Shown piece by piece: positions 1-34,439 of a stretch of DNA of 34,439 bases. The stretch covers positions 1-34,439 of the IMG/VR virus record IMGVR_UViG_3300043570_003087, one strand, 5' to 3'. Source of the DNA: a virus. A program made the translations under genes and the position numbers. The stretch's first letter is position 1, and each line of letters starts with the position of its first letter. Below the pieces are notes generated by a model that was not told the origin of the DNA, did no database searches, and was given only the letters and a program-made list of their open reading frames with translations.

Positions 1-3
1 CAT
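1..3 (-). CDS. Start codon of a leftward gene running out of the window
   Basis: Only the ATG (complement of CAT at 1-3) is inside the window, so nothing can be said of the product. The start is supported by an AAAGGA ribosome-binding sequence on the minus strand at 15-10, six bases before the ATG, and by a sigma70 promoter at 28-56 pointing the same way. The predicted transcript leader is about 20 nt. Confidence 0.55.
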
Positions 4-27
4 TACAGATCCTTTCTATATGTGTCA

Positions 28-56
28 AGTATAACACAATACTATTTAGCATGCAA
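28..56 (-). promoter_or_regulatory. Sigma70-type promoter, leftward
   Basis: On the minus strand, TTGCAT (56-51), a 17-bp spacer and TATACT (33-28) form a good -35/-10 pair. The spacer contains CTAAATA (49-43). The element is nearly the same as the promoter at 27748-27776: both read TTG(C/T)ATGCTAAATA and share a TTGTGTTATA block. It should drive the gene starting at base 3. Confidence 0.7.
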
Positions 57-119
57 CACAAAAAGGTGTGATTTACACAGGTTTTTTACCTGATTTGTCA
101 ATTCTGGCAAAATTACCTG
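57..119. promoter_or_regulatory. Operator-like repeats between divergent promoters
   Basis: The 63 bp between the two divergent promoters hold small repeats: TTACCTG twice as a direct repeat (86-92 and 113-119, the second abutting the -35 box of the rightward promoter), the inverted repeat CAGGT/ACCTG around five T (78-92), and GTGT/ACAC (66-78). Such an arrangement could bind a repressor acting on both promoters. No protein partner can be named, and the repeats are short enough to be chance. Confidence 0.3.
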
Positions 120-148
120 TTTACAACCAGTTTTCTCCTGTGTATAAT
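120..148 (+). promoter_or_regulatory. Strong sigma70-type promoter, rightward
   Basis: TTTACA (120-125), a 17-bp spacer and a perfect TATAAT (143-148) form a near-consensus promoter. The expected start at about 155-156 coincides with the first base of the 15-bp closing stem of the RNA at 156-289. The -10 box runs into AATAAATAC, which resembles the late-promoter heptamer seen elsewhere in the window. Confidence 0.8.
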
Positions 149-155
149 AAATACT

Positions 156-289
156 GTGCAGGCGAGCCAGACTCCAGCAACAGCAGGAGTTAAACGCAGA
201 GTGAGACAGGCACTCCACTCAAAGTCATATTTGAGTCCTCTGATCCTTTTTCGATGAGCCACCTGTCCTGGCTCGCTTGCACTTTTTTT
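156..289 (+). ncRNA. Compact structured RNA with terminator-like end
   Basis: A 134-nt element closed by a 15-bp stem, GTGCAGGCGAGCCAG (156-170) with CTGGCTCGCTTGCAC (268-282), perfect but for one G-U pair and followed by seven T (283-289). Inside are hairpins ACTCC/GGAGT (171-175/186-190), GAGTG/CACTC (199-203/211-215), ACTCAAA/TTTGAGT (217-223/230-236) and a weaker bulged one (238-245/253-258). The loop of the second hairpin, GACAGG (205-210), is complementary to CCTGTC (262-267), allowing a pseudoknot. It has its own promoter ending at 148. It may be a free phage small RNA, or a leader whose closing stem ends transcription just before the acetyltransferase gene at 292. I do not recognise it as a known RNA family. 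Confidence 0.7.
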
Positions 290-291
290 AT

Positions 292-780
292 ATGACACAA
301 GAATGGACTTGGCGTAGAGCCACCGGGCAGGATGTTGCGGACATTGTCACAATGGCTGAACGAGATTTCCAAACCGAAATAGATGGTGTGTTTCGAGCCG
401 ATCCTGTTGCGTATGCTCGCAATGTGACCACAGCAGTGGTCCAGCAGTTTTATATCCCCCATCAAGAACTACTCATGGTCGCCCGCAATCAGCACGACCA
501 ATTGCTGGCCTACGTCTGGGTGGTTCGGGAAACAGCACCGTGGAGTGATGAGGTCATGGCTGCCACTCGTATGGTGCATGTGGATTTGGCATTGTCCACA
601 AGACACAGAATAAGATTAGTGCAACAGATGATTGGCCTTTGGGAAGTCTGGGCCAGAGAAAGTGGTATTGCAATTGTGTGCTCTACCACCATGCGTAGAG
701 ACACAGCAGGCTTCCTACGCATACATGCCGCCGCTGGTTATGATGTGCGTGGATCAATTGCCTATCGGCGATTGGCGTGA
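292..780 (+). CDS. GNAT-like N-acetyltransferase
   Basis: This 162-aa protein looks like a single-domain GCN5-related acetyltransferase, which transfers an acetyl group from acetyl-CoA to an amine; its substrate is unknown. The first segment (WTWRRATGQDVADIVTMA) matches the usual first strand and helix. The middle (MVHVDLALSTRHRIRLVQQM) fits the strand and cofactor-loop helix, though the classical Q/RxxGxG/A loop is degenerate. The C-terminal stretch (GFLRIHAAAGYDVRGSIAYR) fits the last strands. ATG 292 is preferred over the TTG at 277, which lies inside the RNA stem. No ribosome-binding site is visible; a T-rich tract directly precedes the ATG. It is one of the few rightward genes, monocistronic, with a terminator after it. 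It could modify a host protein or small molecule; the assignment rests on fold-like pattern only. Confidence 0.65.
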   Translation: MTQEWTWRRATGQDVADIVTMAERDFQTEIDGVFRADPVAYARNVTTAVVQQFYIPHQELLMVARNQHDQLLAYVWVVRETAPWSDEVMAATRMVHVDLALSTRHRIRLVQQMIGLWEVWARESGIAIVCSTTMRRDTAGFLRIHAAAGYDVRGSIAYRRLA

Positions 781-783
781 CCA

Positions 784-790
784 CTAAATA
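784..790 (+). promoter_or_regulatory. CTAAATA motif, rightward copy
   Basis: This is the only plus-strand copy of the CTAAATA heptamer found elsewhere at minus-strand gene junctions. It lies four bases after the acetyltransferase stop. If active, a transcript of about 70 nt would start near 797 and end at the terminator at 841-865, with no reading frame of note. Confidence 0.35.
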
Positions 791-810
791 TTTGTCTATT
801 AGCATAGGCA

Positions 811-865
811 CTGGATTTACTTGCAGAATCCAGGTAAACTAACCCACAATTCCGTGGGTTTTTTT
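811..865 (+). terminator. Tandem hairpins with intrinsic terminator
   Basis: A 7-bp hairpin CTGGATT/AATCCAG (811-817/827-833) is followed by AACCCAC/GTGGGTT (841-847/854-860) and a run of T to 865. The second is a standard rho-independent terminator for the rightward acetyltransferase transcript. The first hairpin is not needed for termination and may belong to a small RNA. Confidence 0.7.
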
Positions 866-1002
866 ATGATTGAGATTTAAGGCCTTGATCTTGCGGTGTT
901 AGCACGAACCAGGGTAGCCACTGGGTGCTGGTCATGCAATTCACGATGTAAACCACAGCACTGCGGTGCCGCTGTGCAGGGTTTTTTAGAGGTTTTTAGT
1001 GA
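866..1002. other. Convergent intergenic region with hairpins
   Basis: No gene is visible in these 137 bases between converging transcripts. Two hairpins can be drawn: AGCAC plus CCAG pairing with CTGG plus GTGCT (901-929, three-base bulge), and CACAGC/GCTGTG (954-959/971-976) followed five bases later by TTTTTT (982-987), which is terminator-like for rightward transcription. No good terminator for the leftward Dps transcript is seen. Confidence 0.35.
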
Positions 1003-1440
1003 TCAGTCCAGGGTGCTGTTCAGCATCCAGATGCTCTTGGCAATGTCCAAGATCTGATCCTGTGCATAGTTGCTTATTTCGGCGTGATTCTCGAGATCAG
1101 CCACTGCCATAAGTGATTCATAACAGTCTTTGAGTAGTTCCAGGTCTTCTCTAACCAGTTCAAGTAGTTCATCTGCGGTTCCTTCTATTGGTTCATCTGA
1201 TATCACTGAACCATCCATGATGTCTGTTAAACAGTGTGGCATAAACACCTGCAAGGTGCGTAGCAGTTCTGCTATCTGGTCAATCTGTGCCTGCCGGCGT
1301 TCATAAATCCCGCCCAACATTTTATGATCGCTGCGGAACGTTCTCCCGACCAGATTTACGTGTGCCACGTGGCTGCGATAGTAAGTGACAAAGTTGTCAC
1401 AGAATACCTGTGTTAGTTGTTGTTCAAGAGTTGTGGTCAT
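1003..1440 (-). CDS. dps: Dps-like mini-ferritin (DNA protection protein)
   Basis: The 145-aa protein matches the Dps family, which forms 12-subunit cages that oxidise ferrous iron with peroxide and shield DNA. Dps ligands are recognisable: H27 in SHVAHVN, H39 in DHKML, and D54 and E58 in IDQIAE. The position of the usual Asp four residues after the second His (Asp67 of the E. coli protein) is Gly43, so one iron ligand is missing. The tryptophan of the common AHWN motif is Val28. Length is a little below the usual 155-170 aa. It is the last gene of the leftward structural block. No ribosome-binding site precedes the ATG; TTAAATA ends five bases before it. Dps-like genes are known in some tailed phages; a role in guarding phage or host DNA from oxidative damage is inferred. 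Confidence 0.8.
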   Translation of the reverse strand: MTTTLEQQLTQVFCDNFVTYYRSHVAHVNLVGRTFRSDHKMLGGIYERRQAQIDQIAELLRTLQVFMPHCLTDIMDGSVISDEPIEGTADELLELVREDLELLKDCYESLMAVADLENHAEISNYAQDQILDIAKSIWMLNSTLD

Positions 1441-1445
1441 AATAT

Positions 1446-1452
1446 TATTTAA
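1446..1452 (-). promoter_or_regulatory. TTAAATA variant of the late-promoter motif
   Basis: TTAAATA lies five bases before the ATG of the Dps gene, the same spacing as CTAAATA before the genes starting at 31934 and, within a base, 20092 and 32314. Its TAA is the stop codon of the gene at 1449-3839, as also happens at 31940 and 30623. Confidence 0.3.
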
Positions 1453-3839
1453 TCTTTCTTGAGTTTATTACGCTGTTTAGAGGTCAATGTGCCGTTTAGA
1501 TCATATGTTTTGATCAGCACTGGTGATTTTGGATTGCTGTTGTCAAACACTTTGATATATTCAGGATTATTTTCACGTGCTGACAAATCTGTAATTTCTA
1601 CTTTAATAGGCTTGCCAGAACTTTTTTCAGTGCCAAATAAAGTATTGCTGTGGTCAGGACGATCAATTCTATGAGTCAATGCTAAATCAGCATCAGGCTT
1701 GAAGTTTATAGATCGATTGACATTTTCAGTTATTATTCCTGTAGACGTTTTGTATTTGATAGTTGCTGGCTCACCGCTGTCTAATGCTGCCTGCACAGCC
1801 GCACGTCCTTCAGTTGCTTTAAGCACGCCTTTTGGAACTGGGAATTCCATTGAATCTACCTTGGTCCAATTATTGCCAGTGCCTTGTTTATACAACACAC
1901 CATCGCCTGTTTCAGGTTCAACATATTTGTAAACAGGACTATTTTTAGTTGTTTTGGCAGTGTAATATTCTGTAAATGCAACATCAGTCCCATCTGGATT
2001 CCAATGTTCAACAGATTTTTCCCATGTAGTATTTTTAGGTAATACTCCACGCATGTCGCTGGGCATAGTGTCAGGAGAATTGCCAGGCTCAGTTCTTGTT
2101 TTATTTTTTATATCATGAACAATACCAAACTCTTTGGCACCTTCAACATCCTTGGCTAACTCATTAAAGGAAATTCTTTTTTCAGTTGGTGTCATAGTTG
2201 ATTTTACAACAGGTGCTGGTGTAGTAGCAACTGTTTTGGCTGCTGTTTCAGCACGAGTCTGTGCGGCTTTTTCCACAGGTGGTTTTGCGTTGTAAGCATC
2301 AACTGCTGCTTGTTGTTCAGCAGTCATTGGTGTCAACCGGCCACGTAATGTATCCAGTGTGTTGACTGGTGCTGCTGGTGCCGGTGCGGCTGTGGGCATA
2401 GCAGTGGGTGCTACCGGAGCCACAGGTGCTTCTACACGTGGTGGTGTATAGCCACCGGCTGCAGCAGCACGAGATTGTAGTGCTGCTACACGAGCAGCCT
2501 TTTCTGTTTCGCCACGAGCACGTATCTGAGCCTGCACAGTGTCAAGTGCTGCCTGTCGTGCAGGATCTAAACCAGGTTGTATTCGAGCCGCTGCCATCTG
2601 TTGCGGTGTTTGACTAATGCTTGTAGATGCTGCAGGAGCAGTGGCCGCAGGCATTGGCGGATATTTTGTATTCAATGCTGCTTGACCTGCCGCTGCTAAA
2701 TCAGCACTGGCACCGCCTGCACCTGTATACATGGTTGGTGGAGCCACAGGCCCTGCTGCTGTGGGAGTATAACCCAATCTTGGTTGTGTAGGTTGCAGTG
2801 CTGCCTGTGCCTGCGCAGCACCCACTTGATTGGTAAAGCCTGGTGCAAATCCAGTTTTGTTACCAAGATATCTTGCACCTAATTCACCAACACCCTGGGC
2901 CAGAGTCTTGAACGGAATGCCTGTCAAGGCTGTGAGACCAATTTCGCCCATGGCCTGTAAGGGATTAGTTCTGACACCACGACCCACACGCTCACCAAAC
3001 GCCTGCATGCCTTGACCCTGTAATGGCACCAATGTTTCGCCTGCTGTAGTTTTTGGACTGATTGCCTGTGCTAATTGTCCTGTGCGACCACCAACCAACT
3101 CACTTGTGGGTCTGGCTTGGCTTTCCAGTTGTGATAGTGTTTGGCGTGGCACACCAGGCAATTCGCCCATAAAACGCTGTGCTGCTGCCGGAGGTGTGTA
3201 GGTATCACGCAACGGAACCATGGCTGATGTTGCTGGATTGTATTGTTTATTGGCCAAACCTTCAACCAAACCTTTGCCAAACTGCAATGGTGCGCTGACT
3301 GGTGCTTTTGCTGCACCAGTAACATAAGGTTCTGCTGCATACATGGCTTGTCCCACTGCTTGTCCTGCACGATTCACATAAGGCTGTGCTTTTGCTCCGG
3401 CCAACAACATGCCACTGCCCAACATATTTTCCACATCAGATCCAGGCAAGCCTGTGGCCGTGCTGATAGGTTTTGCAACTGCTTGCACACCTTCGCCCAC
3501 AGCACCCATTGCTTTGCGGCTGAGTTCGCGTTGATATGCAGGATCTTGTGTGATGCCAAATGCTGTGCCAATGACATCCTTTGGTGAAGTTGTTTCTGCT
3601 GTGGCCTGTTCAGGCGTGCGACCAAACGCACGTGCCATGGGATATGCTGCATAATCCAACGCACCAGTTACTGCGTTCAATGCTGTGTCTGCCAAACTGG
3701 CAGCACTTTTGCCAAAATCTTTGGCATAGTCCGCAGCACCTTTTTCAGGTCCAATGTGTGCTAAGATTTTACGCTTGGCTTCTTCAGGATCTGTGGTTTC
3801 AATGTCGTATTGAACACCCTTGTAATCGTAGATTGGCAT
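1449..3839 (-). CDS. Large internal virion / ejection protein
   Basis: A 796-aa protein rich in Ala, Pro, Gln and Thr. The first 30 residues (MPIYDYKGVQYDIETTDPEE onward) resemble a short N-terminal module often seen on large phage virion proteins. Residues about 35-330 are alpha-helical, Gly/Ala-rich segments; about 350-550 are Pro/Ala-rich and low in complexity; the C-terminal 230 residues are more polar and end in a Lys-rich tail. No enzyme motif is seen. It follows the transglycosylase gene by one base and has no clear ribosome-binding site, so coupled translation is likely. Position and composition fit a protein packed in the capsid and ejected with the DNA; exact function unknown. Confidence 0.6.
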   Translation of the reverse strand: MPIYDYKGVQYDIETTDPEEAKRKILAHIGPEKGAADYAKDFGKSAASLADTALNAVTGALDYAAYPMARAFGRTPEQATAETTSPKDVIGTAFGITQDPAYQRELSRKAMGAVGEGVQAVAKPISTATGLPGSDVENMLGSGMLLAGAKAQPYVNRAGQAVGQAMYAAEPYVTGAAKAPVSAPLQFGKGLVEGLANKQYNPATSAMVPLRDTYTPPAAAQRFMGELPGVPRQTLSQLESQARPTSELVGGRTGQLAQAISPKTTAGETLVPLQGQGMQAFGERVGRGVRTNPLQAMGEIGLTALTGIPFKTLAQGVGELGARYLGNKTGFAPGFTNQVGAAQAQAALQPTQPRLGYTPTAAGPVAPPTMYTGAGGASADLAAAGQAALNTKYPPMPAATAPAASTSISQTPQQMAAARIQPGLDPARQAALDTVQAQIRARGETEKAARVAALQSRAAAAGGYTPPRVEAPVAPVAPTAMPTAAPAPAAPVNTLDTLRGRLTPMTAEQQAAVDAYNAKPPVEKAAQTRAETAAKTVATTPAPVVKSTMTPTEKRISFNELAKDVEGAKEFGIVHDIKNKTRTEPGNSPDTMPSDMRGVLPKNTTWEKSVEHWNPDGTDVAFTEYYTAKTTKNSPVYKYVEPETGDGVLYKQGTGNNWTKVDSMEFPVPKGVLKATEGRAAVQAALDSGEPATIKYKTSTGIITENVNRSINFKPDADLALTHRIDRPDHSNTLFGTEKSSGKPIKVEITDLSARENNPEYIKVFDNSNPKSPVLIKTYDLNGTLTSKQRNKLKKD

Positions 3840-3840
3840 G

Positions 3841-6096
3841 TTATTTTAATTTGATAGGATTACCAGCAGTGCCAGGCACGCCACTACCTGCAGCAGGTGC
3901 CACTCCTGCTGAACCACCTGTGCTGGCTTGAGTGCCAGCATAGCCCAGTCTACGTTTTAGATCTTCGCTGCGACTCTGTATCCAGTCTCTGACAAATGCA
4001 GGATCACTACTGCCATCAGGTTTGTATCGTGTCCAGAATTCCAAATCCACTGTGCTGGGATTTGATCCCAGGGCTTTTAGGCCATCTGCTGCCAGTTTGT
4101 TCACTGTGTCCAAAATAGTTTTTGTATTTTTAGCATCAGTGGTTTCAAACTGTGCACCAATTGCCTGTGCAATAGGACCGCGTCCAACAGCCGCACTCAA
4201 AGCACTGCCAACATTGTGTTCACCAGAATCCAGCAGACCAGTGATTTTGTCAATGCTTTTCAGCATGTTCTGTGTGTCAGCACTGGCAGCAACCTGTTTG
4301 GCTGCTTCTGTTACAATTTCTTTTTGTCCGGCTTGTGCTGCTTTTAGGTTGCCAATGGGTTCGCGTAGATCAACACCACCTGCACCTTTGGCACCACCTG
4401 GAGCACCACCACCAGCAGCAGGAGCACCACCACCAGCAGCAGGAGCACCACCACCTGGCACAGTTGTGCCCATGCCATACAATTGCAGGAATTCTTGACG
4501 ATTTTCTGGAGTTTGTGGTCCTTTGATTTCTTCAAAAGATTTCAGTGCATCCAGCACATTGCCACCGTGTTTCTTCTTGAGATCAATAATGAGGCTGTAA
4601 TCTGCTTTGGTAGCAGCAGCAGATATTGACACAGGATTCCAAGCACCGTTGTATTCGTAGAACTTGCCACCAGATTCAACTCTGGTGGTTGGTTGATTCT
4701 GTGCGTTGTATGTGGTGACCACACGCCCTTTGATCTTTTTACCATCAATAGTGGCTTCAACGTCTTGTGTAGACACATCTGGTTTGACCTTGCTGGCTCC
4801 GCCACCCATGGACATGACCAATTCTTTGGCTGTGAGTGCTCGACCAGTTTCAGGACTGTAACCTTCGATAGGTGTGCCGTTGGCAGCCACTTTGACCATC
4901 ACAGGTTTGCCGTCCAATGTAAATGATTGTTCTCGACCAATACCCAGTTTGGCTGCTTCTGCCATGGCTGAATTTTCCATGCCCAATAGCCCAAACAGCA
5001 CTGCTTTGACATAACTGCCACCAGTAGTTTTTTCACGCAGAGCACGTGCTATTTCAGTTTCTGTCATTGTGGGCAGTTTTTCTTTGGCAGTGTTCAAGCC
5101 CTGTTCTTGTGTGAGTAATTCTTGAGCCCGCACACGAGCACGTTTTTGTAAATTATCAGGCACAGTGGCATCATAACCAAAATTGATTAGATCTTTGGGA
5201 TTGTCTTGCAGGTTCAGATACTGCTGGAATGGATCAGGTGGCAAGTTCAGTGCAGGTGCTTGACGCTGTTCGTATTGTGCAACTTGATTGTTGATCACGC
5301 TGTCTGGTGGTGGCATTGCAACAGGAGCAGTAGGAGCAACAGGAACAGTAGGACGCATCATTCGGTCGTCACGTGCGTTTTGTCCTGGTGGCATAGCAGT
5401 AGGCACAGTGCCAGCCTGTGCTGAAGGAATTATATTGCTAACTGCTTGTCCAATTTTTTGCAAATAGCCTTGTGTTTCACGTGGCAGTTGTGCCACATTC
5501 ATTTGTCCTTGATTGGCCTGTATGTTTTGTTGCACACGTCCAGGTCCTGCATTGTAAGCAGCAGCGGCTTTTTGTGTGTCGCCACCAAACTTTTGCAGCA
5601 TGGCTTGATAGTATTCTTGACCCACACGATTGTATTCTTCAGGAGTTTGTGCTTGTGCAGGACGAATGCCATAGCCAGGGTTAGCCGCTGTTGCAGGCAT
5701 AACTTGATTGCGATACATTGCACCTGCAGGACTGGTAATAGGCCGACCTTGAGCATCAAAGTCTCTGTTACCACTTTCCACTTGTTGCATACGCTTAAAC
5801 ACGTCTTCTGGATTTACAGGACCAGACACAGTGGGTGTGTTGGGATTCATTGGACTCAGTGCTTCAGGCGTGCCTCGAATGGTCATTTCTTTTGTGCCAT
5901 CAGGATTATAAGTCACTGTTTGTTTTACAGGTTGTTGTGCAGCCGCCTGTGCTTGTGTTCGTGCAGCCGCCTGTGCTTGTGCTTGGCCATCTGCTTGGGC
6001 TCGGGCTGCTGCTTCTTGTGCTTCGCGTTGACGTCGTTCTTCATCCGACTCGTATTGGCCTATTACATTGCCCATTTCATCGTATTGGTATGCCAT
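3841..6096 (-). CDS. Internal virion protein with lytic transglycosylase domain
   Basis: A 751-aa protein with an SLT-type lytic transglycosylase domain at about residues 95-215. The catalytic Glu is E107 in QQVESGNRDF; GAMYRNQVMPATA and AAAYNAGPGRV are the family's other hallmarks. The domain cuts peptidoglycan glycan strands, letting the DNA pass the cell wall, as the N-terminal domain of T7 gp16 does. Residues 15-60 are charged then Gln/Ala-rich; residues about 545-575 hold a Gly-Gly-Gly-Ala-Pro repeat. The rest looks helical and fits an ejection protein. It starts three bases after the stop of the gene at 6100-6861. Confidence 0.85.
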   Translation of the reverse strand: MAYQYDEMGNVIGQYESDEERRQREAQEAAARAQADGQAQAQAAARTQAQAAAQQPVKQTVTYNPDGTKEMTIRGTPEALSPMNPNTPTVSGPVNPEDVFKRMQQVESGNRDFDAQGRPITSPAGAMYRNQVMPATAANPGYGIRPAQAQTPEEYNRVGQEYYQAMLQKFGGDTQKAAAAYNAGPGRVQQNIQANQGQMNVAQLPRETQGYLQKIGQAVSNIIPSAQAGTVPTAMPPGQNARDDRMMRPTVPVAPTAPVAMPPPDSVINNQVAQYEQRQAPALNLPPDPFQQYLNLQDNPKDLINFGYDATVPDNLQKRARVRAQELLTQEQGLNTAKEKLPTMTETEIARALREKTTGGSYVKAVLFGLLGMENSAMAEAAKLGIGREQSFTLDGKPVMVKVAANGTPIEGYSPETGRALTAKELVMSMGGGASKVKPDVSTQDVEATIDGKKIKGRVVTTYNAQNQPTTRVESGGKFYEYNGAWNPVSISAAATKADYSLIIDLKKKHGGNVLDALKSFEEIKGPQTPENRQEFLQLYGMGTTVPGGGAPAAGGGAPAAGGGAPGGAKGAGGVDLREPIGNLKAAQAGQKEIVTEAAKQVAASADTQNMLKSIDKITGLLDSGEHNVGSALSAAVGRGPIAQAIGAQFETTDAKNTKTILDTVNKLAADGLKALGSNPSTVDLEFWTRYKPDGSSDPAFVRDWIQSRSEDLKRRLGYAGTQASTGGSAGVAPAAGSGVPGTAGNPIKLK
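4400..4455. repeat. 21-bp tandem repeat inside the transglycosylase gene
   Basis: Two full copies (4400-4420, 4421-4441) and one partial copy (4442-4455) of a 21-bp unit beginning GGAGCACCACCACC encode the GGGAPAA repeat of the virion protein. The repeat keeps the frame and probably varies by slippage. Confidence 0.85.
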
Positions 6097-6099
6097 TGG

Positions 6100-6861
6100 T
6101 TACAGTCCTGGAATTTTGATGCCGCCGCCGCCAATTGGCGTTGAACCATAACTGCCACCAAAGCCAAATTGTGTGCCACTGGTTACTGTGCCTTGTGTGC
6201 CACGGAAGTCCGGTGTGTAACTTGCAGCCGGTGTGCCAAATATCACTGAAGCATATTGATTGTATAACTGTTGCGGTGTCATTGCGGCTGATACCTGCTG
6301 TCCAGCAGCACCCAGAGCCTGTCCAATACCACCTTGACCCAATTGACTCAACTGACTGGCAGCACCCATTCGCTGAGCAGCAATTTGACTCTGTATGTCT
6401 GCGGCTGTTTTGGTTTGTAGTGCTTGATTCTGTCCAGCCAATTGACGATCTGCTAATGCCTGGCGGGCTGAGCCCAGATTGCCTGTGCCACCAAACTGTG
6501 CATTTTGACCAGCAAGATTCTGTTGATATTGTGCCTGTGCCGGAGCCATTGCTGACATAACTTGATTGCGTTCATAGTCCGGAGAGAACAGGCTTTGCAG
6601 ACCAGTGATGCCAGAACGCAAGGCTGATTCGCCTGTTGAGCCCAGTGTCTGTTGTGCCTGTGACGCAGTGCCACCCAGGTTCTGTGCGGCTGTGAGCACT
6701 CCACCAGCATTTTGATTGTAGATGTCTTTGGCACCTTGCACACCAGACTGATAGGTTGGGATAATAGTCCCAGTCAACATGTTGGTCTGTGCTGATATAG
6801 CGTCTTTTTGTTCTTGTGTTAGAACCGGGGCCGATGACCCACTTGATTTTCCGAAACTCAT
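6100..6861 (-). CDS. Small internal virion / DNA transfer-like protein
   Basis: A 253-aa Gln/Ala/Gly-rich protein. Residues 15-200 look like long helices with many Ala and Gln. The C-terminal 45 residues are Gly/aromatic-rich (GTQFGFGGSYGSTPIGGGG), a tail often found on phage DNA-transfer proteins. It carries a clear AGAAGGAAA ribosome-binding site and has CTAAATA 23 bases upstream, so it heads a late sub-operon with the two large ejection proteins. Function is inferred from position and composition. Confidence 0.55.
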   Translation of the reverse strand: MSFGKSSGSSAPVLTQEQKDAISAQTNMLTGTIIPTYQSGVQGAKDIYNQNAGGVLTAAQNLGGTASQAQQTLGSTGESALRSGITGLQSLFSPDYERNQVMSAMAPAQAQYQQNLAGQNAQFGGTGNLGSARQALADRQLAGQNQALQTKTAADIQSQIAAQRMGAASQLSQLGQGGIGQALGAAGQQVSAAMTPQQLYNQYASVIFGTPAASYTPDFRGTQGTVTSGTQFGFGGSYGSTPIGGGGIKIPGL

Positions 6862-6883
6862 TGTGTGTTTCCTTCTAATGTGA

Positions 6884-6890
6884 TATTTAG
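6884..6890 (-). promoter_or_regulatory. CTAAATA late-promoter-like motif
   Basis: CACTAAATATCAC stands 22 bases before the ATG at 6861, with a ribosome-binding site in between. A related CTAAATG lies about 20 bases further upstream. It would start transcription of the three-gene ejection block. Confidence 0.5.
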
Positions 6891-6922
6891 TGCAAATGTG
6901 ATTTTAAGCATTTAGTTGTTCC

Positions 6923-9142
6923 TTAGGACGGTGTTTGTGATGATACCGGGGCCAACGCACTGCTGATTTGATTTTGTATGTCTGCAATAGTGGCGTAATC
7001 ACTGTTCAATGCTGCACGATCTTGACGTGTTTGCCAATCTGCACCCAGCACAGTGTTGATTCGAGTCATCTGTTCAGGCGTATACATTGATCCAGATCTG
7101 CCAGCAGGTGCAATTGAACTGGGAGCAACAGGGCCACCCACCTGCACTTGTCCATAACTGGGTGCTGTTTGAGTAGGTGCACGATAGGCCTGTGCTCGTG
7201 TGGCCGGTGCCACAGCAGCAGGTGGTTGATATGTGCCGGCAGCAATGGCAGCATAGTCTGCAGGACTCAATGGTCGGGCCACCTGTGATATGCCAAACGG
7301 TGTGTTGGGTGCTGCCACTTGATTGTAGGCTTCAGCATTGAATGTAGGACCAAACTGTGGTCCATGTCCACCCCAGTAGAACTGGCTTTGTGCAGGATCT
7401 GTGGTGTTGTAAAATGCCGTGGGCTGTATATAACCTGGATTCAACATGTTGCCAATCACATTGGGCCTCACTGTGGGTGCCACAGGTGGTGTGTATGGTG
7501 GTGGTGTGTCTGGTGTTGATACGATTGGTGGCACAAGAATAGGAATATACGGCGTGAGATCTATAGGTGGCGTTGTCACATCCACAGGTGGTGGCGTAAC
7601 ATCAACCGGCACCACTGTGTTGTCTACTGGTGTTGGAGTGAATACATCTGGTGGTGTATCAGCAATCACATTGACCACAGTGTTGTCTACTGGTGGTGGT
7701 GTGTATGGAGCAGTGATCACTATCTCTGGCGGCACAGACGTGACTGGTCTTGTGTCAGTTACGGGTATTTCGCCCAGATCTGTCACTGTGTCGCCTGGTG
7801 GCACAACTGGTCCAGTAGTCACAACACCAGGTTGGCTTGGACCTTGATCTGTGTAAGGGTTATATGGAGTCACTGGTGTTGTGACAGGAGCATAACCGGT
7901 TATCTGTCCTGTGGGATCATAAACCAAACTGCCAATTACATAACCTGTTGTGCCATCAGCATTCACAATGGTTGTGGTGCCAGCCGGCATCCACGGAGGT
8001 AATACCGGAGTTGTGGTGCCAGTATACCAATCTGGCAACGGACCTGGAGGCACATCCAATGGAGGGTATGGGCCAAGATCAACAGGCGCAACTGGAGTAG
8101 GAACTGTGGCAACAGGCACTGTGTCAGGCAGTGTGATACCTGGAGTGTATGGATATGCACCAGGGCCTGCATCTAAACTGCCACTCAATGGTGGTGCAGT
8201 TTCCCAGGCATTGGCAGCCGGATTCCAAGTGGCAGTGCCAGCATCAATCTGTTCTAACGTTGCCAACACAGCACCTGGAGTCAGTTGTGAGGAATCAGTC
8301 ACATACTGCGGAGCCTCTGCTGTGCCTGCTGCTCCACCTACATCAACCTGGTATGGTGCATTACCACCAGTAGTAATGCCTGGTTGAACTGGACCTGCAT
8401 CTGTTATGGTGTCTGGAGTTATTGCGGCCACTTCAGTAGGAGGACCATATGTGGGCTGCCAATCTGTAATTTCAGAAACGTCTGGCAACACGTCAGGTAT
8501 TACTGCAGACACAGGCGGTGTGGACACAGTAGGTGTTACTGGTTGTGGTTCTGTTCCTGCTGCTCGTGCATCAGCCACAGCCTGTTGGAAACTGGCAATT
8601 TCATTAGCATCAATAGTGTCGCCAAATCCTGCTTCCCAAAATGCTAACCCTTCAGGATCTGATGCGCGGCCTGCGTATTGTTTATACAAGTCTTCAACTG
8701 TGATGCTGGGTGGTCCATAATCAAAATCACCAGGCATTATTGTGTATGGTGTAACTGAAGTATCAGGTATACTGGGACCATAATCAAAGTCGCCAGGAAC
8801 GGCTGCATCTGCACCGCTAATATAATCCACTACGCCCTGCACAACATAGGTTGTTCCACCTGCTATAATGGCATCTTCTAAACTGCCGCCATTCACAATC
8901 ACCGAGCCTGCACTAATATACGGCAAGGCCCAGGCATTGCCTGTAGACACTGCTGCAACTTTGGCTATGGTGCCAATGGGATCATCCAAAGCACCTTGCA
9001 CCACATCACCAACAAAATCACCAACACCTTCAACAATGTCAAAGGCCACATCAGCAACATCGCCAATGGCATCGCCAACTGACTCAAATACATCGCCAAC
9101 AAAGTCGCCTACATCTTCAACTGCGTCTGTTACTGCACTCAT
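6923..9142 (-). CDS. Proline-rich virion protein with DUF4214-like segment
   Basis: A 739-aa protein. Residues 10-50 are four imperfect amphipathic repeats of the type VGDFVGDV. Residues 60-110 are hydrophobic and Gly/Ala-rich (NAWALPYISAGSVIVNGG). PGDFDYGP occurs twice (116-123, 137-144). Residues 150-195 (LYKQYAGRASDPEGLAFW) resemble the DUF4214 helical module. The rest, to about 600, is Pro/Thr/Val-rich and probably extended. It begins with AAAGGAG before the ATG and overlaps the previous gene by ATGA. Composition and place among ejection genes suggest an internal or tail-associated virion protein; the amphipathic start could act on membranes, which is an inference. Confidence 0.55.
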   Translation of the reverse strand: MSAVTDAVEDVGDFVGDVFESVGDAIGDVADVAFDIVEGVGDFVGDVVQGALDDPIGTIAKVAAVSTGNAWALPYISAGSVIVNGGSLEDAIIAGGTTYVVQGVVDYISGADAAVPGDFDYGPSIPDTSVTPYTIMPGDFDYGPPSITVEDLYKQYAGRASDPEGLAFWEAGFGDTIDANEIASFQQAVADARAAGTEPQPVTPTVSTPPVSAVIPDVLPDVSEITDWQPTYGPPTEVAAITPDTITDAGPVQPGITTGGNAPYQVDVGGAAGTAEAPQYVTDSSQLTPGAVLATLEQIDAGTATWNPAANAWETAPPLSGSLDAGPGAYPYTPGITLPDTVPVATVPTPVAPVDLGPYPPLDVPPGPLPDWYTGTTTPVLPPWMPAGTTTIVNADGTTGYVIGSLVYDPTGQITGYAPVTTPVTPYNPYTDQGPSQPGVVTTGPVVPPGDTVTDLGEIPVTDTRPVTSVPPEIVITAPYTPPPVDNTVVNVIADTPPDVFTPTPVDNTVVPVDVTPPPVDVTTPPIDLTPYIPILVPPIVSTPDTPPPYTPPVAPTVRPNVIGNMLNPGYIQPTAFYNTTDPAQSQFYWGGHGPQFGPTFNAEAYNQVAAPNTPFGISQVARPLSPADYAAIAAGTYQPPAAVAPATRAQAYRAPTQTAPSYGQVQVGGPVAPSSIAPAGRSGSMYTPEQMTRINTVLGADWQTRQDRAALNSDYATIADIQNQISSALAPVSSQTPS

Positions 9143-9600
9143 TTTGTGGCTCCTTTACCAGTGTTACCCATGTTGATTGTGGCTCTATATCTTTTTCCAT
9201 CTTGTGATTTTTCTATTGTGTAACCCATGCCAGTAAAAGGTGGATCACGCATGATCTTCTTAAACAGAGTCAATGGTTCTGGTGATTCAAACTGCACCAC
9301 CAAAATTTTGAATCCTATCATACCAGCGGCTTTCAAAAACTGTCTGGTGTTTTTGACATAATTGGCTGCTGTGTCTGCGTTCAGCACACGAAACAGGCCG
9401 CGATCCTTTTGTTTAGGCACATAATGTATAATAAACAAAGTGTTGCCTTCACGCATGGGAATCACATTTGGCATACTGCTTTCAGCCAGAATGGCTGCTT
9501 CGCCCTGTTCTTGTGTGTATTTGCTGCCGGTTTCTTCCATGGCAATATGCACAATTTCTTTGGCATCTATTTCACGTGTTTTGCTGTCTACTACTGGCAT
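9139..9600 (-). CDS. Unknown virion-cluster protein
   Basis: A 153-aa protein, mixed alpha/beta, which I do not recognise. Residues 55-100 (NTLFIIHYVPKQKDRGLFRV and the following KAAGMIGFKILVVQF) suggest strand-helix-strand packing, loosely like an acetyltransferase core, as in some small virion proteins of podophages, but no cofactor loop can be pointed out. It has an AAGGAAAA ribosome-binding site and overlaps the next gene by ATGA, so the two are probably made together. Confidence 0.45.
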   Translation of the reverse strand: MPVVDSKTREIDAKEIVHIAMEETGSKYTQEQGEAAILAESSMPNVIPMREGNTLFIIHYVPKQKDRGLFRVLNADTAANYVKNTRQFLKAAGMIGFKILVVQFESPEPLTLFKKIMRDPPFTGMGYTIEKSQDGKRYRATINMGNTGKGATK

Positions 9601-9620
9601 AATTTTCCTTGTTTGGTTAT

Positions 9621-10808
9621 TTACTGTTTGATTACCTGGGCGGTTAGACTGCGTAGGCCTGTGGTGGCACGACCAATGGTGGTGTCGTATGGTCCTGTTA
9701 TGGTTGTGACTACCAGAGTCATATCATTGGCCGGAGTTGCACCACCAAGATCAGTGCCTAATATTTTTAATATGTCGCCAACTCTATAATCACTACCACC
9801 TGCAGTAACATCAATTAAAGTGTTGTTGTTAGTGTATGATGTGGTGGCAGCAGTGGCTGACAATGTAACATCCACAGTTAGACCAGATCCAGAACCTGAT
9901 ACATTTACTGGATTGATTGAACTATATGTGGTGTCCACACCTAAGATTGGTTTGATTCCAGAAAAATCAAAATCACCAGTTTCGTTTCTGACTCGTATAG
10001 AACCAGGCATTACAAACTCCACTGTGAGAATATACCAGTAGTAGCCAAAATTCAAATTGGGTCCATCCAGCACAGTGGTAAACACTGCTTCTAAACTCTG
10101 AGTGCCTGTGCCAGCAGTGACTGATTGAGCAAATGACTTTTCACTCACCAACACTGTGTCTGCAAACAAGTAGTCATTATCACCGGGAGTGTCTGTGGGA
10201 AATCCTCGCAATCGAGTAATAGCAACTACCACAGCATAATCTGTAGCAGTGGCACAGTCATATTCCCATGTTAGATCCAACTGTGCTGACACAAACACCT
10301 GATCAGTTGGACCAGACACTGTGACACGAGCATTACACTCTGTGTCCATAGGCGTGCCATCAAGATAGTTTCTACCCACTGTGCCGCCTGACACATAGGC
10401 TGGCCAGGTGAATGTGCTTGAAGTAAACAGTGTAACGTCAGTTGTGGTGCAACTGAACACAGTATATCCGCCATCAAAGAAATCTGGATTGACTCCGGCA
10501 AGATCAACAGCATCACCATATTCAAAAGGTGCTGTGGCCTGTGCTGTGGTAAATGTCAACACAATCTGCCGCCCTGGATTGGTAGGCACTGTGATGTTGT
10601 TTATGGGTATGCTTAGGAATACACTGGGATTTAGAGTTGTGGTAAAGGGCAACGACCAAGGCTGGCGACTACTGGGTCTAATGTAGGCCGGCAAGTAAGC
10701 ACTAAAGCCTTCAAAGTTCTGTCCAAGTCCAGCAGGGCCACTCAACAGGTAGTTGATGGCTTCATTTATGCCTTGACTGTCATCAATTTCAATGGGAAAC
10801 TGTGCCAT
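9621..10808 (-). CDS. Beta-rich tail-associated structural protein
   Basis: A 395-aa protein rich in Thr, Val, Asp and Gly with no enzyme motif. Residues about 80-146 (APFEYGDAVDLAGVNP, CTTTDVT, VSGGTVG) form an Ig-like module clearly related to residues 175-237 of the nozzle protein encoded next to it. The C-terminal part (about 300-395) is a second beta region with VGDILKILGTDLGGATPAN, also a common phage fibre-type module. It has an AAGGA ribosome-binding site and lies 12 bases from the nozzle gene. It probably decorates or caps the tail; exact role unknown. Confidence 0.55.
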   Translation of the reverse strand: MAQFPIEIDDSQGINEAINYLLSGPAGLGQNFEGFSAYLPAYIRPSSRQPWSLPFTTTLNPSVFLSIPINNITVPTNPGRQIVLTFTTAQATAPFEYGDAVDLAGVNPDFFDGGYTVFSCTTTDVTLFTSSTFTWPAYVSGGTVGRNYLDGTPMDTECNARVTVSGPTDQVFVSAQLDLTWEYDCATATDYAVVVAITRLRGFPTDTPGDNDYLFADTVLVSEKSFAQSVTAGTGTQSLEAVFTTVLDGPNLNFGYYWYILTVEFVMPGSIRVRNETGDFDFSGIKPILGVDTTYSSINPVNVSGSGSGLTVDVTLSATAATTSYTNNNTLIDVTAGGSDYRVGDILKILGTDLGGATPANDMTLVVTTITGPYDTTIGRATTGLRSLTAQVIKQ

Positions 10809-10820
10809 TATATTTCCTTT

Positions 10821-12773
10821 TTAACGGTCATCTTCAACCTGTGTGATTTGCCAAGTGGTTGCTGAACACATCCAGATGTTTTGATCACTGGTGTCACCTA
10901 ATTCTATAGTGTTTACCCGGAATGCATTTTGGTTGATCTGTGCCCAGGGATTGTTGCCAGCATTGCCGTCAGCATCCACTGCCAAAGTTACAGGTGTTTT
11001 GGCAACAGGTATTGAACCCACTGAGTTGGCACCTTCGATTGTGACAGTGATGTTGCCAGTGGCAGGATACAAGGGTATTTCATTGCTTTCATTAGCAATA
11101 GCACCCAGGTTTACCACTTCAGGCAAGATGCGATGCACCATGAGTCTGCCAGAATAATCTTTCAGCAGTTTAATATTGTCTCTGCGAAACACACTGGTAA
11201 TTGCTCCAGTGGGATTGGCACCAGTGGGCAAAAATGCAAAGCCTTGATCTTTTTGCACCAGTTGACTTTCTGCAAGTCCTTGTGCATACACAACTGTTCT
11301 TGAAGCAAACAATGGATCCCAATTGGGTGCGTTGTATTCAAATATTGGTGCTTCGCAACTGAATGTTGCTGAACTGATATCTCTTGGTGCATTCCAGCAG
11401 TCTAAATCATATCTATAACTCAGCATCTTATTAGGCACGCCACCTACAGCATTGCTGTCAGGATAGTAAATTTCTATCTGACTGCGTTGTGAATTTACTT
11501 CCATAAACACTCTGTCATAGTATTGCGGATCCAGTTCATTATAGAACCAGTTCTTTACACGCTGTGTGCCCAGGCCTTGAAAGTCCTGTCCGTCAAACAC
11601 CCAGATGTCACGAGCATCTACGCCATACACCAGTTTGTCTGTGTTGGCCCAGCAGTTGCTTGAAAGTAAGCCACGTCCTTGATTGAACTGTCGCACACCT
11701 AAAATAGGTGCTGCGGTTGTTGAATAGTTGATAGGGCTAAAAACTACAGTATCCCAATAACTGCACAGGAAGAACTGACCATTACAGGGAAATGCATCCA
11801 AGGCAGGTCCACGTAGCGGCACTTCCAACTGGTTGGCCACGTTGGTCACTGTGGGTGTCCAGGTTGTGGGTGCTTGGTTGAGACCAAATGCTTGACTCCA
11901 TTGCACAGTGACCGGATACAGTTCTATTGCACTGGTATCCACGTTGGTGGCTGTGAGATTGCCTGCTACCAAGATTGATCCCACATTGGGTGTGTTGTAT
12001 AGTCGCATAAACTTGGCAAACACATTAGACCAATTTGCATTGTAGTTCCAACTGTATGCAGGTGCAACTTCGCCACCTGCCAAATAAGCATCTGTAGTAT
12101 TGTTTATAATGGTCACATCTGTTGTGGTGCAGGCAGTGACTTCCCAGGTGCCGTTGTAGTATCTGGGTTCAACATTGGTCAATGACACATAACCACCCAC
12201 TGCAAATGGTGCCACTGCTTGAGTATCAACAAATGTCACAAGTTTGGTTGTCAAAGTTGCCGGAGTAATATCGTCTATTTCCAACGGCACTTGATTTGAA
12301 TAACTCACCATCACAGCACCCGGTTGATCAGGCCAAAAGAATGGCGGATTTGCTTCGTCGTTTAGGAACAGCACAGTGCCGTTCCAGGCTTCGGTAATGT
12401 TGGTGGCTTGACCATAACTGCTGGAATCAAAAGTAGGATCTGTGGGCGTGATGTTATACCAAGTGGTGTTGCCGTCACTTGCCCAGTATGATCCTGGTGT
12501 GGCACCTTCACCTGTGAGTGCAACCACAAACCAGAATTCACCATTTTGTCTAAATCCGCCTGTGACAAATGTGGGTGGTCCATATCCTGCTGGCAATGCA
12601 TCCAAGATTGTTTGATCGCCGGCCATTGATCTAATGCCACGCACATCTGTTTCTACATTCAACCCGTCATTGTATTCATTTGGTGCCAGGGCTGTGGATG
12701 GCACATCCGGTGTGAATGTCATTTTGGCGAACGGAATTCGCACTTCTTGATAATTGGAATTTATGTTGGCCAT
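10821..12773 (-). CDS. Tail nozzle / packaged-DNA stabilisation protein
   Basis: A 650-aa protein with the features of the beta-propeller nozzle at the tip of short tails (T7 gp12, P22 gp10-type). The N-terminus has VRIPFAKMTFTPDVPSTALA and a VRGIRSMAGDQT segment; repeated blades include FVTGGFRQNGEFWFVVA, RLYNTPNVGSILVAGNLTA and VYGVDARDIWVFDGQDFQGL. Residues 175-237 are an inserted Ig-like module (VGGYVSLTNVEPRYYNGTW). It has an AAGGAC ribosome-binding site. Together with the adaptor at 18522-19505 it would build the short tail. The call is by pattern and gene order, not by close sequence match. Confidence 0.65.
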   Translation of the reverse strand: MANINSNYQEVRIPFAKMTFTPDVPSTALAPNEYNDGLNVETDVRGIRSMAGDQTILDALPAGYGPPTFVTGGFRQNGEFWFVVALTGEGATPGSYWASDGNTTWYNITPTDPTFDSSSYGQATNITEAWNGTVLFLNDEANPPFFWPDQPGAVMVSYSNQVPLEIDDITPATLTTKLVTFVDTQAVAPFAVGGYVSLTNVEPRYYNGTWEVTACTTTDVTIINNTTDAYLAGGEVAPAYSWNYNANWSNVFAKFMRLYNTPNVGSILVAGNLTATNVDTSAIELYPVTVQWSQAFGLNQAPTTWTPTVTNVANQLEVPLRGPALDAFPCNGQFFLCSYWDTVVFSPINYSTTAAPILGVRQFNQGRGLLSSNCWANTDKLVYGVDARDIWVFDGQDFQGLGTQRVKNWFYNELDPQYYDRVFMEVNSQRSQIEIYYPDSNAVGGVPNKMLSYRYDLDCWNAPRDISSATFSCEAPIFEYNAPNWDPLFASRTVVYAQGLAESQLVQKDQGFAFLPTGANPTGAITSVFRRDNIKLLKDYSGRLMVHRILPEVVNLGAIANESNEIPLYPATGNITVTIEGANSVGSIPVAKTPVTLAVDADGNAGNNPWAQINQNAFRVNTIELGDTSDQNIWMCSATTWQITQVEDDR

Positions 12774-12782
12774 TGTGTGTCC

Positions 12783-14000
12783 TTAGAATGTGCTCAATGC
12801 CACACGCTTCCATGTGTTGGCAGCAGTGCAAACATATAGATAATTGGTGTCAGTGCTGATCTGTCCTGCTGTGCCGGATGAATTGTTGGCTCTGGTGCTT
12901 TGTGCTATGCCCAAGAATCCACCTGACACAGCAACGTTGCCTGTGACATTTAGGCCAGAATTCACAGTGGCAGTTTGGTTCACTGTCAAATAACTGGTGG
13001 TAATTGTGCCGCCAGACAAACTAATACTTGTGCCAACATCAAGTGCAGTGCCAGCATTCAGTGCTAAACTTACATTGCCCCAGGCAGTGAGTCTACTGGT
13101 AGGACCAGTGCTGGTGCCAATCTGCACACCTGTGTTGAACAATGCGCCAGTAAAACCAGAATTGCCACTGAGATTGGTCAGCACAAGTTGATTTGCTACG
13201 CCGCCTACATTAAAACTAATGTTGGCATTGGCAGAAGGAATATCAACAGAAGTTGTGCCAAATGATATTGAATTGCCTGCACTGCCGCCATTGCCAGTGG
13301 CAGTGACAGTGACAGCACCTGTGGCTTGATTTACACTGATACCTGCACCTGCTACAATACTGGTCACTATGTTGGTCAATTCAGAGCCATTGCCTTTGAC
13401 ATATCCACCAGTGACATTGCCCCCAGTGGTCAAATTGCCTACACTCACGTTGCCAGACACAGCCAATGAGGTCAGTGTGCCTACAGAGGTAATTGTAGGC
13501 TGTGCTGCTGTGGTCACTGTGCCGGCTGTGGCAGCAGTGGCTGCTGTAGTTGCAGTGGTTGCAGTGGTTGCTGTGGTAGCAGAACCTGCAGTGGTGGCAT
13601 AGGCAGCATTGGCCACAGTGCCCACTATGTTGGCAGCAGTCAAAGCAGTCAGCAGGCTTCCGTTGGCCGAAATATAAGCAGCAGTAATGTTGCCGGTGAC
13701 ACTGACATTGCCCGCACTCAGGTTGCCAGTGAATGTGGGCAGGTAGGCTGCCACATTGGCATTGCCATAAGTGGCAGGTAGTCCTGTCAGCAATGATCCG
13801 TTGCCTAAAATGTAGTTGCCTGTGATGTTGCCTGAAGCACTCACAGTGGCTGCTGTGATGTTGCCTGCAGCAGTGTTTACATAGGCTTGAAGATTGGCTG
13901 CTGTGACTGTGTAGTTGGTTAGGCTATCCACCACAGGAATGGTGACTGCGCCTGTGATTGTGCCTAAATTGGGTAATTGACTAAATTTAATATTTGCCAT
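12783..14000 (-). CDS. Repeat-built tail fibre protein (shorter)
   Basis: A 405-aa fibre-like protein made of GNxxVTGNITxxYISANGSLLT repeats and the cassette ATTAGSATT...TITSVGTLTSLAVSGNV, both also present in the larger fibre at 15552-18512. Residues about 140-165 are an Ala/Thr run. The last 40 residues (GTAGQISTDTNYLYVCTAANTWKRV) look like the tip domain seen at the end of many phage fibres. The start has GAAGGA that overlaps the stop of the 48-aa gene before it. It likely binds or positions receptor-binding parts; the receptor is unknown. Confidence 0.7.
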   Translation of the reverse strand: MANIKFSQLPNLGTITGAVTIPVVDSLTNYTVTAANLQAYVNTAAGNITAATVSASGNITGNYILGNGSLLTGLPATYGNANVAAYLPTFTGNLSAGNVSVTGNITAAYISANGSLLTALTAANIVGTVANAAYATTAGSATTATTATTATTAATAATAGTVTTAAQPTITSVGTLTSLAVSGNVSVGNLTTGGNVTGGYVKGNGSELTNIVTSIVAGAGISVNQATGAVTVTATGNGGSAGNSISFGTTSVDIPSANANISFNVGGVANQLVLTNLSGNSGFTGALFNTGVQIGTSTGPTSRLTAWGNVSLALNAGTALDVGTSISLSGGTITTSYLTVNQTATVNSGLNVTGNVAVSGGFLGIAQSTRANNSSGTAGQISTDTNYLYVCTAANTWKRVALSTF

Positions 14001-14009
14001 TTTGTTTGG

Positions 14010-14156
14010 TTATCCTTCTGTTATAAAAAATTCACCAGATTCAGAGATTAAATTATCGCCGGTTTCTGTGATGAAAAAATCCGCAGTGATCAGTGCTGGC
14101 ACTTCGCCTATAATAATACTGCCGCCTATTGTGATGCCACCGCCTATTTCTATCAT
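14010..14156 (-). CDS. Small 48-aa tail-cluster protein
   Basis: A short gene in the gap between two tail genes. The product starts MIEIGGGITIGGSIIIGEV and ends with imperfect repeats of the form FFITETGDNLISESGEFFIT. The frame fills the gap almost exactly: it begins four bases after the stop of the preceding gene and its stop overlaps the ribosome-binding site of the next. Repeated ITExG/ISExG units are known in small phage tail proteins, but I cannot name this one. No ribosome-binding site is seen; coupling is likely. Confidence 0.6.
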   Translation of the reverse strand: MIEIGGGITIGGSIIIGEVPALITADFFITETGDNLISESGEFFITEG

Positions 14157-14160
14157 ATCA

Positions 14161-14541
14161 TTAGTTCATTGTGACTGAAACGTTGCCAATACCAAACGTC
14201 AGGCTGTTGCCGTTCAACACTGTTTGTGCAGTGCTGAGTGGGCCATAATACAGGATGTTGCCGGCTGAGGATGCATCTGCTATGCTCCAGGCCACTGCTG
14301 TGACCCAATCTGCAGATGCAGGACCAAAGGTCACGTTGCCAGTGTTGGTGGCCACACCCGATGACACTGAAAATGCAGTGCTAACACGTGCATAGCCACT
14401 GCCTGAAAGTTCAGTGCCGGCGGAGGAGTCTGTGGGTGTGACTGAATACAGGGCTGTGTATACAGTGGTGGGAGTTGTATAACTCACATTGGCCAATGTT
14501 GCGTTTAGTAATGCGTTTTCTAAATAATTGCTTGCGGACAT
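14161..14541 (-). CDS. Conserved small phage tail protein (Gp80-like)
   Basis: A 126-aa protein of a type found widely among phages beside tail fibre genes. The typical order is visible: MSASNYLENALLNATLANV, TTVYTALYSVTPTD, a TELSGSGYARVSTAFS segment, VTFGPASADWVTAVAWSI, then NILYYGPLS and a final strand. The family is annotated as a tail fibre or minor tail protein without a proven function. It has an AAGGAA ribosome-binding site and sits in the fibre operon. Confidence 0.65.
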   Translation of the reverse strand: MSASNYLENALLNATLANVSYTTPTTVYTALYSVTPTDSSAGTELSGSGYARVSTAFSVSSGVATNTGNVTFGPASADWVTAVAWSIADASSAGNILYYGPLSTAQTVLNGNSLTFGIGNVSVTMN

Positions 14542-14551
14542 AGTTGTTTCC

Positions 14552-15550
14552 TTAAAATGCTACCAGTTGTGCTGCTGTGCCTGACCCCAGACTATCGGAC
14601 GTTATTTTGACACCAGCAGGCATGCGTGATCCTGTGGGCTGGTCGAATGAATAACCGTTGGCAGTGTTGGTGCCGTTGTCCGAGTTCCAGGCAAACCAGG
14701 CCTTTTGACCAGCCACTGTGGTGTTCACAGCCGAACCTGTTAGACTTGCATAATACACAGCAGGATCCAGGGCCACACCCCAGTTGATCCAATGACTGGC
14801 CAGATTAAAATCACTGATGTAATACTGAGTCCAATCTACAGGCGATACTCCTTGAGGATACCAAAACGGTTGATAGTTGTAGGTGGCCACATAGGCCGGA
14901 TCGTAGTAATACTGATTGGTCAATAATCTGTCCAGCAAGGTGCCAGAAAATGCTGTGTCTGTTTGTTGTAGCACAGCACCAGTGGCTATGTCGCTGATCA
15001 CCAGTCTTTGGTAATTGGTGTTGGTGCTGCCGGTCCAGTTGGCAAAACTTGTGACTGTATCCGACACACTGACCACAATGCCCAGCCAGGTGTTGCGTAG
15101 AGAATTGAAATTGTTGAATGTCACAGAATTCTGTCCAGAGGTGGCTGGTTGAGTGTTGAATTGATACACACCGTTGTTGACCATAGCACCCATCAAAGGA
15201 AAATAGCCTGTGCCTGAAATGTTGAATCGATCGTAGAACAGTGCCCCACGTTGTGTGCTATCTGACGGAGCAGTGGTCATGTAATTGGTGCCATACTGTA
15301 TGGTCATAGCCCAGGTGCATTGCTTACCATTGGTGGTGATGCCTGTTTGGTCAACCGCAGCACTCACAGTGGGTGCAATATAGTTCAAAAATGTTGTGCT
15401 GCTGCCATACACAGCAGGATTGTCAATGTAGTTGCGTGGTGTTGTTGGAAAAGCCGCGCTGTTGGCTGTGGTGATGTTCACAGTGGCACGAGCACTGAGT
15501 GCACCTGTCCACCACCCTGCATATTGACTGGCTCGATTGGTTCCTAACAT
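14552..15550 (-). CDS. Unknown tail-region protein, beta-rich
   Basis: A 332-aa protein rich in Thr, Asn, Ser, Tyr and Trp with no motif I recognise. Aromatic clusters (YAGWWTGAL, YNYQPFWYPQGVSPVDWTQYY, HWINWG) suggest a beta-sandwich or carbohydrate-contacting surface, which is only a guess. The start has no ribosome-binding site and lies one base after the stop of the large fibre gene, so it is probably translated by coupling. It lies between two fibre genes and is probably part of the tail or fibre network. Confidence 0.5.
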   Translation of the reverse strand: MLGTNRASQYAGWWTGALSARATVNITTANSAAFPTTPRNYIDNPAVYGSSTTFLNYIAPTVSAAVDQTGITTNGKQCTWAMTIQYGTNYMTTAPSDSTQRGALFYDRFNISGTGYFPLMGAMVNNGVYQFNTQPATSGQNSVTFNNFNSLRNTWLGIVVSVSDTVTSFANWTGSTNTNYQRLVISDIATGAVLQQTDTAFSGTLLDRLLTNQYYYDPAYVATYNYQPFWYPQGVSPVDWTQYYISDFNLASHWINWGVALDPAVYYASLTGSAVNTTVAGQKAWFAWNSDNGTNTANGYSFDQPTGSRMPAGVKITSDSLGSGTAAQLVAF

Positions 15551-15551
15551 G

Positions 15552-18512
15552 TTATGTGAACGCTGGTGAAATTGTGGTCAAATACGCAGTGGCTGAGGTG
15601 CCAGGGTCGTAGTAGGCAGTGATGGATATCATGCTGATGGCGTTGGCAGTGGCCGGCACTGTGGTAGTTCCGCCTGCGTATTTGTAAGCAGCGCCAGAAG
15701 GCATGGTAATGGTTCTGCCAGTGGAATCCTGTTGCACAATTACCGTGACTGTGTCAGTCTGATAGCGATTCACCGCAGTGGGCACTCCGCCACCTGTGGG
15801 TATCGTGGCCACTGTGATAAAGCCAGTAAAACTCATGGTGGCTGCTTCTGACACTGTGTAGTATTGCACCTGGCTGTTGGCCTTGTTGACCACAACAGAG
15901 CCGGCTGAACTGCTGAGGCTGTAACTGCTTTCCTGATACTGTGTCAGTGCACCTAATCGGTTCTTGTTGGCATTGTCTTCGTTGTAGATGTTCCAGTAGT
16001 TGGCAACTCTGGTGGTGTTGCCCGATGATATGCCAAACGTGTTGACAGATCCGGGTGTGTAGTAGTTGAAAATGTTGCCCACATCCACTGCTCCAGATCC
16101 GGGCGAATGATTGGGTGCAGCCACAAACAACATGGCTGTGGGCAGCAAAGCACCTTGAGCAGTGTTGCCTGCACTGCTGGAATATATGCCTAAGGCATTG
16201 CCAATTCTGCTGCCATTGCTTACAGCAACAAAACTCTGTATGCTTCCTGCTGTGGCCAAGTTGGCATTGCCCACGTTGGCACTCTGCCCTGCCTGCAGAA
16301 TAAAGGAACCGCTGCGTGCTATAAAAGGATTGGACTGGACAATGTTGCCGTTTTGAATGTATACTTCACTCGTAATGCCCTGCAGTCGACTGTTCACGTT
16401 GGCGTTGCCGTAGGTGGTAACACCGTTGAGATCAAAATACACAGTGGATGCCAGTTCAGTTTTTCTTGCACCGTTGTCTGTGGCTGTGAGCAGATCCATC
16501 AGACTCATTCTTGTGTTGCGCTGGTTGTTGGTCAGATATGTGGTGGTGTAGTTGCCACTGTAGCCATTGCCTATGATAATTGTGGAGGGCGAAATTGATG
16601 CAGCAGTGGTGTCTACCCATGTGTTGGCAGTGTTGATGATACTGCCTGTGGTGGTGATGTTGCCCAGTTGCACACGTCCAGTGGTGTTGTTGAATGTCAT
16701 GGCAGTGTTGCCAGCAAACACTCCGCCGTCGTTGAACTGTATCTGTGTGTTTGATCCGCCTGCAGAAGTTGTTATGCCTGTGAGTTGTGATCCGTTACCA
16801 ATGAAGTAGTTGCCAGTGACGTTGCCAGTGGCACTCACAGTGGTTGCAATAACAGCAGCCGGAGTGATATTGCCAATCACCATGTTGTTGATTGAACCTG
16901 TGTATGTGGGTGCAATTTCTACACTGGGTGTGCCTGTGGGTTTGATATGCACATGGCCCGAATTGCCTGTGGGTGAAATATCAATCTGAGCATTGGCACC
17001 AGTTATATTGGTGCTGACAGAGAGAGTAAAGTTGTCACCACCACCTGCACCCCATGCAGCCTGTGTTGTGCCTGCGGAATTTTTTAGTGTAGCGCCTGCT
17101 GAATTTACAGCTTGAAAATTAGGAGCAATCACATTGCCACTGTTGATGTTGCCAGTTACACTTAAACTGGTCAACACACCTACTGATGTGATGTTGGCCT
17201 GTGCGTTGCCTGTCACAGTGACGGCTGTGTTTGCACTACCTGCAGAGCCGGCTGAGGCTGCGTATGTGGCATTAGCCACTACACCTGTAACGTTGGCACC
17301 GGTGATGTTGGTCAATAAACTTCCGTTGCCAATCACATAACTGGCAGTGACATTGCCCGTAGTAGAAATACTATTGGACCCAAACGCAGACAAGAAGTTG
17401 GCCACATTGGCATTGCCGTATGTGCCGGCAAACGAAACAGGTGTGCCGTTGGCATAGTAGTAGTTGTCTGTGAGTAGGCCGCCTGTGGCAGTGTTGCCTG
17501 TGACACTAAGACTGGTCAATACACCTACTGAAGTAATATTGGCCTGTGCGTTGCCTGTCACAGTGCCTGCAGTGGTGGCTGAACCTGCAGAGACTGCGTA
17601 TGTAGCATTGGCCACTACACCTGTAACGTTGGCACCGGTAATGTTGCTTAGTAATGATCCATTACCCGCAATGTAAGCACCTGTGATGTTGCCAGTGGCA
17701 CTTACAGGACCTGGCACTGTCAGCACATTGCCTGCAGTGTTGAATGTAAATCCAGGGCCTGTGCCAATATTGCCTGCAGTGTTGATCAGCACTTCTGTGT
17801 TGGCTCCTGTCACAACAACATTGCCTATAATATTGCCTGTGACGTTGCCGAAGAAATTGGCTGCAGTGACATTGCCAGTGGTTGATATGGAGTTGGCACC
17901 TAAATTGCTCAACAGTGCAGTGACATTGGCATTGCCATAAGTTGACGAAATGTTGCTTAGTAGGCCGCCATCGCCCAGATAGAAGTTTGCACTGACATAG
18001 TTCACACCCACAATGTTGCCTGCGGCACCGGATGTTTTTAAGTTGCCGCCAATCACATTGCCAGTGGTGATCATGTCTGCTGTGTTGGTGCCTGATGCCA
18101 GGTATGCGCTCACATTGGCATTGCCGTAACTGCTGACAATGCCAGTGAGTTGGCTGCCGTTGCCTGCAAAATAACCTGCTGTGACATTGCCAGTGGTTGA
18201 TATGGCATTTGAACCAAAGTTGGCCAACAGTGTGGTCACATTGGCATTGCCGTATGTGCTGACAATGCCGGTAAGTTGGCTGCCGTTGCCAATAAAGTAG
18301 TTGCCTATAACGTTGCCAGTGGCTGATATTACGCCAATAGTGTTGGCACCATCTGTGCTGGCAGCCAACAGCGCAACCACATTGGCATTGCCATACTGGT
18401 CTGGCTCCTGCACTGTGATGTTGGCAGACCCAGAATACAAGGTTGTGAAATTTCTACTGGCTACATTGGCATTTCCACTGGGTTGTGGATATAAACTGGT
18501 TGAACTGGTCAT
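15552..18512 (-). CDS. Large repeat-built tail fibre protein
   Basis: A 986-aa fibre protein. The first 25 residues may join it to the tail. Residues about 40-560 are repeats of about 40 residues, YGNANVxxLLxxxGSNxIST followed by TGNVTAxYFxGNGSQLTGI, with a second cassette (ANVTGVVANATYAxSAGSA, NITSVGVLTSLSVTGN) present twice. From about 600 the repeat weakens, and the C-terminal 330 residues (from about YGNANVNSRLQGITSE) form a distinct beta-rich region that probably holds the receptor-binding part. An AAGGACGG ribosome-binding site precedes it. No endosialidase or peptidase motif was recognised. Confidence 0.75.
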   Translation of the reverse strand: MTSSTSLYPQPSGNANVASRNFTTLYSGSANITVQEPDQYGNANVVALLAASTDGANTIGVISATGNVIGNYFIGNGSQLTGIVSTYGNANVTTLLANFGSNAISTTGNVTAGYFAGNGSQLTGIVSSYGNANVSAYLASGTNTADMITTGNVIGGNLKTSGAAGNIVGVNYVSANFYLGDGGLLSNISSTYGNANVTALLSNLGANSISTTGNVTAANFFGNVTGNIIGNVVVTGANTEVLINTAGNIGTGPGFTFNTAGNVLTVPGPVSATGNITGAYIAGNGSLLSNITGANVTGVVANATYAVSAGSATTAGTVTGNAQANITSVGVLTSLSVTGNTATGGLLTDNYYYANGTPVSFAGTYGNANVANFLSAFGSNSISTTGNVTASYVIGNGSLLTNITGANVTGVVANATYAASAGSAGSANTAVTVTGNAQANITSVGVLTSLSVTGNINSGNVIAPNFQAVNSAGATLKNSAGTTQAAWGAGGGDNFTLSVSTNITGANAQIDISPTGNSGHVHIKPTGTPSVEIAPTYTGSINNMVIGNITPAAVIATTVSATGNVTGNYFIGNGSQLTGITTSAGGSNTQIQFNDGGVFAGNTAMTFNNTTGRVQLGNITTTGSIINTANTWVDTTAASISPSTIIIGNGYSGNYTTTYLTNNQRNTRMSLMDLLTATDNGARKTELASTVYFDLNGVTTYGNANVNSRLQGITSEVYIQNGNIVQSNPFIARSGSFILQAGQSANVGNANLATAGSIQSFVAVSNGSRIGNALGIYSSSAGNTAQGALLPTAMLFVAAPNHSPGSGAVDVGNIFNYYTPGSVNTFGISSGNTTRVANYWNIYNEDNANKNRLGALTQYQESSYSLSSSAGSVVVNKANSQVQYYTVSEAATMSFTGFITVATIPTGGGVPTAVNRYQTDTVTVIVQQDSTGRTITMPSGAAYKYAGGTTTVPATANAISMISITAYYDPGTSATAYLTTISPAFT
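17143..17680. repeat. Near-identical direct repeats inside the large fibre gene
   Basis: About 195 bp at 17143-17340 recurs at 17488-17680. Shared blocks include GGCCTGTGCGTTGCCTGTCA (starting at 17196 and 17541) and GCCACTACACCTGTAACGTT (starting at 17275 and 17611). The offset changes from 345 to 336, so the second copy lacks nine bases, which keeps the frame. This suggests recent duplication or gene conversion of a fibre cassette. Confidence 0.75.
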
Positions 18513-18521
18513 TGGCCGTCC

Positions 18522-19505
18522 TTATTTGATGTTGTATTGGCGATACTGGCGGGGCTGCCATACTGATGTAAAGCGTGTGTGGCCGCCAGACCATTTGCCT
18601 TTGTTGTTCTGATCTTCTACTTGATTCCAGGCATTATCAAATTTGCTGCCATATACCTGTGCATCTTCTACATTGTGACGTTTGATATAGTATTCACGCA
18701 GGGTGGCATACACATAGCCTTCTGGCCAGGTCTGTAGCACAGCATTGGTCTGCACTGTTTTGTTTAGAGCATAGATGTTGGTCACTGTGCCTGCTGTGGG
18801 AGTTGTTCCGGCCACTGCTGTGAATGTGATTGATGTGGCAGTGGGCTTGCTGGCCACTGTGTAAACACCGCCGGAACCAAGTGATCCAGTGCCGGCTGTG
18901 GCTGAAATAGTGTCACCAATTTCTAAACCATCATTTGTTTCCATTCCTGTGATGGCAGCAGTCCACGGTCCTGCTCCAGCAATTGAACCCACTGTGCCAG
19001 TGGTGCTGATCAGATTTTCTGCAGGTGCAAACAACAAAGGCCATGCTTTGTAGTAGTATAAGTTTACCAGGGCGCCTTCACCAATCCAAGGTAGGAAGTG
19101 ATACTTGTCTGCTACTTCGGAAAACTTGCCACGAATCACAGCAGGCACGTTTACAGGACTCAAATACAACTGTGCAATCATACCCTGTGTGATGATGTCT
19201 CTATCGCCAATACGATCATACACAATCCACGGACCTGTTTGACTGTTTTGTTCGCCACCCGGATTGCCCTGTTTGAAGAACAGGATGGGCTTGTTCATGT
19301 CTGCAGGAATGGGAATGTATCCTTCTGAATCTGCCACACCAATGTTTTCAGCCGCATATGGATCACTACGCAAGGCAGGTAACTCCACGTTACGCATACT
19401 GAGTTCTGCTAAGAATATGCAGTTTTTAATTTCGTTGTCGTTGGTAGAACCTGTAAAGTCTTTGATATAGGTTACAAGTGCGTCGCCATCTGGTATTACA
19501 AACAT
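18522..19505 (-). CDS. Head-tail adaptor (short-tail tubular/adaptor protein) with Ig-like insert
   Basis: A 327-aa protein. Residues 1-165 and 245-327 resemble the helical adaptor that docks under the portal in podoviruses (T7 gp11, P22 gp4 role): MFVIPDGDALVTYIKDFTGS, an acidic/aromatic middle, YYYKAWPLL, then TWPEGYVYATLREYYIKRHN. Between them residues 168-243 are a Gly/Thr-rich beta module (LEIGDTISATAGTGSLGSGG) like those in two other tail proteins here. Ribosome-binding site AAGGGAC. The downstream end borders the fibre gene with a nine-base gap. Confidence 0.65.
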   Translation of the reverse strand: MFVIPDGDALVTYIKDFTGSTNDNEIKNCIFLAELSMRNVELPALRSDPYAAENIGVADSEGYIPIPADMNKPILFFKQGNPGGEQNSQTGPWIVYDRIGDRDIITQGMIAQLYLSPVNVPAVIRGKFSEVADKYHFLPWIGEGALVNLYYYKAWPLLFAPAENLISTTGTVGSIAGAGPWTAAITGMETNDGLEIGDTISATAGTGSLGSGGVYTVASKPTATSITFTAVAGTTPTAGTVTNIYALNKTVQTNAVLQTWPEGYVYATLREYYIKRHNVEDAQVYGSKFDNAWNQVEDQNNKGKWSGGHTRFTSVWQPRQYRQYNIK

Positions 19506-19507
19506 TT

Positions 19508-20092
19508 TTAATGTCCCTTAAAGAAACGTTGTTGGCCCATCCGTGTAGGATAAGGCACTTCAACTGGTATTGGTAGTTTGCCACCAGGGTAGCAAATATA
19601 CTGCGGGTATTCTCGTTCAACAACCCGGTAAAACTGCGCTTTTAATGTTCTATCGTGTTTGATAGCAGCCCAGGGCATACCACCAAAATACTGATCACTG
19701 ATGCGAATGCTGACCACGTTGGGCAGGTCCATCCATTTGTAAGTGAGTTTGCCATCTTCACCAATGGGTGCCAAAGGATCGTGATGTCCTGCTTCGCATG
19801 CCTTACGGTATTCCTGGCAACGTCGGGCCACTGCTTCAGCATTGTGCTGTTCACGTGTGATAAAAAACTTGCCATCCTGTCGGCCAGTGGTGGTTTTGAT
19901 GTTGTTTGAAGCGTTCCAACTGGTTCTTGACCAGTCGCCCTTCATTGAATTGTATAACTTGTCGTTTTTCAACAAGGCATCTGCTACGCCGTTGTGGTTT
20001 GTGACCATGCCTCCATGATCCTGTCGCCAGTAGTTGTGATTCTTTTCTGGGTCTGTGTCGTCTAAGTATTCGGGGGTGTCAATTGTGCTCAT
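19508..20092 (-). CDS. Unknown protein between capsid and adaptor genes
   Basis: A 194-aa polar protein (start MSTIDTPEYLDDTDPEKN) of unknown function. It has many Lys/Arg, His and aromatic residues (TYKWMDLPNVVSIRISDQYF, YRVVEREYPQYICYPGGKLP). ATG 20092 is chosen because the longer GTG start at 20134 would lie inside the terminator. There is no ribosome-binding site; CTAAATA ends five bases upstream. It is the first gene of the tail block after the capsid terminator and may be a head-completion or tail-assembly protein by position. Confidence 0.55.
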   Translation of the reverse strand: MSTIDTPEYLDDTDPEKNHNYWRQDHGGMVTNHNGVADALLKNDKLYNSMKGDWSRTSWNASNNIKTTTGRQDGKFFITREQHNAEAVARRCQEYRKACEAGHHDPLAPIGEDGKLTYKWMDLPNVVSIRISDQYFGGMPWAAIKHDRTLKAQFYRVVEREYPQYICYPGGKLPIPVEVPYPTRMGQQRFFKGH

Positions 20093-20097
20093 AGCAG

Positions 20098-20104
20098 TAT
20101 TTAG
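20098..20104 (-). promoter_or_regulatory. CTAAATA late-promoter-like motif restarting transcription after the capsid gene
   Basis: CACTAAATACTGCT precedes the ATG at 20092 by five bases after the heptamer. It lies about 30 bases downstream of the strong capsid terminator, just where a new promoter would be needed for the tail operon. This is the best contextual support that the motif is a promoter. Confidence 0.6.
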
Positions 20105-20134
20105 TGAAACTGCAAAATACACGGATAAGTCCAC

Positions 20135-20158
20135 AAAAAAAGCACCCCGAAGGGTGCT
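20135..20158 (-). terminator. Strong intrinsic terminator after the major capsid gene
   Basis: On the minus strand AGCACCC, a TTCG tetraloop and GGGTGCT (20158-20141) are followed by T, reading C(UUCG)G, an extra-stable loop. The stem can extend through AAA/TTT to CCAC/GTGG. It lies 26 bases after the capsid stop codon, and would limit readthrough so that the capsid message is made in excess of the tail genes. Confidence 0.9.
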
Positions 20159-20184
20159 TTGTGGTCTGTTTGATCCGAGTTGGA

Positions 20185-21357
20185 TTAAACGTAACTGTCG
20201 CCAGCACCAAAGTTCACACGCTGAACGAATGTGCTTGGACGTGCGCCTGATACAGCAGCACCTGATGCAGAGATGTTGTGTAATACACCAACGCCTGCTG
20301 GGTTACGCACAATCAATGTGCCTTCCATCAAGAACTGATCTAAACTGGCATCCGCATTTGAGAACACTTCATTGTTGGGACCTAAGTCACGCAATGAGCC
20401 CCACTGTAGAACGTCTTCGTTCATGAAGTAGATCTGATCACTTACACCTGCTGAGTCCATGATCCATGAATCATAGATTTCATAAGTGTAGTTGAAGTCG
20501 CCTTCATAAGTTTGGATTGTGTCACCACGCTCCACGTTACGACGGTTGATACTGGTGTTGGAGTTCACAATGTTGTCCGAGATCATTGTGCGTAGGCTGG
20601 TTGGAACAACCATTGTGCGGATCTTGGCATTGTAACGCTGTTCAGCAGTGGTGACCAATTGCTTGTATAACACAGGCTGGAACAACTGGTTTACAAATGT
20701 GCCAGTGTAGAACTCTGTGCCGTTGGCACTGATGTTTAGGTTACCAACGTTGGCAGTGGAACTGTCGCTCGATGCGTTGTTGGTGTTTGTGGTGATGTTG
20801 GCAGCAGCGCCAGCACTGGGGTTAAAACTGTGTGTGCCTGCAAATGCGTTCAATGAACCCATACGACGACCTTCAGTTTGTGCAGTGGCAGGGCTAATTG
20901 CTGTGCCTGATTGACCTGAGTATTGTGTGCCGATCTGATCTGCACGAACCAATTGCATTTCAACGTCGAACATCAGTTCGATCAGTTGTTTTACTTCTTG
21001 GTATGCTTGTGGGTCGCCACCAGCCTGCATCACAGCACGTGCTGTTCCAGAAGCCGCAATGGTTGTCTGGAAAATCTGTGTGTAGTTGCCGAGATTGTAA
21101 CGTGAATTACTTTCTGCATTGGCTGTAGACACAGCAGCACCTTCTTGCACAGCCTGGGCTGATGGCAAGCGATAGATGTCGTCTGTCCACAAAGGCAAAG
21201 TGCTATTGACCTTGCGTTTTTTACTCATACACATGTTCAGAACAGGTGTATCATCTTTTACGCGATTGCTCACGTCTAAATCTAAATCTTTGACAACGAT
21301 GTCAGCGCCATACGCTGTAGTTCCGTTACCAATTTGACTTGTTGTAATTTCTGCCAT
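20185..21357 (-). CDS. Major capsid protein, HK97-fold (SU10/DUF5309-like)
   Basis: A 390-aa shell protein. The pattern fits the DUF5309/SU10-like major capsid group: MAEITTSQIG start, NRVKDDTPVLNMCMSKKRKV, LPLWTDDIYRLPSAQAVQEG, a long central helix with MFDVEMQLVRADQIG, a peripheral domain, and GTLIVRNPAGVGVLHNI near the end. Residues about 175-215 are a Ser/Asn/Thr/Ala-rich stretch that looks like an inserted surface loop. It has the best ribosome-binding site of the window (AAGGAG, 21369-21364), fits the scaffold gene 26 bases upstream, and is followed by a strong terminator, all as expected for the most abundant virion protein. Confidence 0.85.
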   Translation of the reverse strand: MAEITTSQIGNGTTAYGADIVVKDLDLDVSNRVKDDTPVLNMCMSKKRKVNSTLPLWTDDIYRLPSAQAVQEGAAVSTANAESNSRYNLGNYTQIFQTTIAASGTARAVMQAGGDPQAYQEVKQLIELMFDVEMQLVRADQIGTQYSGQSGTAISPATAQTEGRRMGSLNAFAGTHSFNPSAGAAANITTNTNNASSDSSTANVGNLNISANGTEFYTGTFVNQLFQPVLYKQLVTTAEQRYNAKIRTMVVPTSLRTMISDNIVNSNTSINRRNVERGDTIQTYEGDFNYTYEIYDSWIMDSAGVSDQIYFMNEDVLQWGSLRDLGPNNEVFSNADASLDQFLMEGTLIVRNPAGVGVLHNISASGAAVSGARPSTFVQRVNFGAGDSYV

Positions 21358-21383
21358 GTTATTCTCCTTGAATGTAGGCTAAG

Positions 21384-22562
21384 TTATCTACTACTTCTTG
21401 ATGCTGAACGAATCTGTGTGAGTCGTTGCATCAACAAGTTGTCGCCGGCTTTTTTATCACCGGATTTGGCTTGTTCACGAAGTTTATTCATGCCTTCTGA
21501 TTGGTCTCGAGTGGTTTGAGTTGATCCTTTGCGACTGGTCAATGCAGCGATACTGCTGCCTGCTGACCGTGTGGTGGGCTTGCCGCGGTATTTTAAACCG
21601 TCTCGGACAAGTGCCAACAAATTTTCATCACTTGATATCAAATCAATATTTCTAACACCAGGAATAATCTCGCCATGTGCGTCGGGCCATATCTTGGCAA
21701 CACGTTCGCGCAGTTCATTGTAGACATATTCGTTTCGCAACTCCTTGTCTGTGAATGCTCGACGGTTGAGATCTAAGCGTTCTGTTACCTGCTGTCGACG
21801 AACTTCTCTAAACTGATCCACTGCCGGTTTTAACTCACCAATCATTGCTTGCTGCTGGCGAATGTATTGCTCATTCTGCTGCATTGATGCTTGAATCCTG
21901 GCACGTTGACCGGGATCTTGCGTCTGCGCAAGTTGCTGATGGAAAGTTGTCTGGTAGTTTTGCGTTTTGAGAATTTCATCATACGCTGCCTGTAACTTGG
22001 GCTGAACCGTAAACTCCATGGCCAGTGTTAGTCCTTCTTGCTTGGCTCGACTGTCTTTTACAAATTCATCGAACTCGGCTTTTTCAACCTTTAACTGGCG
22101 TGCTTCTTCGTGTATTGCTCCACCTTGACCTAATATGGACGCGGCTTTCTTGGCATCAATAACAATTTCTCGGCCATTCTTCATAAATTTGAATCGGGCG
22201 TTGGGGTTTGTTTCTGCAAACTCCACGAAATCAATTAAATCATCTGCTGTAGAATTATTACTGTCAGGGCTTACAGGTTCATCTGGTGTGTCCTGGGCGT
22301 CTGCTTCATAATTGTCGCTGTCTATATCTGTGTCGCTGGCATCAGCAACTTCTGGCTCTACACTCGCGTGGGCCACAGGCTTCAAAGATTCCTCTTCTGG
22401 TCCTGTTGCAGTCTGCTCGGTTGCACGAATCAGGTTACGTTCGGTCTGTTGACGCATAACGGCCATCTTTTCGGCAATTGAGTCCAGGCTTGGGACTGCT
22501 GGGTTGACATTGGCCGCAGTGCCGACTGGGTCGGTGCTGTTAGGCGTGATCGTTGTGTTCAT
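21384..22562 (-). CDS. Capsid scaffolding protein
   Basis: A 392-aa protein directly before the capsid gene. Residues 1-115 are acidic and disordered-looking, residues about 150-300 are long charged and Gln-rich helices that can form coiled coils, and the C-terminus is basic (GSSIAALTSRKGSTQTT, then LTQIRSASRSSR), as in scaffolds whose basic end binds the shell. No enzyme motif, so no fused protease is visible. Ribosome-binding site AAAAGGA. The call rests on position and composition. Confidence 0.75.
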   Translation of the reverse strand: MNTTITPNSTDPVGTAANVNPAVPSLDSIAEKMAVMRQQTERNLIRATEQTATGPEEESLKPVAHASVEPEVADASDTDIDSDNYEADAQDTPDEPVSPDSNNSTADDLIDFVEFAETNPNARFKFMKNGREIVIDAKKAASILGQGGAIHEEARQLKVEKAEFDEFVKDSRAKQEGLTLAMEFTVQPKLQAAYDEILKTQNYQTTFHQQLAQTQDPGQRARIQASMQQNEQYIRQQQAMIGELKPAVDQFREVRRQQVTERLDLNRRAFTDKELRNEYVYNELRERVAKIWPDAHGEIIPGVRNIDLISSDENLLALVRDGLKYRGKPTTRSAGSSIAALTSRKGSTQTTRDQSEGMNKLREQAKSGDKKAGDNLLMQRLTQIRSASRSSR

Positions 22563-22606
22563 TTTGTTCCTTTTAAAGCCGGGGGCAATGCCTTACCAGC
22601 GTGAGA

Positions 22607-22613
22607 TATTTAG
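22607..22613 (-). promoter_or_regulatory. CTAAATA late-promoter-like motif before scaffold-capsid
   Basis: GACTAAATATCTC lies 44 bases before the scaffold ATG at 22562, leaving a leader with a ribosome-binding site. It would drive scaffold and major capsid, which end at the terminator at 20135-20158. Confidence 0.55.
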
Positions 22614-22635
22614 TCAATGCGGTAGAAAAGGCGGA

Positions 22636-22983
22636 TTATTGGTTTTGTCGGGGATCTGCTTCCCATTCAATGATTCTGTTTTTCATGATCACTGCACGCT
22701 TTAAACTGGCAATGAATGCATCCATACCACTTAGTTGATTGGCCATGGCCACACGTCGGCTGTTGTCGTCGGCGGTGTGTCCTGTAATGGTGATCAGGCT
22801 GTCGGCCAGTTCAAATCTAAAGTGATGCACAAACAGGGCCAGGTCACGATTCTTCAGCAGTGCTTCTGCATCCGATCCATACGTCTTGGCTCTGTCGCGT
22901 TGTGCGGGTGTAAACTTTTTGTAGTTGTTCAAATCCACTGTGACACGGCTGTTAAAGGCCGCTACTGCATCTTCATCAATCAT
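22636..22983 (-). CDS. Unknown small protein between portal and scaffold
   Basis: A 115-aa mostly helical protein of unknown function (MIDEDAVAAFNSRVTVDLNN start; central FVHHFRFELADSLITITGH). Small genes in this place in podophages are often head-assembly or hypothetical proteins. Ribosome-binding site AAGGAA. Twenty-one bases separate it from the portal stop codon. Confidence 0.55.
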   Translation of the reverse strand: MIDEDAVAAFNSRVTVDLNNYKKFTPAQRDRAKTYGSDAEALLKNRDLALFVHHFRFELADSLITITGHTADDNSRRVAMANQLSGMDAFIASLKRAVIMKNRIIEWEADPRQNQ

Positions 22984-23004
22984 TTCTGTTCCTTATAAAA
23001 TCTA

Positions 23005-25284
23005 TTACGAGTATACTTTGGGATCTCCTGCTGCCATACTCATAAAGTCCAATTGGCTTTCTGCATCTTCTCCGGCCACTTCGGCCTGTATCTGTCGGGC
23101 ACGCACATCTGCCAGGTTGGCATCTGCCAACTTCTTTTTGTCATCTGGGCTGGGTTCGCGATTCTTTTGTGCTTCTTGTCCTGCTGTGATCATAGCCACA
23201 ACTTCTTCATCACTTGGCAAGTAAGTGTCGCAGTCTTTTACACCCAACTGATACAGGGTATCTGCAAAGGGCTTTTTGACTTTCTTAAACATGTCCGGTG
23301 TCAGTGTGCCAGATTGCACCATTGCCTGCACTGTTTGATACAGTTCTTGTTGACACTTCTGTATGATCTGTGTGCGGGCCAAGGCGTTCTCTTCACTCAT
23401 CATGCCTAATGCCAGTTCAATGTGCACCTGTTTGCGATCGCAGAAGTTCATGTCGTCCCAGGCCAGGTAGTCTAAAAATACCGGCTGCCGATCTGGGTGG
23501 CAACTGGCTGCCAATTTCTTTACACCGTAGTCATCACCATACTGAATCAGTGTTCTCCACGTGAGCCACAGGGCTTCTTTCAGTCCTTCTGCACAGTTGC
23601 GCACTGTGTTGTCCTGTATGATTTGATTGGGCGTCAGGGCCATTTGCAATTTGATACCAGAGTTGCCGGGTGCCATCACTTCGGGATTGAACACATCAGC
23701 CGGAGTGGTCATACCAATCATGCTCATGGTGTCTTGTTGGATACGCTGCATGGCCACTTCTAAGAACTGCAGATTGCCACTTGGTGGTGGGATCTGATAC
23801 ACGTCTGTGGCTGGATCAAATTTGCTATCCAGAATAAAAATGGCCGCTTCTCCATCCTGTAGCATTTCAAAATCCAGTTTGTCGGGTTTGACACCCAATC
23901 TTGGCGTTGCTGTCAGCAGGCCCAACTGTATCTCTGCTCTTGCGGCAGATGTTGCATACTCTTGCATAGGAATCACTGACTCGGCGATGCTCATGCCGTA
24001 GAAGTTGCCAGGTAAAGGTTTGGGGCACATGTTGGCCACCGGAATAAATTCTACTTCTCTTGCAGAGATGATGTATGAGCCGGAATAGATTAGTTCTACC
24101 AGTTCCAATTCACCATCACCATCGATGTCATACTTGTTCCAAACTGTGACGATACTTACTTGTCGGCTGTCTGGATCTGCTGAGGCTGCTGATGATACAG
24201 GAATACCCATCACAGGAACTGAGTCACGTGCGTGGATGGCCAAGTTGTTCAGCACAGATCCGGCTTGATAGGCACCGTTCATATTGTATTCGGCAAAGCG
24301 TTCAAACTCATCCAGCACAATGCCCGGATACAGTTCCATGGCTTCTTGAATGGTCATTGGATCGTAGTAGCCGCAGAAAGGTTGGTCACGCATTTCTGGC
24401 ACAGTGGGATCACAGATCCAGTAATGCTGTGCGATCGGGTGAAACTTGATGTTGATGTTGTAGCCAGTGAGTTTATACTTGGCAGTATACACAGTGTTTC
24501 TGGCAATGGCTGCACTGAGAATTTCTTCTTCGCCTTCTAACTGGCCTTGAGCCAGTTCTGCTTCTTCTGCGGCCATGGCATCTGGATCTTGTTCTTCCGC
24601 AGCACCCAGACGGCCCATCATTGCATCCACACGTGCCTGTGCAGATTGTTCTTCAAGCCCGCCCAGCAGTTGTTGCACTTCAGCCAAGACCTGTTCCATC
24701 TTTACTGTGGTTCTGCGACGACTTTGACGCAGTGCTGTGAGGCCAGACTCTGCTGCCTGCTGTTCAAATGCACGTAGTTCGTCTGCTGTGCCGGCAGTTT
24801 CCACATAGCGTGTGATGGGTTCACGCACAGGCTTGATCATCATCATACCATTCTTGTGCATTGCGGCATCCATCACCCAACGTTCCATTATGAAGTGTGG
24901 CTCGTTCATTTGATTTACAACTTTTGAAACCATATCAGTGGCTTGCCTGGCGGCTGCTTCGTCTTCTTCTGAATCCGGCACAAATTCAAAGTTCACTTCT
25001 GAATTGGGAATCAGCCCCTTGGTGATCACCGCAGTGGCATAGTCCACAGCAGGCTTTACTGAAGGGTGGATATAGTCAATGCCGTTGACGGGTGCTGTTG
25101 AGTCGGTCACTGCCAGCACCAAGTAATGGTAATCCGATGCTCGATTTACTGCGTTCTTTGTGCCAAGATAGCGTAGATAGGATGCCATTTTGACATCCAT
25201 CTGATTTTTCATGCGCACAAATGTGGCATTTTGTTTCTTGTTCTGATTGATCTTGTCAACAGGTATGTTCTTTATGTCCAGCAT
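23005..25284 (-). CDS. P22-type portal protein
   Basis: A 759-aa portal, the dodecameric ring through which DNA is packaged and ejected. Core segments include FVRMKNQMDVKMASYLRYLG near the start, EPHFIMERWVMDAAMHKNGM, FHPIAQHYWICDPTVPEMRD, and PLPGNFYGMSIAESVIPMQE followed by helical crown residues; the final 100 residues are charged and coiled. Residues about 160-260 are a long charged insertion likely to form a coiled coil. Residues 386-394 (DIDGDGELE) match an EF-hand-like calcium loop. Ribosome-binding site AAAGGA. It lies three genes downstream of the methyltransferase and before scaffold and capsid. Confidence 0.85.
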   Translation of the reverse strand: MLDIKNIPVDKINQNKKQNATFVRMKNQMDVKMASYLRYLGTKNAVNRASDYHYLVLAVTDSTAPVNGIDYIHPSVKPAVDYATAVITKGLIPNSEVNFEFVPDSEEDEAAARQATDMVSKVVNQMNEPHFIMERWVMDAAMHKNGMMMIKPVREPITRYVETAGTADELRAFEQQAAESGLTALRQSRRRTTVKMEQVLAEVQQLLGGLEEQSAQARVDAMMGRLGAAEEQDPDAMAAEEAELAQGQLEGEEEILSAAIARNTVYTAKYKLTGYNINIKFHPIAQHYWICDPTVPEMRDQPFCGYYDPMTIQEAMELYPGIVLDEFERFAEYNMNGAYQAGSVLNNLAIHARDSVPVMGIPVSSAASADPDSRQVSIVTVWNKYDIDGDGELELVELIYSGSYIISAREVEFIPVANMCPKPLPGNFYGMSIAESVIPMQEYATSAARAEIQLGLLTATPRLGVKPDKLDFEMLQDGEAAIFILDSKFDPATDVYQIPPPSGNLQFLEVAMQRIQQDTMSMIGMTTPADVFNPEVMAPGNSGIKLQMALTPNQIIQDNTVRNCAEGLKEALWLTWRTLIQYGDDYGVKKLAASCHPDRQPVFLDYLAWDDMNFCDRKQVHIELALGMMSEENALARTQIIQKCQQELYQTVQAMVQSGTLTPDMFKKVKKPFADTLYQLGVKDCDTYLPSDEEVVAMITAGQEAQKNREPSPDDKKKLADANLADVRARQIQAEVAGEDAESQLDFMSMAAGDPKVYS

Positions 25285-25305
25285 TGGGCTTTCCTTTGGA
25301 TCAAG

Positions 25306-25312
25306 TATTTAG
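25306..25312 (-). promoter_or_regulatory. CTAAATA late-promoter-like motif before portal
   Basis: CGCTAAATACTTG stands 21 bases before the portal ATG at 25284, with AAAGGA in the short leader. It lies between the gene at 25334-25555 and the portal gene. Confidence 0.5.
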
Positions 25313-25333
25313 CGGCATCTGCAAAACTGGGTA

Positions 25334-25555
25334 TTAGTCCGGCAAGATGATCATGGGATAGCCGGCTTCGGCAGCGGCCCAACAGGCTGAACAGGGTTCA
25401 TCAAAATCCGGGTTCAACGGGAATATTTCCAGTCGGACACCATTGCCATCTGCCAGTTCTAATAGTGCAATGGTGTGCTTGTGACACAGCAACATGGCAC
25501 GTCCGGCCATATGCACTTCACATTCAGCCACTGGCACTGTGATTTCTTCACTCAT
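25334..25555 (-). CDS. Small Cys/His protein, possible zinc binder
   Basis: A 73-aa protein with three Cys/His pairs: C12 and H15, C24 with H25 or H27, and C55 and C58, spaced like a small zinc ribbon or treble clef, though the middle separation is irregular. The ATG at 25555 is chosen over a GTG at 25573 because AAGGAAG lies before it and it overlaps the previous stop by ATGA. Last of a three-gene overlapping unit led by the methyltransferase. Function unknown; zinc binding is a guess. Confidence 0.55.
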   Translation of the reverse strand: MSEEITVPVAECEVHMAGRAMLLCHKHTIALLELADGNGVRLEIFPLNPDFDEPCSACWAAAEAGYPMIILPD

Positions 25556-25758
25556 GGAGTTCTTCCTTCCCACTTCAATACAAAGTGTGTTTTGTCTGCA
25601 CAGGGTTCAGGCCAGACGTGATCTGCAAACTGAGCCACTGTGCAGGGTCTGCCTGCAAACACCCACACAGGTGGATACAACTGCACATTTGCAGTGGCCG
25701 GTTTACCTTGGGCTGTGACACCAGCAGGATATTGATTGGTTATCTCGGGCCAGTTCAT
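25552..25758 (-). CDS. Unknown 68-aa protein coupled to the methyltransferase
   Basis: A small protein of unknown function (MNWPEITNQYPAGVTAQGKP start; a Trp/Cys-bearing middle with WVFAGRPCTVAQFADHVWPE). It overlaps the methyltransferase stop and the next start by four-base ATGA junctions, so the three genes are probably translated as one coupled unit. No recognisable motif. Confidence 0.5.
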   Translation of the reverse strand: MNWPEITNQYPAGVTAQGKPATANVQLYPPVWVFAGRPCTVAQFADHVWPEPCADKTHFVLKWEGRTP

Positions 25759-27359
25759 TCAAACAACTTGCCAAATGTTGTGCTATCAGAATTCCAGGCA
25801 GCAATGCGTTTGAGTGCTATTTCCACATAAGCAGGATCCAGTTCACAGCCAATGTATTCATGGCCCAGTTCCACAGCAGCACAGCCTGTGCTTCCAGAAC
25901 CGTTGAATGGATCTAATACTACACCGCCCTTGGGTGTGACAAGTTTGATAAGATACTTCATCAACTCAATGGGCTTTACTGTGGGGTGATTGTTGCCTGG
26001 ACTATTAGCAAGTCTTTCTGCCAACATAGTTGGACTTGCACCTGCTACTTTTTCTGCGTGATCCAACACATTACCGTGTTCATCTCTTGCTCTGCGTGTT
26101 TGTGCTCCTGGATCCTCAAACCCAATGTGTCTCTCTCGACGGCTGACCTTGGGGCAGTAGAAATACTTTTGATATGGTTCTGCTATCTCACCGAGGACAT
26201 TAGAAGGGAAGCGTCCTTGATCATTTGCTACAAATTGCGGACTACCATCACCACCTGATTGTGTTTCCCCACCGCCTGTGGCATTATGGAAACTGGCTGT
26301 GCGTTTGCCTGCTGTTGGCTTATTACTTTTACTTTTTCCACTGCCAAAGAAGTTAGTGCCATTTGTAGCATTTTCTTGTCCTCTTGCTATATCATCTTGA
26401 TGTTTGGCATCATACGCATCTTCATACGGCACTCTCGTAGCATCAATGTTGAGAGCACCTGTGCCCCACTGTTGACAGTTGCGGGCTATTGATAGTTTGA
26501 TAGGCTTGCGGGCCAATGCTATGGGTTCATGTGCTGGTTTCAATGCTGTGCCCCAACCTGACCAAGTTTTGCCATCTTCAGTCTGACTCTGAGTGACATC
26601 TACGGTCTTGCTACGAGCACCAATAGTATAGTTGTCAAACTCCTGATCAAAGCAACCAGATTCTTTCTCACCTATTTTGACCTGTGGTGTGGTCACAAAG
26701 TAATCATCATATTCATCACCACAGCCCAACACTGATTTCAGCGTGAGCCACTTGTCGTCTTTGGGCAAGTTGTTGGCCCAGCCTTTGTCTTTGAAGTCTG
26801 TCTTGAGATATCCACCAGCATTGAATCCACACTCACGAGCGATCTCTGCTGTGCTTTTACCAGATTCTTCATACAGTTGTCGCAGTATGGCTTTGACTTC
26901 AGACAGTTCAGTTTTATGTGCGGCTTTACCACTCTGACGATCAATGCTCTTGCCAACATCTTGGCTCTTGGGAAAGCCTGAACTGTAGATCCACATGATC
27001 TGATCACGAATCTCAAAGCCGGCTGTTTGTAGGCTCATTGCCATATGATGATAGGTTCTGGCTGCAGAGAACGCAAGCACATGTCCGCCGGGCTTGAGCA
27101 CACGATAGCATTCAAGCCAAAGATCACGCATCCAATATTGAAACTCAAGATCATCAGCCAGGCTGGTATGTTTCATTCCGCTGGGCAAGTTTTGAACTGC
27201 CACCATCTTGCTGGTTGTTTCCGTGGCCTTCCGACTGTCCCAGTCTTTGCCCAGGAAGCCTATGCCGTAGGGTGGATCTGTCACAATGGCGTCTACGCTG
27301 TTGTCGGGTAAGTTTTTTAGGGTCTCACGATTGTCGCCCTGTAAGATTTGATATTTCAT
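25755..27359 (-). CDS. DNA methyltransferase, beta-class N4/N6 type
   Basis: A 534-aa DNA methyltransferase using S-adenosylmethionine to methylate an adenine N6 or cytosine N4. The catalytic motif IV is DPPYG at residues 28-32, followed by the target-recognition region, then HPTVKP (458-463) and motif I DPFNGSGSTG (483-492), which binds the cofactor. Order IV, recognition, I is the beta class. Residues 151-195 (ELSEVKAILRQLYEESGKST onward) look like an inserted helix-turn-helix. The long middle makes it larger than typical 250-400-aa enzymes. No restriction gene is nearby, so it is likely an orphan that protects phage DNA or marks it. Ribosome-binding site AAAGGA. Recognition site unknown. 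Confidence 0.85.
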   Translation of the reverse strand: MKYQILQGDNRETLKNLPDNSVDAIVTDPPYGIGFLGKDWDSRKATETTSKMVAVQNLPSGMKHTSLADDLEFQYWMRDLWLECYRVLKPGGHVLAFSAARTYHHMAMSLQTAGFEIRDQIMWIYSSGFPKSQDVGKSIDRQSGKAAHKTELSEVKAILRQLYEESGKSTAEIARECGFNAGGYLKTDFKDKGWANNLPKDDKWLTLKSVLGCGDEYDDYFVTTPQVKIGEKESGCFDQEFDNYTIGARSKTVDVTQSQTEDGKTWSGWGTALKPAHEPIALARKPIKLSIARNCQQWGTGALNIDATRVPYEDAYDAKHQDDIARGQENATNGTNFFGSGKSKSNKPTAGKRTASFHNATGGGETQSGGDGSPQFVANDQGRFPSNVLGEIAEPYQKYFYCPKVSRRERHIGFEDPGAQTRRARDEHGNVLDHAEKVAGASPTMLAERLANSPGNNHPTVKPIELMKYLIKLVTPKGGVVLDPFNGSGSTGCAAVELGHEYIGCELDPAYVEIALKRIAAWNSDSTTFGKLFE

Positions 27360-27388
27360 TTTGTTTCCTTTGTAGCAAATATCGTAAG

Positions 27389-27408
27389 AAAGCCCCCTAA
27401 GGGGCTTT
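27389..27408 (-). terminator. Symmetrical hairpin terminator after the small acidic gene
   Basis: AAAGCCCC, four-base loop and GGGGCTTT, perfect and nearly symmetrical, lie directly after the stop of the gene at 27415-27690. On the minus strand only TTTC follows, so termination may be moderate. Confidence 0.6.
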
Positions 27409-27414
27409 GGAGTG

Positions 27415-27690
27415 TTATGCTTCTACGATTGCCATAGCAAGGTTATGAGTATCTGCGAACTCACGCACTCTATCATAGTCAGCGGCAAACTCGTGCTCAT
27501 ATAGTTCTTCGCTGTCCCAGGCTCCGGGATATAGTTTGTAGAAAGCCTTTCGGTCTCTTAGCGTAGAGTCATCGGCGATGAGTTCTGCCAGTAAGAATAA
27601 ATTGTTGTTATCTATTTCGACCCAAATTTCGGTTTCGGTGTTGTGGTCTGTGCCGAACAGTAGGCTCGGCTTTGGTTGATTTAGTGTCAT
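27415..27690 (-). CDS. Small acidic protein with its own promoter and terminator (moron-like)
   Basis: A 91-aa protein, start MTLNQPKPSLLFGTDHNTET, acidic and rich in Asp/Glu and aromatic residues (AWDSEELYEHEFAADYDRVR). ATG 27690 is chosen over a start at 27714 because AAGGAGA precedes it at good distance. A sigma70 promoter at 27748-27776 and the hairpin at 27389-27408 frame it as a separate unit set between the terminase and methyltransferase genes. Genes of this layout (morons) are often expressed early or alone and may modify the host; this one has no recognised function. Confidence 0.6.
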   Translation of the reverse strand: MTLNQPKPSLLFGTDHNTETEIWVEIDNNNLFLLAELIADDSTLRDRKAFYKLYPGAWDSEELYEHEFAADYDRVREFADTHNLAMAIVEA

Positions 27691-27747
27691 TTCGTTTCTC
27701 CTTATGAGTAGCACACTTATACAACACGCCTATCGTGCTGTGTTGTT

Positions 27748-27776
27748 ATTATAACACAATTGTATTTAGCATACAA
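27748..27776 (-). promoter_or_regulatory. Near-consensus sigma70 promoter with embedded CTAAATA
   Basis: On the minus strand TTGTAT (27776-27771), a 17-bp spacer and TATAAT (27753-27748). CTAAATA (27769-27763) sits in the spacer, as in the related promoter at 28-56. The leader of about 50 nt starts with a possible hairpin CAACAC/GTGTTG and ends with AAGGAGA before the ATG at 27690. Confidence 0.8.
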
Positions 27777-27795
27777 GTGTTTTTGGCAAACTAAA

Positions 27796-29406
27796 TCACG
27801 CATCCGGAGAATAACTTCGCTTCCACGCAGGTAGTCGTGATTCGTCTCGTCGGATATATCTATCTCGCTGTGCGGCCATTCGCTGTTGTGGTGTTCTGTT
27901 GTCCCAGGGTTCAGCAAATCCGTTCAGCACACCCAGGATGGCATATCGGGCTGAATCAATATGATCATCTGGGTCACTAAAGCGACCTTGTCCATCCACA
28001 AAGTAATTACGTGCTTCGTTGAGAAAGCCTGTGCAGTTTTCATTTACCATTAGGCTGCCCACTTCCAACATCTGTCGCATTTGGTTTATGCCATAACTCT
28101 TGTGGTTGGTCACACGGCCTTCTGAGTCTGGTGGATTCATAATGGGTTTGGGCAACACGTTGAGTTCATACTGCTCAAACAGTTCTCTTATGCTTGATGC
28201 ACTCATTGTGTAGCGACCCGGCGTTGATGCATCCGGTGGCAGCACAATGGGTGTGCCAAACACTTCAGGACGCAGTAGATGATTGATATACTGTGTGGGC
28301 ACTGCTTCTTCCACACCCTGCACTGCAATCTGTTTGTGCAGCCAGGCAGTGCGTTCGTATGGATCCCAGTAAAGTAGGGTTATAACTGTTTTGTCATTGA
28401 CCAAGCCCAGGTCCAAGGCAATGATTCTTTGTATGTTGGGCATTGAACGGAAGTCAAACTCCGAAGGCTGGTAGGTGGGCCAATCGCGTATTGAAAACAC
28501 AGCACCTTTGCCTTGAATGGGCTTGCCCTGCATACGTGCTTCACGTTCGTGTGGCAGGTAGTCACGGGCCAGTTGTTCACGGGTGCTGTTCAGCAGGAAT
28601 GGTTCACCCCAAGGATCATATTCCGGCACGTCATCCCAGGCCACACGAATGTAGTCGTAGCCCTGTTCTCTATTCCAGAACTTTGATACCAAGCCGTTAA
28701 GACCTTTGAGTGGTGTAAAACTGCACATGACCATGCCCTGTGTAGTGGCAGTTCTTGTGACAATTTCACTGAAGAAATCATCTGGCGGTTGTTCATCAAA
28801 AACGGCTAAATTTAATTTGAATCCCTGTAGTTGTCTAACCTCTTGAGTGTAGTTGGCAAACAGCAGATAACTCTTGCCACCGGACGCATGTAGGATCTCT
28901 ACGCCGATTGCATTGGCACCATCTGATCGCATGGTGTCTGGCACAATGCAGTGACGAGGTATGGCACCTGTGCCTAAACTATCACGCAGTTTGACATCGG
29001 GTGTGCCCAACAGTTCATTCTGTAGCACCAAAGCCACTTGACTCCAGCCTTCACCCGCAACCATGGCAGTGATGGGACGATCGAAACGTCGACCCTGCCA
29101 CCAGTCGGGATAAACACCTGTAAGGTGCATGGCAGTTTCATAACAGGTTGAAACTGTTTTACCAATTCGGTTGGCAGCCAAGATACCTCTACGGTCTGTA
29201 GTGGTCACAAAGAAACTGCGTTGGTGATCAAATGGTCTAAAGTATCGGAGTTGATTATACTGCATGTCATCTGCAATACCAATCACCAGATCTTCCAACA
29301 GCAGTTGTGTGTCACGTGGCAACGTGCTCCAGGCTTCGGGCGCAATCTCATGTGTGTCCAAGGCACTGCGCAGCGCACGGCGCATTAGTAATGCAGTGTC
29401 GATCAT
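27796..29406 (-). CDS. terL: Terminase large subunit
   Basis: A 536-aa packaging motor and nuclease. ATPase motifs: Walker A AANRIGKT at 77-84, Walker B LAVFDE at 200-205, and a coupling segment CSFTPL at 228-233. The C-terminal RNase H-like nuclease has candidate metal ligands D332 (ALDLG) and D481/D484 (DDHIDSARY). It pumps DNA into the prohead at the portal and cuts the concatemer. Length is typical. It overlaps the upstream gene by ATGA. Confidence 0.9.
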   Translation of the reverse strand: MIDTALLMRRALRSALDTHEIAPEAWSTLPRDTQLLLEDLVIGIADDMQYNQLRYFRPFDHQRSFFVTTTDRRGILAANRIGKTVSTCYETAMHLTGVYPDWWQGRRFDRPITAMVAGEGWSQVALVLQNELLGTPDVKLRDSLGTGAIPRHCIVPDTMRSDGANAIGVEILHASGGKSYLLFANYTQEVRQLQGFKLNLAVFDEQPPDDFFSEIVTRTATTQGMVMCSFTPLKGLNGLVSKFWNREQGYDYIRVAWDDVPEYDPWGEPFLLNSTREQLARDYLPHEREARMQGKPIQGKGAVFSIRDWPTYQPSEFDFRSMPNIQRIIALDLGLVNDKTVITLLYWDPYERTAWLHKQIAVQGVEEAVPTQYINHLLRPEVFGTPIVLPPDASTPGRYTMSASSIRELFEQYELNVLPKPIMNPPDSEGRVTNHKSYGINQMRQMLEVGSLMVNENCTGFLNEARNYFVDGQGRFSDPDDHIDSARYAILGVLNGFAEPWDNRTPQQRMAAQRDRYIRRDESRLPAWKRSYSPDA

Positions 29407-29720
29407 TCTGCTTCAATGGGCCAGTCTCGGCGGATCTCATTTAGGCAGCGTAGGGCCTGGCTTAGAGCAAAGATATCGTCCGGTGTGGCCAACCAGGTGT
29501 CCGGACGCATAAGGTCTGTGCCATCTGGCTTTGACAGACACCATTGCAAGCGTTCTGACACCAGTCGCATATGGTGTTCCATCTGTCCAGGAAAGCGTTG
29601 TATAAATGCTTCTCTGTTTACAGCATTGACCTTCTGCATGATCTTGGTGTCATCTGCTCGTCGTGTTTCCACTGCGGCTTGTATTTGACCATCGCGAACT
29701 TGAGGGGAGGGATGAGCCAT
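29403..29720 (-). CDS. Unknown 105-aa protein overlapping terL; small-terminase candidate
   Basis: A helical, charged protein (MAHPSPQVRDGQIQAAVETR start) that overlaps terL by ATGA. This is a usual place for the small terminase subunit and the size would fit a short one, but no helix-turn-helix can be shown, and the GGARPNAGR protein at 31943-32314 is another candidate. Its start follows the preceding stop by one base and has no clear ribosome-binding site. Confidence 0.5.
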   Translation of the reverse strand: MAHPSPQVRDGQIQAAVETRRADDTKIMQKVNAVNREAFIQRFPGQMEHHMRLVSERLQWCLSKPDGTDLMRPDTWLATPDDIFALSQALRCLNEIRRDWPIEAE

Positions 29721-29721
29721 A

Positions 29722-30507
29722 TTATTCTGCCAAGTCCCAAGGATTCACAGCGGCCTTTTGATCCAACTGCACAAAGTCTCGGTCCACATACTTGATCCAC
29801 TGATTGGTGTTGTTGTAGCGGAAGGTCTGCATCATGGCTTTCAAACGTCGGCCAATGGGTGTAAATGATCCATCGGGACGTTGCACAATCTGTTCGCCTG
29901 TTCTGGGGTCTACCCAACGAATGATCTCTGGCCTGACCTTGCCCCACTTGTCAATCTTCTCACCGTAGGGACGTGGTTCAATGGGACCAATCACTTCATA
30001 GGTGATCAAGCCGTTTTTATACTTCTTGAATGTGCAGTGCATCTTGCGACCCTGGCTGTGATATTCTGGATCACTGTGTGGCACAAAGGCAGTGAAGAAT
30101 TCATTCTGCAGTTGGTCACGGCCGGGGATTGCGGGATCTCTTGGTGGCAACTCCTTCATGGGATCTTCTGGCACCAGATCTGTTTTGTCCAGGTAAGGAT
30201 TGTCTGTGCCAATGTATCGGGGATCTGTGGGTGCACCATTCAGCACATCCATGGCCACTTGATACTTCAACTTGTTGGCACGACCTTTGAGGTTCAGCAC
30301 CACACCGGTTTCATCATACACAAAGCGTTCCAGTTCTTTGGCAGTGGGAAAGTCTGTCATCAGGCCTTCCAGATCAAAGTCTCGTGTGTTGATGTCAGGC
30401 TCGGGCTGCACAGGCTTAGAGGCCTTTGCAGGTTTTGTTGTGGTAGTTTCTTCTGCTGTGTCGTCCCAGATGTTTTCACCGGGAGAGGTTTGATTTTTGT
30501 TTGTCAT
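29722..30507 (-). CDS. Unknown packaging-region protein
   Basis: A 261-aa protein. The first 40 residues are Thr/Lys/Pro/Glu-rich and disordered-looking. Residues 40-95 (FDLEGLMTDFPTAKELERFV and KLKYQVAMDVLNGAPTDPRY) look like a compact helical domain; the middle and end have beta-type segments (LITYEVIGPIEPRPYGEKID, EIIRWVDPRTGEQIVQRPDG). It has a GAAAGGA ribosome-binding site and a 118-bp upstream gap with structured RNA and CTAAATA. Function unknown. Confidence 0.5.
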   Translation of the reverse strand: MTNKNQTSPGENIWDDTAEETTTTKPAKASKPVQPEPDINTRDFDLEGLMTDFPTAKELERFVYDETGVVLNLKGRANKLKYQVAMDVLNGAPTDPRYIGTDNPYLDKTDLVPEDPMKELPPRDPAIPGRDQLQNEFFTAFVPHSDPEYHSQGRKMHCTFKKYKNGLITYEVIGPIEPRPYGEKIDKWGKVRPEIIRWVDPRTGEQIVQRPDGSFTPIGRRLKAMMQTFRYNNTNQWIKYVDRDFVQLDQKAAVNPWDLAE

Positions 30508-30539
30508 TTCTTTTTCCTTTCAATCAAAATCATTTAAGT

Positions 30540-30636
30540 GTAGCCGGTATCTTAGAGAAAGATCCAGGATGGCTGTCCTGATCCCTGTCCCCCGGCTACC
30601 CGGGACAAGAATTCTGTGTGTTTATTTAGTAGCCGG
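30540..30636 (-). ncRNA. Leader with three alternating complementary 8-mers
   Basis: Read on the minus strand, CCGGCTAC (30636-30629), GTAGCCGG (30599-30592) and CCGGCTAC (30547-30540) follow each other. The middle copy can pair with either flank, giving two exclusive folds. The right-hand pairing encloses CAGGA/TCCTG (30565-30569/30576-30580) and ATCTT/AAGAT (30549-30553/30559-30563) hairpins. TGTCCC/GGGACA (30586-30591/30602-30607) would form a third competing hairpin that covers the middle copy. The first copy overlaps the end of the upstream gene, and CTAAATA falls right after it. It could be a cis-regulatory leader for the gene starting at 30507; a known riboswitch class was not recognised. 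Confidence 0.55.
30623..30629 (-). promoter_or_regulatory. CTAAATA late-promoter-like motif at a stop codon
   Basis: The TAA stop of the gene at 30626-30952 is part of this heptamer. A start about six bases downstream would leave only the later two of the three complementary 8-mers in the transcript, so promoter use would decide which fold can form. Confidence 0.5.
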
Positions 30637-30952
30637 AACTGGCACCCAGTGCACCTTTGCGAGCCGCTGACGATTTCTGTTGTGTGCCAGCGTTGCCCTT
30701 GGTAGGTCCACGTCCAACGTTTACTTTGGCTTTGACGGGTTCCACTGCAGGGTCTCTTACTGAACGCATGAGTTCACCACGTCGTGCCACTGCATCTGTT
30801 ACCATTTTGGCCAGGTCCGACTTCTCTGAACCTGTCCGGGCCTTTTCAGCCATGGCGTCCTTACGCTTGGTGCCGGTGTTCTCATTGCCTGTGGTGGGAC
30901 CACGTGACTGATTGATCGGCTTGCTTTGCATGTTTTTGGTTGATATTCTCAT
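30626..30952 (-). CDS. Small basic protein with RGPTxGN motifs
   Basis: A 108-aa Lys/Arg/Gly-rich protein of unknown function. RGPTTGN (17-23) and RGPTKGN (81-87) flank a charged helical middle (ARTGSEKSDLAKMVTDAVAR). The same motif occurs in the gene product of 31309-31779. It overlaps the previous gene by one base (TAATG). Basic, Gly-rich small proteins in this place could bind DNA or the head, but nothing proves it. Confidence 0.5.
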   Translation of the reverse strand: MRISTKNMQSKPINQSRGPTTGNENTGTKRKDAMAEKARTGSEKSDLAKMVTDAVARRGELMRSVRDPAVEPVKAKVNVGRGPTKGNAGTQQKSSAARKGALGASSGY

Positions 30953-31299
30953 TATAGAACTCCTGGTGTGATGTATACATTGCCTGTGGGGCTGATGCCC
31001 GCGGCACTGATGTAGAATGTGGTGGCAGCATTGGGTGCTTGTGGAATGGCAATCATGGCCGAACTGAAAGGAGCAATCACGCAGCCAATGCCGTTGTCAC
31101 CAGAGTCAGGCACTTTTGCGTTGGTATCGTCGGCATCGAAACTCACGTTCACTGCCACAACATTGCCGTTGTCAGTATTCACACAATACAACACATTGGG
31201 GCAACCTGCTGAGCCCATGTTGACTGTGACTGCGGTGTCTGTCGAGTCGTCTGCGTAGGGCACAACAACTGAAGATCCAATAGGAGAGAATGGTATCAT
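30952..31299 (-). CDS. Small beta-rich protein, possible head decoration protein
   Basis: A 115-aa protein (MIPFSPIGSSVVVPYADDST start) with alternating hydrophobic strands, a GIGCVIAPFSSAMIAIPQAP segment and a FYISAAGISPTGNVYITPGV end. Short beta-sandwich proteins of this build are common next to phage head genes and some decorate capsids. Here it is separated from the capsid gene by about 10 kb, so the idea is weak. Ribosome-binding site AAGGACAG. Confidence 0.5.
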   Translation of the reverse strand: MIPFSPIGSSVVVPYADDSTDTAVTVNMGSAGCPNVLYCVNTDNGNVVAVNVSFDADDTNAKVPDSGDNGIGCVIAPFSSAMIAIPQAPNAATTFYISAAGISPTGNVYITPGVL

Positions 31300-31308
31300 G
31301 GCCTGTCC

Positions 31309-31779
31309 TTAGTATTGGCTCTTAGGGCCGTAGTTGAAGTTGCTGGCACCAGTTGAAGCCACAGGACGCTTGCCTTTGGTTGTGCTGCCGTAATCGGGTC
31401 CACCTGTTTGACCAACTCTGATTGCGTCAGGATTGCCAGGTTTCTTCACAGTGGTCATTCCTGATCCACGCACTTGGTGACCACGGTTGATTGAGTCACG
31501 CACTGAACCTTGAGCAGGCAGTTTTGGCATGCCGCTTGTAGGTGGGCAGTTGTAAGGGTCTCGGGTAACTGATACACTGGCACCAGGGCGTGCGGGGTTT
31601 TCACAACCGTGATTGCCCACTGTGGGACCACGTCCTTTGTTCACTGTGCGACCATCGTTCATGTAGCCTGTAAATTTATTCACTTGCACACCACCGCGAA
31701 CAGCAGGGTTGGTTTCACGTCCTGCACCATCAAAGCCGAGGCCTTGATCCTGTTGTGTTTTTGAGTTGGGTCTCATCAT
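31309..31779 (-). CDS. Small Gly/Arg-rich protein with RGPTxGN motif
   Basis: A 156-aa basic, low-complexity protein of unknown function. ATG 31779 is chosen because it overlaps the previous stop by ATGA; the longer open frame to 31998 only mirrors the neighbour genes. RGPTVGN lies at residues 50-56. Other parts repeat short Gly/Asn/Pro runs (TSGMPKLPAQGSVRDSINRG and GKRPVASTGASNFNYGPKSQ). It probably belongs with the product of 30626-30952. Confidence 0.55.
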   Translation of the reverse strand: MMRPNSKTQQDQGLGFDGAGRETNPAVRGGVQVNKFTGYMNDGRTVNKGRGPTVGNHGCENPARPGASVSVTRDPYNCPPTSGMPKLPAQGSVRDSINRGHQVRGSGMTTVKKPGNPDAIRVGQTGGPDYGSTTKGKRPVASTGASNFNYGPKSQY

Positions 31780-31934
31780 TTTTGTTTTCCTTTTGACTTC
31801 GAAGTCTTTTTTGCTGCCGCTCGCTTGGTAGCATAGGCAATGGCCACGGCTTGCTTTTGGGGCTTGCCAGCAGACACCTCTTTGCTGATGTTTTCCTTGA
31901 AGGCCTTCATGGATGTGGATTTTATCAACGGCAT
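31776..31934 (-). CDS. Small 52-aa phage protein (MPLIKS family)
   Basis: A short gene, start MPLIKSTSMKAFKENISKEV, then GKPQKQAVAIAYATKRAAAK and a Lys-rich end. This pattern is familiar from small, basic proteins in many phages; none has a defined job that I know of. CTAAATA ends five bases before the ATG and no ribosome-binding site is seen. Stop and next start overlap as ATGA. Confidence 0.7.
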   Translation of the reverse strand: MPLIKSTSMKAFKENISKEVSAGKPQKQAVAIAYATKRAAAKKTSKSKGKQK

Positions 31935-31939
31935 GATAG

Positions 31940-31946
31940 TATTTAG
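31940..31946 (-). promoter_or_regulatory. CTAAATA late-promoter-like motif with leaderless geometry
   Basis: CTAAATACTATC directly precedes the ATG at 31934. The TAA inside the heptamer is the stop codon of the gene at 31943-32314. Confidence 0.5.
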
Positions 31947-32314
31947 TCGGCTTTTGTTTTTGCAGTGATTTGAGCCAACTGAGCCAGTGCAGTGGCAAAC
32001 GCTGCCTGTTTGGCTTCTACAGCGTCTTCTGGGCTGTTCACTTCCACTGCCATACGCTCAGCAATCATCTTGTTCATGAATGCTTTGTCGTAGTCTCTCA
32101 CACCGTTCCAGTCTGATCTGCTGATGGCACCCACATAGTTGTGTGTGAGTAGTTCAGCGTAGGTCTTACCTGACTGCAGTTCTATTTGCTCCATTAGGCT
32201 TTCTATTGAGATCTTGGTGGTGGCACCCTTGCGTCGACCGGCGTTGGGTCTTGCTCCGCCACGGCCAGGGCTCTTCTTTGAGTAGCGAGGTTTCTTTGGT
32301 TCAGTTGATTCCAT
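31943..32314 (-). CDS. DNA-binding protein, candidate small terminase subunit
   Basis: A 123-aa protein with a basic N-terminal region GRGGARPNAGRRKG (residues 17-30), an AT-hook-like motif found in many phage small terminases and other DNA-binding phage proteins. The rest is helical (ISIESLMEQIELQSGKTYAE and AFMNKMIAERMAVEVNSPED). It lies upstream of the large terminase, with six genes between. It could recognise the packaging site, or be another phage DNA-binding protein. CTAAATA precedes its ATG by six bases and there is no ribosome-binding site. Confidence 0.5.
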   Translation of the reverse strand: MESTEPKKPRYSKKSPGRGGARPNAGRRKGATTKISIESLMEQIELQSGKTYAELLTHNYVGAISRSDWNGVRDYDKAFMNKMIAERMAVEVNSPEDAVEAKQAAFATALAQLAQITAKTKAD

Positions 32315-32320
32315 AGCAGT

Positions 32321-32327
32321 TATTTAG
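32321..32327 (-). promoter_or_regulatory. CTAAATA late-promoter-like motif
   Basis: CACTAAATAACTGCT ends at the ATG at 32314, nearly the same string as CACTAAATACTGCT before the ATG at 20092. A 10-bp hairpin lies just upstream. Confidence 0.5.
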
Positions 32328-32336
32328 TGTCATCAC

Positions 32337-32365
32337 GGACTCACGGATTATTGAGCCGTGAGTCC
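32337..32365 (-). terminator. Perfect 10-bp hairpin abutting a stop codon
   Basis: GGACTCACGG (32337-32346) and CCGTGAGTCC (32356-32365) form a perfect stem with a nine-base loop, touching the stop codon of the gene at 32366-32770. No T tract follows on the minus strand, so it may be a processing or stability hairpin instead of a terminator. Confidence 0.4.
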
Positions 32366-32770
32366 TTACTTGCGTGTGCGTTTGCTGGCCATTACCCGTG
32401 TCTCTGCCACTACAGGTCGTTCATCGTTTTGTTTTTGCTTGATACGATCGTGCAGTTCACGCTGTTGTAGTGCATACCAGTTCTGTGCAATCTCTTCTTT
32501 TACACCGCTTCGTTCTGCCCACAAGGCCATACGTGCCAGGCCCATGATGGTGCCTTCCAGTGTCGCTCTATCCAACTCACGAGATCTGAGCCTATCCAGT
32601 TCTGCTTGAAACTCTGTGTCCAGGATCATCCATGTGTCCTGATTCAAGCCATTGTAGCCACCACGCATCACTGTCAGCACTGGTCTATCTGCCCAGGGTG
32701 TGTCTACCCGTCTCACGCCCAGGCGTTTTAGTTCTGCTATTTCTCTTGCTCTTGCTCTTGCTTGACCCAT
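32366..32770 (-). CDS. Unknown small helical protein
   Basis: A 134-aa highly charged, mostly helical protein of unknown function (LNQDTWMILDTEFQAELDRL and LHDRIKQKQNDERPVVAETR). It has a GGAG-type ribosome-binding site before the ATG. A hairpin follows its stop. Confidence 0.5.
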   Translation of the reverse strand: MGQARARAREIAELKRLGVRRVDTPWADRPVLTVMRGGYNGLNQDTWMILDTEFQAELDRLRSRELDRATLEGTIMGLARMALWAERSGVKEEIAQNWYALQQRELHDRIKQKQNDERPVVAETRVMASKRTRK

Positions 32771-32814
32771 TATATGCTCCGTTTATTCTCAAAATAAGTA
32801 GTGTATGCTGACCT

Positions 32815-32943
32815 CTATTGAATACACCACTTGGCGACGATTGGTTCGTCCTCGCGGATCCCCACCCAATGCTCCGCCAGATCCGGTGTGGGTTCAGCGT
32901 GGCACACAGATTCGGCCGGTGTGCCCGATAATCCTGCAGGAAT
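32815..32943 (-). other. Open in-frame extension after the stop of the 122-aa gene
   Basis: The 173-bp gap after the gene at 32944-33312 contains no clear gene. In the same frame, directly after its TAA, 42 more sense codons follow to a TAG at 32817-32815, giving IPAGLSGTPAESVCHAEPTP and then EHWVGIREDEPIVAKW. There is no good start codon or ribosome-binding site inside. It may be a readthrough tail, a decayed gene end or chance. Confidence 0.3.
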
Positions 32944-33312
32944 TTATTCAGATTGTTCAACTGAATTCAATTCGCGATCGCGGGCTCGACTCCGCCAACC
33001 TGTAGCCCTGTTGTCTGCTTGACGCTGTCCGTGTTGCTGTCGGGTGATCACACAGCAGTTGGCCCATGACCATGGTCGATCTGCATTCATTCTGGTCATC
33101 ATATAACTGGTGCTTAAACGTCCACGTTGTTGCCAGTGCTCTCGCCATAGGTCTTGATACTCTGCAAATGTCACAGTCCAGGGTTCTTCACGCCATCTGG
33201 CCTGATTACGCTGTTGCACATAGGCTCTGTATTGCAGGTGTGTCTGGAGGTCTGGACCTGATATCCATGCCCCAGGTCTGCTGTTGGGTTTTAAACTGCG
33301 TCGGTATGCCAT
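32944..33312 (-). CDS. Conserved-type small phage protein, Arg/Trp-rich
   Basis: A 122-aa protein with MAYRRSLKPNSRPGAWISGP at the start and a WTVTFAEYQDLWREHWQQRG core followed by MTRMNADRPWSWANCCVITR. The pattern (a short helical motif, then Met-Thr-Arg and a W-x-x-N-[VC]-x-[VI]-I-T-R segment) recurs in small phage proteins of unknown role. It has an AAAGGAAAA ribosome-binding site. The frame stays open after the TAA. Confidence 0.5.
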   Translation of the reverse strand: MAYRRSLKPNSRPGAWISGPDLQTHLQYRAYVQQRNQARWREEPWTVTFAEYQDLWREHWQQRGRLSTSYMMTRMNADRPWSWANCCVITRQQHGQRQADNRATGWRSRARDRELNSVEQSE

Positions 33313-33323
33313 GATTTTTTCCT

Positions 33324-33704
33324 TTAATCAAATAAGTTGTTGAAACGATCACTGGGTGAGTTGTGATTGATTGATGCCTGTGCCAACAGCAGGGCTTCTG
33401 CGTGATCTGCACAGCGGTAGATAATTTCGGCTGGGCTGTCTGCACTCACCACAGGTGTGCCGTGTTGGGTGGTTCTCTCAGTGAGTTTTAATTTGTTATA
33501 CACACCCCAGGGCTGATCAGATTCTACCACGTGATCCCAACCCCGTCGTCGAAAGTTCCGGTAAGTGGCATCCACAGTCATTTCCACTATCAAGTTATCA
33601 CTGATGCGTTGGAATGTGAGTCGCCAGAAACACACACCGTTTTTGCCGGGACGTTCTTCTCGATCTATTAAAATATATTCTTCATTCATTTCTGTTGCTT
33701 TCAT
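33324..33704 (-). CDS. Unknown small protein
   Basis: A 126-aa protein (alpha/beta, e.g. GVCFWRLTFQRISDNLIVEM and ADSPAEIIYRCADHAEALLL) of unknown function. It overlaps the upstream gene by ATGA. A second in-frame ATG at 33689 is possible. Confidence 0.5.
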   Translation of the reverse strand: MKATEMNEEYILIDREERPGKNGVCFWRLTFQRISDNLIVEMTVDATYRNFRRRGWDHVVESDQPWGVYNKLKLTERTTQHGTPVVSADSPAEIIYRCADHAEALLLAQASINHNSPSDRFNNLFD

Positions 33705-34439
33705 AAACCACCAAACTTTACCAAGGGCAAGTCATCCAGCCTTGGTATGCTTTTTGCACTCACTATGCTGCCGTGTATACCTTGATTGTGATAGAATTTT
33801 TTTTGTGATTCACTCATGGTGTGATCCATTTCAATCACATACTCTTCGCCTTCCAAATACAACATGACTCGAGCCATTTTTTTGTCTTCAAAGAATGCCA
33901 CTATCAGTGTGTCATACAACCAAGCACTACGGCGACTTCTTTGATGCAGTCGCCCTATGCACACTTCACGGTTCTGTGCTTGTTGTAGTTGCTGTTTAAC
34001 ATTGGTTAGGTATTGTTCAAAATAATCTGAGTCATCTGCTCGGGCTCGGATTTCTCGCATACGATCATAGCGTTTGAGTTCAGCAGTGGCCAACTGACAC
34101 GCACCCTGTGCTGCCCAGTGGCTCTTTTGCAGTGTTATGGCTATCTTGACACCTTTTTCAGTTTGCACATGTTGCACTGAGATTCCGCTGTAGCGAGATG
34201 TTAGTTCTCGCGGCCGGATAACACTACCACTCTCTTCTGGAGACGCAGTCTCTGTCTCAAGAGGTAAAGGAGACGAAGTCACAGCCCGGAGTTCAGTTGC
34301 GTCAGCAACTGGCTCAAGGGCAGGTCTCGTAGAGACCTTTACACCCATCACATCTACGCAATCTTTGCGAGATGAATAGTTTTGTATTTTCTTATTTTCT
34401 TCGTTATATACTTCTCGCGGAGCACGATAGTTATTTGTC
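33701..34439 (-). CDS. Unknown protein, 5' end beyond the window
   Basis: The frame has no stop to the right edge: the 29 codons before the first GTG/ATG (34351/34348) are open and read naturally (TNNYRAPREVYNEENKKIQN), and no ribosome-binding site precedes the internal start. So the gene probably begins outside the window. Visible are 245 codons plus the stop: a low-complexity Thr/Pro/Glu stretch near 34200-34350 (made of palindromes), a coiled-coil-like middle (QQAQNREVCIGRLHQRSRRS), and a beta-rich end (MLYLEGEEYVIEMDHTMSES). Function unknown. Confidence 0.55.
   Translation of the reverse strand, partial: TNNYRAPREVYNEENKKIQNYSSRKDCVDVMGVKVSTRPALEPVADATELRAVTSSPLPLETETASPEESGSVIRPRELTSRYSGISVQHVQTEKGVKIAITLQKSHWAAQGACQLATAELKRYDRMREIRARADDSDYFEQYLTNVKQQLQQAQNREVCIGRLHQRSRRSAWLYDTLIVAFFEDKKMARVMLYLEGEEYVIEMDHTMSESQKKFYHNQGIHGSIVSAKSIPRLDDLPLVKFGGL
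34232..34338. repeat. Cluster of short-loop palindromes inside a coding frame
   Basis: Within 107 bp lie GAGAC-gca-GTCTC (34240-34252, enclosed by CTCTT/AAGAG at 34232-34236/34259-34263), GAC-gaa-GTC (34273-34281), AGTTGC-gtca-GCAACT (34295-34310) and AGGTCTC-gta-GAGACCT (34322-34338). All loops are 3-4 bases. The stretch encodes a Thr/Pro/Ala/Glu linker and keeps the frame, as an inserted palindromic element would. Confidence 0.6.

Follow-up and report, generated by a model that had tools for sequence, protein, structure and literature searches.

The window, that is, the entire stretch of 34.4 kb analysed here (IMG/VR virus record IMGVR_UViG_3300043570_003087, positions 1–34,439), carries genes for a Dps-like ferritin-fold protein, a GNAT-type acetyltransferase, a portal, a major head protein and a large terminase of the conventional type, and it belongs to a virus of an uncultured podovirus-like lineage of tailed phages. 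No tRNA genes were found in it, and an AAGGA Shine-Dalgarno sequence stands ahead of 16 of its 33 genes. The only close genome, MW202484, is itself uncultured and contains no match to the RNA described below. At the locus under study, all on the plus strand, a sigma-70-like promoter motif, a compact structured RNA (156–289) and the GNAT ORF (292–780; phrog_1249, E = 3.7e-4) follow one another, the ORF lying downstream of the RNA and forming no part of it. Elsewhere in the window, the best PHROG match of a 534-aa DNA methyltransferase ORF (25755–27359, minus strand) extends over residues 1–522 of the protein and only about 225 profile positions, which suggests a large insertion in the middle of this protein.

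The RNA is closed by a stem, P1, whose 5′ strand GTGCAGGCGAGCCAG (156–170, plus strand, as are all the elements that follow) pairs with the 3′ strand CTGGCTCGCTTGCAC (268–282) through 15 pairs, one of them G-U, and which encloses exactly 97 nt (171–267). The P2 hairpin (171–190), ACTCC-AGCAACAGCA-GGAGT with an inner GC/GC, is followed by the linker TAAACGCAG (191–199), of which TAAACGCA is single-stranded and the last G opens P3, by the P3 hairpin itself (199–215; GAGTG-AGACAGG-CACTC), and by a P4 hairpin that the fold and the alignment place, in reduced form, at 217–236 (ACTCAAA-GTCATA-TTTGAGT). Then comes a pyrimidine-rich single-stranded segment, TCCTCTGATCCTTTTTC (236–252), with a mean unpaired probability of 0.89–0.93 in the structure model, and a weak fourth hairpin lies at about 243–256. 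The GACAGG of the P3 loop (205–210) matches CCTGTC (262–267), which abuts P1, and a run of seven U (T7 in the DNA, 283–289) would form an intrinsic terminator together with P1. The 15-bp stem with its 97 enclosed nucleotides, the three hairpins and the weaker fourth, the loop complementarity and the U7 run had all been named in the original prediction, and all are present in the sequence. The computed folding energy of −54.9 kcal/mol compares with −35.0 ± 3.8 kcal/mol for 200 dinucleotide shuffles, none of which was as low (z = −5.2).

Homologues were gathered among IMG/VR podovirus-like contigs by searches with the neighboring Dps and GNAT genes, supplemented by scans for the core pattern, and amount, with the window, to 24 distinct RNA sequences (23 homologues) of 127–194 nt. 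All data are DNA of uncultured viruses. A whole-record search found exactly one copy in each of the 25 RNA-bearing records, some of which are near-duplicates, and gave no RNA match in a further 50 related records, the majority of which are fragments. The aligned set comprises 22 sequences including the window; L134 and L158/L162, which were found later and did not enter the training of the covariance model, score 142 and 59.5 bits with it, respectively. A match in L171 (17.5 bits, E = 0.06), pattern matches lacking support from the model, and an Arthrobacter match from the pattern scan of genome contigs (17 bits with the covariance model) were dismissed as chance.

Comparison of the homologues for compensatory changes, which the original prediction had put forward as one of its checks, strongly favors the fold. 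In a plain MAFFT alignment that was not fitted to the structure (A3; 42 named pairs, 22 sequences), standard pairs fill 91.9% of the cells, against 70.2% after shuffling and 33–42% with the partners slid by 1–3 columns, and 38 of the 42 pairs change on both sides (196 such cells versus 65 in shuffled alignments; 0 of 500 shuffles as high), where the cell counts, given the kinship of the homologues, do not represent independent events and the slid control preserves this relatedness. The proportion of paired cells is 94.8% in P1 (11 of 13 pairs change on both sides), 88.4% in P2 (9 of 9 pairs covary), 100% in P3 (4 of 5), 97% in the loop pairing (5 of 6 change on both sides), 90.1% in P5, an additional hairpin of most homologues, and 69.7% in P4, the alignment of which is uncertain. 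A second test on the covariance-model alignment yielded both-side changes in 34 of 36 pairs, and in the independent prediction by RNAalifold, which contains P1, P2 and P3, compensation is seen for 24 of 27 pairs. Moreover, a model built from the 21 homologues without the window retrieves 158–280 on the plus strand as its sole match in the window (51.9 bits; E = 2.1e-12, covariance-model E-values being rough), so that, together with the shuffling result, the claim of a fold beyond chance is upheld. Given that the 24 versions share one fold while their letters differ, evolution preserves the RNA itself; on this comparative evidence, we conclude that it constitutes a conserved structured family, the structure of which is kept far better than the sequence.

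In a plain minimum-energy fold, GACAGG/CCTGTC forms a nested helix that takes the place of P3. Because both P3 and this pairing are conserved in the comparison, the two are expected to form together, as a pseudoknot. All six pairs can form in 18 of the 18 tabulated representatives, across nine loop sequences (for example, GACAGG/CCTGTC, GATTGA/TCAATC and AGTGGG/CCCGCT), and the later members from outside the training set keep the pairing as well (GGTGAG/CTCACC in L134 and GATCGA/TCGATC in L162). Judged by this covariation, the pseudoknot is genuine.

The linker at 191–199 occupies invariant columns in 22 of the 22 sequences of alignment A3; the unpaired sequence that is invariant in the family is UAAACGCA, UCCUUUCAAGUUAG is strongly conserved, and the best-conserved segment of the RNA is UAAACGCAG, rather than the UCCUUU motif of the pyrimidine-rich segment, which in the homologues reads TCCTTTCAAGTTAG. 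The P5 hairpin, with the loop AGGTAAAGTG, stands at the P4 site of most homologues, and most relatives also have P6, whose loop is UUGCCA and which the window carries in reduced form. The window and four relatives (L056, L002, L006 and L038) represent a short form that has neither the P5 loop nor the P2 loop CAATCGCG, and the joint absence of these two loops from the five sequences suggests that, where present, they may touch each other.

With respect to transcription, the promoter TTTACA-17-TATAAT named in the original prediction (120–148, plus strand; TTTACA at 120–125, TATAAT at 143–148) is indeed there, with 11 of 12 consensus letters, and is the only such site in positions 1–1000 of the window; however, this near-consensus pair occurs in the window alone among the homologues and is not conserved. 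What is conserved instead is the promoter-like element TAAATA (148–153, plus strand), located 2 nt before P1 in the window and, usually after C or A, a few nucleotides before P1 in all members tabulated as well as in L134 and L162, at a near-constant distance. Of the 14 copies of TAAATA in the window, 8 fall in intergenic DNA, which makes up 5.3% of the sequence (p about 1e-7), and 11 are preceded by C; furthermore, the same motif precedes the GNAT gene in relatives that have no RNA. Thus, (C/A)TAAATA is likely to be a −10-like promoter element of this class of phages, probably a phage-specific one, and the proteins examined included no identifiable phage sigma factor or RNA polymerase. CTAAATA recurs mainly in intergenic DNA or ahead of genes (e.g., at 43, 785, 6884, 22607, 25306, 27763 and 32321). 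The copy at 785, just past the GNAT stop, is followed by about 75 nt that fold well (z = −3.9) and are closed by an intrinsic terminator (841–865); the segment 785–868 (plus strand), which is not clearly conserved in relatives, is a possible second small RNA. Beyond it, the GNAT–Dps interval at 881–1000 (CCAGGGTAGCCACTGGGTGCTGG ... CAGCACTGCGGTGCCGCTGTGC) is similar to its counterpart in L056, L004, L006 and L019 and could be a conserved 3′ element or terminator of the Dps gene.

Where the contigs reach far enough, the locus reads RNA, zero to two small ORFs, GNAT on the same strand and Dps on the opposite strand, and the RNA lies upstream of the same GNAT gene in every homologous locus that extends to it. 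The gene next to the RNA differs in both family and strand, being GNAT, hnhA, the unrelated orfX or HNH-B. In class 1 (11 of the 24: L017, L027, L035, L039, L041, L043, L057, L058, L061, L113 and L162), the RNA is followed by a convergent HNH-B gene on the opposite strand, with a terminator hairpin visible in ten aligned members, and GNAT is preceded by a TAAATA of its own in 5 of the 5 genomes checked in which no further ORF intervenes (L017, L043, L057, L058 and L061); in L113, an hnhA ORF also intervenes, and no TAAATA stands just upstream of GNAT. In class 2 (13 of the 24: the window, L056, L002, L006, L038, L004, L019, L025, L031, L032, L036, L042 and L134), an ORF on the same strand follows P1, often past a T run, and GNAT, where checked, is without its own TAAATA. 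A T run closely follows P1 in about half of the aligned homologues, and 10 of the 22 have a separate terminator hairpin. In the five class 1 genomes in which GNAT appears to have its own promoter and the RNA its own terminator, the RNA must be more than a leader, and since the same fold is kept in both classes, control of the next gene would not be its primary job. From these arrangements, as read in the sequence, we conclude that the RNA is free-standing, with its own promoter motif and its own 3′ end, independent of the gene downstream; in this respect, the original prediction of a discrete structured RNA with both is borne out by the covariation, the pseudoknot and the terminators that face an opposite-strand gene. 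The bases just after P1 are kept as ACCC/ACCT or similar in both classes (L025, L032, L039, L041, L035, L027 and others) and possibly constitute a 3′ processing signal.

The second suggestion made at the outset, a switch that stops transcription before the acetyltransferase gene, does not describe the general arrangement. It retains some force in the window, where GNAT has neither a promoter motif nor a Shine-Dalgarno sequence of its own and where, as in the rest of class 2, read-through past P1 may plausibly feed this gene. These features, along with the same-strand ORF close after P1 in all 13 class 2 genomes and the missing TAAATA of the class 2 GNAT genes checked, are what might be expected of a cis-acting leader or attenuator that senses something or limits read-through and thereby controls the acetyltransferase, an HNH gene or a small ORF. 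We consider such a role unlikely: there is no constant same-strand gene to be regulated, the downstream gene being GNAT, hnhA or orfX, and the fold is kept in the 11 genomes where the HNH gene that follows lies on the other strand, in most cases beyond a terminator; neither was a conserved alternative antiterminator pairing noticed in an unsystematic look.

In the tree of GNAT and Dps (FastTree, midpoint rooted), the RNA carriers fall into two groups; L062 is placed among the carriers, and its contig stops before the position of the RNA. L001, with a GNAT 81% identical to that of the window, has no RNA and has an hnhA ORF in its place. The absence of the RNA from L001 and from the 50 searched records implies that it is dispensable in the wider group; taken together with the tree, the distribution points to an ancient RNA that has for the most part been passed down along with the locus but is open to loss. 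The persistence of GNAT in many relatives without the RNA led us to reject an RNA-antitoxin/GNAT-toxin pair. As for hnhA, this uncharacterised ORF of about 90 aa with a weak match to phrog_16521 (L032:7802–8077, L025:6282–6554, L001:3729–3986) adjoins the RNA or occupies its place and may be a reduced homing endonuclease.

An hnhA or HNH-B ORF lies between the RNA and GNAT in 19 of the 25 RNA-bearing records, and also in L162, and HNH-B matches HNH endonuclease families, so that the RNA might be thought to belong to a mobile HNH homing unit or to be its homing target. Several observations make this highly improbable: the locus of the RNA is always the same and its distribution tracks descent, its HNH-like neighbors come from two separate families and in two orientations, the window, L056, L002, L006 and L038 have no adjacent HNH gene, and nothing in the small ORFs points to an RNA-guided nuclease. 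A passive homing target would fit better than a part of the mobile element. Almost as hard to credit is a replication or packaging RNA, comparable to the phi29 pRNA or to a replication primer RNA. In the best-assembled contig, the RNA does lie between divergent genes of primase/helicase type (identified by eye from translations) and GNAT/Dps, but the phage encodes a large terminase of the conventional type, no copy of the RNA is detectable in some relatives, and three contigs show no GC-skew switch at the RNA, an observation that also led us to reject an origin-of-replication RNA. Finally, the multihelix junction, the pseudoknot and the invariant unpaired nucleotides resemble ribozyme cores, and the pseudoknot and invariant linker could in principle form the active site of a self-cleaving or otherwise catalytic RNA. 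This, too, is most improbable: the Rfam ribozymes are unmatched even at permissive thresholds, and because the RNA begins where transcription is predicted to start and ends at a terminator, its release requires no cleavage.

Thus, we propose, with a probability of about 0.62, that the locus is a free-standing structured noncoding RNA gene, the product of which is likely a trans-acting stable RNA with a conserved single-stranded core; transcription itself, action in trans and a binding partner are what we infer from the DNA. Transcription would proceed from the phage-specific (C/A)TAAATA promoter and begin on the first base of P1 or immediately ahead of it. P1 would enclose P2, P3 and P4 (as well as P5 and P6 in most relatives), the P3 loop would pair with the strand beside P1 and stack the RNA into a fixed pseudoknotted body, and either P1 with the U run or a separate terminator a short way downstream would define the 3′ end. 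The closure by P1, the pseudoknot and the invariant unpaired segments suggest a protein or a second RNA as the binding partner, to which such a stable scaffold would present the UAAACGCA linker and the UCCUUU segment. In genomes like that of the window, some read-through might additionally express the downstream gene.

One conceivable further step is that UCCUU, being complementary to the AAGGA Shine-Dalgarno sequences of the phage, captures ribosome-binding sites and tunes translation. UYCUYU occurs in 21 of the 22 sequences and is mostly single-stranded in the models, although any such motif matches Shine-Dalgarno sequences and is therefore not discriminating; L056 has no UCCUUU, and in L004 and L019 it is modelled as partly paired. 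Given these exceptions and the better conservation of UAAACGCAG, Shine-Dalgarno capture leaves most of the conservation unexplained; as a single step it is doubtful, and a protein-binding or tertiary role appears likelier as the main constraint. Quite unlikely, and more ambitious, is the reading of the family as a new phage RNA class that aids takeover of host translation, in which an exposed UCCUUU on a rigid pseudoknotted body would mimic the 3′ tail of 16S rRNA and trap ribosome-binding sites or initiation factors in the infected cell.

The original prediction had placed the RNA in no recognised family, and at the gathering threshold of Rfam 15, no family matched the window or 13 homologous loci; permissive scans, ribozyme families included, gave nothing near a gathering score. 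A match of L041 to STnc420 (30.3 bits against a threshold of 70) falls on the terminator hairpin and was rejected. BLAST against phages, plasmids and E. coli did not match the RNA and revealed no cultured phage carrier, and the literature on phage RNAs, searched with most subscription papers outside its scope, yielded no description of the family. This is accordingly a new, uncatalogued family within the loose kind of phage-encoded structured noncoding RNAs. With a covarying fold, a pseudoknot, an invariant core and 24 variants, the RNA lends itself to probing, structure determination and pull-down experiments; the locus also exposes a phage-specific promoter motif and has repeatedly acquired HNH genes next to the RNA gene.

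To our knowledge, lytic phages have so far yielded few structured noncoding RNAs. The phi29 pRNA, another compact RNA from a phage, also has a junction and pairs through a loop; its Rfam covariance model remains unmatched here, the window phage has a canonical terminase gene, and the pseudoknot of the window RNA, by covariation, is intramolecular and formed with an adjacent strand. GOLLD, ROOL and other ornate RNAs linked to phages or prophages are likewise structured RNA classes from metagenomes and phages, but these span several hundred nucleotides, in contrast to the 127–194 nt of the present family, which matches none of them in Rfam. HEARO and the IscB omega RNA also stand beside an HNH-like ORF; here, however, the adjacent ORFs are of 90–160 aa, HNH-like or of no known kind, with no RuvC-HNH nuclease of the IscB/TnpB type, and the RNA, which has no Rfam match, keeps a fixed locus next to differing ORFs. 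The noncoding RNAs of PhiKZ, one of them about 100 nt long and intergenic, were found by Grad-seq (PMC8545117); compared by description alone, they too are discrete phage RNAs, although discovered experimentally and in a 280-kb phage. RNAC and RNAD of T4 are small RNAs of a lytic phage whose biological role is unknown, transcribed from the T4 tRNA region, which is linked to the homing endonuclease SegB (PMC3014915). They lie in a tRNA cluster, whereas the window has no tRNA and its RNA has its own promoter motif; set beside the present family by description alone, they share with it the character of small phage RNAs.
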